From: Aurantiacibacter sp. D1-12
GTDB lineage: Bacteria > Pseudomonadota > Alphaproteobacteria > Sphingomonadales > Sphingomonadaceae
Length of the DNA stretch: 64,000 nucleotides
Assembly (NCBI RefSeq): GCF_028858515.1
Contig: NZ_JAPJZJ010000001.1
Location: 682,001-746,000, forward strand
Direction: 5' to 3'
Every line of letters begins with the position of its first letter. Position 1 is the stretch's first letter. Below, one piece after another: positions 1 to 64,000 of the stretch. A program made the translations under genes and the position numbers. Under the pieces are notes generated by a model that did not search any database, was not told the DNA's origin, and was given only the letters and a program-made list of their open reading frames with translations.

Positions 1-575
1 CGATGGAAAGTCCTGCAATTCTTGCAGGTCTTCTTCTCGCCAGGGGCGCTGGTTCGAACGAAGATCAAAGTACCAAAGAGCTGCTGCACGAAGTGCTGTT
101 CAATGCCTCGGTGGTGCTGTTGCTCGGTGCATTCGCGATCGGCTGGATCGCTGGACCAGAAGGCTTCTCGGACGTGGAGCCATTCTTCGGCGCCATGTTC
201 AAGGGAGTGCTCTGCATCTTCCTCCTCGACATGGGCTTGATAGCAGCCAGGCGAATAATGGACTCGCGTGCACTCACCTGGAGACTGGTGGCAATCGCAA
301 TTGCCCTTCCCTTGGTAAACGGCGTGATCGGCACAGCATTGGGCGCAAGCATCGGCCTCGATACAGGTTCAGCAGCAGCGCTCGGAGTGTTGTGCGCCAG
401 TGCAAGCTACATCGCAGTTCCGGCGGCGATGCGTATGGCGCTGCCCGAAGCGGACCCGGGCGTCTACCTCACCATGTCGTTATCCATTACATTTCCCTTC
501 AACGTCCTTATCAATATCGGATTGATTGGCGCGCTAGCGGTGATGATGACCGGTAACGGAGCAGCGGTACCATGA
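1..575 (+). CDS. sbtA: SbtA-type sodium-dependent bicarbonate transporter, C-terminal part
   Basis: Only the C-terminal ~190 residues are in the window; the reading frame enters from the left edge, and the ATG at 3 is an internal Met in the family's MESPAI segment rather than the start. SbtA proteins are inner-membrane Na+/HCO3- symporters of about 320 residues. What is visible is a run of hydrophobic segments (VVLLLGAFAIGWIAG, VLCIFLLDMGLIAA, AIALPLVNGVIGTALGA, LGVLCASASYIAVPAAMR) typical of the family. The stop overlaps the next start (ATGA at 572-575), and the next two genes encode a PII-like protein and a carbonic anhydrase, which supports a role in inorganic-carbon uptake. Confidence 0.85.
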   Translation, partial: MESPAILAGLLLARGAGSNEDQSTKELLHEVLFNASVVLLLGAFAIGWIAGPEGFSDVEPFFGAMFKGVLCIFLLDMGLIAARRIMDSRALTWRLVAIAIALPLVNGVIGTALGASIGLDTGSAAALGVLCASASYIAVPAAMRMALPEADPGVYLTMSLSITFPFNVLINIGLIGALAVMMTGNGAAVP

Positions 576-880
576 TCGAAACAGTCATCCGAAAACGTAT
601 CGAAATCCTGGCCGACCAGGCGCAGGCCAAGCACGTGACGCAGGCCATCGATGACGCCGGGATTACAGGTTGGACAATTACTCCCGTCACCTCCGGCAAA
701 GGCCGCGAAGGTCGTTGGCGCGAAGAGCGGGTTATGGGAACCGACAAGGTCTTTATCCTGACGATCGCACCACAAGAGAAGGCGATGGCCTTGGCAGAGG
801 CGCTCGCACCGGTGCTGACACAGCGTGGACTCTTGCTGACTATGTGGGATGTTGAAGTCATTCGCGGTGAGCGCTTCTAA
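572..880 (+). CDS. sbtB: PII-like regulatory protein SbtB
   Basis: A 102-residue protein with the beta-alpha-beta ferredoxin-like pattern of PII-like signalling proteins. The loop around residues 40-50 (TSGKGREGRW) corresponds to the T-loop region. In known systems SbtB binds adenine nucleotides and docks on SbtA to gate bicarbonate uptake. Placement directly after sbtA with a 4-base ATGA overlap supports the assignment. It lacks a C-terminal CGPxGC redox segment found in some cyanobacterial SbtB proteins; it ends at GERF. A generic PII-like (DUF190-like) protein is the alternative, but the sbtA and carbonic anhydrase neighbours favour SbtB. Confidence 0.8.
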   Translation: MIETVIRKRIEILADQAQAKHVTQAIDDAGITGWTITPVTSGKGREGRWREERVMGTDKVFILTIAPQEKAMALAEALAPVLTQRGLLLTMWDVEVIRGERF

Positions 881-1518
881 TGCCCGAGTTTCGCGAGCTA
901 TTGCACGGATATCGTCGCTTTCGTGAAGAAGGCTACCCGAAACAACGCGCCCGTTACGACAAGCTCGTTACCGAGGGCCAGCATCCAAAGCTGATGATCA
1001 TTGGCTGTTCGGATAGCCGAGTCGACCCCGCGCAGATATTCGATGTTGATCCCGGTGAAATCTTCGTTGTGCGCAACGTTGCGGCGCTGGTTCCGCCGTA
1101 TGAAATAACTGCCGGTCAGCACGGAGTATCAGCGGCCGTTGAATTTGCCGTGCAATTTCTCAAGGTCCGCCAAATCGTAGTGATGGGCCATGGCATGTGC
1201 GGTGGCTGCAAGGCGGCACTAACGCAGGACCTTCAAGGCAATGAGGCTGGTGCAGGCGGCTTTGTCGCAAACTGGGTGCATTTACTTGACGAAGCTCGAG
1301 AGCCCGTGGCCGCAAAGTTCGGAACGGAAAGCCGCGAGGCGGAACGCGAAATGGAGCTGGCGGCGGTCGGCGTGAGTATCGACAACCTGCGAACCTTCCC
1401 TTTCGTTCGAGACGCGGAAGAACGCGGCGACCTAAAACTACGCGGCACGTTCTTCGCGATTTCCGAAGGCGTGCTTTACCTTCGGAACGAAGAAACACGC
1501 GAGTTCGAGGCAGTCTGA
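880..1518 (+). CDS. Beta-class carbonic anhydrase
   Basis: A 212-residue beta-carbonic anhydrase (CO2 + H2O to bicarbonate + H+). Zinc ligands are clear: Cys43 in GCSDSRVDP, with the Asp45/Arg47 dyad, and His104 and Cys107 in GHGMCGGCKA. The ATG overlaps the stop of the PII-like gene (TAATG at 878-882), so transporter, regulator and enzyme are probably co-translated. The likely role is to interconvert imported bicarbonate and CO2 for carboxylases in a heterotroph; no Rubisco or carboxysome gene is in the window. Confidence 0.92.
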   Translation: MPEFRELLHGYRRFREEGYPKQRARYDKLVTEGQHPKLMIIGCSDSRVDPAQIFDVDPGEIFVVRNVAALVPPYEITAGQHGVSAAVEFAVQFLKVRQIVVMGHGMCGGCKAALTQDLQGNEAGAGGFVANWVHLLDEAREPVAAKFGTESREAEREMELAAVGVSIDNLRTFPFVRDAEERGDLKLRGTFFAISEGVLYLRNEETREFEAV

Positions 1519-1530
1519 TAAAATTGCTAT

Positions 1531-1545
1531 TGCGAATTATTCGCA
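1531..1545. promoter_or_regulatory. Fur-like 7-1-7 palindrome
   Basis: TGCGAAT-T-ATTCGCA is a perfect 7-1-7 inverted repeat (8 bp arms with a 1-base centre if the flanking T1530/A1546 are counted). The AAT-N-ATT core matches the architecture of Fur boxes. It lies about 55 bases upstream of the lipoprotein start at 1601, a normal operator position. There is no T-run after it, so it is a poor terminator for the carbonic anhydrase gene. The regulator is inferred, not shown. Confidence 0.4.
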
Positions 1546-1600
1546 AGACCGATAGGCACCTCCGACCAACTCAAGAGAACACCCCATCAAGGATCCCTCA

Positions 1601-2113
1601 ATGCGTAAAATTACCCTTGTTTCAACCGCCACCGCTTTCGCCCTTGCCCTAGTAGCCTGCTCGCCGGCGGCTGAAGAGGCTCCTGCTGAAGAAAGCACCG
1701 AAACTGAAGCGGCTGACGAGACCGCTGTAGCTGGCGTTCTTGACGCCAGCACCGCAACTGCAGCAACTCTTGCTGCTGTTGAAGGTGTGTCCGAAGAACT
1801 TGCCGCCGCGATCGTGGCAGGCCAGCCTTACGCCTCGGTTGCCGACTTCAATTCTGTCCTCACCGCAACTCTTTCTGAGGAAGAGGCTGCGACAGTTCGT
1901 GCCAATGTGTTCGTGCCGATTGATCTCAACACCGCAACACGAGACGAGATCAACCTCGTGCCCGGTATGACGGACCGCATGGCGCACGAGTTCGAAGAAT
2001 ATCGTCCTTACGCCGAAATGAGCGATTTCGACCGCGAGATCGGCAAGTATGTCGATGAAGCAGAAGTCGCACGCTTCCGTCAGTACGTGACGATCAGCGA
2101 CGCTGCAGAATAA
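1601..2113 (+). CDS. Lipoprotein with two helix-hairpin-helix (ComEA-like) repeats
   Basis: 170 residues. The N-terminus is a lipoprotein signal (lipobox LVAC, Cys20), followed by an acidic Ala/Glu-rich linker (to ~45). Two HhH repeats follow: residues ~48-85 (TLAAVEGVSEELAAAIVAG) and ~105-145 (IDLNTATRDEINLVPGMTDRMAHEF). The second has the DLNTA...L..LPG-type signature of ComEA-family HhH domains, which usually bind DNA, but a DNA-uptake role is not shown: no com genes are nearby. The 3' end overlaps the convergent msrQ-like gene by 20 bases. Confidence 0.75.
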   Translation: MRKITLVSTATAFALALVACSPAAEEAPAEESTETEAADETAVAGVLDASTATAATLAAVEGVSEELAAAIVAGQPYASVADFNSVLTATLSEEEAATVRANVFVPIDLNTATRDEINLVPGMTDRMAHEFEEYRPYAEMSDFDREIGKYVDEAEVARFRQYVTISDAAE

Positions 2114-2717
2114 TCCTGACGATCTCGATGGCGGCCAGAATCCCCAAGTGGATATAGGCCGTCATCGGATCGAAAGCGGTCAGCGCCCAGTGCACGAACA
2201 CAAGAATCGCTGCCGGATAGACCAGACGATGCAACCTCTTCCAGGCCCGCTTGAGCGCGCGCATCGACACATCATTTGATGTGATGGCGAGTGGCAGGAA
2301 CAACGCCAAAGCAATCCAGCCTGTCAGATATTGTGGCTGCAGCGCCTCTGCCGTGATGTTCTCAAGCAAACCCTTGCGCCACAGATAGATAATCGTGTGC
2401 TCCATCGCGTAGGCAAAACTTGCGACACCGATATCGCGCCGTCTGCGCATCAACCATTGCACCCATCCCGTCTTGCGGAAAGCGAGGCGCAGCGGCGTGA
2501 CGGCGAGGGTCACAAGCAATAGCCACGCAGCCCAGTCCCCGCTTTCGGCAATGGCATGACCGTAACCGTAGTCCTGCGGTGTCAGCCCCCAGCGCAGCAG
2601 CATCAACGCACCGGGAACGGCAAGGACGAGCCAGAGAAACGGTCGCGATTTGAGCAAGGACATGACGTTCCAATCGCCGAGCACTTGTGCTCCGTCAATC
2701 ACAAGCTTGTCTTGCAT
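2094..2717 (-). CDS. msrQ: MsrQ/YedZ-like heme-binding membrane subunit
   Basis: Integral membrane protein of ~207 residues with five to six hydrophobic helices and the ferric-reductase-like domain of MsrQ (YedZ), which passes quinol electrons to the periplasmic methionine sulfoxide reductase MsrP. Candidate heme ligands are the His in AMEHTIIYLW, in KRLHRLVYPAA and in LVFVHWAL. I chose ATG 2717 because a purine-rich GAGGG precedes it by 6 bases; ATG 2663 (MSLLKSRPF) is the alternative and begins right at the first helix. No msrP gene is adjacent, so the partner must be elsewhere. Confidence 0.78.
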   Translation of the reverse strand: MQDKLVIDGAQVLGDWNVMSLLKSRPFLWLVLAVPGALMLLRWGLTPQDYGYGHAIAESGDWAAWLLLVTLAVTPLRLAFRKTGWVQWLMRRRRDIGVASFAYAMEHTIIYLWRKGLLENITAEALQPQYLTGWIALALFLPLAITSNDVSMRALKRAWKRLHRLVYPAAILVFVHWALTAFDPMTAYIHLGILAAIEIVRIILQRR

Positions 2718-2746
2718 CCCCTGCCCTCGCCCTCCATCTACGCGGC

Positions 2747-3457
2747 ATGCCAGAAGCAAATCTGAAAAACATCGCCCTGCTGATTGATGCGGACAACGCC
2801 AGTCATGCAGGCATCGACCCCGTGCTCACCGTTTTAGCCGAGCTGGGCCAAGTGAATATCCGCCGTGCTTACGGGAACTGGGCCAAGCCTGCGCTTTCCA
2901 ACTGGAACAAGATCACCCACCGCTTCGGCATCCAGCCGATGCAGCAATTCGATCTGACCAAGGGCAAGAATGCCACCGATATCGCAATGGCGATCGATGC
3001 AATCGACCTCCTCAACGCAGGCAAGGTCGATGGGTTCGGGATCATGAGCAGCGACAGCGACTTTACGCCACTGGTCACGCGGCTACGGCAGGATGGCCTG
3101 ATTGTTTACGGGTTCGGCGGCGCAAAGGCTCCCGAAGCTTTCCGCTCTGCCTGCACACGTTACATCGATGTCGACCAGCTGATCCGGACCAATTCGCGCG
3201 ACGACAAGACCGAGAACAATGACGCGATCGATCAGGAGTTGATCGAACTGCTGGGTGAAGCTTGGAAAGCAGCGAGCCGTGATGATGAAGGCTTCGCTCG
3301 TCTGCACGAAGTAGGACAGATTGCCGGAAATCGCTCCAGCTTTGACGTGCGCAACCACGGCTACAAACGCCTGTCCGAAATGATGCGCGCGGCGAGCGAC
3401 AACTTCAAGATGGAACGACGCGACGACAAGCAGCTCTATGTGAAGCGCCTCAGGTAA
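2747..3457 (+). CDS. NYN-domain (LabA/DUF88-like) protein with C-terminal LOTUS domain
   Basis: 236 residues from ATG 2747 (MPEANLKN), where homology begins; an in-frame ATG at 2687 would add an unlikely extension. The N-terminal ~145 residues form a NYN (PIN-like) nuclease fold with conserved acids: LLIDADNAS, KNATDIAMAIDAIDLL and IMSSDSDFTPL. Residues ~165-236 resemble an OST-HTH/LOTUS RNA-binding domain (LIELLGEAWKAA, VGQIAGNRSSFDVRNHGYKRLSEMM). The family is thought to act on RNA; the substrate is unknown. It is divergent from msrQ with only about 30 bases between starts. Confidence 0.85.
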   Translation: MPEANLKNIALLIDADNASHAGIDPVLTVLAELGQVNIRRAYGNWAKPALSNWNKITHRFGIQPMQQFDLTKGKNATDIAMAIDAIDLLNAGKVDGFGIMSSDSDFTPLVTRLRQDGLIVYGFGGAKAPEAFRSACTRYIDVDQLIRTNSRDDKTENNDAIDQELIELLGEAWKAASRDDEGFARLHEVGQIAGNRSSFDVRNHGYKRLSEMMRAASDNFKMERRDDKQLYVKRLR

Positions 3458-3475
3458 GCCCAGATCGCAAAGCCC

Positions 3476-4081
3476 TTATTGAGCGTCCGTTGCGGCGTCC
3501 GGGATAGAATCCGCGCATTCTTCAGCGGAACCTTCGCAGCGCACAGTCCTGGAGTTTGGTTCTCCGACCCCATCGGCGGGAGCAGTGACTTCTTCGAATA
3601 CAGTCACCTCGCGGGGACCAAATAGGGCCCACGCCACCGCAGCAATAAGCAAACCTGCAAGCAGCCCCGCCGCAAATGCGTATCGGAGCGCGACTGCCGG
3701 ATAGGCCTTTTCCGACTGGAGTTCGGGTGAGCGCAGCGCAGTTTCCCTCGCATCCACAGGTAAAGCTGCGGGAACAACCGTCAATCGATAGCCCTGCCTT
3801 GGTTCGGTGCGAATAATCTCGCGGTTGCCCAATGCCTGTCGTAGCTTTGATACTGCTTGAGTGAGCGCCTCATCACTCCCCTCATCACCCCAGACAGCAT
3901 CGAGCAGCGCGTCACGGCTGACAATTTCACCGGCATGTTCGGAAAGGTGGTCCAGCAACCCCGCGATTCGGGGCTCAAGCCGGTACTCTGCACCGTCACG
4001 CATCACCAACCTTTCGTGAGGCTGATACCGCGCATCGCCGATGGCATAGTAGCCATGCGGTACAAGTGCCGTTGAATTCAT
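3476..4081 (-). CDS. Membrane-anchored winged-helix (CadC/ToxR-like) transcription regulator
   Basis: 201 residues from ATG 4081, chosen because GAGAGG sits 8 bases upstream. Residues ~18-105 are an OmpR/PhoB-type winged helix (RLEPRIAGLLDHL, AVSKLRQALGN, then IIRTEPRQGYRL, the typical wing end). A single transmembrane segment follows at ~130-155 (YAFAAGLLAGLLIAAVAWALF), then a short extracytoplasmic tail of ~45 residues with two Cys (VRCEGSAEECAD). The topology is that of CadC/ToxR sensors without a receiver domain. It is divergent from the secreted serine hydrolase at 4180, a plausible target. Confidence 0.82.
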   Translation of the reverse strand: MNSTALVPHGYYAIGDARYQPHERLVMRDGAEYRLEPRIAGLLDHLSEHAGEIVSRDALLDAVWGDEGSDEALTQAVSKLRQALGNREIIRTEPRQGYRLTVVPAALPVDARETALRSPELQSEKAYPAVALRYAFAAGLLAGLLIAAVAWALFGPREVTVFEEVTAPADGVGEPNSRTVRCEGSAEECADSIPDAATDAQ

Positions 4082-4179
4082 TTTGAAACCTCTCGAAACA
4101 CTGAACGCAGGACCCGTGAGGCCCTTTTCCCGCAACATGACTTCCGATGACAAACGTAGTCAATATGGAAGGATAGAAA

Positions 4180-5634
4180 ATGGAATCTACGCGAACGATC
4201 CTTGCAGCGGCGCTTTTAACCGGCTGCGCGCCTGCAGCAATGGCGCAGGGAGTTTCAAATGAAACAGTGTCCGCAAGTCAGAGCCAGCAACCTGCCGAGC
4301 TCGTCGAACGGCTGACTCAGGCAACAGCCGAGCTGGAAGAAGCCGGTTTCTCGGGATTTCTTGCTGTGGCTCAACCCGGAATGGCTCCGGTTCTGGTCAA
4401 TGCTGGCGCGGCCGATCCTGCGACCGGACAAGCATACGACCTCGAAACGCAATTCGATATCGGATCAATCACCAAGCCCCTGACCGGGCTCGCCGCATCC
4501 ATGCTTATTGCGGATGGCAGGTTGGACCCAGAGGCGACGCTCGCCGACTATTTCGATAATGTTCCGGCAGACAAGGCGGGCATCACGGTGCACCAGATGC
4601 TGACCCATTCTGCCGGGTTTGAAGATGCACACGGCTTCGACCGCCGCCCGCAATCGCGCGATGAAATGGTTGCAGAAGCATTTGCCCACACCCTGCAGTT
4701 CACACCCGGCGAGCGGTATGCCTATTCTAACACCGGGTACTCGCTCGTGGCGGCGATTATCGAGGACGTGACGGGTAAGGATTATGAAGATTTCATGGTC
4801 AGCGATGTCCTTGAGCCTCTTGGCCTCACCTCGACCGGCTATCACCGCGTGCTTGATCCTACACGCACCGACGCAAGCGAAGAATTTGGTCCCATGGCGG
4901 AAGCGAGCTGGGGCAATCTCGAGCCTGTCAGCTGGGCGCTGACCGGCAACGGTGGTATGGCGAGCAGTGCAACTGACCTGCTTGGGCTGGGTCAGATGAT
5001 CGTCAATGGTGGACTGCCCGAAGACGTACTCACAATCTGGACCACACCGCGCGTTAGCGAAGGTGGGGATACCGAATACGGTTACGGAATGGGAACGATG
5101 CGGATCGACGGGATTGGCACCGTCGTCTGGCACAACGGCGGCAACCCCGCCTTCCAGACCGAATGGTGGACAATACTCGAAACGGGCCAGACGATCCTCG
5201 TCCACCGCAACGGCGGGCCGCCTCTACAGCGGGCACTGAGTGCAGCGCTAGGCGCGGCTACAGGAATGGAGCTTTCGTTAGGCGGTCCAGACGAAGACAT
5301 TGATTTGACCGAAGGGCCACTCCCTCCTGGGTCAGCACAAGCCGAATTGGTCGAAGCTTTCATCGCCGCCATGGACAGCGAACAAGACTGGAGTGCTTTC
5401 GTGCTGGCCCGCATGAGCGCAGCTCTTCTCGAACAAATGCCGTTGGAAGAGCACATGGCTCACTACTCTGGACTCAGCAGCGGTTTACGGTCGGCGGTGG
5501 TTGAGGCTCACGCAATAACGGATGGGCAAATCATCACCCATGTCAAAACACCGGATGGGCAAACAACGATACTGGAATTGATGCCAGTACTCGAAGACGG
5601 GATGCTCAAGCTGATCGGTATCGGGATCAACTAG
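4180..5634 (+). CDS. Secreted serine hydrolase of the beta-lactamase/PBP4* (class C) family
   Basis: 484 residues with a signal peptide (cleavage near AMAQ, residue 23). The beta-lactamase-type catalytic motifs are visible: S96-I-T-K99 (nucleophile Ser and Lys), Y182-S-N184, and a W-H-N-G-G motif in place of KTG. Such proteins are usually esterases or D-aminopeptidases rather than true beta-lactamases. The ~120 C-terminal residues beyond the catalytic domain look like a small lipocalin-like extension. AAGGA precedes the ATG. Transcribed away from the membrane winged-helix regulator across ~100 bases. Confidence 0.85.
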   Translation: MESTRTILAAALLTGCAPAAMAQGVSNETVSASQSQQPAELVERLTQATAELEEAGFSGFLAVAQPGMAPVLVNAGAADPATGQAYDLETQFDIGSITKPLTGLAASMLIADGRLDPEATLADYFDNVPADKAGITVHQMLTHSAGFEDAHGFDRRPQSRDEMVAEAFAHTLQFTPGERYAYSNTGYSLVAAIIEDVTGKDYEDFMVSDVLEPLGLTSTGYHRVLDPTRTDASEEFGPMAEASWGNLEPVSWALTGNGGMASSATDLLGLGQMIVNGGLPEDVLTIWTTPRVSEGGDTEYGYGMGTMRIDGIGTVVWHNGGNPAFQTEWWTILETGQTILVHRNGGPPLQRALSAALGAATGMELSLGGPDEDIDLTEGPLPPGSAQAELVEAFIAAMDSEQDWSAFVLARMSAALLEQMPLEEHMAHYSGLSSGLRSAVVEAHAITDGQIITHVKTPDGQTTILELMPVLEDGMLKLIGIGIN

Positions 5635-5664
5635 TTTGCAACAGGCTGGTGAGGGCCGGCGTGG

Positions 5665-6165
5665 TTACACTCCGCAATTGGTAGTGCCAGTGCCTGTGTA
5701 GACCACCCGGTCCTGCCGATCGTAAAGCCACATTGTTCCTTCATAGGTTGTGTCTTCAATCTCGCCCTCTGCGATCACTTCCTCGATCGCAAGTCGCAGT
5801 GAGTACTCGCGACCATTGTAAAGGGTACGCGTGTTGGCAGGGAGTTCGCGTGAGCCCGGATCGGCGGCGAAACGGACCATTTCACCATCGATCTTCATGA
5901 AGGCATCGGTTTCCCGAGCGATAACGCGCACACCGAGGCTTGTGCCCGGAGCATAGGCGCATGCGAGGCCTAGCAGATCATTGGCTTCCATGTCGGGATA
6001 GGAAATGGTCTCGGGCACTACCTCCTCAATAGGTGGCCCTGCATCGTTGGCCTCACGTACCTGATCGGCCATTACCGCATCTTGCTCGGCTTGCTGTTCC
6101 GAAGTGAGCGAGTCACCGCAGGACGCCAGCGCAAGAGCCATCGCCACAACCATCACCCGCTTCAT
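5665..6165 (-). CDS. Lipoprotein of unknown function
   Basis: 166 residues from ATG 6165 (MKRVMVV), which overlaps the mutL stop (ATGA) and starts a clear lipoprotein signal ending LASC (Cys16). The rest is soluble: a helical acidic stretch (SEQQAEQDAVMADQVREAND) and a beta-rich region with ANTRTLYNGREYSLRLAIEEV and VVYTGTGTTNCGV. No family recognised. Coupling to mutL is likely only a matter of operon packing. Confidence 0.7.
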   Translation of the reverse strand: MKRVMVVAMALALASCGDSLTSEQQAEQDAVMADQVREANDAGPPIEEVVPETISYPDMEANDLLGLACAYAPGTSLGVRVIARETDAFMKIDGEMVRFAADPGSRELPANTRTLYNGREYSLRLAIEEVIAEGEIEDTTYEGTMWLYDRQDRVVYTGTGTTNCGV

Positions 6166-7979
6166 CAATGTCTCCCGAACAGCTTTTCGACGTCTTCCAT
6201 CGACAGCTTGACCCATGTTGGACGACCATGATTGCACTGACCGGAACGCGGTGTCGACTCCATTTCCCTTAGCAGCGCATTCATCTCCGCCACATTGAGC
6301 GTGCGCCCCGCCCTGACCGATCCGTGGCACGCTATTGTCGCCAGAACGTGTTCGATCTTCTCGGTGAGAAGCAATGAAGAGCCGTGTTTGGCGATGTCGT
6401 CAGCCAGATCACACAGCAGTGCTTTCGGATTGGCCTTTTTGAGCACGCCAGGGATTGCCCGCACGAGCATGGCATTGGGGCCAAAGCGTTCGACCATCAG
6501 CCCGAGCGAGGCGAATTGGTCGATATGCTCTTCGAGCCGATCGCAGTCGGCCTCTTCCAGCTCCACTACTTCGGGAATGAGCAGCGCTTGGCTCGCGGCA
6601 ACTTTCTCACCGGCGCCGGCCGCGCGCAGACGCTCCAGAACAATCCGCTCATGCGCGGCATGCTGATCGACCAGCACCAGTCCGTCGGCTGACTCGGCGA
6701 CGATATAGGTGTTCGCAACCTGCCCGCGCGCGATCCCGAGCGGATAGTCCTCTACATTTTCCGGTAGTGCTTCGGCTGTCTCCGCCCGACCCTGCGGCTC
6801 AGCGAGAGTTTCCGTCTCACCCGCCCAATCCACGCGTGGCTCCGTCACGTTCGACCTTGCAGCCGGAGCCCAGTCACGGCCAGCGAAGATTGACCGTAAG
6901 GCCGGCGAAACTTCATCCTGAACAGGTTCCGCCCGCCATCGCCCCATCGCTCCGCTATCAGGGGCCTGCGCGCTGCGGCGGTCTCCGGTCGACAAGGCTT
7001 GCCGCAAGCCACTCACGATAAAACCGCGCACGGCTGCGGCATCGCGAAACCGCACCTCGGTCTTGGCCGGATGCACGTTCACGTCAACATCAGCGAAGGG
7101 AATGTCGAGGAATAGCGCCAACACAGCGTGGCGATCGCGCGCCAGCATTTCCGCATAGGCGCCGCGCACCGCGCCGGTCAGCAAGCGATCTTTCACCGGC
7201 CTACCGTTGACGAAGAGATACTGATGATCAGCGACGCCGCGATTGTAGGTTGGAAGCCCGGCCACCCCGGTCAGCCGCATCACACCGTCACCACTGGGCC
7301 GCTCAAGATCAATTTCGACACCGTTCTCGGCAAGTTCACGCGCGACAATCTGGGCAACACGGACGGCTGCAGTCTGCCCGCCCTGTACAGCAAATATGCG
7401 CCGCTCCCCGTGCTCGAACGTGAAAGCGATATCAGGCCGCGCCATTGCCAAGCGGCGTACGACATCATGGCACGCGCCGTATTCGCTGCGCGGTGTGCGG
7501 AGGAATTTGCGTCGCGCCGGGATCTTCGCAAACAGGTTCTCCACCCGCACGCGCGTGCCTGGGGGCAGCGCTGCGGGGCCCTCTTCCACTAGCGCTCCAT
7601 GATCGACAACCCGTTTCCAGCCTTCTGCGCTATCACCGGGACGACTTTCGATGGTGAGCTTGGCCACGCTGCCAATCGAAGGGAGTGCTTCCCCGCGAAA
7701 GCCAAGTGTCGCCACCTGCTCGATTGCGTCATCGGGCAATTTCGAGGTCGCGTGCCGCTCCAATGCGAGCGCCATCTGATCAGGCGACATACCGCAGCCG
7801 TCATCGGTCACCTGGATTGAACCGAGCCCTCCTTCCACAATTGCCACCGTGATCGAAGTCGCACCGGAATCGATGGCATTCTCGACCAGTTCCTTCAGCG
7901 CGGAGGCTGGGCGTTCGACCACTTCTCCTGCAGCGATACGATTTACAAGGGTCTCTGGAAGGCGGCGAATTTGCGGCAT
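6165..7979 (-). CDS. mutL: DNA mismatch repair protein MutL
   Basis: 604 residues. The N-terminal GHKL ATPase has motif I VENAIDSGAT, motif II DDGCGM and motif III GFRGEALPSI. The C-terminal dimerisation domain (from ~410) carries DQHAAHERIVLE, matching the DQHA(X)2E(X)4E metal-binding motif of MutL proteins with intrinsic nicking endonuclease activity. This is normal for bacteria lacking MutH. MutL couples MutS mismatch recognition to strand excision. A Pro/Glu-variable linker lies at ~330-410. Confidence 0.97.
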   Translation of the reverse strand: MPQIRRLPETLVNRIAAGEVVERPASALKELVENAIDSGATSITVAIVEGGLGSIQVTDDGCGMSPDQMALALERHATSKLPDDAIEQVATLGFRGEALPSIGSVAKLTIESRPGDSAEGWKRVVDHGALVEEGPAALPPGTRVRVENLFAKIPARRKFLRTPRSEYGACHDVVRRLAMARPDIAFTFEHGERRIFAVQGGQTAAVRVAQIVARELAENGVEIDLERPSGDGVMRLTGVAGLPTYNRGVADHQYLFVNGRPVKDRLLTGAVRGAYAEMLARDRHAVLALFLDIPFADVDVNVHPAKTEVRFRDAAAVRGFIVSGLRQALSTGDRRSAQAPDSGAMGRWRAEPVQDEVSPALRSIFAGRDWAPAARSNVTEPRVDWAGETETLAEPQGRAETAEALPENVEDYPLGIARGQVANTYIVAESADGLVLVDQHAAHERIVLERLRAAGAGEKVAASQALLIPEVVELEEADCDRLEEHIDQFASLGLMVERFGPNAMLVRAIPGVLKKANPKALLCDLADDIAKHGSSLLLTEKIEHVLATIACHGSVRAGRTLNVAEMNALLREMESTPRSGQCNHGRPTWVKLSMEDVEKLFGRH

Positions 7980-8081
7980 CGCACCACCCTAGAGGCCGGT
8001 TGCCGCAATTTCGAGGCGAACCGGGGCAAAACTGGTGGATTTTGGACAAATTTTTTGGCGTTTCACGCGTGGGCGCGTTAA

Positions 8082-9209
<1,128 letters not shown>

Positions 9210-9242
9210 GGGAGCAACTCCAGAAGAAGGGAGCGGGCCGCA

Positions 9243-10139
9243 ATGGCACCGCCTTCGGCACAAAGATCAGGTTCGAACAAGAAGGCGCAGCTTGGCCGCT
9301 TCGCCGGCTATGTCTTTGCGAGCCTTGGCGCCACAATTGGCGCGTTGCTCTTGATCATCTCGCTCTGGCGCCCAGAAACGTTCTACGGTTTGCGCAGCAT
9401 GGCGACAGATGCAGCTGCGCCTGTTGGTGAAGCCGGAGCGACGGGACGCGTTGGCTCACGCAGTTTCTTCGAAGCCATCGCCGGGTATTACGACGCGGGC
9501 TCCCGCAATGCCGAACTGGAGCGCGAGAACGAAGTCGCGCGCGTGCGGCTAGCCGAAATGCGCGCGCTGGAGCAGGAGAACGAGCGGTTAAAGGCACTTC
9601 TCGGGCTGAGCGAAGGCGAAATCACACCCGTTGCCACGGGCCGACTTATCGGTTCGAGTGCGGCAAGTACCCGGCGGTTCGGATATCTTGCGGCTGGTCG
9701 TGATCAGGGTGTGGCGGTGGGCATGCCGGTTACCTCCCCAATGGGCCTTGTTGGCCGCATTCTAGAGGCCGGAAGTGATACATCGCGCGTACTTCTCCTG
9801 ACCGACGTCGAAAGCATCGTCCCCGTCCGCCGGGCGACCGATGATGTCGTCGCATTTGCGGAAGGCCGCGCTGACGGTTCGCTGCGCATCCGGTTGATCA
9901 ATCTTGGCATCAACCCGCTTGAACAGGGTGACATCTTTGTCACCTCTGGCGCGGGTGGACTTTTCCGCCCCGGAGTAGCCGTGGCCGTGGTAACCGAAAT
10001 CACAGACGATGGTGCAATTGGTCAGCTCTTGAGCAATCCGGCTGCCACCGATTTCGTGATCGTCGAGCCGATCTTCGAGCCGGAGGCGATTGAAGCTGCA
10101 GACGCCCCTCTGCTCTCAGAGCAGGTCGCGGAAGACTGA
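9243..10139 (+). CDS. mreC: Rod-shape-determining protein MreC
   Basis: 298 residues. A short cytoplasmic N-terminus and one transmembrane helix (~22-45, YVFASLGATIGALLLIISLW) are followed by a coiled coil (~80-112, RNAELERENEVARVRLAEMRA) and the periplasmic beta domain (GRLIGSSA, AVGMPVTSPMGLVGRI, GDIFVTSGAGGLFRPGV). MreC links MreB to PBP2 in the elongasome. The stop overlaps the mreD start (TGATG). Confidence 0.96.
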   Translation: MAPPSAQRSGSNKKAQLGRFAGYVFASLGATIGALLLIISLWRPETFYGLRSMATDAAAPVGEAGATGRVGSRSFFEAIAGYYDAGSRNAELERENEVARVRLAEMRALEQENERLKALLGLSEGEITPVATGRLIGSSAASTRRFGYLAAGRDQGVAVGMPVTSPMGLVGRILEAGSDTSRVLLLTDVESIVPVRRATDDVVAFAEGRADGSLRIRLINLGINPLEQGDIFVTSGAGGLFRPGVAVAVVTEITDDGAIGQLLSNPAATDFVIVEPIFEPEAIEAADAPLLSEQVAED

Positions 10140-10693
10140 TGGAGCGGCTTAACCCCAATTCGCGCAGGGATCAGTTCGGTAGCAAGATCAATCGGGTGCA
10201 TTCGCCCGTTTTGGCCTATGGCGTTCCGTGGCTGACGATCCTCTTGGCTTCGCTGGCACCCATGTTGCCTCTGATTGCCTCTGCTCCGCTTTTTCCGCCA
10301 CTCGGATATCTCTTCCTCCTTGCCTGGCGCGTGCTGCGCCCCGGAATCCTGCCAATGTGGGCCGGACTGCCGCTGGGGTTTTTTGACGACCTCTACTCTG
10401 GCCAACCGTTAGGTTCAGGTATCCTGTTGTTCTCGCTTACCATGATTGTGCTCGATTTGATTGAGTTACGCTTCCCCTGGCGTGGCTTTTGGCAGGATTG
10501 GGGCGTCGCAGCGGTCTGCACGGTAACCTACCTGATCCTTGCGGCGATGTTCTCCGGGGCGAGCCTGCCTTGGATTAAGCTGCCGCTCATTCTGCCGCAG
10601 ATAGTGCTTGCCATCATGCTGTTTCCGGTAGTCGCCCAGATCGTTGCCCTGCTCGATCGCTTGCGCCTGCGCCGCGTCAAGAAGATCGGTTGA
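10139..10693 (+). CDS. mreD: Rod-shape-determining membrane protein MreD
   Basis: 184 residues, mostly hydrophobic with about five transmembrane helices; contains the family's PxLGYLFLLAWRVLRP and GLPLGFFDDLYSGQPLGSG region. Function in the elongasome is assigned from the fold and its strict position between mreC and mrdA. The start codon overlaps the mreC stop. Confidence 0.95.
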   Translation: MERLNPNSRRDQFGSKINRVHSPVLAYGVPWLTILLASLAPMLPLIASAPLFPPLGYLFLLAWRVLRPGILPMWAGLPLGFFDDLYSGQPLGSGILLFSLTMIVLDLIELRFPWRGFWQDWGVAAVCTVTYLILAAMFSGASLPWIKLPLILPQIVLAIMLFPVVAQIVALLDRLRLRRVKKIG

Positions 10694-10697
10694 GGCG

Positions 10698-12725
10698 ATG
10701 GATCGCAAGAACACTTCCAGCTCGCTTCGGCAAACCTTTGGCAGGCGGAGCTTCATCGTGGGCGCAATCCAGGGTGGCATTGGCTGCCTGCTTGCCGCGC
10801 GCATGGGCTACATCGCAGTGGCCGAGAACGAAAAGTACACGCTGGAAGCGGAGAGCAACCGCGTCAATTTGAGCCTGATCCCGCCGCGCCGCGGCTGGAT
10901 TCTGGATCGCAATGGCTCACCGCTCGCCTCCAACCGCGCGGATTTCCGGGTCGACATCATCCCGGAACGGGTGCGCGATCCTGACGCCACCGTCGATCTA
11001 CTGAGCGAGCTTCTCAATTTCTCCCCCGACGAAACAGAAGACCTGCGCTTCCGCCTTGAAGAGAGCCGCGGCTTTGCAGCTGTTCCGGTTGCCAACGGAC
11101 TCGAGTTCGACAAGTTTGCGGCTGTGAGCGTCCGCTTGCCGGAATTGCCCGGCGTTGTGCCGCAGCGCGGATTTTCGCGCTTTTACCCCACCGGCGCATC
11201 GGTCGGGCACCTGCTCGGGTATGTCGGTGCGCCAAGCCGTGAAGAGTACGAAGCAGAACCACAACCGCTGTTACTCACCCCCGGCTTCAAGATGGGTAAG
11301 GATGGCATTGAGCAACAGTTTGAGGCCGAACTGCGCGGCATCCCCGGTGCGCGCCGCGTGGAAGTCACCGCCTCTGGCAGAATCGTGCGCGATCTGGAGA
11401 CGCGTGACGACGTGCAAGGGGACGCTGTCCAGCTGACAATTGACGGACCGCTGCAGGACTATGCCGCGCGCAGGCTTGGTCTCGAGTCCGGATCGGTGGT
11501 CGTCATGGATTGTCTGACCGGCGACCTGCTCTGCATGGCCAGTATGCCGAGCTTTGATCCGAACAGTTTTTCAGACGGTATCGGGCGGCTCGAATACTCA
11601 ATGCTCAGCGAGAACGAGCGAGTGCCGCTGCGGAACAAAGTATTGCAGGGCCTCTATCCTCCAGGATCAACGGTGAAACCCACTGTCGGCATGGCACTGC
11701 TCAGCCAAGGCATCGATCCTGACGAGACGGTTTTTTGCGGAGGCGGTCTGCGGGTCGGAAACCGCGTATTCCGGTGTTGGAACCGCAGGGGGCACGGCCA
11801 TACCGATCTCGGCAAGGCGATTTATCAGAGCTGCGACGTGTACTTCTATGCGATGGCACAGCGCACCGGTATGTGGCCCATTGCGGAAGCATGCAAGCAA
11901 TACGGAATGCAGCAGCAGTTCGATCTGCCTGTAGTCAGCCAGTTCTACGGCACGGTCCCCGACCCGGACTGGAAGCTGGAAAAGTACGGACGCGAATGGG
12001 CCGCATTCGATACCGTCAATGCAACCATCGGCCAGGGCTATATGCTTGCCAGTCCGCTTCAGTTGGCGGTGATGGCAACCCGCCTCGCGACATCCGAAAT
12101 GGTCACGCCCCGCTTGTTGATGCGCAACGACAGGCCGCAATTTGCGAGCATGGGGGTCAGCAGCGAATACAAGACCTATGTGCGACAAGCCATGAGCGAT
12201 GTTGTCAACGGCCCGGGCACAGCAGGCCGGGCACGCCTGCCGGTCGAAGATGTGCTTATGGCCGGTAAAACGGGAACCGCACAGGTCGTTGGGCTGAACA
12301 TTTCGGACGGTCGCAGCGGCCCGTGGCGCTATCGTGACCACGGCCTGTTCATCTTCTTCGCTCCGTTCGACAATCCGCGCTACGCTGGCGCGGTCGTGAT
12401 CGAGCATGGCGGCGGTTCGGGCGCAGCCTATCCCGTGGCGCGCGACGTCATGACCTTCCTGCTCGATCCGCAAAGAGGTCTCGATGCGCTTCATGCGCTG
12501 GAGGCTCAGTGGGGTGGAACGGCACAGCAACGGCTTGACCGGCAGTATGCAGCCTACGCTGCAGCTCAGGGTGTGGATCTTCCTCCTGCCCCGCCTCCGG
12601 TCACTCTCGCACGGCAGGTTGATGCAGAGGCACGCGCTGCGGCGGCGGAACCCGACGAAGCCACGACCGAAGCGGTCACGCCTCGCGATGAGGCCAACCC
12701 GCGTTCGCAGGATTCAGTCACGTGA
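10698..12725 (+). CDS. mrdA: Penicillin-binding protein 2 (elongation transpeptidase)
   Basis: 675 residues from ATG 10698, just after the mreD stop and with GAGG upstream. One N-terminal transmembrane helix (FIVGAIQGGIGCLLAARMGY), a dimerisation/pedestal domain (RGWILDRNGSPLASNRADF), then the transpeptidase domain with S-T-V-K (in PPGSTVKPTVG), S-C-D (QSCDVYFYAMA) and K-T-G-T (AGKTGTAQV). It cross-links sidewall peptidoglycan with RodA. The ~60-residue Ala/Glu/Pro-rich cytosol-unrelated C-terminal tail is longer than in E. coli. Confidence 0.97.
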   Translation: MDRKNTSSSLRQTFGRRSFIVGAIQGGIGCLLAARMGYIAVAENEKYTLEAESNRVNLSLIPPRRGWILDRNGSPLASNRADFRVDIIPERVRDPDATVDLLSELLNFSPDETEDLRFRLEESRGFAAVPVANGLEFDKFAAVSVRLPELPGVVPQRGFSRFYPTGASVGHLLGYVGAPSREEYEAEPQPLLLTPGFKMGKDGIEQQFEAELRGIPGARRVEVTASGRIVRDLETRDDVQGDAVQLTIDGPLQDYAARRLGLESGSVVVMDCLTGDLLCMASMPSFDPNSFSDGIGRLEYSMLSENERVPLRNKVLQGLYPPGSTVKPTVGMALLSQGIDPDETVFCGGGLRVGNRVFRCWNRRGHGHTDLGKAIYQSCDVYFYAMAQRTGMWPIAEACKQYGMQQQFDLPVVSQFYGTVPDPDWKLEKYGREWAAFDTVNATIGQGYMLASPLQLAVMATRLATSEMVTPRLLMRNDRPQFASMGVSSEYKTYVRQAMSDVVNGPGTAGRARLPVEDVLMAGKTGTAQVVGLNISDGRSGPWRYRDHGLFIFFAPFDNPRYAGAVVIEHGGGSGAAYPVARDVMTFLLDPQRGLDALHALEAQWGGTAQQRLDRQYAAYAAAQGVDLPPAPPPVTLARQVDAEARAAAAEPDEATTEAVTPRDEANPRSQDSVT

Positions 12726-13837
12726 AGGGTCAGATCACACTTCCGGCGCCAATTGCCGACTTTCCCTGGCGGGTGGTAATCCCGCTGACACTGCTCGTCG
12801 CATTTGGCGCCGCGGTCCTTCACTCGGCAGCCGGTGGGTCAATGGATCCTTACGCTTCATCCCACTTGATCCGCTACGGCGTGTTTCTGGTCGTTGCACT
12901 GGTAATCTCATACTTCCCCCGCGAATGGGCAGGTTATGTCGCCATCCCAGCTTACATCGCCATTCTCGTCCTGCTGGGAGCGGTTGAAGTGGCAGGTCAA
13001 CTGGGAGGCGGAAGCCAGCGTTGGCTCGAGTTGGGATTCATGCGGCTGCAACCGTCAGAGGTCATGAAGCCGGGCATTGTGCTACTGCTGGCGGCCTACT
13101 TCCACAGCCTGCCGGCCGCGATGATCGGGACCTGGCGTGCCATTTTGGTGCCGTTGGGACTAATTGCGCTGCCTATGGCATTCGTCCTCTTGCAGCCCGA
13201 CCTCGGCACATCGCTCGCCATCGCCTTTGGCGGTGTGGTGGTAATGTATCTCGCAGGCATCCCGCAGAAATGGTTTATCGGCGGCGCTGTCGCAGCGATC
13301 GTGGCTACACCACTACTCTACCTTTTTGCCCTGCAACCCTATCAACAGCGGCGCGTCACGACCTTCCTTGATCCCACACAAGACCCACAGGGTGATGGCT
13401 ATCACATCATCCAGTCGCAGATTGCGATTGGATCAGGCGGAATCTCGGGCAAGGGGTTTGGCGAAGGATCACAGAGCCAGCTCGACTATCTGCCCGAACC
13501 GCACACTGATTTCGTTTTCGCAACGATGGCAGAGGAATGGGGGCTGATCGGAGGCTTGTTCGTCTTGCTAATCTTCGGAATCGTGTTGCGTTATGGAATG
13601 CTGGTGGCACGCGATGCAAAGGATCGCTTCTCCCGCCTCCTTGCCGCCGGTCTTACCGCGACGATTTTTTTCTACGTAGCCGTCAATCTGCTGATGGTGA
13701 TGGGCTTTGCACCGGTGGTCGGGATTCCCCTTCCCTTCATGAGCCACGGCGGGTCTTCCATGATGACAAACATGCTCTGCGTAGGCGGCCTGATGATGGT
13801 CGAGCGATGGAACCGGCAGACCAATACGGTGATTTAG
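12722..13837 (+). CDS. rodA: Peptidoglycan glycosyltransferase RodA (SEDS)
   Basis: 371 residues with about ten transmembrane helices. SEDS signatures include LGGGSQRWLELGFMRLQPSEVMK, LLQPDLGTSLA and VGIPLPFMSHGGSSM near the C-terminus. RodA polymerises glycan strands from lipid II and works with PBP2. The GTG start overlaps the mrdA stop (GTGA), indicating translational coupling. This gene ends the mre/mrd operon. Confidence 0.97.
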   Translation: MKGQITLPAPIADFPWRVVIPLTLLVAFGAAVLHSAAGGSMDPYASSHLIRYGVFLVVALVISYFPREWAGYVAIPAYIAILVLLGAVEVAGQLGGGSQRWLELGFMRLQPSEVMKPGIVLLLAAYFHSLPAAMIGTWRAILVPLGLIALPMAFVLLQPDLGTSLAIAFGGVVVMYLAGIPQKWFIGGAVAAIVATPLLYLFALQPYQQRRVTTFLDPTQDPQGDGYHIIQSQIAIGSGGISGKGFGEGSQSQLDYLPEPHTDFVFATMAEEWGLIGGLFVLLIFGIVLRYGMLVARDAKDRFSRLLAAGLTATIFFYVAVNLLMVMGFAPVVGIPLPFMSHGGSSMMTNMLCVGGLMMVERWNRQTNTVI

Positions 13838-13937
13838 GCAGGCCGCTGCAATCTCCCTCTTTTCAGCGCGGAGAAACCCGCTATATGAGCGCCTCCCCGC
13901 GATTCGTCGCCGGGATCGCCAGCATTATTGCCGGTAT

Positions 13938-14013
<76 letters not shown>

Positions 14014-14024
14014 TCCCTTCTCAC

Positions 14025-15308
14025 TCAACTGCTGGCAGATGCCACGAGCTTTGGCGTGCGGTCGCCTTTGCCGATTTTCGGCGCCACGCGGACCTGGTTC
14101 TTACCTGCATCCTTGGCAACATAGAGTGCAGCGTCGGCGCTGGAGAGGAGCTCTGCCGATGCGAGCGCGCAGCCAGGCATGGTCGAAACACCGATCGATG
14201 CAGAGACCTGGCAGTCGTGAGTCTGGGAAAGCGCCGCAATACGTGACCGAACATTCTCCGCACGCTCCGCTGCTTCACGCAGGTTGCACTCCGGCAAGAT
14301 CACGAGCAATTCCTCACCGCCATGACGGCATACTATATCGGAAGGCCTGACCGCCCCGACCAATTGCGCAGCAACATCCTTCAACACGGCATCGCCTTTG
14401 GCATGGCCATGCTCATCGTTCAGCTTCTTGAAGTTATCGAGATCGATCATCATGGCCGCAGTCGACTGTTCCTTGCGCCGCGCCATCGCCGCAAACCGCT
14501 CGAGAGCGTCTTCCATATAGCGTCGGTTGTAGAGGCCCGTCATCGGATCGCGCAGTGACTGCGTACGCAGCTGCTCGCGGAGCGATATATTGGACAGGGC
14601 GAGAGAGGTGGAATCCGCCAAGGCACGGGCAATCTTCCGCGCACGATCAACGTTCGTACAATTCCCTCCGCGATCGGCCAGTATCAGCAGCCCGTACACC
14701 GTACCGCGTGCAATCATCGGCACTTCGATACTCGCCACTTCGCCTATATAATGGGAGCAGCACAACGCCTGGTCATGGCATTCGTTCAGATGGTCCTTGC
14801 CGCGCTTCAAAGCCCAACAGTTTGCCGGAGTGAGCGAAGCCACCGGGTCGTATCCTTCCGGCATGTCCCATGCATTCACAAGATCAAGGCGATCACGCGA
14901 ATTGTTGAACGCATAGAGCGCCCCGCCACAACCGGGGAGGAGACGACGGCTTGTCGCCCTCAGGACATGGGCGGCGTCGTCATTTGTGTCCGCGCTTTGC
15001 AATGTGTCTGTCAGACCGAATAATTCTTCGACCTGCTCTCTCGATTCTTCCATTCGAGCTGCCGCACCTTCCTGATCTGCAATCTCCGCCTGGCGCAGCG
15101 ATGAGAGAAGGAAGGAGGAACCAATTGCGACCATCAAACTGAACAAGGTCGAGGCGAGGGCGATGGTGAGCAGGCTCCCGTCCACAAGATACTCCATCAA
15201 GGAACCGACAACCGCTACGAATAGCGACATGCGCAGCGCCATCCGCGCGTAGACGATAAGTCCGCCTCCGATGATCTCTCTCAAACTCTGGATAGCGTTA
15301 GTGTGCAC
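14025..15308 (-). CDS. Membrane diguanylate cyclase (GAF-GGDEF)
   Basis: 427 residues from GTG 15308, chosen because AAGGGGAG lies about 4 bases before it (an in-frame GTG at 15329 lacks this). Two transmembrane helices (~15-75), a short coiled coil, a GAF-like domain (~95-235, with NCWALKRGK and Cys-rich CHDQALCCSHY) and a GGDEF domain (~250-415). The active site reads GGEEL, and an RxxD inhibitory site (RPSD) lies five residues before it, so it should make cyclic di-GMP from two GTP and be product-inhibited. The Cys/His cluster in the GAF domain could bind a ligand or metal (inference). Confidence 0.9.
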   Translation of the reverse strand: MHTNAIQSLREIIGGGLIVYARMALRMSLFVAVVGSLMEYLVDGSLLTIALASTLFSLMVAIGSSFLLSSLRQAEIADQEGAAARMEESREQVEELFGLTDTLQSADTNDDAAHVLRATSRRLLPGCGGALYAFNNSRDRLDLVNAWDMPEGYDPVASLTPANCWALKRGKDHLNECHDQALCCSHYIGEVASIEVPMIARGTVYGLLILADRGGNCTNVDRARKIARALADSTSLALSNISLREQLRTQSLRDPMTGLYNRRYMEDALERFAAMARRKEQSTAAMMIDLDNFKKLNDEHGHAKGDAVLKDVAAQLVGAVRPSDIVCRHGGEELLVILPECNLREAAERAENVRSRIAALSQTHDCQVSASIGVSTMPGCALASAELLSSADAALYVAKDAGKNQVRVAPKIGKGDRTPKLVASASS

Positions 15309-15436
15309 AAAGCTCCCCTTTGGGATCACTCATAGGCGCAGGACATGAACATCACCGCGCAGTTGCACAGGGAATTGTACCTAACTCCTCATACGCACAT
15401 TATTTGCGATACCGCCTCGACTAGACTCCCAAGCTG

Positions 15437-16438
15437 ATGCATGCCTTGAGAATGCTTCGCATCCTGCACTCTTTCTTGTTGACCCTGCTTTTGCTCATGC
15501 TGTCGCCGTCCACAGCAGTTGCCCAGACAGCAGATGATTGGGCATTGGTTGAAGCGCAAGATGTACGACTTGGGCGCATTGCCGGACTCATCATGACCGC
15601 AAACGCTTCGCTTTGCCGCGATCTGATGCCGGGGACCGGCATGGTCCTGCACAGTCGGGATCAATATCGCTCGGATGGCGCGGATCGGCGGTTTTCCAAT
15701 GGCGCAGTTGCCGTTTCGGCGGTGGTGCCGGGCTCTGCGGCTGCACAAGCTGGTGTGGCGCGCGACGACGGGTTGATAGCGATCAATGGCCGGGCAATCA
15801 GCGAACTACCTCAACCCGAGACAGGGAACCTGCGGGAACTCGTGTTTGATCTGCTTGCCTCACATCCCGTGGATCAACCACTCAGTCTGACTATAGCACG
15901 AGCGGGGGAGCAAAGAACTGTGACGATATCTGCTCCGCCCGCATGCCGAAGCCTTGTCGAAATCCGTCTCGGCAATGGTCCGCGTGCGATTTCTGACGGA
16001 CGGGTGATCCAGATCCGTTTCGACTTTGCCCGGTCTGTGAGCGATGAAGAACTTGCAGTCATCTTTGCACACGAGCTGGCGCACAGCGTCCTTGAGCATC
16101 GCCGCCGGAAGGAAGATGCCGGAATTGCTGTCGGTTTCATGGGAGAATTAGGCCGCAACCAGCGTGCCAACCGACAGGCCGAGGTCGAGGCGGATCGGCT
16201 TTCGGTGCATCTCCTCGCCAACGCGGGTTATGATCCGGGGGCGGCTCCGGTTTTCTGGCGCACAGGTAGTGGGCGCGAGTTGGGGGGCGGCCTACTCGGC
16301 AGCACTATCTATCCTTCGAACACGGCGCGCGCCGAATTGCTCGAAAACGAGATCGCTATGTACCTGCCGCTAGGGCGCGGGCCAAGCTGGCCCGGTCACC
16401 TACTGATCATGCGCGATCGTTCATTCAGCTTGGATTGA
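15437..16438 (+). CDS. Secreted M48-like metalloprotease with PDZ domain
   Basis: 333 residues with a signal peptide (cleavage after AVAQ, ~residue 30). A PDZ-like segment lies at ~95-170 (VVPGSAAAQAGVARDDGLIAING). The zinc protease motif HELAH is at ~213-217, with a second motif EVEADRLSVHLL giving the third ligand Glu. The domain order PDZ then HExxH is reversed relative to many PDZ proteases. Probable periplasmic peptidase; substrate unknown. Confidence 0.82.
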   Translation: MHALRMLRILHSFLLTLLLLMLSPSTAVAQTADDWALVEAQDVRLGRIAGLIMTANASLCRDLMPGTGMVLHSRDQYRSDGADRRFSNGAVAVSAVVPGSAAAQAGVARDDGLIAINGRAISELPQPETGNLRELVFDLLASHPVDQPLSLTIARAGEQRTVTISAPPACRSLVEIRLGNGPRAISDGRVIQIRFDFARSVSDEELAVIFAHELAHSVLEHRRRKEDAGIAVGFMGELGRNQRANRQAEVEADRLSVHLLANAGYDPGAAPVFWRTGSGRELGGGLLGSTIYPSNTARAELLENEIAMYLPLGRGPSWPGHLLIMRDRSFSLD

Positions 16439-16447
16439 GCAATCACC

Positions 16448-16966
16448 CTACCCGCGCCGCGCCTTCTCCGGCGCCTCGCTGATATCGATGTAATGCCTGT
16501 CGAAGTAGGTAAGCGGCGTTGCATCCTCGCGGTGGCTCGCGGCGATGAGCTCTCCCACAAAGATTGTGTGGGTCCCGAAAACGTGTCGATTCGCAACCGA
16601 GCAAATCAGGCTCGATTGGGCAGTTTGCAGCACCGGGACGCCATGCTGCTCCTCCCAATCGCCAACCGAAAAACGATCGGCCTCAGGGATCATGAAGTGA
16701 TCCGCCACATCGCGATTGGATAGGCCAAGCACGTTCACGCAGAACCGCTCCGCCTCTGCCATCGGATCGTGCAGCGAGGCACCACGATTGATGCATGCAA
16801 GAAGCGAGGGGGGCGAAAAGCTCAGCGAACTCACCGCAGTGGCAAGAATGCCGTAGGGTTTGCCATCATTGATTGTCGTGACAGCATAGACAGTCGCCGC
16901 AACATGGCGCATGGCCTCACGGAAGGAATCTGTCAGCTCGGCTTCGCCTTTTCCTGTCTCCGTCAT
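16448..16966 (-). CDS. Flavin reductase family protein (NADH:FMN oxidoreductase-like)
   Basis: 172 residues of the flavin reductase-like split-barrel family: FREAMRHVAATVYAVTT, GILATAVSSLSFSPPSLLACIN, RFCVNVLGLSNRDVADHF and the C-terminal HVFGTHTIFVGEL then PLTYFDRHY. Members reduce FMN or FAD with NAD(P)H for partner monooxygenases. It is divergent from the riboflavin gene at 17071 and shares its palindromic control region, a natural link between flavin supply and use. Confidence 0.88.
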   Translation of the reverse strand: MTETGKGEAELTDSFREAMRHVAATVYAVTTINDGKPYGILATAVSSLSFSPPSLLACINRGASLHDPMAEAERFCVNVLGLSNRDVADHFMIPEADRFSVGDWEEQHGVPVLQTAQSSLICSVANRHVFGTHTIFVGELIAASHREDATPLTYFDRHYIDISEAPEKARRG

Positions 16967-17019
16967 TCTTGCTCATTGGAGGTGGATTCTTCTTGGCGCA
17001 AGAGGCAATTCCCAGAAGG

Positions 17020-17059
17020 AATGTGATGAATTGCACTTGCGATCACATTTTAATGTGAT
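17020..17059. promoter_or_regulatory. Three-half-site operator between flavin reductase and HTH-RibBX
   Basis: Three perfect 8-base half-sites: AATGTGAT at 17020-17027, ATCACATT at 17042-17049 and AATGTGAT at 17052-17059. The last two form a perfect inverted repeat with a 2-base spacer; the first is a direct repeat of the third 32 bases (about three helical turns) away. TTGCAC at 17031-17036 could be a -35, with a -10 overlapping the third half-site. The site ends 11 bases before the ribB-type start and is 54-93 bases upstream of the divergent flavin reductase. The obvious candidate ligand is the HTH domain of the adjacent protein (inference). Confidence 0.65.
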
Positions 17060-17070
17060 ATGCGGTTTAC

Positions 17071-18321
17071 ATGAGCGATATTATCATAGAAAAAGTCCGC
17101 AATATCATAGACTCCGGCAAAATGACTCGTGCCGGGCTGGCCCGGGCAGCTGGGCTGCATGCCAATACTCTGCGCGATTGTGCCGAAGATGGGTGGAATC
17201 CGACGACTGAGACTCTCAACAAGCTCGATCGCTTCCTCTCCGAAAATGACGATACGCCAGTACTTGTCGGGATTGAGGAGATCATCGACGAGGCTCGCAA
17301 TGGCCGGATGTACATCCTGGTCGATGACGAAGATCGGGAGAACGAAGGCGACCTGATTATCCCGGCGCAGATGGCAACACCCGCCGCCATCAATTTCATG
17401 GCGACTCATGGACGTGGCCTCATCTGCCTCTCACTTGATCGCGCGCGGGTCGACACACTCGGCCTGGAGCCGATGAGCCGCAACAATCGTGAAAGCATGC
17501 AGACCGCCTTCACCATCTCCATCGAGGCGAAGGAAGGTGTGACCACCGGCATCTCCGCCGCAGATCGTGCTCGCACTGTCTCGGTAGCGATAGATAGCGG
17601 CAAAGGGCCGGACGATATCGTGACACCGGGCCATGTCTTCCCGCTCACCGCACGCGATGGCGGTGTCCTTGTCCGCGCTGGCCATACCGAAGCAGCGGTC
17701 GACATATCGCGGCTCGCCGGCCTCAACCCCTCTGGCGTGATCTGCGAGATCATGAACGAAGACGGCTCAATGGCGCGGCTTGATGATCTGATCGCCTTTG
17801 CCCGCCAGCACGGGCTCAAGATCGGCACTATCCGCGATCTGATTGCCTATCGCATGCGCAACGATCACCTTGTAGAGCGCGGCGACGAACGCGCTTTCGA
17901 AAGCGATTACGGCGGCAGCTGGCGGATGATCACGTACCGCAACAAGGTTTCCAATAACGAGGCCTATGTCCTTCAAAAAGGACATGTTATTCCCGGCGAG
18001 CCCACCCTCGCCCGTGTCCACCCGATCTCGGTCTTTGATGATGTACTGGGCGAACCGGGCCCGCGCAAACGCACGCTTCAGCGCGCAATGCAGGCCGTGG
18101 GAGAGCATGGTTCGGGCGTCATCGTCATCCTTACCGGGCGCGTCGGTTCAAGCACAAACTGGACCTCGGAAGACGAGCTACGCAACGTCGGAATCGGTTC
18201 GCAAATCCTGGCCGATCTGGGCGTGCATGATATGATCCTACTCACCAACTCGCAGCCGAATGTCGTTGCAATCGAAGGTTATGGCCTGAATATTGTCGGC
18301 CACCACCCGATACCGGAGTAA
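17071..18321 (+). CDS. ribB: HTH-RibBX fusion: 3,4-dihydroxy-2-butanone-4-phosphate synthase
   Basis: 416 residues in three parts. Residues ~5-58 are an XRE-like helix-turn-helix ([12 protein letters not shown], then [12 protein letters not shown]). Residues ~65-275 are RibB with the catalytic [34 protein letters not shown] and [11 protein letters not shown] motifs; RibB converts ribulose 5-phosphate to the four-carbon riboflavin precursor. Residues ~285-416 align with GTP cyclohydrolase II, but the zinc-binding cysteines are absent ([16 protein letters not shown] where RibA has Cys residues), so it is a RibX-type degenerate domain and RibA must be supplied elsewhere. The start codon is 11 bases after a palindromic operator, suggesting autoregulation. 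ribH follows 8 bases later. Confidence 0.9.
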
Positions 18322-18329
18322 CATACCCG

Positions 18330-18749
18330 ATGGCCCATTTCCTGATCGTCGAAGCGCGGTTCTATGCGCATCTGAATGACATGCTGATTGCTGGCGCCAA
18401 AGGCGCTTTGGAGGCGGCTGGCCATACAGTGGATGTTATCACCGTGCCCGGAGCGCTTGAAGTACCGGGTGCGATTGCGCTCGCAGCGGATAGCGGCAAG
18501 TATGACGGCTTCGTCGCCCTCGGCGTGGTGATCCGTGGAGAGACTTACCACTTCGAAATCGTGGCTGAAGAAAGCGCGCGAGGCATCATGGCACTGACGA
18601 TTGACGGGATCGCCATCGGCAATGGTATCCTGACGACAGAGAACGAGGAGCAGGCGATTGTTCGCGCTGATCCGGCGCAAAGCAACAAGGGCTCAGGTGC
18701 TGCCGTGGCCGCGATGCGGTTGCTGGAGCTGCGCGGACAGTTCGGGTGA
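18330..18749 (+). CDS. ribH: 6,7-dimethyl-8-ribityllumazine synthase
   Basis: 139 residues. Condenses the RibB product with the ribityl pyrimidine to lumazine, the penultimate step to riboflavin. Family motifs are [34 protein letters not shown] (with the catalytic His) and [14 protein letters not shown]. It lies 8 bases after the HTH-RibBX gene and is probably co-transcribed. Confidence 0.95.
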
Positions 18750-18803
18750 TTTTGCACCACCGCAACCCGGCCATGTAATCACCCCTTCCCCAGCAACCGG
18801 AAT

Positions 18804-18818
18804 GTTCCTATTATGTTC
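18804..18818 (+). promoter_or_regulatory. SOS (LexA) box GTTC-N7-GTTC with embedded -10
   Basis: GTTC at 18804-18807 and GTTC at 18815-18818 separated by 7 bases: the alphaproteobacterial LexA box. The spacer plus flank contains TATTAT (18809-18814), a good -10 element, so LexA binding would block it. A transcription start about 7 bases on falls at ~18821, which is the first ATG of the polymerase gene. Confidence 0.75.
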
Positions 18819-18820
18819 CG

Positions 18821-20206
18821 ATGTGCGACAAAGAATCACATCCGGCAGACAAGCAGGCGATCAGTGAACAGAGACCGGGGGCGCAGGCAGCATTCCAGCT
18901 TGCCCCTGCTCCTGATCTCGTGCGTTACATGTTCATCGACTTCAACTCCTATTTCGCCAGTGTCGAGCAGTATGACGACCCGTCACTAATCGGAAAGCCG
19001 GTCATCGTTACCCCGCTGGATTCCGAACATAGCGGTGCCATCGCTGCCAGCTATGAAGCCAAGCGGCTGGGTATTTCGCGTGGCACCTCGACACTGGAAG
19101 CGCGCAAACTCTGCCCTGCCATCGCTATCCGCCCTGCACGCCATGACCGCTACGTGGAACTGCACCTGGAACTGATGCAAGAGATCAACCGGCACCTGCC
19201 AGTCACCAGGGTGCATTCTATCGATGAGTGCGTTTGCAAGCTCAGTCGGGAGGAATGGTTTATCAATGGAGCCGAGGCGATTGCACGGAAAGTCAAAGCC
19301 GGCATTGCCGCTCGCTTCGGCCCGGCGATCCGCTGCTCCATTGGGCTTGCCCCTAGTCCGATGCTGGCAAAGCTGGCCAGTGATCTGAAAAAACCGGATG
19401 GCCTGACCGCTCTCCCGCGTTCCTGCCTTCCGGACAGGCTGCTGGACATGCCCTTGCGTGCCATCCCCGGAATAGGTGCCGGAATAGAGCATCGCCTCAG
19501 GAAGGCTGGTGTCAGTGATTTCGCCAGCCTGTGGAACCTGGATCCGCGCCATGCGCGCAAGATTTGGGGATCTGTAGCAGGAGAGCGTTTTCTGTATGGC
19601 CTGCACGGCCACGATCTGCCGATCATTCCCGAACCGCAGGAAAAGCGTATGATCGGGCACAGCCGTGTTCTGGGCGGTCGCGACAGGCAACTCGGCCGCG
19701 CCCGTATTGTAGCCCGCGCCCTGCTGCTGAAAGCGGCGAGCCGGTTGCGGCTATGCAATCTGCACACCACCGGACTGCATGTCAGGCTGAAGCTCTATCC
19801 CGGCGGTTCCGTCGGGCAGGACATACCTTTGCGCGCAACGCAGAATAGCTGGCGATTGCTGCACGCTCTGGATACCGCCTGGCGTGACATGATGTCCGGG
19901 CTGCGCGATCACACTGTCGGCAGCAGGCCCAAGCTGGTAACCGTCTATCTCTACGGCCTGTCCTCCTCTCCACCCGATCCGGACCTGTTCGTTCCCGATA
20001 CCGTGGACCTGCGCGATGCCTGCGAGGCCGACATGTGGCGCAGGATCGATGATCTCAACCGGCGTTACGGTACGGCCAAGGTGATGCTGGCATCACAAAG
20101 CGATCTCGATCTGAACTATCTGGGCGTAAAAATCGCCTTCAGCCGTATCCCGGACATGGCAGAATTCGCCGACATCGGGAAAGTACCGTCGTCAAGGCCG
20201 CCCTGA
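18821..20206 (+). CDS. SOS-regulated Y-family DNA polymerase (UmuC/DinB-like)
   Basis: 461 residues. Y-family palm/finger motifs: YMFIDFNSYFASVEQ (metal Asp), AASYEAKRLGISRG, VHSIDECVCKL (second acidic pair) and the HhH segment LPLRAIPGIGAGIEHRLRKAG. The catalytic acids are present, so it should be an active translesion polymerase, unlike ImuB. I cannot see a beta-clamp motif with certainty. A LexA box lies 2 bases upstream. ATG 18821 leaves no room for a leader; ATG 18929 (MFIDFNSYF) is the alternative and begins exactly at the conserved domain. Confidence 0.85.
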   Translation: MCDKESHPADKQAISEQRPGAQAAFQLAPAPDLVRYMFIDFNSYFASVEQYDDPSLIGKPVIVTPLDSEHSGAIAASYEAKRLGISRGTSTLEARKLCPAIAIRPARHDRYVELHLELMQEINRHLPVTRVHSIDECVCKLSREEWFINGAEAIARKVKAGIAARFGPAIRCSIGLAPSPMLAKLASDLKKPDGLTALPRSCLPDRLLDMPLRAIPGIGAGIEHRLRKAGVSDFASLWNLDPRHARKIWGSVAGERFLYGLHGHDLPIIPEPQEKRMIGHSRVLGGRDRQLGRARIVARALLLKAASRLRLCNLHTTGLHVRLKLYPGGSVGQDIPLRATQNSWRLLHALDTAWRDMMSGLRDHTVGSRPKLVTVYLYGLSSSPPDPDLFVPDTVDLRDACEADMWRRIDDLNRRYGTAKVMLASQSDLDLNYLGVKIAFSRIPDMAEFADIGKVPSSRPP

Positions 20207-20445
20207 TATTGAGTAGAAGGGCAACATCGCCGTTTATCGAGTACTGCAAAGCTAGCAGATGGCACGGCGCCTGCAGCCCCCTGCAATGAATCTACAATGG
20301 CAATATCAGAACAGTAGTCCGATCCGATGCCTCGACTGCTCCGGTCCCATACACATCTTGCACCAGTGGCGCGTCACATTCGATCACATCGAAATGTGCC
20401 GTTGTTGGATTCGGATGCCTCGATCAGTCCCCGGTATTGAATTTC

Positions 20446-20475
20446 AAAAGCCGCTGAAAGGCTTCGAGCGGCTTC
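20446..20475 (-). terminator. Intrinsic terminator after enolase
   Basis: On the minus strand, GCCGCT and AGCGGC (20467-20472 / 20450-20455) form a stem with an 11-base loop followed by TTTT. The remaining 20207-20445 interval between the polymerase and this site holds no recognisable gene; a short imperfect hairpin (20375-20398, CACATTCGAT with ATCGAAATGTG) is the only structure I see. Confidence 0.6.
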
Positions 20476-20481
20476 TAACCC

Positions 20482-21798
<1,317 letters not shown>

Positions 21799-21807
21799 CT
21801 ATATCTC

Positions 21808-21832
21808 GGAACCTTGCACTGCAACATTCGTT
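21808..21832 (+). promoter_or_regulatory. EcfG-type general stress promoter
   Basis: GGAAC (21808-21812), a 16-base spacer, then CGTT (21829-21832): an exact match to the GGAAC-N16/17-CGTT consensus of the alphaproteobacterial general stress sigma factor EcfG. Transcription would start near 21840, about 85 bases before the first gene of the YqjD-like operon. The same tract also separates that operon from divergent eno. Confidence 0.65.
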
Positions 21833-21923
21833 GGTATCTTGAACGTGGGTGTGTTATACCCATAATACATTATAAGGGCCGGTCATTCTGCTCGGTCCTC
21901 CAAACTGGAAAGAGACCAAAGCT

Positions 21924-22454
21924 ATGCCTGCCAAGAAGACTGCCAAGTCAACGGCCGCGTCGAAGAAAAAGCCGGCCGCTGCCGCAAAGACCACTACCGA
22001 AACCACTGCCGCAACGGACGAAGCGAAGTCGCGCTTTAATGCCGCCATCGAAGAAGCGAAAGCCGGTGGCAAGGCGCTGACCGATGAAGCCAAGCTCCGC
22101 GCCGGAGAATACCGTGATCAGGCCAAGGCCCGCGGTGAAGACTGGGCGAGTGACGCCAAGGTCAAGGCCGGTGAGCTTGCTGTTGAAGGCAAGAACAAGG
22201 TCAGCGAAGGCCTGACGGGCCTCTCGCGCGTGATCGACGACAATGCTTCCGCACTTGATGAGAAGCTGGGCGCCAAATACGGCGACTATGCCCGCAGCAC
22301 CTCGCGCGCTTTGCAAGAAAACGCGCAGAAGCTGGACGAGAAGAGCCTTGAAGAACTGGCTGATGACACGCGGGAATCGATCCGCAAAAGCCCGGTTGCC
22401 GCTGTTGGCCTTGCCGCAGTCGTCGGCTTCTTCTTCGCCCGCCTGTTCCGTTAA
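21924..22454 (+). CDS. YqjD/DUF883-like membrane-anchored helical protein
   Basis: 176 residues. Lys/Ala-rich N-terminus (AKKTAKSTAASKKKPAAAAK), a long Ala/Glu/Lys amphipathic helical region with repeated TDEAKxRAGEYRDQAKARGEDWASDAK-type heptads (~30-150), and a C-terminal transmembrane anchor ending GFFFARLFR. This is the architecture of ElaB/YqjD/DUF883 proteins, which in E. coli are stationary-phase inner-membrane proteins, YqjD binding ribosomes. First gene of a four-gene operon preceded by an EcfG-type promoter. Confidence 0.72.
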   Translation: MPAKKTAKSTAASKKKPAAAAKTTTETTAATDEAKSRFNAAIEEAKAGGKALTDEAKLRAGEYRDQAKARGEDWASDAKVKAGELAVEGKNKVSEGLTGLSRVIDDNASALDEKLGAKYGDYARSTSRALQENAQKLDEKSLEELADDTRESIRKSPVAAVGLAAVVGFFFARLFR

Positions 22455-22460
22455 ACCACG

Positions 22461-22928
22461 GTGCAGGTAAGGGACGAGGACATTGCTGTCCCGCCCCCGG
22501 CGAGCGATACTCCGCTGACGCCGGACACCGCAGGGGACGAACTGCCCCCGGCAGACACCGCCAGTGATGGCGGCGCTGCCGGGCAGCGTTCGTTTTTCGA
22601 CGATGCCGAAGCACTGATCGATGATGCCCGCACCTACTGGGAAGCTGAAGTCAGTTACCAGAAATCGCGCGCCGGGTTTGTCGGTAATCGCCTCAAGAAA
22701 GCCATCGCCTTTGGCGCGGTGGCGGCGTTCTTCGCCGTGCTGGCGACCATCGGCTTGACCGTCGGGCTGATCATAGCGCTCACGCCGTTTATCACAGCCT
22801 GGGGTGCCACGGCGGCTGTTGTGATCGGTTTGCTGCTGATCGCATACCTGCTGGTTCGTGGCGCCGGAAAAGCCTGGGCTGATCTGTCCGAAGCGTTGAG
22901 CGAGAAAAGGGATGATGCTGATGGCTGA
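22461..22928 (+). CDS. YqjE-like (holin-X superfamily) membrane protein
   Basis: 155 residues from GTG 22461. An acidic Pro-rich N-terminus (~1-45) is followed by RTYWEAEVSYQKSRAGFVGNRL and two transmembrane helices (FGAVAAFFAVLATIGLTVGLIIAL and TAAVVIGLLLIAYLLVRGAG). This is the pattern of phage-holin-family/YqjE proteins, which despite the name are cellular membrane proteins. Its partner genes on both sides match the E. coli yqjD-yqjE-yqjK order. Confidence 0.7.
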   Translation: MQVRDEDIAVPPPASDTPLTPDTAGDELPPADTASDGGAAGQRSFFDDAEALIDDARTYWEAEVSYQKSRAGFVGNRLKKAIAFGAVAAFFAVLATIGLTVGLIIALTPFITAWGATAAVVIGLLLIAYLLVRGAGKAWADLSEALSEKRDDADG

Positions 22929-23334
22929 TCTGAAAGACCGTCTGCGCGAAGATCGCGCCATGCGTGATGCGGCCAAAAGTCTCGTCACCAACGACATCGC
23001 CAATCTGCGCGGCGATCTGGACGAAAAAGGGCTTGCAGCCCGTTTCGCGTCCCGGATGAAAGAGGGCGCCGAGGGCGTCGTCGAAGAAAGCACGGCCTTT
23101 GCGAAGGAAAACCCGAAGCGCGTCAGCAGCGGTTTTGCCATTGGTCTGGGTCTGCTTCTCGCGTGGATCTTCCGCGAACCGCTCGCGAAATTCCTCGATC
23201 AGCTGATGCTGCGGCACTGGGACGAGATGCAGACTTCGGATCAAATCGAAGTAGAGCCCGAAAACAATGCGGAAAGCGGGGCAGCAGAACTCGCTTCCCC
23301 TTCCCCCCCAATCCGAAACCGGAGACACTCATGA
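22921..23334 (+). CDS. Small membrane protein of the yqjDE-like operon
   Basis: 137 residues from ATG 22921 (MADLKDRLRED), spaced 9 bases from an AGGG; it overlaps the previous gene by 8 bases. Helical N-terminal half with DIANLRGDLDEKGLAARFASRMKEG, then one transmembrane segment after AKENPKRVSSGFAIGLGLLLAWIF, and an acidic tail. The sequence before the membrane segment resembles the anchor of the other operon members. No characterised family recognised. Confidence 0.65.
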   Translation: MADLKDRLREDRAMRDAAKSLVTNDIANLRGDLDEKGLAARFASRMKEGAEGVVEESTAFAKENPKRVSSGFAIGLGLLLAWIFREPLAKFLDQLMLRHWDEMQTSDQIEVEPENNAESGAAELASPSPPIRNRRHS

Positions 23335-23822
23335 GTGATACCAAACGAGAAGAAATCAAAGCGCGCATCGCTGCGGCGCAGGCCCGCGAAGAAGAACGCG
23401 CAGGCACAAGCCTGGTCGTCCGTGCGCAGGAAACCGCCAGCGATGCGACCGATGCATTCACAGGCTTTGTGAAGAAGCACCCGGTCGCTGCTGCAGCGGG
23501 CGGTGTGGCCGTCGGCATTCTGATCGCCAGTATGTTCAAAGGCCCGCGCCGGGCCGCCGTCCGCGGTGGTCGCAAAGCAGCCGACTTTGCCGCGATGGGC
23601 GCAGAGGTTGCCAGTGGCTTTGCCGCGCAGATGATTGACGACGCCGCATCGCTGGGTCGTGAAGGCGCCCGCCGCGCGGAAGATGTTGTCGATACTGCCG
23701 GTGACAAGGCCCGTTCAATCGGTCGCTCTGCCAGCCACAAGGTGGGCGATGCGACCGACGCCGCACGGATTGCCCGCCGCGAAACCGGCAAGGCCATCGC
23801 CCGTGCGTTGGGTCGCCGCTGA
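23331..23822 (+). CDS. Ala-rich membrane-anchored protein, fourth gene of the stress operon
   Basis: 163 residues from ATG 23331, which overlaps the previous stop (ATGA) and has GGAG 6 bases upstream. Helical N-terminus (KREEIKARIAAAQAREEERAG), one membrane segment at ~45-65 (VKKHPVAAAAGGVAVGILIASMF) and a long basic/Ala-rich amphipathic C-terminal half (VASGFAAQMIDDAASLGREGARRAEDVVDTAGDKARS), LEA-like in composition. Function unknown; probably acts with the three preceding proteins at the membrane. Confidence 0.65.
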   Translation: MSDTKREEIKARIAAAQAREEERAGTSLVVRAQETASDATDAFTGFVKKHPVAAAAGGVAVGILIASMFKGPRRAAVRGGRKAADFAAMGAEVASGFAAQMIDDAASLGREGARRAEDVVDTAGDKARSIGRSASHKVGDATDAARIARRETGKAIARALGRR

Positions 23823-23910
23823 TCGAAAGAAATTATGACAAGCACCTTGCGCGTCCTGCCGGCATTTCCGATAGGGCGCGCAATTGCTATTGAGCCTCCG
23901 GGGAACACAC

Positions 23911-24150
23911 ATGTCCGAAAATCACGAAAACCAGCTTCTTCACATGGTCATGGGCGGCCGCGTGGTCGATCCGCGTGGCGCTGAATTCCAGGACCTGAAA
24001 GATATTCACGTGGTTGGCTTCTACGCCAGCTATGCCGAGGCCGAAGACGCATGGCGCGGCTGGGCACAACGCACCGTGGACGATGCCGAGATGAAGTACG
24101 TGATCGTGCATCTGCACCGTTTGCTGGAGCCGGATCTACCCGGCGCCTGA
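23911..24150 (+). CDS. DUF4170-like small protein
   Basis: 79 residues from ATG 23911 with GGGGAA 6-10 bases upstream. Soluble, containing LLHMVMGGRVVDPRGAEFQDLKDIHVVGFYASYAEAEDAWRGWAQRTVDDAEMKYVIVHLHRL split over two conserved blocks (the HMVMGGRV and MKYVIVHLHRLLEP segments). This is the pattern of the alphaproteobacterial DUF4170 family, of unknown function. Followed by a strong terminator. Confidence 0.65.
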   Translation: MSENHENQLLHMVMGGRVVDPRGAEFQDLKDIHVVGFYASYAEAEDAWRGWAQRTVDDAEMKYVIVHLHRLLEPDLPGA

Positions 24151-24169
24151 TCGTCTAATCGCACCAACA

Positions 24170-24197
24170 AAAAAGCCCCGCTCCGGCGGGGCTTTTT
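24170..24197. terminator. Bidirectional intrinsic terminator
   Basis: A/T-flanked perfect 7-bp GC stem GCCCCGC (24175-24181) and GCGGGGC (24186-24192) with loop TCCG, five A before and five T after. It can end both the 23911 gene on the plus strand and greA on the minus strand. Confidence 0.92.
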
Positions 24198-24219
24198 CGT
24201 GCTCATCTACGAAATCAGA

Positions 24220-24687
24220 TCAAACGAATTCGATCTTCTCGACCAGATAGAACTTGTCACCGGCGGGCACGGTCACTTCGACTTCGTCACCCTTGCTCTT
24301 GCCGATCAGCGCGCGGGCCAGCGGGCTCTCGTACGAGATACGACCAATCTTGGCGTCGCTCTCTGCCTGGCCGACAATCTGGTACTTCAGCGGCTTGTCG
24401 TCTTCATCAAGCACGGTCACGGTTGCACCGAACACGATGCGGTCGCCCGAAAGCGATGCGGGATCGATAATCTGCGCGCGGCTGGTCTTGTCTTCCAGCT
24501 CGGCGATCTGCGCTTCGACCTGGCCCTGACGCTCCTTGGCGGCGTGATATTCGGCGTTCTCCGAAAGGTCGCCATGCGCGCGCGCCTCTTCAATCGCATC
24601 CACGATCTTGGGGCGCTCTGCCCGCAATGCCTTGAGATCAGCCGTCAGCTTCTCATAGCCCTCGGCCAGCATCGGCACTTTCTGCAT
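24220..24687 (-). CDS. greA: Transcription elongation factor GreA
   Basis: 155 residues from ATG 24687, with AGGA 7 bases upstream; an in-frame ATG at 24714 is less likely. N-terminal coiled coil ([23 protein letters not shown]) with the tip [17 protein letters not shown] carrying the acidic residues that reach the RNA polymerase active site, then the C-terminal FKBP-like domain ([33 protein letters not shown]). Rescues backtracked polymerase by stimulating transcript cleavage. About 70 bases downstream of carB. Confidence 0.97.
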
Positions 24688-24784
24688 CGTATTTCCTGTC
24701 TCTTCCTGTGCCACCCGTCAAAACGACCCTGCCCGCTACGAAAAGCGGAAGAAAATGGTCGGAATTGGTGGGAGGGTATTGTCT

Positions 24785-28114
<3,330 letters not shown>

Positions 28115-28834
28115 TTAGAGGCCGCCTAAAATTAGCTGCAAGATTGCCATCGCATTCAAAATGGCGCTGAAGTATCGGTTGTTGAGGAGATCGACTATAA
28201 CTTCCCAAGGCGGATCTGGCGCTTCGACCAGTTTTGAAATCGCCTCAGCGTGGGCAATAGCGTTCTTCTTTTGACGCTCAGAAAGTTCAGATTGCTGGAT
28301 CGCAGGAATGAGTTCTGAGATTCTTGCGCGAATGTCCTCATGCTTTTCGGCATCAATGGACTTAGAGACCGTTTCCCAATCCACCTCTGACTTCTGAATG
28401 CCAGCAAGCGGATTGAGATCATCTTTTGCGCTCTCAAGAGAAACTGGAAGCTCAATCTGTGTTCGATAACCTGCAAATACGTCAGTGTAGAACCTTTGCC
28501 CAATTCGCGATTTCGCTTTGTATGCCTGACTTTCTTGCAGGGCTGCCGACCTAAACGGCTGAACCTTCTTGTCATCCACTTTGAAGTAAGTGCCAGCAAA
28601 CTTTTCTGTTTGCTCAATCAAGACATCGCTGGCGAGAAGCTTCTCGAATAACTCCTCTGCAAGTGCGTCTAAGTTGACGACCCCAGTGAGATCGTATGGC
28701 GCGAGATAATTTTCGAAATTGTCACGAATGACTGCTTCAATCTCGCTACGTCTAAAAAATCCAGTTGGGAGACCAAGATCGTTCAACTTCTCTAGTACGA
28801 TAGCCTCAGCATAGGGGTATAAAGGCAGACTCAC
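28115..28834 (-). CDS. Unknown protein encoded between carA and carB
   Basis: 239 residues from GTG 28834, which overlaps the carA stop (GTGA); its TAA stop abuts the carB ATG. I recognise no family. The N-terminal ~80 residues look like a winged-helix-type fold (RRSEIEAVIRDNFENYL, LDALAEELFEKLLASDVLI, GTYFKVD); the middle is helical and charged (SIDAEKHEDIRARISELIPAI); the C-terminus is a hydrophobic segment (FSAILNAMAILQLILGGL) that could be a membrane anchor. Base composition differs from its neighbours: 28261-28320 is 45% GC, while 27601-27660 in carB is 62%. This suggests recent acquisition with precise insertion into the operon. An in-frame ATG at 28948 lies inside carA and is unlikely. 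Confidence 0.75.
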   Translation of the reverse strand: MSLPLYPYAEAIVLEKLNDLGLPTGFFRRSEIEAVIRDNFENYLAPYDLTGVVNLDALAEELFEKLLASDVLIEQTEKFAGTYFKVDDKKVQPFRSAALQESQAYKAKSRIGQRFYTDVFAGYRTQIELPVSLESAKDDLNPLAGIQKSEVDWETVSKSIDAEKHEDIRARISELIPAIQQSELSERQKKNAIAHAEAISKLVEAPDPPWEVIVDLLNNRYFSAILNAMAILQLILGGL

Positions 28835-30015
28835 CCCAACATCCCCACAAACTTCTCGAACAGGTAGAAGCTGTCCTGCGGGCCGGGACTTGCTTCCGGG
28901 TGATACTGCACACCGAATGCCTTCTTGCCCGTAATCGCGATGCCGCAATTCGAGCCGTCGAAGAGCGAAACGTGGGTCTGCTCCACGCCCTCTGGCAGCG
29001 TGTCCGCATCCACCGCGAAGCCGTGGTTCATGCTGGTGATCTCGACGAGGCCAGTGCTGTCGCCCCAGCCCTCTCCCACGCGCTGGACAGGGTGGTTTGC
29101 GCCGCGGTGGCCCTGGTGCATCTTGGTCGTCTTCGCGCCCGCTGCCAGCGCCAACATCTGATGGCCGAGGCAGATGCCGAACAGCGGCACATCCTTGTCC
29201 AGCAGCGCCTTGATCACCGGCACGGCATATTCGCCCGTCGCCGCCGGATCGCCGGGGCCGTTGGAGAGGAAAACGCCATCGGGTGAGAGCGCCATGATGT
29301 CTTCGAGCGAGGTCTTGGCGGGAACAACCGTCACTCGCGCGCCTGCGCGAACGAGGTTGCGGAAGATATTGTCCTTCGCGCCGTAATCGATCGCGACCAC
29401 GTGCGGCTTGGCATCACGCGCGGCACGGCCGTAACCGTGGCCCAAGCGCCAATAACCGCCTTCCCAGCTTTCCTGCCCGTCCCGCGTTACGCGAACGGCC
29501 AGGTCCATACCTTCCAGCCCCGGCCATTCCTGCGCGCGCTGCAGCAGCGCGTCGATATCGAAATTGCCGTCCGGCTCATGCGCAATCACCGCGTTGGGCG
29601 CGCCTGATTGGCGTATGCGGCGGGTGAGCGCGCGGGTATCGACGCCAGAGAGGCCGACCTTGCCGTGCGCCTTCATCCACGCATCAAATTCCTGCTCGCT
29701 GCGGAAATTGCTTTCGCGCGTCACATCCTCGCGCACCACGCAGCCTACGGCAGCCTCGACCTTGTGGCTCTCCACATCTTCGGCATTGGTGCCGACATTG
29801 CCGATATGCGGGAAGGTGAAGGTAACGATCTGCGCGGCGTAGGAGGGATCGGTCATCACCTCCTGATACCCCGTCATCGCGGTGTTGAAGCAGACCTCGC
29901 CCACCGCAGAACCGGTTGCGCCGAAGCCCTTGCCCCAGACGATTGTTCCGTCCGCAAGAACAAGGACTCCTGTCGCACCTTTAGGCTGCGCAGACGAAGA
30001 GGCGAGAAAAGCCAT
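28831..30015 (-). CDS. carA: Carbamoyl-phosphate synthase small (glutaminase) subunit
   Basis: 394 residues. The N-terminal small-subunit domain ([37 protein letters not shown]) precedes a class I glutamine amidotransferase domain with the nucleophile Cys in [12 protein letters not shown] and the His/Glu pair near the C-terminus ([11 protein letters not shown]). Supplies ammonia to CarB. Followed by an overlapping unknown gene and then carB. Confidence 0.97.
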
Positions 30016-30066
30016 AGGGGCTCCCGTGAATCAGTGGACCGGCGATGTGTGCTAAGACACGGCGGC

Positions 30067-30092
30067 TATAGCGGACCCGCCCGCGCGTCAAC
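30067..30092 (-). promoter_or_regulatory. Possible sigma-70 promoter of the carA operon
   Basis: On the minus strand TTGACG (30092-30087) and TATAGC (30072-30067) are separated by 15 bases, shorter than ideal. A start would fall about 45 bases before the carA ATG. Weak support. Confidence 0.3.
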
Positions 30093-30180
30093 CTGTGCAG
30101 CGAAGGAAAGTTGCGATATTGCAAGTCATCACCAGCTTTGCGCAAAAAGCGCATACGACAGAAGGATTGGGGGACACGCG

Positions 30181-30522
30181 ATGGGTTATGACGAGGCGCT
30201 GGCGATCTACGAACGCGTGGTTGCGGATTATCCTGATCTGAAGGTCAAGGGCAAAGCCAACCGCTATACTTCAATGAACGGCAACATGTTCAGCTTTCTC
30301 GACAAGAATGGTGAGCTCAAGCTGAGATTTTCCGAGGCCGAGAAAAAGGCATACAACGAGACGTACGGTACCGGTGATGTCATCCAGCACAACTCGGTGA
30401 TGCGAGGATACATCGGTGTTACGCCGGCGATCATGGCGGACGAAGAAACGCTCAAGAAGCTGTTCGCCAGCTGTGTTGCTCACGCAAAGACCTTGAAACC
30501 CAAGGCAACCAAGAAGACATAG
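30181..30522 (+). CDS. Small TfoX-N-like protein
   Basis: 113 residues from ATG 30181. The pattern [34 protein letters not shown] followed by [24 protein letters not shown] resembles the TfoX N-terminal domain fold (variable N-terminal helix, GNMFALxD strand, C-terminal helix). Role unknown; identification is by pattern only. Basic C-terminal tail. Confidence 0.5.
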
Positions 30523-30551
30523 CACTCGACTAATGCAATCAGGGAAAACTC

Positions 30552-31004
30552 ATGCTCCGCGACACTATCAAGACCGAAACCGTCACCGCCATGAAGGCTA
30601 AGGACAAGGAACGCACCGCCGCGCTCCGTCTGATCGGCGCGAAGATCAAGGACCGCGATATCGAGCTGCGCACCAAGGGCCCGGTCGATGATGACGACGC
30701 ACTGGTGATCGACGTGCTCCAGAAGATGGCCAAGCAGCGCCGCGAGAGCATCACCATGTACGAAGACGGTGGTCGCACCGAACTCGCCGCCCAGGAAAAG
30801 GCCGAACTTGCGGTAATCGAAGAGTTCCTCCCGCAGCAGATGAGCGAAGCTGACACAAAGGTCGCCATCGAAGGCATCAAGGCCGAATTGAATGCCGAGG
30901 GCATGAAGGACATGGGCCGCGTGATGGGCGAGCTGAAAAAGCGCCACGGCACCGAGCTCGACATGGGCAAGGCCAGCGGCTGGGTGAAAGAAGCTCTCAG
31001 CTGA
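30552..31004 (+). CDS. yqeY: GatB/YqeY domain protein
   Basis: 150 residues, the stand-alone YqeY form: LRDTIKTETVTAMKAKDKERTAALRLI, QKMAKQRRESITMYEDGGRTELAAQEKAEL and a C-terminal tRNA-recognition-like helical domain (LPQQMSEADTK, GMKDMGRVMGELKKRHG). It resembles the tail of GatB in Asp/Glu-tRNA amidotransferase but its own activity is unproven. The yqeY-dnaG-rpoD neighbourhood is typical for alphaproteobacteria. Confidence 0.93.
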   Translation: MLRDTIKTETVTAMKAKDKERTAALRLIGAKIKDRDIELRTKGPVDDDDALVIDVLQKMAKQRRESITMYEDGGRTELAAQEKAELAVIEEFLPQQMSEADTKVAIEGIKAELNAEGMKDMGRVMGELKKRHGTELDMGKASGWVKEALS

Positions 31005-31043
31005 TTGCTACGCCGCGGTTAACCATCAAAATGGTGCCGGGCT

Positions 31044-31069
31044 GGAACAAGTGCGTGTATTTGCGGGTT
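31044..31069 (+). promoter_or_regulatory. Possible EcfG-type promoter
   Basis: GGAAC (31044-31048), 17-base spacer, GGTT (31066-31069). One base off the -10 consensus CGTT. Located 55 bases before the lipoprotein start at 31124. Confidence 0.35.
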
Positions 31070-31123
31070 TTCAGGCCAAACACCTGTGCACCATCCGGCG
31101 CGCAGCCAAGGAGGTTATGACCT

Positions 31124-31870
31124 ATGAAACGCCACTATGCCCTTCCCGCACGCCTTTCCATCACCGTGTCCGCACTTGCACTCGCTCTTTCCGCTTGTTC
31201 GAACGAACCGGAGGTAGATGAAGGCACCGATCTCGCTGCCGAGGACGAAGAACTCGAAGTCGCGATGCAATCGCGCGAAGTAACGGACTTCATGGATATT
31301 GCACTCGGCGCGAAAATCGTCGGGCCGCAAGGTCCCGAAGTAAAATCACGCATGGCGAATGCAGAATCCGCTTTTGCCGACATCACCAGCTACGTCACCT
31401 GCCCTGCCGGTATGGATCCGTGCGATCCGGCCACAGCGCCCGAAGGCACTATCTTCACCTATGTCCATATCGTGTACCCGGGCGAGGATAACGACCCCAC
31501 CACCGGCAGTGGCGACGGCAATGACAGCAGCACCGTCGAAACGATGGAAGCCTTTCGTATGACCATGCCCAGCCATGGTTTCACCGGAGTGGCAGGGTAT
31601 TCCGTCGCTGAAGCAGGGGTTGCCCTGGGTGATGTTGGCACGATCATCATCACCTGCCATGAAGATGGTATTTCCTGGACTGTCGAGGAAGGCGATGGTG
31701 GCGACCAGTGGGAACAGGCCGAACCGATCACTTTCTTCTGGCAGAGCACCCTCCCCCCGGCAGGCCCATCCGAAGCCTATGAAGTGTTCGCCAATTACAC
31801 TGCCGCACAAGGCCCCGGTCCTTATCCGGCGGCTGACGAAACCGTGACAAACGCCTGCGCCACGGGTTGA
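31124..31870 (+). CDS. Secreted lipoprotein of unknown function
   Basis: 248 residues. Lipoprotein signal with lipobox LSAC (Cys25), then an acidic region and a mixed alpha/beta domain with paired Cys (VTCPAGMDPCDPA; ITCHEDG; TNACATG at the C-terminus). The C-terminal half (GFTGVAGYSVAEAGVALGDVGTIII) has no family I recognise. Strong AAGGAGG 9 bases before ATG 31124. Possibly stress-induced (see 31044). Confidence 0.72.
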   Translation: MKRHYALPARLSITVSALALALSACSNEPEVDEGTDLAAEDEELEVAMQSREVTDFMDIALGAKIVGPQGPEVKSRMANAESAFADITSYVTCPAGMDPCDPATAPEGTIFTYVHIVYPGEDNDPTTGSGDGNDSSTVETMEAFRMTMPSHGFTGVAGYSVAEAGVALGDVGTIIITCHEDGISWTVEEGDGGDQWEQAEPITFFWQSTLPPAGPSEAYEVFANYTAAQGPGPYPAADETVTNACATG

Positions 31871-31901
31871 TGGAATCGCGCCATGCGCCCAAAGGTGGCG
31901 C

Positions 31902-33791
31902 ATGGCGCTTTCCCCGCAATGGCTGGATGAACTCAAGAGTAGGATCACGCTGTCCACGCTCATCCAGCGCGATGTAAAACTGCAGCGTGCGGGGCGCGAG
32001 TGGAAGGCCTGTTGCCCGTTCCACAACGAGGCGACGCCCAGCTTCTACGTCAACGACCAGAAGGGTTTCTACCACTGCTTCGGCTGCCAGGCCCATGGCA
32101 GCGCGATCGACTGGATGATCGAGCAGCGCGGGCTGCAGTTCATGGACGCCGTGAAGGAGCTGGCGGCTGAGGCAGGGATGGACGTCCCCGCCCCCGATCC
32201 ACGCGCCGCTGAACGGGCTGAGAAGCGGGCCTCTCTACATGACGTCATGGAGGCAGCGCAGAACTGGTTCGTCGCGAGACTACAATCCGACGAAGGCGTG
32301 GGAGCGCGGCGCTATCTCGAGCGGCGCGGCATGTCGCAGCGGATGATCGAGCATTTCGGCTTCGGCTACGCGCCTGATGATAAGCAAGGCATCAAGAAGG
32401 CACTCAGCCAGTTTGATGAGAAGATGCTTGTCGAGGCGGGCTTGCTGATCGAGGTCGAGGACAAGATCCCCTATGCGCGGTTCCGAGGCCGCCTGATGCT
32501 GCCCATTCAGGATGCGCGCGGGCGGGTGATCGCATTTGGCGGTCGCATTCTCGAAAGCCGCGATGGCGTCGCCAAGTATCTCAACTCGCCCGACACGCCG
32601 CTGTTCGACAAGGGGCGCAATCTCTACAACCTGCACCGTGCCGGACCCGCTTCACGCAAGACTGATCGCGTAATCGCTGTCGAAGGCTACATGGACGTGA
32701 TCGCCCTCGCCCAAGCCGGTTTCGAGGATGCCGTTGCTCCGATGGGCACCGCGCTTACCGAGCATCAGGTCGAATTGCTCTGGCGTATGGCGGACAAACC
32801 CGTCCTGTGTTTCGACGGTGATGCGGCAGGCAAGCGCGCGGCGATGCGCGCAGCCGAACGTACCCTGCCCCTTCTGCGCCCGGGCCATTCGCTGCAGATT
32901 GTCCAGCTTCCCGCCGGGCTCGATCCAGATGACCTGATCAAGGAGAGCGGCCCCAAGGCGATGGAGAAATTGCTCGCCGAGCCGAAATCACTACTCGATC
33001 TGGTCTGGGAGCATGAGCAAGCCGCACAGCCGCTCAATTCGCCGGAGGACAAGGCGGGGTTGAAGGCGCGGCTGATGGATCATGTCGATACCATCGAGCA
33101 TCCCGATATAAAATCGCTCTATCGCCGCGAACTGCTCGACCGCTACGGCAACTTCGCCTTCCCCAAACGAGATTTCCAGAAAGGCGGGTTTCAGCGCGGC
33201 GCGCCCTTCGGCAAACCGCAGATACAACGCGCTCCGCCTGAGGTAGCGAGCCGCCTCCGCCGTGCTGCTGGTGGCGCATTTCGCGATATGCTGACACAGG
33301 CCGTGCTCAACGGTCTCCTCCGCCACCCGAGCGAAATCCATCGCCATGCCGATGCCCTGCTGAGCCTCACCAAGAGTGATGCCCAAATCGCACCCGCTGT
33401 GGATTTTTTGCTCGATAACGCAAACACGCTTGAAGCTGGCGGCGAATTGCCCATATCAGCTCAAGACATCCTGCCGCCGCCGCCGGATAAAGCCCGTTTC
33501 TCCTTCCTGATGGAAGGCCATGATCCAGGCGCCGCGAGGGAGGACCTGGCCGAAGCCGTTTCGTTGCTGGTTGAAAGACCGGCGCTCGATGCGGCTATTG
33601 CCGCGGCCACCCAGCGTTTCGATACCGACCCGGAAGGGGCTTTTGCCGAGCAGCAGCGTCTGCGCAAACGAAAGCTGGAAATCGATGTGCGTCTGGGGCA
33701 AATGGCAAGAAAACGTGCTGCCGAGCAGGCAGAAGAGAATTATCCGTCGGACGGGGGCGAGCCCGAAACCGGCGAACAGGAAACGGACTGA
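31902..33791 (+). CDS. dnaG: DNA primase DnaG
   Basis: 629 residues. N-terminal zinc-binding domain CCPFHNEATPSFYV...YHCFGC, RNA-polymerase catalytic domain (NSPDTPLFDKGRNLYNLHRA, VEGYMDVIALAQAGF as TOPRIM Glu, CFDGDAAGKRAAMRAAE as TOPRIM DxD region) and a C-terminal helicase-interaction domain. Lays RNA primers at the fork. rpoD follows 9 bases later. Confidence 0.97.
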   Translation: MALSPQWLDELKSRITLSTLIQRDVKLQRAGREWKACCPFHNEATPSFYVNDQKGFYHCFGCQAHGSAIDWMIEQRGLQFMDAVKELAAEAGMDVPAPDPRAAERAEKRASLHDVMEAAQNWFVARLQSDEGVGARRYLERRGMSQRMIEHFGFGYAPDDKQGIKKALSQFDEKMLVEAGLLIEVEDKIPYARFRGRLMLPIQDARGRVIAFGGRILESRDGVAKYLNSPDTPLFDKGRNLYNLHRAGPASRKTDRVIAVEGYMDVIALAQAGFEDAVAPMGTALTEHQVELLWRMADKPVLCFDGDAAGKRAAMRAAERTLPLLRPGHSLQIVQLPAGLDPDDLIKESGPKAMEKLLAEPKSLLDLVWEHEQAAQPLNSPEDKAGLKARLMDHVDTIEHPDIKSLYRRELLDRYGNFAFPKRDFQKGGFQRGAPFGKPQIQRAPPEVASRLRRAAGGAFRDMLTQAVLNGLLRHPSEIHRHADALLSLTKSDAQIAPAVDFLLDNANTLEAGGELPISAQDILPPPPDKARFSFLMEGHDPGAAREDLAEAVSLLVERPALDAAIAAATQRFDTDPEGAFAEQQRLRKRKLEIDVRLGQMARKRAAEQAEENYPSDGGEPETGEQETD

Positions 33792-33800
33792 CAATCTGAT

Positions 33801-35819
33801 ATGGCTTCGACCGCGAAAAAGAAAAAGCAGGCAGACGACGCACCGCTGATCGATCTGAACGGTTCGGCGATCAAGAAGATGATCGCGAAGGCAAAGCGCA
33901 AGGGCTACATCACCTATGATGAGCTCAATGAATCGCTGCCCTCCGGCGAAATGAGCTCGGACCAAATCGAGGACATCCAGTCTGCGCTTAGCGACATGGG
34001 TGTTCAGATCGTCGAAAGCGCTGAGGAAGCCGAAGAGGATGACGACGGTCCGGAGGAAATCGCTCCGACCGGTTCGGGCTCACAGGCAGCCGACGCCAAG
34101 AAAAACGTTCCCGAGAAGAAGAAGTCCACCGCCGGCGAAGGCCGCACCGATGATCCGGTGCGCATGTACCTGCGCGAGATGGGCGCGGTCGAGCTGCTCA
34201 GCCGTGAAGGCGAAATCGCCATCGCCAAGCGTATCGAGGCCGGTCGTGACACGATGATCATCGGCCTGTGCGAAAGCCCGATCACTTTCCATGCCATCAT
34301 CATGTGGTCCGAAGCGCTGAACAGCGAAGAAATGCAGCTGCGCGAAATCCTCGATCTCGATGCCATGCTTTCCAAGGAACCTCCTGTCGATAAGATGGAA
34401 GAGGAGAACGAGGACGACGACGGCGAAATTTCGGAAGAGACCGCCGGCCCCTCCATCCGCGACGATGATGATGATGACTCCGATGATGAAGATGGTGACG
34501 ACGAGGACGGCGAAGGTTCGTCCAAGAAGGATGATGACGAGGACGAGGACAACACCATGTCCCTCGCGCAGATGGAAGCGGCGCTAAAGCCCGATGCCAT
34601 CGAGCGCTTCGCGCGCATCACCAGCCTGTTCAAGAAGTTCGAAAAGCTGCAGGCGGAACGTGTCGACGTTCTGGGCGCTGGCGAAGCCTTCCCCAAGGCG
34701 AAGGAAAACCGCTACGAAAAGCTGCGTGAAGAGCTGACCGCCGAAGTCGAAAGCGTGCAGTTCCATGCAACCAAGATCGAATATCTTGTCGACAATCTCT
34801 ACGCCTTCAACCGCCGCCTGATGGCGCTTGGCGGACAGATGTTGCGCTTGGCCGAACGCCACAAGATCAAGCGTGCCGACTTCCTTGAATCCTATGTCGG
34901 CAACGAGCTCGACGATGCCTGGCTGAAGGACAAGATCAAGAAGGACAAGAAGTGGGCCGCCTTCTCCGAGAAGGAAGGCGACGCTGTCGATCGGATCCGC
35001 GCCGAAATCGCCGATATCGCCAGCCAGACGGGCATGAGCCTCGTCGAATTCCGCCGCATCGTGAACATGGTGCAGAAGGGCGAGCGCGAGGCGCGTATCG
35101 CCAAGAAGGAAATGGTCGAGGCGAACCTGCGCCTCGTGATTTCCATCGCCAAGAAATACACCAACCGCGGTCTGCAATTCCTCGACCTCATTCAGGAAGG
35201 CAACATCGGTCTGATGAAGGCGGTCGACAAGTTCGAATACCGCCGCGGCTACAAGTTCAGCACCTACGCCACATGGTGGATCCGTCAGGCGATCACACGT
35301 TCGATTGCTGACCAGGCACGCACGATCCGTATCCCGGTCCACATGATCGAAACGATCAACAAGCTGGTCCGCACGAGCCGTCAGTTCCTGCACGAGCAGG
35401 GCCGCGAACCGACGCCGGAGGAAATGGCAGAACGCCTGTCCATGCCGCTCGAGAAGGTTCGCAAGGTGATGAAAATCGCCAAGGAGCCGATTTCGCTCGA
35501 AACGCCGATTGGTGACGAGGAAGATTCACATCTCGGCGATTTCATCGAGGACAAGAACGCCATTATCCCCGTGGATGCAGCGATCCAGGCAAACCTCAAG
35601 GAAACCGTCACCCGCGTGCTCGCCTCGCTCACTCCACGTGAAGAACGCGTGCTCCGCATGCGCTTCGGCATCGGCATGAACACTGACCACACGCTGGAAG
35701 AAGTCGGCCAGCAGTTCAGCGTGACCCGCGAACGTATCCGTCAGATCGAGGCGAAGGCGCTGCGCAAGCTGAAACACCCGAGCCGTTCGCGGAAGATGCG
35801 TTCGTTCCTGGATCAGTGA
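33801..35819 (+). CDS. rpoD: Primary sigma factor RpoD (sigma-70)
   Basis: 672 residues. Region 1.1 at the N-terminus ([24 protein letters not shown]), region 1.2 ([29 protein letters not shown]), then a non-conserved region with a long Asp/Glu-rich insert (~205-250), region 2 ([22 protein letters not shown] and [17 protein letters not shown]), region 3 ([11 protein letters not shown]) and region 4 ([27 protein letters not shown]). Reads consensus -35/-10 promoters. In an operon with dnaG. Confidence 0.98.
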
Positions 35820-35844
35820 CCCGAGATCAAGGCGGGGCACCCGC

Positions 35845-36393
35845 ATGTCCCGCCTGATCCTTTTCAACAAGCCGATGAACGTGCTGTCGCAGTTTACCGA
35901 CCGCGGCAGCCCGACCAAGCGCGCCACGCTTTCCGACTATATCGATGTGCCCGGCGTCTATCCCGCAGGCAGGCTCGATCGGGACAGCGAAGGACTGCTG
36001 CTGCTCACCGATGATGGGCGCTTGCAGGCGCGGATTGCTGACCCGAAGTTCAAGCTGGAAAAGAGCTATCTGGTGCAGGTCGAGGGAGAGCCATCAGCCA
36101 GTGCCGTTGAGCAGCTCGCGCGTGGAGTTGACCTGAAGGACGGACGCACCCGCCCTGCCCACGCCGAGACTATCGACGATCCGCAGCTCTGGCCGCGCGA
36201 TCCACCCATCCGGTTTCGGAAGAACGTGCCCGACAGCTGGCTTCGTCTCACGATCCGCGAGGGCAAGAACCGTCAGGTCCGCCGGATGACGGCTGCTGTC
36301 GGGCACCCGACGCTACGACTCGTCCGCTGGAGCATCGGCGATTGGTCGCTGAATGGTATTGCGCCGGGCGATTGGCGTGAGGTTCCGGTCTAG
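35845..36393 (+). CDS. rluE: RluE-type 23S rRNA pseudouridine synthase
   Basis: 182 residues without an S4 domain, as in RluE. Motifs: [16 protein letters not shown], the catalytic Asp in [20 protein letters not shown], and [24 protein letters not shown]. Isomerises a uridine in 23S rRNA (U2457 in E. coli). The related RsuA or RluB is excluded by the missing S4 domain. Its end overlaps the convergent aspartic protease gene by 4 bases. Confidence 0.88.
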
Positions 36394-37610
36394 TCTGCCG
36401 TCAGACGTAACACTTGCGCTTCGCCGTTGCGGGACACCGTGATTTCACGCGCGGCAGAAAGTAGCCCGCCATCGGTCATGGCGACCATAGCCTCGCATCG
36501 TCCAGCCGCATCGCGTCCGCCAAACTCGAATGAGTCAATCGCTAGAACCTGATCACCTAAGCGCACACCAGCACTTTCTGCGGCACTGCCATTGAACAAC
36601 TGCGAAACCACCGCGACGTCTTCACGAAAGCTGATGCCGAACCCTGGATGCGGCCGCGTATTGCGCGGGTTGGGCAGTGGATCGAAGATGGCATATCCTG
36701 CAGGGTAATTGAGCGTCACGCGGTATCGATCGAGCAGAGCAGTACCCAGAAGCGTCGGCGGGATGGCGCGATTTTCACCCGGAACACCGGTCAACCGGTC
36801 CCCGCCCAGCTCAAGCGCATCGAAATCGAACCGCAGCAGAGCGGTCTCGGCCCCTTCCCCACCGGCGGACGTGCCCATCGATCCGCGCCCTTCACGCAGA
36901 CTTCCCGCGTCAACGCCGCGTGCAACGTCAGGATTCTCAAGCAAATCGTCAAACAGCGAGATGCCTGCGCCACTTCCCGTATCGAACAGGGCGCGGTCAG
37001 CCACGCTTCCGATGCGGTATTCCACTATGGGAGCATGCGGGTATCCCGCATCAAGCAGCCGTGCAGAGAAACGGCCGCTCGGCGTGTAGGATGGTGTATT
37101 CTGCGGTGCACTGATCCTCAGCTCGTTTGCCACCATGTCAAACTGCCAGATCGAATTGGGAAAGATCTCCGACCCGATATGTCCGCCATCGAACACGCAG
37201 TCACCCATCGGGGTCTGGCTGAAATCATAGATAAGTACCGGCACATCGTGGAAGGTTACTCCACCCAGTGTAATCGTTTCGGCGACGGCAAATTCCATCT
37301 CCACCACAGTGCCATTGGCATCGCGGCCGCGGTTGGTTGCAACGGTTTCCAGCCCCAGCTCATCGGCCAGTTCGCGCGAAATGACCGTGGGAGAGCCGGT
37401 GTCGAAAAGGAAAGACCGCTCTACCCCGTTGACAGCCGCAGTGACATGTAGCTTGCCAAAGCGCCGCTCGACGGGGATCACGGTCGTGTCTTCAGCCCTT
37501 TCGATCTCTACTGGTGCCTGCAGAAGTGTGGCCAGATCGGCATCCTGCGCGAAGGCTGAGCCGGCCAAAGCAGGTACTACCAATACGACAATCGATAGTC
37601 TGCGTTTCAT
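36390..37610 (-). CDS. Secreted retropepsin-like aspartic protease with C-terminal PDZ domain
   Basis: 406 residues with a signal peptide (cleavage after FAQD, ~22). Two aspartic protease motifs are in one chain: [12 protein letters not shown] (~70) and [12 protein letters not shown] (~210), so it looks like a duplicated retropepsin that could form a pepsin-like intramolecular dimer. A PDZ domain follows at ~320-390 ([27 protein letters not shown]). Periplasmic; substrate unknown. Confidence 0.82.
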
Positions 37611-37679
37611 GTATCCCTCCCGTCAGATCACGATCATCGCTTCAGGACGTGAACGCAGGATGTCCAATACGCCGGACGA

Positions 37680-38132
37680 CTAGATCCAGCGGCGCACGCG
37701 CGCGCGGTATTCGCGAAACTGATCGCCAAATTTCTCCGCCAGAGCCGCTTCCTCCGGTTTGATCTGGAACTGCGTGATGTAGGCGACGAACAACGCGACA
37801 CATGCCACGCTGCCGAAATTCTCCTGCCATAGGCCCCAGGCGAGCGCCATCAGCGCCATACCGAGATACATCGGGTTGCGCGTAAAGCGGTAAAGGCCGC
37901 TCACGACCAACTTCTCTGTTTTCTCGGGCGAAAGCGGATTCACCGTCGTCCCGATCTTTGCAAACGCCCCTGCCGCAGTCAGATCTATAAGCAAGCCTGA
38001 AAGTCCGATGATCCCGGCGATCCATTGCCGTGCGGGCAGATCAAACCCCAAGGCTGGCACATGGCGCGCGACAAGCCATGCAATGGCCAGCACGACAATT
38101 CCGACGAGCGGGGGCGGGATGCGGTTGTTCAT
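37680..38132 (-). CDS. Isoprenylcysteine carboxyl methyltransferase-family membrane protein
   Basis: 150 residues from ATG 38132. Four hydrophobic segments and the ICMT/NnrU-like motif GLYRFTRNPMYLGMALMALAWGL with a C-terminal KFGDQFREYRARVRRW. Bacterial members (PEMT/ICMT-like) have unknown or lipid-methylating functions; no prenylated substrate is implied. Confidence 0.85.
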   Translation of the reverse strand: MNNRIPPPLVGIVVLAIAWLVARHVPALGFDLPARQWIAGIIGLSGLLIDLTAAGAFAKIGTTVNPLSPEKTEKLVVSGLYRFTRNPMYLGMALMALAWGLWQENFGSVACVALFVAYITQFQIKPEEAALAEKFGDQFREYRARVRRWI

Positions 38133-38251
38133 GCCTGTTCTGGTCCTTTGGCGGGTGGTTTGCAGCCATTGCCTACAGCAATTCGCGCGTCCGTGGGAAA
38201 TTGCCGTCAAAAGGGTGGAGAGAATCGTTTGCACTCCCTATGTGAACCTGC

Positions 38252-38683
38252 ATGCGTATTGCCATTGCCTCAGACCACGCCGCGACCGACCTCAAGGCCG
38301 AGCTTCGCGACTGGCTTATCGAACAGGGTCACGAAGTGGCCGATCTTGGCCCCGATAAAAGTGAAAGCGTCGACTATCCCGATTACGGCTTCAAGCTGGC
38401 CGGTGTGGTTGCAGACGGCACGGCAGAGCGCGGCATCGCGCTGTGCGGTAGCGGTATCGGCATTTCGATGGCGGTCAATCGCAACCCCGCCGTGCGTTGT
38501 GCGCTCGTGTCAGAGCCGCTTTCCGCCGTGCTCTCGCGTGAGCATAACGATGCAAACTGCCTCGCCATGGGTGCGCGGCTGACAGGCGTTGAAATGGCCA
38601 AGGCCTGCGTCACCGCCTTCCTCGAAACCGAATTCGCCGGCGGCCGCCACCAGCGCCGCGTGGACAAGCTCGCCAACTCATAA
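38252..38683 (+). CDS. rpiB: Ribose 5-phosphate isomerase B
   Basis: 143 residues. [28 protein letters not shown] and [14 protein letters not shown] (active-site Cys) are diagnostic; interconverts ribose 5-phosphate and ribulose 5-phosphate. Lies 13 bases before glyA, together with nrdR a common alphaproteobacterial arrangement. Confidence 0.95.
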
Positions 38684-38696
38684 AGGCTTCCCCGAC

Positions 38697-40004
38697 ATGG
38701 CAACCCAAGACGTGACCGCGCCTGATATGACGCGTTTCTGGAACGACACTTTGGCCCAGGCCGATCCCGAGATCGCGGCCGCAGTGGACAATGAACTCGC
38801 CCGCCAGCGCGACAAGATCGAGCTGATCGCGTCAGAGAACATCGCCTCCAAGGCCGTACTCGAAGCGGCGGGCACCGTCTTCACCAACAAGTATGCCGAG
38901 GGTTATCCGGGCAAGCGCTACTACGGCGGTTGCGACTATGCCGACGTGGTCGAAATGCTCGCGATCGAGCGCGCGAAGGAGCTGTTCGGCTGCGAATTCG
39001 CCAACGTGCAGCCCAATTCGGGTTCGCAGATGAACCAGGCCGTGTTCCTCGCGCTGTTGCAGCCGGGCGATACCTTTATGGGTCTCGATCTGAATTCGGG
39101 CGGTCACCTCACCCACGGTTCGCCGGTCAACATGTCGGGCAAGTGGTTCAATCCGGTCGCATATGGCGTGCGCAAGGAAGACGAACTGATCGACATGGAC
39201 GAAGTCATGGCGATCGCGAAGGAGCACAAGCCCAAGCTCATCATCGCCGGTGGCACTGCCTACAGCCGCGTGTGGGACTGGGCAGCCTTCCGCAAGGTTG
39301 CAGACGAGGTGGGCGCCTACCTAATGGTGGACATGAGCCACATCTCCGGCCTTGTTGCCGGCGGTGCCCACCCCTCCCCCTTCCCGCATGCCGATGTCGT
39401 CACCACCACCACGCACAAGAGCCTGCGCGGCCCGCGTTCTGGCGTCATCCTGTGGAATGACGAAGAACTGACCAAGCCGATCAACATGGCCGTTTTCCCC
39501 GGCATGCAAGGCGGCCCGCTGATGCACATTGTCGCCGCCAAGGCCGTAGCCTTCCGCGAAGCATTACGCCCGGACTTCAAAGACTATGCCGCCGCCGTGG
39601 TCGAAAATGCCCGCGCGCTTGCCGCCAGCATCGAGGAAAACGGTCTGCGCGTCGTTTCGGGCGGGACGGACAATCACTCCATGCTCGTCGATCTCACGCC
39701 TATGGATGTGACCGGCAAGGCAGCAGAAAAAGGCCTCGATCGCGCCTATCTCACATGCAACAAGAACGGCATCCCGTTCGACACGCGTAGCCCCTTCATC
39801 ACCAGCGGCATCCGCCTTGGTACGCCCGCAGGCACCACTCGCGGATTTGGACCTGACGAATTCCGCCAGATAGGTGCTATGATCGTACAAGTTGTCGAGG
39901 GCATGAGTCGCAATGGCGATGATGGCGACGCCCAGATTGAAGAGCGCATACGCCGCGAAGTCGGTGAGCTGTGCGCCAGGTTCCCGGTCTATCCCGGAAG
40001 GTAA
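38697..40004 (+). CDS. glyA: Serine hydroxymethyltransferase
   Basis: 435 residues from ATG 38697; an in-frame ATG at 38589 would sit inside rpiB and is rejected. PLP Lys in [13 protein letters not shown], and [55 protein letters not shown]. Converts serine and tetrahydrofolate to glycine and methylene-tetrahydrofolate. Confidence 0.98.
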
Positions 40005-40011
40005 AAGAGCA

Positions 40012-40236
40012 ATGAACGACCCCCAGAAGAAAAACGAGATCGACCGCTTCATCCTGCGCGATGCAGTGGATGAAGCCAAGGCAATGGGCCGCGAAGGGAT
40101 GAAGCATCCGTCGACCAAGCCCGTACTTATCGGCGGCGCTGTTGGCGCAGCCGCAGGCGGTCTGCTGCTTGGCGCTTGGCCGCTTGGCCTCATCGCTGGC
40201 GCAGGCGTCATGCTGTACAAGCGTGTGCGCCCGTAA
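40012..40236 (+). CDS. Small glycine-zipper membrane protein
   Basis: 74 residues from ATG 40012, 8 bases after glyA. Charged N-terminal helix (DRFILRDAVDEAKAMGREGMKHPSTK), then a Gly/Ala-rich membrane segment (VLIGGAVGAAAGGLLLGAWPLGLIAGAGVMLYKRV). No function recognised; conserved-looking small gene between glyA and nrdR. Confidence 0.72.
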   Translation: MNDPQKKNEIDRFILRDAVDEAKAMGREGMKHPSTKPVLIGGAVGAAAGGLLLGAWPLGLIAGAGVMLYKRVRP

Positions 40237-40242
40237 CCCACA

Positions 40243-40719
40243 ATGAGATGTCCGTTCTGCGCGCACGATGACAGCCAGGTCAAAGATTCGCGCCCTACAG
40301 AAGACAACACGGCTATTCGCCGCCGCCGCCAGTGCGAAGGCTGCGGCGCACGCTTCACGACATTCGAGCGCGTGCAGCTGCGCGACGTATTCGTCCTGAA
40401 ATCAGGAGGCCCGGACGGCGAACAGCGGCGACAGCCCTTTGACCGTTCGAAGATCGAACAATCGGTGGCCCTCGCCTGCCGCAAGCGCGACATCGATCAG
40501 GAACGCATCGACCAGCTGGTTTCGGGTATCCAGCGTCAGGTGGAAACTGCAGGCGAAAGCGAAATCCCCGCAAGCCGTATTGGCGAAATGGTGATGGACG
40601 GCCTGCGCCAGCTCGACAGCGTCGCCTATATACGCTTCGCCAGCGTCTATCGCGATTTCAGCGAGGCCAAGGATTTCCAGGAATTTGCCAGCACGGTTCG
40701 CGATGTCGGAGGCGAGTAG
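40243..40719 (+). CDS. nrdR: Transcriptional repressor NrdR
   Basis: 158 residues. Zinc ribbon [17 protein letters not shown]...[17 protein letters not shown] and an ATP-cone ([32 protein letters not shown]). Represses ribonucleotide reductase genes in response to ATP/dATP. The stop lies inside the next gene. Confidence 0.97.
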
Positions 40720-41434
40720 TCAGCCTGTCATCGTTCTGGTCCGCCCGCAACTGGGTGAGAACATCGGCAAGGCCGCGAGGGCCATGCTCAATTTCGGACT
40801 AACCGAAATGCGCATCGTCAATCCGAGGGACGGTTGGCCCAATCCCTCTGCCGGACCGGCAGCGTCCGGAGCGGATGTTGTACTGGAAAACGCGCAGGTT
40901 TTCGAAACCACGGCAGAAGCGGTTGCCGACTGCGCGCATGTCTATGCCACCACCGTGCGCAAGCGCGGCGTGACCAAGCCGGTTCTCACGCCGGAAGCAG
41001 CCGCGAAGGAAGTGCCGCAACAATCAGGACGCAGCGCGTTTCTGTTTGGTCCCGAACGTTCAGGCCTGGAAACCGAAGACGTGTCACTCGCCCGCACCAT
41101 CGTAACGGCGCCGATCAATCCCGAATTCGGGTCCCTCAATCTCGCGCAGGCAGTGATCCTTGTCGCCTATGAACTGTCGAAGACCGCAGAGCTTGCGATC
41201 CCCACAGAGGAAGAGCTTTTGCCCCCTGCCCCCCAGGCCGAGCTAGAAGGCTTGATTAGCCATCTTGAGGGTATGCTTGACGAGAAGAACTATTACTTCC
41301 CCGAAAGCCGCCGTGAAGCAACGCAACGAACCCTTCGCGGCGTTATGACTAAACCCGGCTGGAACCACCTTGAAGTAAGAACCCTGCGAGGCGTTCTTTC
41401 CGCACTGGAGCGCCCACCGCGCAAAACCGACTGA
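40703..41434 (+). CDS. trmJ: tRNA (cytidine/uridine-2'-O-)-methyltransferase TrmJ-like
   Basis: 243 residues from ATG 40703, overlapping nrdR by 17 bases. SPOUT fold: [51 protein letters not shown] and [18 protein letters not shown]-terminal extension of ~70 residues as in TrmJ, which methylates position 32 of tRNAs. Other SPOUT 2'-O-methyltransferases are possible but this length and motif set fit TrmJ best. Confidence 0.87.
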
Positions 41435-41491
41435 TCGCGGTTCGCATCGTTCCAAGATTTATGATACCTCCTTGTTTAAAGGAGAATTGAC

Positions 41492-41821
41492 GTGCGAAGC
41501 ATTCTGACCGGCGCCGTGGTTCTGGCATTTTGGGCATCACCTGCGGTTGCCCAGGACACACAGGAGCCTGCCGAAGCGACCGAGGAGACCAGCAACGACG
41601 ACGAAATCGTGGTCACTGGCGAAATTGACGAGGATGACATCGAACGGTGTCGATACGTCCAAGTCACCGGAACACGTTTTCGCGAGCGTGTCTGCATGAG
41701 TCAGAATGATCTAGATGAGCAGAGGCAAAACCATCGCGATGTCATCAACGACAATCGCTATGAAGGCGCTCCCATCAGCGAGACTGACAGCAACGGGTTT
41801 CCTGTCGTTCCTCCCATCTGA
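41492..41821 (+). CDS. Small secreted protein of unknown function
   Basis: 109 residues from GTG 41492 with AAAGGAGA 6 bases upstream. Signal peptide (cleavage near AVAQ, residue 21), an acidic linker, then a conserved-looking pair of cysteines around CRYVQVTGTRFRERVC. Similar short secreted proteins occur in sphingomonads; function unknown. Confidence 0.7.
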   Translation: MRSILTGAVVLAFWASPAVAQDTQEPAEATEETSNDDEIVVTGEIDEDDIERCRYVQVTGTRFRERVCMSQNDLDEQRQNHRDVINDNRYEGAPISETDSNGFPVVPPI

Positions 41822-41933
41822 TTTTGGCTCGAGCAGGTCGGGCCGGGACAACCTCGACCGGTGTACGTGAACGGCAAGTCTTGCCGGTAGCCCCCACAAT
41901 CCCGGTGCGCTTGCGCGCTGACACCTTCTCCGC

Positions 41934-41961
41934 TTGACTTTACGCCTCGCGCAGCTAAATG
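41934..41961 (+). promoter_or_regulatory. Candidate rpsD promoter
   Basis: TTGACT (41934-41939), a 16-base spacer, TAAATG (41956-41961). It leaves a leader of about 125 bases before rpsD, holding two hairpins (42010-42031 and 42051-42070). Confidence 0.5.
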
Positions 41962-42093
41962 CGCGCCTTCGCGACAAATTGGCCCCGCACCCCGGTGAAG
42001 CGGTGGCCGCATCATGGATTTCGCCATGGTGGTGCGATGCCGGGTTGAATGGTCGCCACACGGGCGATCCAGTGAATTGAAAGGAATCGACTT

Positions 42094-42708
42094 ATGTCGA
42101 AGCGTACACGTGCGAAGCACAAACTTGACCGCCGGATGGGTGAAAACATCTGGGGTCGCCCGAATTCCCCGGTCAACAAGCGTTCCTACGGTCCCGGCCA
42201 GCACGGCCAGCGCCGCAAGGGCAAGATGTCGGACTTCGGTCTGCAGCTGCGCGCCAAGCAGAAGCTGAAAGGCTACTACGGCGACGTGACCGAGAAGCAG
42301 TTCAAGGCGACCTACAAGGATGCGAGCCGCATGAAGGGCGATACGGGCATGAACCTGATCGGCCTGCTCGAGCGTCGTCTCGACATGATCGTGTACCGCG
42401 CCAAGTTCGCGCCGACGATCTTCGCGGCGCGTCAGCTCGTTTCGCACGGACACATCAAGGTCAATGGTGTGAAGTGCAACATCGCATCGCGTCGCTGCGA
42501 CGTGGGTGACGAAATCTCGCTGGGTGACAAGGCCAAGGAAATGGCACTCGTCATCGAAGCGCAGAGCCTGCCCGAGCGTGAAATCCCTGACTATGTCGTG
42601 GTCGATGGCAACGATAAGGTGAGCTTCAGCCGCGTTCCTTCGCTGGATGAAGTTCCTTACCCTGTGCAGATGGAACCGAACCTCGTGGTCGAGTTCTACT
42701 CGCGCTAA
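42094..42708 (+). CDS. rpsD: 30S ribosomal protein S4
   Basis: 204 residues. [42 protein letters not shown] and the S4 RNA-binding domain ([32 protein letters not shown]). Binds 16S rRNA 5' domain. Stand-alone gene, not in the alpha operon, with AAAGGA upstream and a strong terminator downstream. Confidence 0.98.
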
Positions 42709-42728
42709 CCGGAACAATCCGAGCGATA

Positions 42729-42771
42729 CAAAAGGGGCGGTCCTTCGGGGCCGCCCTTTTTCGTTTCGGTT
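42729..42771 (+). terminator. Intrinsic terminator of rpsD
   Basis: GGGGCGG TCC with loop TTCG and GGG CCGCCCC-type complement, an ~11-bp stem ending in TTTTT (to 42771). Confidence 0.93.
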
Positions 42772-42821
42772 GGTCGCATTTCAGGGAACTTGGCCCCGAT
42801 TTCGGGTATTTAAATTCCAGT

Positions 42822-42995
42822 ATGACCCAGTATCGTTTCGTGACGAAAGAGCGCAAAGGCAAATGGTATGATCGCCTTGCACAGGCACAGGCCTATGCGC
42901 AACGTATAGGTGCCGGCTTTCTCGATGCGAAAGGTCGCTTTGTCGCCTATCGGGGCACGATCCTCGAAATGCGGCAGAAGCCCACAGCAGCCTGA
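42822..42995 (+). CDS. 57-residue basic conserved-looking protein
   Basis: Short ORF from ATG 42822 to TGA 42993-42995: MTQYRFVTKERKGKWY... then AYAQRIGAGFLDAKGRFVAYRGTILEMRQK. Basic, soluble, no signal. Its position between the rpsD terminator and the convergent chorismate mutase gene leaves exactly one gene-sized slot, and codon usage (GGC, CGC, CTC endings) is host-like. Similar ~60-residue proteins occur in sphingomonads by memory; function unknown. Confidence 0.6.
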   Translation: MTQYRFVTKERKGKWYDRLAQAQAYAQRIGAGFLDAKGRFVAYRGTILEMRQKPTAA

Positions 42996-43004
42996 ACCAT
43001 CAGC

Positions 43005-43307
43005 TTAGTTGCGAATACGATCCCACTCGACAAATTCGTACGCAATCGAACCTTCGACCAGCGTCTCCCAGATATCGCCGATCACGTCTTCGGGAATACC
43101 CGCTTTGCGCGCCTCTTCCTTGGCGGCATTGATAACCGATGCCTTGCGCTCCTCGTCGCGCACAACCTCGCGGCTCGGCTTTATACGTGCGGCTGCGCGC
43201 ATGTAGCCAAAGCGCCGTTCAAGCAGGGAGATCAATTCGCGATCGGTAGCATCAACGCCTTCGCGCACGTCGAGCATGCTGGCGCAATTGTCCGGAGCTT
43301 TTGGCAA
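43005..43307 (-). CDS. AroQ-type chorismate mutase
   Basis: 100 residues, all alpha-helical. LDVREGVDATDRELISLLERRFGYMRAAARIK with a C-terminal DVIGDIWETLVEGSIAYEFVEWDRI. Converts chorismate to prephenate. The isochorismate pyruvate-lyase PchB shares this fold, but no salicylate/siderophore genes are nearby. Confidence 0.85.
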   Translation of the reverse strand: MPKAPDNCASMLDVREGVDATDRELISLLERRFGYMRAAARIKPSREVVRDEERKASVINAAKEEARKAGIPEDVIGDIWETLVEGSIAYEFVEWDRIRN

Positions 43308-43337
43308 GTGGGAGAACCCTGTTCGTTTCCAGTGGAA

Positions 43338-45317
43338 CTATTCGCCTAGATGCTCGCCAAGGAAGGTGTCAATCTGCAGCAGCATATTCCCACGCACTTG
43401 TCCGTGATCGAGGTAGTGATCGAAGCCATCGTATTCGACATAGGTCACGTCCGCGCCAACATTTTCCAGACGGCTTTCCATCCGGCGTGACTGTTCATGA
43501 CCAACATTGACGTCGTCGGTCCCGTGGAACAGCAACACAGGGGCCTGGAACCGATCAGCATTCTCGGCCGGGCTCCCTTCATCAATATGCGGGCCACTCC
43601 CGATGAAGCGACGCATAACTTGATAGTTCGTGTAGTCACGCCATTGCTCTGTAAGCAATTCAAGATCGGTCACCGGAGCGATGCCGACCACGGCCTTGTA
43701 CAAGCTTGCATCAAGCACTTGGGATTGCAGCGCAGCATAGCCGCCATAGGACCACCCAACGATGCCAAGACGTTCGGGATCAGCAATACCCTCTGAGATC
43801 AACCAGCGCCCGGCGTCATTCACATCACCAATCGCTGTTTGCCATTCCTGGAATCCATTGCGACCAAACCATGCTTCACCGTAACCGGTCGAACCTCTGA
43901 AGTTCGGCTGCAGAACCGCATATCCACGCGCAGCGAAGAATTGGACCATCCAGTCAAATCCCCATTCATCGCGCGCACCAGGCCCGCCATGCGGCATGAC
44001 GATTGCACCGATTGGCCCCTCGGCACCGTTCGGCATCGTCAGGTAGCCGGGAATTTCGGTCCCGTCCGCCGCAGGAAAGGTGATTGGCTGCATCTGCGCC
44101 ATAGGCAATTCTGCGACATGGTCACGCACCGGAAGTAGCGGAGACATCGACATCGTATCGAGCTCCAGCAGATAGGTCATACCGGGATCAACATCGCTCG
44201 AAGCAACGATGAGCAGGGTCCGCTCGTCAGCCGAGGCATCCACAATGTTGATAAGCGGCCGCCCCGGAAGCGCGTTTTGGAGTTGTTCGGCAAGTTGGGC
44301 AAATTCTGCATCAAGATATTCGATCTGACGCTTCTCAGTCGCGTAAGTCACACCGACAACCCGGCGCTGGCGACCAACCCGAATAAGACCGTCAACATCC
44401 ACATCACTTCTCGCCAACACTAGTTCAGCGCTGGAACCTTCGGATAGCGGAGCACGGTAGAGGGCAGTGAACCCGTCACGATCTTGGAAGCCATAGGCTA
44501 CGTTACTCGCCGCATCCACGGCCACCGGGCGAAATGCGGAGAGGTTACCATCGAAGGAGTTCCAACGGTTACCTCCCGACTCGCGATAGAAATACTCACG
44601 TTCGCCGGTCAGGCGGCCATTCACGTCTCGTGGACTGCGAACCTTAAGTCGAATCTCCCCGTTGTCGTCTGCAATGTACCGTGAGGCATACTCATCCGGG
44701 TCTTCGACCGTGCGACGACGATTGCGACTGACATCGACCATTTCGACGCCCAGCCCAGTCTCCGTATTGGCGAGACGTGTTCCACGAGTGTCCTCGGCAA
44801 GGAACTCGCGGGTCATCAGGATCCGGTTTTCCTCACCAGGAACATCCAGCGCCACGACCGATCCACCATCCTGCATCGAACCATAGGCTCTCGTCGAACG
44901 ACGCGACGTTAGCAAACGCGGATCGTCTTCTTCGGATGTCGGCACCGAGATCATGCGATTGTAGTAGATGGGAACACTGCCATCGGCGCGAGTGAACCCA
45001 ACGATCTCACACACCAGCCAACTATCATTTGCCCAGTCACAACCCGTCAGCTCGGCATCGGGCTCACCCAGGCTTGTGAGCGCTTGCGGCTCTGCCGGAC
45101 CGTTGAGGTTAATCACATAGAGAACCTCGGCGGTGCCGTTGTTCGATGTGATGTAGGCAATCTGGTCTCCAGACGGCGACAGACTGATATCCAGAACGGA
45201 TGGCCTCGCGCCGAAACGTCCAGCCAGCTCTTCAGCACTCATTTCCTGCGCAACCGCAGCACTCGAAACCGCCATTGCCGAAACAGCAACTGTGGCGAGC
45301 AAAGCCTTGAAAGTCAT
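43338..45317 (-). CDS. S9-family secreted prolyl oligopeptidase
   Basis: 659 residues with a signal peptide (cleavage after VAQE, ~24). An N-terminal beta-propeller region (~30-390) and a C-terminal alpha/beta hydrolase with the nucleophile in GWSYGGYAALQ, acid in FHGTDDVNVGHEQS and catalytic His in FDHYLDHGQ. Exports and cuts short peptides in the periplasm; probably dipeptidyl- or acylaminoacyl-peptidase-like. Confidence 0.9.
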   Translation of the reverse strand: MTFKALLATVAVSAMAVSSAAVAQEMSAEELAGRFGARPSVLDISLSPSGDQIAYITSNNGTAEVLYVINLNGPAEPQALTSLGEPDAELTGCDWANDSWLVCEIVGFTRADGSVPIYYNRMISVPTSEEDDPRLLTSRRSTRAYGSMQDGGSVVALDVPGEENRILMTREFLAEDTRGTRLANTETGLGVEMVDVSRNRRRTVEDPDEYASRYIADDNGEIRLKVRSPRDVNGRLTGEREYFYRESGGNRWNSFDGNLSAFRPVAVDAASNVAYGFQDRDGFTALYRAPLSEGSSAELVLARSDVDVDGLIRVGRQRRVVGVTYATEKRQIEYLDAEFAQLAEQLQNALPGRPLINIVDASADERTLLIVASSDVDPGMTYLLELDTMSMSPLLPVRDHVAELPMAQMQPITFPAADGTEIPGYLTMPNGAEGPIGAIVMPHGGPGARDEWGFDWMVQFFAARGYAVLQPNFRGSTGYGEAWFGRNGFQEWQTAIGDVNDAGRWLISEGIADPERLGIVGWSYGGYAALQSQVLDASLYKAVVGIAPVTDLELLTEQWRDYTNYQVMRRFIGSGPHIDEGSPAENADRFQAPVLLFHGTDDVNVGHEQSRRMESRLENVGADVTYVEYDGFDHYLDHGQVRGNMLLQIDTFLGEHLGE

Positions 45318-45348
45318 ACAAGTCCCCTTTGGGACTCAGATTAATGCG

Positions 45349-47434
<2,086 letters not shown>

Positions 47435-47477
47435 GCGCGTTCCGCTAGCGTCTCGTACCACCGTTCGCCACCCCAAA

Positions 47478-47520
47478 AGCAAAGGGCCGGCCCCGCACAC
47501 GGCGGAACCGGCCCCTTATT
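47478..47520 (-). terminator. Terminator after the outer membrane barrel gene
   Basis: On the minus strand GGGGCCGG (47515-47508) pairs with CCGGCCC (47490-47484) around a GC-rich 17-base loop, followed by TTTGCTTTT. Confidence 0.7.
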
Positions 47521-47537
47521 ACGTGTTTGCGATCCGC

Positions 47538-48095
47538 TTAGAAGCGAAGGCCAAAACCGGCCGTGGCACGTGCGGAATCGAAACCGATCGTATCGAGGTT
47601 CACGCGCAGGAAGGTCGATTCACCGATCGGGAATTCGGCACCGGCACCGACCAGCCAATCGCCAGCCGTATCGTCGATACCGTCAAAATCGTCATCGGTC
47701 AGGGTCGTGCCGGGGATTTCGATGATGTTCACGAAGTCGAGATTGACCTCCTGATAGCCGCCGCGAACGTAATACTTCGCGCCACCGGCATCGCGGATAC
47801 CGAAACGGGCCGAAGCGCCATATTCACTATCCACGGCATCGGTGCCGAGGTGGAAGTTGGCTTCCGCACCGATGAACAGCTGCTCACCCAGCGGCGCATC
47901 GACACCGGCAAAACCACCGAAAATGAGGCTGCCGTCATTGATTTCAACGCCGGGGAAGGCATCTTCGACTTCGCCGTCAACAGCGAGATCGTGATAACCG
48001 CCGGACACGCCGACGAAGACTTCGGCCTCCTGCGCCTGCGCGGCGGAGGGAACCGCGATAGCTGCAACAGCAGCCAGAAGAATGGTCTTTTTCAT
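47538..48095 (-). CDS. Small outer membrane beta-barrel protein
   Basis: 185 residues with a signal peptide (cleavage after AQAQ, ~22). Alternating-residue strands throughout (AEVFVGVSGGYHDLAV, EQLFIGAEANFHLGTDAV, KYYVRGGYQEVNLDF) and a C-terminal TAGFGLRF ending in Phe, the barrel export signal. Calcium/OmpW- or OmpA-like small barrel; exact family not assigned. A direct repeat upstream (48185-48213) is a possible regulator site. Confidence 0.82.
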   Translation of the reverse strand: MKKTILLAAVAAIAVPSAAQAQEAEVFVGVSGGYHDLAVDGEVEDAFPGVEINDGSLIFGGFAGVDAPLGEQLFIGAEANFHLGTDAVDSEYGASARFGIRDAGGAKYYVRGGYQEVNLDFVNIIEIPGTTLTDDDFDGIDDTAGDWLVGAGAEFPIGESTFLRVNLDTIGFDSARATAGFGLRF

Positions 48096-48184
48096 ATTGC
48101 TTATCCTGCAATGTTACTTGCCCGGAAAGTCGGACGAGATGCCCAATGCGCCTGTTATTCTTGCCTGATTCTGAACAGTTTTTT

Positions 48185-48213
48185 CAGGTCGATTAAACGT
48201 TCCCACAGGTCGA
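48185..48213. promoter_or_regulatory. Direct repeat CAGGTCGA upstream of barrel gene
   Basis: CAGGTCGA at 48185-48192 and 48206-48213, 21 bases apart (two helical turns), about 90-120 bases upstream of the barrel gene start. Direct repeats at helical spacing are typical of OmpR-family sites. Weak, could be coincidence. Confidence 0.3.
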
Positions 48214-48226
48214 CGAATGACCATGA

Positions 48227-49255
48227 TTACGGGATCAGCAAGCTGGAATCGCCGTAACTATAAAAGCGGTATTTCTGCGCGATGGCATGCGCATAGACCG
48301 CCATCATCTGCTCTCTCCCCATAAGCGCGCTCACCAGCATCATCAGCGTGCTCTTGGGAAGGTGGAAGTTGGTCATCAGCCCGTCTACCGCGCGGAAGCG
48401 GTAGCCTGGTGTGATGAAGATGTCGGTGTCCGCTGCGAAGGGACGGATGATACCATGCTCGTCAGTCGCGCTTTCCAGTGTGCGCAGGCTGGTTGTCCCC
48501 ACCGCGATCACACGCCCGCCATCAGCGCGCGCTGCATTCAGCCGCCCGGCAACATCGGCGGTAATACGACCCCATTCGCTGTGCATCCGGTGATCGTCGG
48601 TATCGTCTGCCTTTACCGGCAGGAAAGTACCTGCGCCAACGTGCAGAGTAATGGTCTCACGCCCGATGCCGCGATCATCCAGTGCCGCGATCAATTCCGG
48701 AGTGAAGTGCAATGCCGCAGTAGGAGCTGCGACTGCGCCATCCTCCTCGGCAAACATGGTCTGGTAGTCTTGAGCGTCCTGTTCGTCGGTCGCTCGCTTG
48801 CCTGCAATGTAAGGAGGCAGAGGCATGGTCCCGGCCCTGTCGAGCAGCACTTCAACCGGTTCAGACCCTTCAAAGGCAAGCGTGAACGCCCCATCGTGAT
48901 GACGCGCTTCGGCAATGGCGGTAACTCCGCCGCCAAAGGTAATCTGATCACCTTCGCGCACTCGCTTGGCATTGCGGATAAACGCCTGCCAGCGTCGCAA
49001 GTCGATGCGCTTGTGCAGAGTCGCGCCAATCTTCGCCTCTCCGCGCTGCCCTTCGAGCTGCGCAGGGATAACGCGTGTATCGTTGAAGACGAGCACATCG
49101 CCCGGCTCCAGCAGTTGCGGCAGGTCACGCACGCCGCGATCTTCGAAGGGTGTATCACCGCGTGCCACGAGCATTCGCGCTGAATCGCGCGGGCGCACAG
49201 GTCGCAAGGCGATCAGCTCTTGCGGCAGGTCAAAATCGAACAGCTCAACTTTCAT
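48227..49255 (-). CDS. queA: S-adenosylmethionine:tRNA ribosyltransferase-isomerase
   Basis: 342 residues. [78 protein letters not shown] and [17 protein letters not shown] are diagnostic. Converts preQ1-tRNA to epoxyqueuosine-tRNA using the ribosyl moiety of SAM. Same strand as tgt. Confidence 0.97.
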
Positions 49256-49289
49256 GGGTGGTGGCGCCCCTCCACCGGACCGTCAGCTC

Positions 49290-49973
49290 TCAAAGCTCCC
49301 CGTTGAGCATGTCGAGCGTGATTTCCTCTTCTTCGACTTCCTCCTGCGCCGACATCATCTGCGGGACATTGTCCGCCGCAATCGATGCTTGGAGGATCAT
49401 CGTCGGGTTTGCAGGCGGCTCGCCACGCGCAATCGCATCGACGGCCGGCATGTTGGAAATCACGCGACCAAAGTTCGTGTACTGACGATCCAGAGCAAAG
49501 GTCGGATAGAAGACGATAAAGAACTGGCTGTTCGCACTGTCATTGTCATCCGGCAGGCGGGCTGCCGATACCGATCCACGGACGTGCGGCAGGAAATTGA
49601 ACTCGTTTTCCAGATCGGGAAGCCCGGATTCGCCCCGCCCAGTCTGCGCCATGAAACCGTCGATCACGCGGTGGAACGGCACGCCGTTGTAGAAACCCTG
49701 CCTCGTCAGCATCTTGATTCGTTCGACATGGTTGGGCGCCCACTGCGGGACCAGACGGATGGCAATGCGCTCTCCGGTCGACAGATCCAGCAACAGGATG
49801 TTCTCGCGATCCTGCGTCATGTCGAAATTGGCACGCAGCGGAAACTCGCTCGCCTCCGCGTTGGCATTTTCGGTGTTGGTCACAGCAGGCTGAAGGTCCT
49901 GCTCCTGAGCCAATGCAGGCGTTGCGGTGAAGAATGCTGCGGCGGCAGTCGCCAGCGCGAATTTGCGAAACAT
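49290..49973 (-). CDS. Exported cyclophilin-type peptidyl-prolyl isomerase
   Basis: 227 residues with signal peptide (cleavage after ALAQ, ~22). Cyclophilin core: GFYNGVPFHRVIDGFMAQTGRG, RGSVSAARLPDDNDSANSQFFIVF and TNFGRVISNMPAVDAIARGEPP. Periplasmic fold catalyst. Acidic C-terminal extension (EEVEEEEITLDML). A plain 30-base gap separates it from queA. Confidence 0.93.
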   Translation of the reverse strand: MFRKFALATAAAAFFTATPALAQEQDLQPAVTNTENANAEASEFPLRANFDMTQDRENILLLDLSTGERIAIRLVPQWAPNHVERIKMLTRQGFYNGVPFHRVIDGFMAQTGRGESGLPDLENEFNFLPHVRGSVSAARLPDDNDSANSQFFIVFYPTFALDRQYTNFGRVISNMPAVDAIARGEPPANPTMILQASIAADNVPQMMSAQEEVEEEEITLDMLNGEL

Positions 49974-50074
49974 GTTGGTCCGTCCGGATTGAATTTCTGA
50001 GTTGGCAGCGGTTTAGAGAGGCAGGGCTGACAGTTCAATGAACATGTGGGGCCTGACGGTGGACTGGCCGGGCC

Positions 50075-50587
50075 TCAGTAGTCGCCCTTGCGGCCGATTT
50101 CGGCCACACGCGCCTCGACCAGTGCCTTGACCTGCGGCGCGACAAACGGGGCAATATCTCCACCGTAGATAGCGATTTCCTTCACCAACTTGCTGGCAAT
50201 GGGCTGGAGCGAAATGTCCGCCATCAGAAACACCGTCTCGATCGAGGCATCGAGCTGCTGGTTCATACCCGCCATCTGGTATTCGTACTCAAAGTCCGCC
50301 ACGGCGCGCAGCCCGCGGATGATGACACCCGCGCCAACATGCTTGGCAAACTTCATCAACAGAGCATCGAAACCCTGGATCTCGACATTATCGAGGCCCA
50401 ACCGCGCAATTTCGCCGCGCATCATCTCCATCCGCTCATCCGGCGTGAACATCGGATTTTTGCTGGGATTGGTGGTGACGCCAATTATGAGCTTGTCGAC
50501 CAGCTTCGCCCCGCGCCGAATGATGTCGGCGTGCCCGAGCGTTACGGGGTCGAAGGTGCCTGGATATATGCCGATGCGTTGGGTCAT
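50075..50587 (-). CDS. coaD: Phosphopantetheine adenylyltransferase
   Basis: 170 residues. IGIYPGTFDPVTLGHADII (ATP-binding TxGH), VTTNPSKNPMFTPDERMEM, IIRGLRAVADFEYEYQMAGMN. Penultimate step of coenzyme A synthesis. Its start overlaps the ispA stop. Confidence 0.97.
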   Translation of the reverse strand: MTQRIGIYPGTFDPVTLGHADIIRRGAKLVDKLIIGVTTNPSKNPMFTPDERMEMMRGEIARLGLDNVEIQGFDALLMKFAKHVGAGVIIRGLRAVADFEYEYQMAGMNQQLDASIETVFLMADISLQPIASKLVKEIAIYGGDIAPFVAPQVKALVEARVAEIGRKGDY

Positions 50588-51501
50588 TACCTGTCCCGCT
50601 CCACGATAAACCTCGCCAATGCGCGAAGCAGATCCGCCTCGCTGCCGTGCTGCGCCAAATGCCCGATCGCCTGCTCCGCCAAAGCATGGGCCTGCGCGCG
50701 GGCATCGTCCACACCCATCAGACTTACAAAAGTCGCCTTGCCCATATCAGCATCCTTGCGCAGCGCTTTACCGGCCTTTTCCTCGTCGCCTTCTTCATCG
50801 AGCAGATCGTCGGCAATTTGGAACGCGAGGCCGATATCGCGGGCATAGGCGCGAAGGTGCGCGCGGCCTTCTTCCGGAACCTTGCCGATGATCGCGCCCA
50901 TTTCCACTGCGGCGCCCAACAGCGCGCCGGTCTTCAGTTGTTGCAGGCGGGTGATGGTGTGCAGGTCAAAATCCCTGCCAGCCGTTTCGGCAGCGATATC
51001 CATCATCTGCCCGCCCGCCATGCCTTTGTGTCCGCTGGCACTGGCAAGCGTGTAGACAAGTTCTGCACGAACGAACGGGTCTTCGCTAACCTTGTGTCCG
51101 CCAAGGATTTCGAACGCCAAATCGTGCAGCGAATCCCCCGCGAGCACAGCAATCGCCTCCGAAAACTCCTTGTGCAGCGTGGGCTTGCCGTGGCGCATGT
51201 CGTCATCATCCATGCACGGCAGATCATCGTGGATCAGCGAGTAGACGTGGATCGCCTCCAGCGCGCACCCGGCATAGACCGCCGACGCTCGGCTGGCGCC
51301 GTACATCTCCGCCACTGTCGCAACGAGCATGGGGCGAACCCGCTTGCCGCCACCAATCGCGGCGTAACGCATCGCTTCCACCAATCGCGCGGAATTGTCA
51401 TCCGGCACCGGCAGCAAGCTGTCGAAGGCGTCGTCAATCTCGCGCTGGATCCTCTGTAAGCCTTGCGAGAGAATTGAATCACCGGCGAGTTTCAGACCCA
51501 T
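50587..51501 (-). CDS. ispA: Polyprenyl (farnesyl) diphosphate synthase
   Basis: 304 residues. First Asp-rich motif DDLPCMDDDDMRHGKPTLHKEF and second DDLLDEEG; also IGGGKRVRPMLV near the N-terminus. The DDxxxxD-type first motif with the two inserted residues is the bacterial FPP synthase form. Makes farnesyl diphosphate, a precursor of undecaprenyl phosphate and isoprenoids. Confidence 0.94.
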   Translation of the reverse strand: MGLKLAGDSILSQGLQRIQREIDDAFDSLLPVPDDNSARLVEAMRYAAIGGGKRVRPMLVATVAEMYGASRASAVYAGCALEAIHVYSLIHDDLPCMDDDDMRHGKPTLHKEFSEAIAVLAGDSLHDLAFEILGGHKVSEDPFVRAELVYTLASASGHKGMAGGQMMDIAAETAGRDFDLHTITRLQQLKTGALLGAAVEMGAIIGKVPEEGRAHLRAYARDIGLAFQIADDLLDEEGDEEKAGKALRKDADMGKATFVSLMGVDDARAQAHALAEQAIGHLAQHGSEADLLRALARFIVERDR

Positions 51502-51507
51502 GGCGGA

Positions 51508-51768
51508 TCAGCCTGCGTCAAAGGGCTGCGTGCCCTTGGCGGCGCCGTCAGGTCCGGCAACGATCTTCTCGATCCGCTCCTGCGCTGCATCCAGGCGCGC
51601 CTGGCAATGCTGGCGCAATTTCTCACCGCGCTCGTACAGATCTATACTTTCGTCCAGCTTGGCCTCGCCGCTTTCCAGCTTACGAACGACATCTTCAAGC
51701 GCGCGCAGCGCGTCCTCGAAGCTCATATTTGCGATATCGGGGGCCTGTTCTGCCATGCGCGCAACCAT
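51508..51768 (-). CDS. xseB: Exodeoxyribonuclease VII small subunit
   Basis: 86 residues: MSFEDALRALEDVVRKLESGEAKLDESIDLYERGEKLRQHCQARLDAAQERIEKI (two conserved helices with GEAKLDESIDLYERG). Cofactor subunit of exonuclease VII. Start is ambiguous; ATG 51756 (MAEQAPD) fits the family as well as 51768. xseB-ispA is a common arrangement. Confidence 0.93.
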   Translation of the reverse strand: MVARMAEQAPDIANMSFEDALRALEDVVRKLESGEAKLDESIDLYERGEKLRQHCQARLDAAQERIEKIVAGPDGAAKGTQPFDAG

Positions 51769-51818
51769 TGACGCTGCCAGAGCACAGGGTCAAGCTGGCA
51801 CACGTACAGGAGATGCCA

Positions 51819-52220
51819 ATGAAGTGGATTATTGCCTATGTCGCCGCCGCTGTGGCCTTCGGAATTCTCGACAGCTTCTGGCTGCGCTGGGCCGGACCAA
51901 ACCTCTACCGCCCGGTGATTGGCGAGATACTGGCAGACAGCTTCCGCATGGGCCCTGCCCTTGCCTTCTACGCCATCTACATTGCCGGTATGGTCTATTT
52001 CGGTGTTCGCCCTGGCATCGAGAGCGGCAATGTGATGCAGGCGCTTATTAACGGCGCACTGGTGGGCGGGCTTTGCTATGCCACTTTCGACCTCACCAGC
52101 CAGGCGGTAATGAAGACTTGGGCAACGCATATTTCCATTGCCGATATCGCCTGGGGCACCTTTGCAACCGGTATCGCTTCGGCAGTCTCATGTTGGGTAG
52201 TGCTGAAATTCACATCTTAA
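51819..52220 (+). CDS. DUF2177 integral membrane protein
   Basis: 133 residues from ATG 51819, with AGGAG 6 bases upstream (the further ORF extension is antisense to xseB). Four transmembrane segments with IIAYVAAAVAFGILDSFWLRWAG, DSFRMGPALAFYAIYIAGMVYF, ALINGALVGGLCYATFDLTSQAVMK and WGTFATGIASAVSCWVVL, the DUF2177 pattern. Function unknown. Confidence 0.85.
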   Translation: MKWIIAYVAAAVAFGILDSFWLRWAGPNLYRPVIGEILADSFRMGPALAFYAIYIAGMVYFGVRPGIESGNVMQALINGALVGGLCYATFDLTSQAVMKTWATHISIADIAWGTFATGIASAVSCWVVLKFTS

Positions 52221-52280
52221 GGGGGAAATTACGCCTGTCAGGACTAGCGGCGAAACCCCCTCCCCGCTAAAGGGCGGCGC

Positions 52281-54518
52281 ATGTCAGAAATCACTCCCGA
52301 AGTCGTCGAGCAGCACGGTCTCAGCCCCGAAGAATATGAGCGCGTGCTCGCCGGTCTTGGCCGCGAGCCGAATCTTGTGGAACTGGGCATCTTCTCGGTC
52401 ATGTGGTCAGAGCATTGCTCCTACAAATCGAGCCGCCTGCACCTGAAGAAACTGCCGACCGAGGCACCGTGGGTGATTTGCGGCCCGGGCGAGAATGCTG
52501 GTGTTATCGACATTGGTGACGGGCAGGCTGCCATCTTCAAGATGGAGAGCCATAACCACCCGAGCTACATCGAGCCATACCAGGGCGCAGCAACGGGCGT
52601 TGGCGGCATCCTGCGCGATGTCTTCACAATGGGTGCGCGCCCGGTGGCGAATGCCAATGCACTGCGCTTTGGCCGCCCCGAGCATCCGAAGATGCAGCAC
52701 CTCGTCAAAGGCGTGGTTGCAGGCATCGGTGGCTACGGCAACTGCGTGGGCGTGCCAACCGTGTGCGGCGAGACCAATTTCCACCCGGCCTACGACGGCA
52801 ACATCCTCGTCAATGCGATGACCGTGGGTGTCGCGGACGCGGACAAGATCTTCTACTCGGCGGCAACGGGCGTCGGAAACCCCATCGTCTATGTCGGCTC
52901 CAAGACCGGGCGCGACGGGATTCACGGCGCGACCATGGCCTCTGCCGATTTCGAGGAAGACGCCGACGCCAAGCGCCCCACGGTGCAGGTTGGCGACCCC
53001 TTCACCGAAAAGCTGCTGATCGAAGCCTGCCTCGAGCTGATGGCGACCGATGCCATCGTCGCGATTCAGGACATGGGCGCAGCGGGTCTCACCAGCTCCA
53101 GCGTCGAAATGGCGACCAACGGCAAGGCGGGCATTCGCCTCGACATGGACAAGGTTCCGTGCCGCGAAGTGGGCATGACGCCCTACGAAATGATGTTGAG
53201 CGAAAGCCAGGAGCGGATGCTCATGGTCCTGAAGCCCGGCAAGGAAGCCATGGCGCAGGCCATCTTCGAGAAGTGGGAGCTTGATTTCGCAGTCATCGGC
53301 GAAGTCACCGATACGCAGCATATGGTGCTCGAATTCGGCGGCGAAGTCGTGTGCGACATTCCGCTCGGTCCGCTTGCGGCAGACGCGCCCGAGTATGATC
53401 GCCCCTACCTCTCGATGGACGATTACATCGCATGGGCCGGCATCGCGCCGATGACGGATCGCCCTGACACGAGCGACATCGGCGGCGATCTCCTCAAACT
53501 GCTCGCCAGCCCCAATCTCGCCTCTCGCGGGTGGATTTCAGAGCAGTATGACAGTCAGGTCGGTGCCGATACGCTGCAGACGGGTGGCGATGCCGGCGTT
53601 GTCCGCGTCCACGGCACGAAGAAGGCGCTAGCCATCAGCACTGACTGCACCCCACGCTATGTCCACGCCAACCCCTACGAAGGCGGCAAACAGGCAATTG
53701 CCGAGGCCTATCGCAACCTGTGCGCAGTGGGCGCGCGTCCTCTTGCGGTGACCAATTGCCTCAACTTCGCCAACCCGCAGCGGCCAGAGATTATGGCACA
53801 ATTCGTCCACGCCCTCGAAGGCATGGGCAAGGCGTGCAAGTATCTCGATTTCCCGATCGTGTCGGGCAATGTCTCGCTTTACAACGAAAGCAAGGCGACC
53901 GGCGGCGGCTCTGCGATCCTGCCTACCCCCGCCATCGGTGGTGTCGGCATCATCGATGACTATGACACGATGATGACAATGCCGTTCAAGGCCGAAGGCG
54001 AAGCGATCTACCTGATCGCGCCCGAAGCTTGGGCAACGGCAGACCCGGAACGGTCGCATCTCGGAAAGTCGCTGTGGCTGAAGGAAGTGCATGGCCGCGA
54101 CGAAGGCCGCGCACCACCTGTTGACCTGACCCTTGAGAAAGCAGCAGGCCGCATCGTGCTTGAACTGATTTCTGACGGTCTGGTGAGCGCCGTGCATGAC
54201 GTTTCCGATGGCGGCCTCGCCGTGGCTCTCGCCGAAATGGCGATGGCTGGCGGCATTGGTGCCGATATGCACGAAGGCCATTCCGACTATACCGACGCGC
54301 AATGGTGGTTCGGCGAAGACCAGGGCCGCTATGTCATCACCGTGCCCGATACGCAGGCGTTCAACGAGGCGCTCGCCAAGGGCACCGAGAATGACGAGAC
54401 CGCTGCTGTCGGCTTCACCCGCATCGGCACGACGGGCGGCGACACGTTGTTCGGCAAGTCAGTTGAAGACATGCGCGAGGCACATCGCAGTTTCTTCAGG
54501 GACTGGATGGAGGGCTGA
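52281..54518 (+). CDS. purL: Phosphoribosylformylglycinamidine synthase subunit PurL
   Basis: 745 residues, the small PurL form that works with PurQ and Pur[75 protein letters not shown] and [17 protein letters not shown]. Fourth step of purine synthesis. Confidence 0.97.
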
Positions 54519-54925
54519 TGCCCGCCGGATACTCCGCCACTCCGCTCGCCAAGAAGCTGAACCTGCGCGACGGCATGCGCGTGTGGTTCGATGGCATGCC
54601 GGAAAGCGTGGCGGACGAGATCGGTGAATATGCGCTCGACCTTATCGGTGTCGAAGGGCCTGATAACGAGGTCGACGGAGCGCACATCTTTGTAACCGAA
54701 CGGGCGCGGCTGGCGGACTTGCTCGCAAAGCTGCGTCACACCATTGCGCCAGCCGGGCAGATCTGGGTCAGCTGGCCCAAGAAATCTTCCGGCGTTGAAA
54801 GCGAAGTGACCGAGGATACAATCCGCGAGATCGCTTTGCCGCTGGGTCTTGTCGATACCAAGGTCTGCGCAGTAGACGATGTGTGGTCAGGCCTGAAACT
54901 GGTCATTCGAAAGGAACTACGTTGA
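54518..54925 (+). CDS. DUF3052-like protein
   Basis: 135 residues, TGATG overlap with purL. PAGYSATPLAKKLNLRDGMRVWFDGMPE, then GQIWVSWPKKSSGVESEVTEDTIREIALPLGLVDTKVCAVDDVWSGLKLVIRKE, split conserved blocks of the DUF3052 family. Function unknown; the stop overlaps the flavoprotein start (TTGA). Confidence 0.78.
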   Translation: MPAGYSATPLAKKLNLRDGMRVWFDGMPESVADEIGEYALDLIGVEGPDNEVDGAHIFVTERARLADLLAKLRHTIAPAGQIWVSWPKKSSGVESEVTEDTIREIALPLGLVDTKVCAVDDVWSGLKLVIRKELR

Positions 54926-55608
54926 CCGAGAAGCACCACCCCTTCCCGCCTTTGCCCGAGCTTTCGGACGAAGAGCGTGTCGCGCGCGCCAGCGAAGCCT
55001 ACGAGCACCTCAAAACGCGCCATTCCTGCCGTGATTTCTCCGATACACCCGTTCCGCGCGAAGTGATCGAAAAAGCGATATTGGCAGCGGGCACCGCGCC
55101 CAACGGGGCCAACCACCAGCCGTGGCATTTCGCCGTCATCTCTTCTCCGGAAAAGAAGAAGGCAATCCGCGAGGCAGCCGAGGAAGAAGAACGCCGCTTC
55201 TATGGTGAGGACGGTGACAAGCCCAAAGCATCGGATGAATGGCTGGATGCCCTCGCCCCCATCGGGACAGATGCGCACAAGCCTTTTCTCGAATCCGCAC
55301 CGTGGTTGATCGTCTGCTTTGCGCAGCGCACCGGCGGGATCGAGGAAGACGGCAAGACGCAGAACTACTACGTCAACGAAAGTGTCGGCATCGCCTGTGG
55401 CATGCTGATTTCCGCGCTGCATTCGGCCGGTCTCGCGACACTGACGCACACTCCATCACCCATGGGATTCCTGCGCGACCTGTGTGGCCGCCCGAAGAAC
55501 GAAAAGCCGCTGATGATAGTTGTGGCCGGCCTTCCGGGCGAGAACGCGACCGTGCCCGATCACGCGATCAAGAAGAAGCCGTTGAGCCAAATTGCGAGTT
55601 GGCTTTAG
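54922..55608 (+). CDS. Iodotyrosine-deiodinase-like nitroreductase-family flavoprotein
   Basis: 228 residues from TTG 54922, chosen because AAGGA is ~6 bases upstream and it overlaps the previous stop (TTGA). FMN-binding R33-H-S35-C-R37 and G57-T-A-P-N-G-A-N-H-Q-P-W. The lid region has E90-R-R-F-Y94, matching the Glu/Tyr pair that clamps the amino acid in iodotyrosine deiodinase, and NYYVNESVGIACGMLISALHSAGL and GRPKNEKPLMIVVAGLP follow the same family closely. The Lys of the lid (LKK in human enzyme) is replaced by Ala-Pro, so the ligand may differ. Confidence 0.82.
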   Translation: MTEKHHPFPPLPELSDEERVARASEAYEHLKTRHSCRDFSDTPVPREVIEKAILAAGTAPNGANHQPWHFAVISSPEKKKAIREAAEEEERRFYGEDGDKPKASDEWLDALAPIGTDAHKPFLESAPWLIVCFAQRTGGIEEDGKTQNYYVNESVGIACGMLISALHSAGLATLTHTPSPMGFLRDLCGRPKNEKPLMIVVAGLPGENATVPDHAIKKKPLSQIASWL

Positions 55609-56516
55609 GCCACCCAGTCCATCTCGGGAATTTCCAGCAGCTTGAGCAGGCTCGTCAGATCTCCGCGATCAATCCAGCCGTTGCTTGCGGCGCGCGCCTT
55701 GGGCTTTGCGCGGTAGGCAATGCCATAGCTTGATGCCTGCAGCATAGGAATGTCGTTCGCCCCGTCTCCTGCAGACATGCTGACAGCACTCTCGCCCAGC
55801 GCAGCCAGTTCTTCGAGCAACACCGCCTTCTTGGTGGCGCTATCGACAATCGGGCCGTCGAGGCGACCTGTCAGTGCGCTATTTGTGACCTCCAGGCGAT
55901 TGCCGACCACCCGGTCAAACCCGAGCTGTTTGGCAACAACGTCCGCAAAGTGATGGAATCCCCCGGTCACCAGCACAGTCTTGCAGCCGCGTGACTTGAG
56001 CGTTTGCACCAGAGTGCGTGCCCCCGGCGTGGACGTGATGCGTTCTTCGAGGCAGCGCGTGATGGCGCTTTCCTCAAGCCCAGTGAGCAGGCCGACACGC
56101 TCGGTCAGCGCGCTTTCAAAATCGAGTTCGCCCTGCATGGCCCGCTCGGTAATGTCGGCAACCTTGTCCTTCAGTCCGGCAAAATCAGCGAGTTCGTCGA
56201 TGCATTCCTGCCCGATCATGGTCGAATCCATGTCGGATACGAACAGCTTGGGCACTTCTATAGGCGCGCTGGAGATGATCGCATCACACTCGGAAAAATG
56301 CTTGTCGAGAGCCTCCCGAAGTACAGCCCTGTCATCTCCCGGCGATTCGACCTGCAGCACGTCCCCGCAAAAGTCGAGTATCGCCGCATGCGCCACCGGT
56401 ACCGATGTGTTGGCCAGCTCTGCGGTCATCGTATCGAGCCGGGTTTCCAGTGTGGCGGGGTCTGCTATCAGCCGGGTAATGAGAATGAGAAATACTCCTG
56501 ATCCGCTCGCGCTCAT
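55605..56516 (-). CDS. serB: Phosphoserine phosphatase
   Basis: ~303 residues from ATG 56516. HAD motif DMDST (nucleophile Asp), VTGGFHHFA, and [10 protein letters not shown]. Final step of serine synthesis. An ACT-like N-terminal domain precedes it. Start is uncertain: an ATT at 56486 with AGGAG 8 bases upstream matches the family's usual LITRLIADP beginning, but ATG 56516 is the conservative choice. Either overlaps or abuts the divergent miaA start (56479/56485). The 3' end overlaps the deiodinase-like gene by 4 bases. Confidence 0.9.
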
Positions 56517-57426
56517 TGCAGGGCCGACCGCCAGCGGCAAGAGCGATTGCGCGGTGAAGCTGGCAAAAGCGCTGGAGGAGCGCGGCAAGAGCGCGGTCGT
56601 GATTAACGCGGACAGCGCGCAGGTCTACGCTGATCTGCAGGTGCTCTCGGCTCGCCCGGACGAGGAAGAGATGCAGGGTGTACCCCATAGCCTGTTTGGA
56701 ACATGGGACGGGGCGGAGCCATGTTCGGCGGCAGATTGGGCAGCGGCGGCGAAGGAGGAGATTGCCGCGGCGCATGAAGGCGGAGCGGTGCCGATCCTCG
56801 TCGGCGGCACGGGCATGTACATGTCGACTCTGCTCGACGGGATTGCGCCGATCCCCCCCATTGATCCAGACGTGCGCCGCGAAGTGCGCGCGCTTTCAAC
56901 CGATGATGCCTACTCCGCCCTGCAGGATGCTGATCCAGAGCGAGCCGACATGCTCCACCCCAGCGACAGCCAGCGCATTGCCCGTGCTCTGGAGGTGGTT
57001 CGCTCCACGGGGCGTACGCTGGGCTCGTGGCAAGAACACAAGAGCGGCGGCATTGGCGACCAGGTAGATCTCGCCCCGCTGATCCTGCTTCCTGACAGGG
57101 AGGCACTGTATGAGCGCTGTGACACACGGTTCGCGGCGATGCTCGATCAGGGCGCTGTCGAAGAGGTCGAGGCGCTGCTGGCGCGTGGTCTGTCTTCCGA
57201 GCTGCCGGTCATGCGCGCCATTGGCGTTCTAGAGATTGCCGGATGGCTGCGCGGCGAATGGTCGCGTGAGGAAGCGATCGAGCGCGGAGCCCAGTCTACG
57301 CGCAACTACGCCAAGCGTCAGTACACCTGGTTCCGCAACCAACCTCCGCAAGACTGGTTGCGCGAGAAACCGGAAAATATCGTGATTGATGACATTTTTG
57401 AAATTTTATTCCGCCAAGGCTGTTGA
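56479..57426 (+). CDS. miaA: tRNA dimethylallyltransferase MiaA
   Basis: ~315 residues (ATG 56479; ATG 56485 possible). P-loop [60 protein letters not shown] and [13 protein letters not shown]. Adds an isopentenyl group to A37. Ends at the ilvB leader promoter, whose -35 overlaps the miaA stop region. Confidence 0.95.
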
Positions 57427-57451
57427 CACGCGCAAAACCTGTCCATAGACG
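57423..57451 (+). promoter_or_regulatory. Candidate ilvB leader promoter
   Basis: Perfect TTGACA at 57423-57428, 17-base spacer, weak TAGACG -10 at 57446-57451. Places the start near 57458, about 40 bases before the leader ATG. The -35 lies within the last codons of miaA. Confidence 0.5.
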
Positions 57452-57496
57452 GGCGATATGCGCTGCGATGCAGCATTCGAACAGGACCCGAAACCA

Positions 57497-57541
57497 TGAT
57501 TGCCCTTATCGTCGTCATTCTTGCGGAGAGCGCAGGCTGAT
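57497..57541 (+). CDS. Branched-chain leader peptide of ilvB attenuator
   Basis: 14-residue ORF MIALIVVILAESAG (ATG 57497, TGA 57539-57541) with AGGA 9 bases upstream. Seven of the first nine residues are Ile, Leu or Val. It overlaps the antiterminator arm (57534-57545), so ribosome position can control the downstream hairpins: stalling on the Ile/Val/Leu codons (57500-57523) leaves that arm free. Confidence 0.88.
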
Positions 57542-57602
57542 AGGGTAGTCTTCATGTGACCACTTCCGATCGGCCTGATGCACCCCGCATCGGGCCTTTT
57601 TT
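57534..57602 (+). terminator. ilvB attenuator (antiterminator/terminator)
   Basis: Antiterminator: CAGGCTGATAGG (57534-57545) pairs with CCGATCGGCCTG (57566-57577), 12 positions with one G-U pair and one mismatch. Terminator: GGCCTGATGC (57572-57581) pairs with GCATCGGGCC (57587-57596), 10 bp with one G-U, loop ACCCC, then six T. The two structures share 57572-57577 and exclude each other. The stop codon of the leader peptide lies inside the antiterminator arm. Confidence 0.88.
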
Positions 57603-57621
57603 ATTGCGTAGGAGAAAGACA

Positions 57622-59367
57622 TTGGCGCAGCGCTCCGGAGCCGCCCTGTTGGTAGACTGCCTGGTCAGGCAAGGGGTCGAACACGTGTTCGGCTATCCCG
57701 GCGGCGCGGTCCTGCCGATTTACGACGAGCTTTTCGGTGACGAGCGTATTCGCCACATTCTTGTGCGGCACGAAGCCGGCGCGGCCCATGCAGCAGAGGG
57801 TTATGCACGTTCAACCGGAAGGCCCGGTGTAGTGCTGGTGACCTCCGGCCCGGGCGCGACCAATGCGATTACCGGGATTGCCGATGCTTTCCTCGATTCC
57901 ATCCCGATGGTCGTGATTACCGGGCAGGTAGCGACCAACCTGATCGGCACAGATGCTTTCCAGGAAGCCGACACCGTTGGCCTCACCCGACATTGCTCGA
58001 AGCACAATTACCTTGTCAAAGATCCTGAAGACCTTGTTGCAACTATCGAGGAAGCTTTCGAAATTGCTACATCGGGCCGACCCGGCCCGGTGGTTATCGA
58101 CATTCCCAAGAACGTGCAGGTCGCCACGGCTTCGGACAAGCCAAAGGAACGTCGCAAGCGCTATGTGCCGCACACCGTGGGCGCAGCGGACGAAATCGCC
58201 GAAGCGGTCGAGATGATCGCTTCCGCAGAACGCCTCGTGTTCTACACCGGCGGCGGTGTGATCAATGCCGGGCCGCGTGCTAGCGAGCTACTCCGACAAT
58301 TGCAGGACCGTACCGGGGCGCCGCTCACCTCCACCCTGATGGGCCTGGGCGCCTTCCCCGCCGACCATCCTGACTGGCTCGGGATGCTGGGTATGCATGG
58401 CACCTATGAAGCCAATATGGCGATGAACCAGTGCGATGTGATGGTCTGCGTGGGCGCGCGTTTCGATGACCGGGTGACCGGCCGCCTTGATGCCTTTTCG
58501 CCGCACAGCAAGAAGATCCACATCGATATCGACCGTGCGAGCATCAACAAGATCGTCCCTGTGGAGCTAGGCATCGTCGGTGATTGCGCCGCAGTGCTGG
58601 AGCAGATGCTCGAATGCTGGGGCACACGCAAATCGCGCGATCTGGGCGAATGGAAAGCACGCATCACCGGTTGGCGTGCACGTGACAGCCTCGCCTACCC
58701 ACCCCGCGCGAGCGACGGCGGTAATGCCATCATGCCGCAGCTCGCTGTGGAGCGGCTGTTCGCGCTCACCAGGGATCGCGATCCGATCATCACCACCGAA
58801 GTCGGCCAGCATCAGATGTGGGCGGCACAATATTTCGGGTTCAACGCACCCAACAAATGGCTCACCAGCGGCGGCCTCGGCACGATGGGCTACGGGCTGC
58901 CCGCCGCTATCGGCGCGCAGATCGGCAATCCCGATGCGCTGGTGATCGATATTGCCGGTGAAGCGAGCATCCAGATGAACATTCAGGAGCTCGGCACCGC
59001 GAGCCAGTATCGCCTGCCGGTGAAGGTGTTCATCCTCAACAACGAATACATGGGCATGGTCCGCCAATGGCAGGAGCTGACCTATGAAAGCCGCTACTCG
59101 AACTCCTATTCGGATAGCCTGCCCGATTTCGTACGGCTCGCCGAAGCCTATGGCTGGAAGGGCGTCCAGATCACCGAGGAAGCGGGGCTCGATGCTGGCA
59201 TCGAGGCGATGCTCGACCATGACGGCCCGGTGATCGTCGATTGCCGCGTGGCGAAAGAGGCTAACTGCTTCCCGATGATCCCCAGCGGCGCGGCGCACAC
59301 CGAAATGCTGCTCTACGGCGACATGGTCGAAGGCACGATGGAAGACGAAGCAAAGGCCTTGGTGTAA
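57622..59367 (+). CDS. ilvB: Acetolactate synthase large subunit
   Basis: 581 residues from TTG 57622, with TAGGAG 7 bases upstream; the in-frame GTG at 57556 is rejected because it runs through the attenuator terminator. TPP-dependent: catalytic Glu in [14 protein letters not shown], and the metal/TPP motif reads [12 protein letters not shown]...NN, with Glu replacing the usual Asp of GDA/GDG. Condenses pyruvate with itself or 2-oxobutyrate. TAATG overlap with ilvN. Confidence 0.95.
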
Positions 59368-59882
59368 TGAAAATCGAACATCGCGCAGCAGAGCGCCATG
59401 TGCTCACCGTCACCGTAGACAACGAGCCGGGCATCCTCGCCAAGATCACCGGCCTGTTCACCGCGCGCGGATACAATATCGACAGCCTGACCGTGGCCGA
59501 TATCAGCGAAGATCACGCGATCAGCCGCATTACCGTTGTCACCAACGGTCCGCCACAGGTAATCGACCAGATCATGGCGCAGCTCGAGCGGCTGGTGCCT
59601 GTTCACCGCGTCACCGACCTGACCGATGAAGGCCCGCACGTGGAACGCGAACTGGCGCTGGTGAAGGTACACGGCACCGGCGACCATCGCGTCGAAGCTC
59701 TTCGCATAGCCGACGTTTTCCGCGCCAATGTGGTGGACACCACCACAGAAAGCTTTGTGTTCGAGCTGACAGGTGCCACAGACAAGATCGATAGCTTCAT
59801 CGCGCTGATGCGCGGGCTAGGTCTTGTCGAAGTAGGCCGGTCCGGCGTCGTCGGGATGATGCGCGGAGCTGAAGGAGCTTAG
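59367..59882 (+). CDS. ilvN: Acetolactate synthase small (regulatory) subunit
   Basis: 171 residues. N-terminal ACT domain (VLTVTVDNEPGILAKITGLFTARGYNIDSLTVA) with feedback site, and a C-terminal ACT-like domain (LALVKVHGTGDHRVEALRIADVFRANVVD, ATDKIDSFIALMRGLGLVE). Activates IlvB and gives Val inhibition. Start overlaps ilvB stop. Confidence 0.95.
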   Translation: MKIEHRAAERHVLTVTVDNEPGILAKITGLFTARGYNIDSLTVADISEDHAISRITVVTNGPPQVIDQIMAQLERLVPVHRVTDLTDEGPHVERELALVKVHGTGDHRVEALRIADVFRANVVDTTTESFVFELTGATDKIDSFIALMRGLGLVEVGRSGVVGMMRGAEGA

Positions 59883-59887
59883 TTCAC

Positions 59888-60286
59888 GTGGAATACCTCA
59901 ACCCGACATTCATGCTGCTGTGGGCAGCGGCCATTTGTGTAATCACAGCCGGAATTCACTCAGTCGTTGGCGAGCGGCGGCTCATTATCCCGGCACTCGC
60001 GATTGACGCGCCGCTGATGAACAGCCCGCTCGCTCGCGCAGTGTTCCGCTTTGCCTGGCATTGGACAACTGTGATCTGGGTCCTCGTCGCTGCCGTTCTG
60101 GTACTGATGGCCTATGGCGATATCGACATTCCAATGCTTCTGCTGGGCATCGGCGCGACTCATCTCGCGGCAGGCCTGATCAGCGCGATCTGGTCGCGCG
60201 GCCAGTTTATCGGCGCACCGCTCATCACACTGGCGGGCGTTCTCATCCTTCTCGCCTATTACGTAACAACTTCGACAACGACCTGA
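59888..60286 (+). CDS. Hypothetical four-helix membrane protein
   Basis: 132 residues from GTG 59888, 5 bases after ilvN. Four hydrophobic segments (FMLLWAAAICVITAGIHSVVG, HWTTVIWVLVAAVLVLMAYG, IPMLLLGIGATHLAAGLISAIW, PLITLAGVLILLAYYV). No family recognised. It interrupts the ilvBN-ilvC cluster. Confidence 0.72.
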   Translation: MEYLNPTFMLLWAAAICVITAGIHSVVGERRLIIPALAIDAPLMNSPLARAVFRFAWHWTTVIWVLVAAVLVLMAYGDIDIPMLLLGIGATHLAAGLISAIWSRGQFIGAPLITLAGVLILLAYYVTTSTTT

Positions 60287-61330
<1,044 letters not shown>

Positions 61331-61342
61331 AGGGGTAATCCG

Positions 61343-61696
61343 ATGGCAGAGCACAAAGTCTTTTCGATGAGCTTTGCCAGCATCTACCCACACTACGTCA
61401 ACAAGGTCGAAAAGAAGGGCCGCACCAAAGACGATCTCGACAAGGTGCTGCGCTGGGTGACTGGCTATTCGCAAGAGCAGCTGGACAGCCAGATCGACAA
61501 GAAAATCGATTGCCGCACCTTTATCGAGGAAGCCCCACTCAATCCGGACCGCACGCTGATCAAAGGTGTGGTCTGCGGCGTACGCGTGGAAGAAGTGGAA
61601 GACCCGCTGATGCGCGAGCTGCGCTACATGGACAAGGTCGTCGATGAGCTGGCGCGGGGCAAGAAGATGGAGAGCATTCTGCGCAAGCCGGAATGA
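61343..61696 (+). CDS. DUF2200-family protein
   Basis: 117 residues. [46 protein letters not shown], then [54 protein letters not shown] in adjacent blocks: the DUF2200 pattern. Function unknown. The stop overlaps the next start (ATGA). Confidence 0.8.
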
Positions 61697-62292
61697 ATGA
61701 AGGTCGCGTCACCATTGCTGTTCTGGTCCTGTGCGCTGCATTGTGGGCGGGCATTGTCCTACGCCAGTCCAGCGAGAACCTCGGTAACGAGATTTACGAG
61801 CGTACGGCCACAGATGCTCAGGTGCAGCAGGCCGCACGCGAACAGCTCAGCAATCTGCAACAACAGAGCTTTGCCGAAGACACCGAGTATTGCGGATTGC
61901 TGGCGGAGAACGCTGATGGCGAAATCGTTAGCCGGACGGTGATCGTGGGCGATCATGAAAGCTGCGACATCACCTATTTCGACGTACGCACGCTTTACCC
62001 GCTCGCGACCTATCACACCCATGCTGGCTTCAATACCGACTACGACAGCGAGGTGCCTTCCACTCTCGATATCGAGAGTGACATGGCAAGCGGGATGGAC
62101 GGTTTTGTCTCCACTCCAGGCGGGCGGTTCTGGCATATCGATGCGGAGACTGGGACAGCGACACAGGTGTGCGGAGAGGGATGCCTGCCCAGCGATCCGC
62201 GCTATCGGCCGTGTAATGGAGCAGCTCCAGAGGAGAGCTATACGCTGGCGAGCCTGCGGGCGCGGTTTGGCAGTCTTTTGCCATCCTGCTGA
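61693..62292 (+). CDS. Membrane-anchored protein with JAMM-like (DUF4329-like) domain
   Basis: 199 residues. One N-terminal membrane helix ([18 protein letters not shown]), a helical linker, then a domain with [24 protein letters not shown]-x-H followed after 12 residues by S-x-x-D, the metal-binding order of JAMM/MPN-type metalloproteases and of DUF4329 domains. Four Cys in the C-terminal part. Extracytoplasmic. Function unknown; it sits inside the ilv-leu cluster. Confidence 0.65.
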
Positions 62293-62368
62293 ACATCAAT
62301 TCATGGTTCCAAAAGAAACCACATTCGCGGGTGGACGGGGCTTGCGAATGCCGATAGCACCACATCCC

Positions 62369-62416
62369 ATGAACACAGGCACACGCCTTATTCTGCTTCG
62401 ACTTACGCGCCCTTAG
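62369..62416 (+). CDS. Leucine-rich leader peptide of leuA
   Basis: 15-residue ORF MNTGTRLILLRLTRP (ATG 62369, TAG 62414-62416) with Leu at positions 7, 9, 10 and 12 and Ile at 8. It ends inside the 5' arm of the downstream hairpin (62410-62419), so a stalled ribosome would affect folding. No strong ribosome-binding site; in-frame ATGs at 62348 and 62303 are alternatives. Resembles leu leaders elsewhere. Confidence 0.65.
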   Translation: MNTGTRLILLRLTRP

Positions 62417-62459
62417 GCGCGCCGTTTATCCTGCCCCAGAGCAGGCACCCGCCTAAGGG
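62410..62459 (+). promoter_or_regulatory. Regulatory hairpin of the leuA leader
   Basis: Perfect 10-bp arms CCCTTAGGCG (62410-62419) and CGCCTAAGGG (62450-62459) enclosing a 30-base loop with its own hairpin (CCTGC 62430-62434 and GCAGG 62441-62445). The 5' arm includes the leader stop codon. No T-run follows, so it is not a normal intrinsic terminator; a translation-attenuation or pausing role is inferred. Confidence 0.6.
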
Positions 62460-62503
62460 TCTCTCCATTCCCCAATCTGGCAAGTCGAAGAAAGCCACAT
62501 CCT

Positions 62504-64000
62504 ATGCCCATGCTGAGTGATCCCAGCGCCAAGTACCGCCCGTTTCCGCAAGTCGATCTGCCCGATCGCCAGTGGCCCACGCGCACCATCACTGCGCCGC
62601 CGCGCTGGCTTTCCACCGACCTGCGCGATGGCAACCAGTCGATCATCGACCCGATGGACCGCGCGAAGAAGACCCGCTTCTTCGATCTGCTGGTGAAATG
62701 CGGCCTCAAGGAGATCGAAGTCGGCTTCCCTGCCGCAGGTGAAACCGAGTTCGACTTCATCAGCTGGCTGGTAAATTCGGACAAGGTGCCCGACGACGTG
62801 GTGGTGCAGGTGCTCACCCAATCGCGTGAGGATCTGATCAAGCGCAGCTTCGAAAGCCTCGAAGGTGCACACTCGGCAATTGTCCACCTTTACAACGCCG
62901 TCAGCCCGGCATGGCGTGACATCGTGTTCCGCATGAGTCGGGAAGATGTGAAGAACATAGCGGTCAGAGGCGCGCAATTGCTGGTGGACGAAGCGGAAAA
63001 GCGCCCTGGCACCGACTGGCACTTCCAGTACTCGCCCGAGACCTTCTCGACCGCAGAGCTCGATTTCAGTCTGGAGGTTTGCGAAGCAGTGATGCAGATC
63101 GTCGGCCCCACACCGGATCGTCCGATCATCCTCAACCTGCCTGCGACGGTCGAGGCGGCCACGCCCAACATCTACGCCGACCAGATCGAGTACTTTTGCC
63201 GCAATCTTTCGAACCGCAATGCGGCGGTGATCAGCCTCCACACACATAATGACCGCGGAACCGGAGTAGCCGCCGCTGAGCTCGGCATGATGGCGGGCGC
63301 AGACCGCGTGGAAGGATGCCTGTTCGGCAACGGAGAGCGAACAGGCAACTGCTGCCTCGTGACCGTCGCGCTCAATATGTATACGCAAGGTGTCGATCCG
63401 GGGCTCGACTTCTCCGACATCGACAGCGTCATCGAAACGGTGGAATACTGCAACGAATTGCCCGTTCACCAGCGGCACCCCTACGGCGGAGAATTGGTCT
63501 ACACCGCCTTCTCCGGCAGCCACCAGGATGCGATCAAAAAGGGGTTCGAGGCGCACGAAGCGCAGAACCACAACGAATGGCGCGTGCCCTACCTGCCCAT
63601 CGACCCCGCCGATCTCGGTCGCGATTACGAAGCAGTGATCCGCGTCAATTCGCAAAGCGGCAAAGGCGGCTTTGCCTGGGTGCTGCAGCAGGATCAGGGT
63701 CTCAAGCTTCCCAAACGCCTGCAGGCTCACTTCTCCAAGCATGTGCAGTTTACGGCCGATGATCAGGGCCGCGAGCTGGGCGCTGCCGATATCTGGGAAT
63801 GCTTCCGCCAGACCTACTACTTGCAAGTCGACAAACGCCGCTTTGCATTGGTCGATTATGAAGAAAGTCGTGCTTCGGACGGGACACGGATCTTCACCGG
63901 CACAGTGGAGGTGGACGGAGAGGCGCAGCGCGTTTCCGGGCGAGGCAAAGGCCTCATCTCCTCAGTGCTTGCGACGCTACGCGAGGGGTTCGACGTTGAC
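62504..64000 (+). CDS. leuA: 2-isopropylmalate synthase (type 2 LeuA), 3' end outside window
   Basis: 499 codons visible, frame open to the window end; the full protein should be about 550-560 residues. Begins [20 protein letters not shown] (ATG 62504; ATG 62510 also possible). DRE-TIM metallolyase motifs: [16 protein letters not shown] (metal Asp), [12 protein letters not shown], and [15 protein letters not shown]. Start of the regulatory LeuA_dimer domain is visible (VLQQDQG... [11 protein letters not shown]). First committed step of leucine synthesis. Confidence 0.95.

Follow-up and report, generated by a model that had tools for sequence, protein, structure and literature searches.

A RibBX enzyme with an N-terminal Cro-like domain as a predicted repressor of its own promoter, with a phage cro-like gene and operator as the likely source

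Metabolic enzymes that repress the genes of their own pathway have been described in several systems. RbkR is an archaeal riboflavin kinase-regulator. Two further enzyme-repressors, PutA and BirA, are described in the consulted part of PMC6978683. The protein considered here, a RibBX with a helix-turn-helix (HTH) domain, would follow the same principle; however, PutA, BirA and RbkR are built from other enzymes and other DNA-binding domains, whereas the exact sites of RibBX are found almost only at its own promoter and homologues of its HTH stand alone in viral contigs with similar operators. The enzyme part resembles the RibBX proteins of the S. oneidensis and A. salmonicida type, in which RibB is joined to a cyclohydrolase II-like domain that lacks this activity; according to the consulted part of PMC10012899, the X domain of the S. 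oneidensis protein acts as a regulator of RibB activity, with the mechanism unknown, and that part mentions neither an N-terminal HTH nor DNA binding for these proteins. In Wolbachia, as far as the consulted part of PMC3518464 goes, wBmxR1 and wBmxR2 bind the ribA promoter, have a positive effect on a ribA reporter and have further targets; they are likewise transcription factors at a riboflavin gene promoter in an alphaproteobacterium, but they are separate proteins, with a positive effect and with other targets. Feedback control of riboflavin genes is also exerted by the FMN riboswitch (RF00050; consulted part of PMC10012899), which is an RNA element, unlike RibBX. Our search of the open-access literature turned up no account of an HTH-RibB fusion, and a term search of recent reviews for DNA-binding, helix-turn-helix or Sphingo gave nothing. 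As PutA and BirA are known, the novelty is in the fusion and not in the enzyme-repressor principle, and the HTH-RibB fusion, with its unusual origin, appears new within the open-access literature. With a probability of about 0.8, we propose from sequence comparisons that RibBX represses its own promoter, a captured phage Cro-like domain and its operator having made the enzyme an autorepressor.

The window, by which we mean the whole analysed stretch of 64,000 nucleotides, contains the ribBX gene with the following domains and neighbours:

17071 to 18321, + strand: ribBX, an HTH-RibB-degenerate RibA fusion of 416 aa (ORF translation, Pfam, NCBIfam)
17071 to 17250, + strand: HTH domain of the Cro/CI-like kind, residues 1-60 (PHROG, AlphaFold, Foldseek, profile comparison)
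17158 to 17175, + strand: recognition-helix segment HANTLR, residues 30-35 (alignments; association with operator sequence)
17275 to 17850, + strand: RibB domain (Pfam DHBP_synthase), residues 69-260 (Pfam; RAGHTEA motif present)
17887 to 18318, + strand: RibX, a cysteine-free GTP cyclohydrolase II-like domain, residues 273-416 (Pfam, NCBIfam, alignment)
18330 to 18749, + strand: ribH, lumazine synthase (Pfam, NCBIfam)
16448 to 16966, - strand: flavin reductase, divergent from ribBX (Pfam)

Pfam placed DHBP_synthase at residues 69-260 of the ribBX product and GTP_cyclohydro2 from residue 273. Among the NCBIfam models, the RibB model TIGR00506 gave 234.3 bits against a cut-off of 177.45, and the RibA model TIGR00505 and the bifunctional RibBA models stayed below cut-off. 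RAGHTEA and a further motif of the RibB domain have a catalytic role. There is no cysteine in residues 270-416, and the alignment sets VHPISV...EPGPR of the window protein against VHSECL...RCDCG of the RibBA chain 4i14_A, whose cysteines in these motifs are zinc ligands. The product is thus a RibB followed by a cyclohydrolase II-like domain without cysteines, that is, a RibBX, and it probably has no GTP cyclohydrolase II activity; the same genome has a separate full-length match to GTP cyclohydrolase II at another locus (G000:C5:518342). The first-pass annotation had already read the gene as an HTH fused to RibB and to a cysteine-less cyclohydrolase II-like domain, and this reading is confirmed. 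The ribH gene, probably co-transcribed with ribBX, is found downstream of it in 88 of 102 relatives (the listed HTH loci described below). Beyond the flavin reductase gene, at 15437-16438, there is by eye a PDZ/M48-type peptidase-like gene, a homologue of which lies upstream, on the ribBX strand, in 8 of the 102 listed HTH loci.

No Pfam model matched the HTH over the curated cut-off (HTH_26 gave 12.6 bits, E 0.17, against a cut-off of 22), and its matches to PHROG transcription regulators were weak, with a best E of 5e-4. The AlphaFold model of the domain (pLDDT 81) resembles HipB, P22 c2 and 434 Cro, which were among the Foldseek matches, none of them at E<=0.001, and comparison of profile A7 with HipB gave an E of 3e-4, other matches being weaker. 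The full-length AlphaFold model of RibBX was poor (pLDDT 50.6).

Upstream of ribBX, the following elements were read from the sequence:

17020 to 17027, + strand: distal half-site AATGTGAT (sequence reading, word count)
17042 to 17059, + strand: predicted proximal operator palindrome ATCACATTttAATGTGAT (sequence reading; core TCACATNNNNATGTGA in relatives)
17037 to 17042, + strand: -35-like TTGCGA, which abuts the palindrome (sequence reading; TTG in relatives)
17056 to 17064, + strand: extended -10-like tgatatgcg (TGnTA...; TGnTA in relatives)

The palindrome is made up of ATCACATT at 17042-17049, which is AATGTGAT on the - strand, and of AATGTGAT at 17052-17059 on the + strand, and ATCACATTttAATGTGAT ends 11 bases before the ATG at 17071; three perfect half-sites at 17020-17059, two of them forming a palindrome at this distance from the start, had been noticed earlier and are confirmed. 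The 64 kb window holds 4 copies of AATGTGAT against 1.81 expected from shuffles, and three of the four are within the 40 bases 17020-17059. When the distal half-site is read as the right half of a dyad, its centre is 32 bp, or about three turns, from the proximal dyad. In its own genome, the palindrome ATCACATTNNAATGTGAT occurs exactly at ribBX only, and with 3 mismatches at six other places, compared with 4 for the reversed control. We dropped a CRP-like reading of the half-sites because, compared with the CRP consensus, they face the opposite way.

We then compared the loci of relatives with and without the HTH. A RibBX match was present in 189 of 196 genomes of the order; among the matches listed, the HTH-bearing ones, which start at query residue 1-6, were all in the family of the window, and the RibBX of families f2 to f8 were without the HTH. 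Every HTH match listed for the order was taken (102 loci), together with a selection of 28 loci from the listed HTH-less matches, 12 of them from the family of the window. The sequence TCACATnnnnATGTGA, with up to 2 mismatches in 12, was present within 200 bp upstream in 102/102 listed HTH loci and in 0/28 HTH-less loci, a limit chosen after the gap between the two groups was seen. Mismatches to the core TCACATNNNNATGTGA numbered 0 in 59, 1 in 33 and 2 in 10 of the listed HTH loci, whereas the best match within 200 bp upstream of the HTH-less loci had 3; shuffled upstream sequences of the HTH loci reached 2 mismatches or fewer in about 1.2%. As the starts of HTH-less genes may be misplaced, these loci were scanned again over a wider stretch, which began 400 bp before the assumed start and ran as far as the RibB motif, and the best match again had 3 mismatches (0/28 at 2 or fewer). 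In the core alignment the central columns reach 2 bits, and the columns on either side of the core hardly rise above background.

On a tree of the 130 enzymes, aligned without the HTH domain, the HTH label changed at least 8 times and the operator label 8 times, with 0/130 loci discordant; the well-supported (starred) branches alone give 4 independent pairs, 4/4 concordant, which is non-significant in a sign test (p = 0.125). Two genomes carry both kinds of copy (G080, with L057 and the HTH-less L108, and G179, with L039 and the HTH-less L119), and in both the operator is at the HTH copy only. Conservation of the half-sites together with the HTH domain had been named as a check by the first-pass annotation, and this association held throughout. 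In a second sample an HTH match was found in 84 of 109 family genomes, a few in short or doubtful frames only, and 25 were without one. Among plasmids, two Novosphingobium replicons have an HTH match, one of them annotated as ribB.

The exact core was found at 45 places in 43 of the 109 family genomes, with 0 for the reversed control, and all 43 genomes also have an HTH match. By comparison of the lists by eye, 41 of the 45 sites are at most 100 bp from the edge of an HTH match, so that the regulon seems to be ribBX itself, possible local additions aside. The remaining four are in the prophage of G208, near a terminase-like gene in G264, inside a listed ORF in G266, and beyond ribBX-ribH in G025. 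In this last genome (L203:3930-3945) the exact core, with an extra ATGTGA half, precedes, by about 95 bp, an ORF of 84 aa that is membrane-protein-like and a possible second target in that species. In G264 (L197:5186-5316) the exact core and overlapping near-copies precede this gene, which by eye resembles that of a phage terminase. The G208 prophage has a second core-like pair, 31 bp apart, at L195:4373-4419, about 2.8 kb from its cro-like gene.

The divergent arrangement in the window raises the possibility that the operator mainly serves the flavin reductase, as part of a flavin-use regulon. In the window and in 9 other loci a flavin reductase gene on the opposite strand starts at a distance of 64-112 bp from the core, and it is the neighbour in all 6 loci of the genus of the window in the set; however, it was not found as a neighbour in 92 of the 102 listed HTH loci (27 of which have ribE upstream), and the operator is present in all 102. 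As the gene adjoins only 10 of the 102, the operator is not kept for the flavin reductase, and we consider this explanation highly unlikely. The earlier idea of an operator shared with the flavin reductase thus concerns a local arrangement, in which the operator may also act on the flavin reductase. A second idea, that the HTH took the place of an FMN riboswitch, also fared unevenly. The Rfam model RF00050 had no match in the window, and none in the 109 family genomes, whether or not they carry the HTH, in a search that was positive for 7 of 14 controls and whose filters lose some weak matches. Since the 25 genomes without an HTH match gave no riboswitch match either, its absence does not track the fusion.

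Homologues of the HTH occur as stand-alone proteins, most of them in viral contigs, and similarly built palindromes precede the genes of these proteins. Profile A1, in which 13 of 14 rows are RibBX HTHs, matched profile A5, of 6 viral sequences, with a probability of 99.1, and the window HTH is homologous to a stand-alone Cro-like family with a WNPT motif, defined here. The only HTH match of G208 is not a RibBX but a protein of 68 aa (84 aa from an upstream GTG), whose gene diverges from that of a repressor containing an S24 peptidase domain; two operators lie between the two genes. The same stretch is L212 of IMG/VR; its protein shares 28/56 identical residues with the window HTH, and its two TCACAT-type sites, 31 bp apart, have 1-2 mismatches each. 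L218, also from IMG/VR, has three such sites, 30 and 40 bp apart, again with 1-2 mismatches each. Both loci share with RibBX the homologous HTH and TCACATnnnnATGTGA-type sites just upstream; they differ from it in that the proteins, of 68 and 140 aa, stand alone. In tblastn searches of phage GenBank records the RibBX HTH had no match and the prophage homologue had six, namely Pan3 (E 2e-8) and five weak Bacillus phage matches, and a class-wide profile search gave matches, mostly weak, in 55 of 385 genomes.

Further stand-alone relatives were gathered by scans of viral contigs and genomes, and their upstream regions were searched for palindromes without a preset motif and scored against 60 shuffles per locus, which revealed sites before most of the relatives tested. 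The TCACAT type of L212 and L218 and the [AGC]TGCA type of L217 and L219 were equalled in 0/60 shuffles, and the same holds for the [TAC]CGCAT (TCGCAT-type) sites of L214, L215, L220/L221, L223 and L259/L271, except L221 with 2. A palindrome GCATATnnnnATATGC, of GCATAT type, is common to L200, L201/L233 and Pan3 (L224), relatives without Arg35, and may be a third operator class; taken alone, it was not above shuffles in L201 and L233 (10 and 9 of 60), and the sites of L200, L224 and L270 were chosen by eye. For L213, L216, L265 and L274 the palindrome search gave no clear operator, and the matched loci L235, L236, L262 and L266-L269 were left out because the pattern used did not detect the motif in them. 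The search is weak for single sites, as seen at RibBX loci themselves, where 0 (L277), 4 (L275), 12 (L273) and 40 (L276) of 60 shuffles scored as high.

Across these loci the operator sequence appears to follow the recognition helix, with one exception. Residue 32 (Asn versus Thr/Ser) is associated with the third operator base (4/1/0/7, Fisher p = 0.010) and residue 35 (Arg or not) with GCATAT (3/0/0/12, p = 0.0022), p-values that are guides, as the 15 rows of the table, with RibBX counted once, were hand-set after the sites were seen and include some close relatives. The exception is L270, where Asn32 goes with a TCGCA-type site, which shows that the code is not a strict one. That the HTH binds the operator, as the first-pass annotation had suggested in proposing self-regulation, is supported by the co-occurrence across 130 loci and by the matching palindromes of the stand-alone homologues. 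If instead a separate regulator bound the palindrome, the HTH would be structural or would bind elsewhere, and the sub-threshold Pfam score of the HTH and the distal site of the window, which is a half-site only, would be in keeping with this. However, the operator is missing from the 28 HTH-less loci, including L108 and L119 beside HTH copies in the same genomes, and the stand-alone relatives carry the same kind of site; we regard it as the least probable of the explanations considered.

The position of the operator suggests how the predicted autorepression would work. In 86 of the 102 listed HTH loci the core ends at most 15 bp from the start codon (short-spaced loci), and in 74 of the 102 this distance is 12 or 13 bp. 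In 62/86 short-spaced relatives a TTG occurs at -8, -7 or -6 relative to the core, and TGnTA overlaps the right end of the core in 63/86, compared with 11/86 for T-A at the mirror position; in the 16 other loci both are less frequent (TGnTA 8/16, TTG at -7 4/16). An SD-like motif is absent in 81/86 short-spaced loci and present in 8/16 of the others and 13/28 of the HTH-less. In the window, TTGCGA and TATGCG are separated by 16 bp, which places the predicted +1 at about the ATG, near 17071. We infer promoter occlusion and a leaderless mRNA from this layout. RibBX has DNA-binding and enzyme domains in one chain and a conserved operator at its own promoter, as in a trigger enzyme that acts as autorepressor, and is predicted to bind the operator and repress transcription. 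The HTH domains of a RibB dimer would sit on the proximal palindrome, which occupies the stretch from -35 to -10, and would thereby keep RNA polymerase off the promoter; the distal half-site, which is three helical turns further upstream, may aid the binding of a second dimer. The transcript would start at or beside the ATG, and the enzyme level would be kept at a set point with no FMN riboswitch involved.

Of the 102 listed HTH loci, 62 have a distal ATGTGA half at most 60 bp upstream of the core; of these halves (n=63), 46 are at a dyad spacing of 31 or 32 bp, as would be expected if two dimers were bound to the same side of the helix. As most of them are upstream of the -35-like element, RibBX could instead be an activator, with the distal half-site as the activating site. 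The invariant site is nevertheless the proximal one, over the promoter spacer, and the exact distal half is missing in 40 of the 102, for which reason activation seems unlikely to us and repression the better reading.

The repression proposed could in addition follow flavin status, if FMN, riboflavin, ribulose 5-phosphate or an intermediate, bound at RibX or RibB, altered operator binding. RibX is retained despite the missing cyclohydrolase cysteines, with a full-length cyclohydrolase match elsewhere in the genome, no riboswitch was found in the 109 family genomes, and in S. oneidensis the activity of RibB is under the control of the X domain (consulted part of PMC10012899). However, the RibX-like part is also kept in the HTH-less RibBX of the order, so that its retention is independent of the HTH and, given the effect of the Shewanella X domain in that source, RibX may affect catalysis only. 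Operator binding that changes with a ligand held by RibB or RibX is thus possible but unsupported, and we put it forward tentatively, as a somewhat doubtful extension of plain autorepression.

As to origin, a phage cro-like gene and its operator are the most likely source of the fusion: the gene would have been joined in frame to ribBX together with the operator, and domain and target site gained in one event. A second fusion was found in a proteobacterial MAG (L272, JADFTO010000014.1), where at 2453-3925 an HTH sharing 19/54 residues with that of the window is fused to PseC, an enzyme of the pseudaminic acid pathway, adjoining PseB; the PseC part scores 464.8 bits with TIGR03588, against a cut-off of 423.5. 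The sites TAACACAGTTATGTGA and TCACATTTTCGTGTGA (about 2429-2475) are 31 bp apart, equalled in 1/60 shuffles, and TCACATTTTCGTGTGA, with TTGACG in front of it, is followed after 13 bp by an in-frame TTG, a layout like that of ribBX. As it was seen in one MAG contig, the HTH-PseC fusion may be an assembly error. We give even odds to the broader idea that phage cro-like genes and the operators next to them form a portable cassette for autoregulation, fixed once at ribBX in an ancestor within the family, lost several times as a unit, and arisen separately before pseC with the same spacing of -35, palindrome and start.

If true, the finding would account for the control of an essential vitamin pathway in one bacterial family without an FMN riboswitch, and it would show how a metabolic enzyme can evolve into its own repressor in a simple way, namely by acquiring a phage repressor together with its operator in a single piece. 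With its three or more operator classes, the stand-alone family would be a natural test bed for the rules of HTH recognition.
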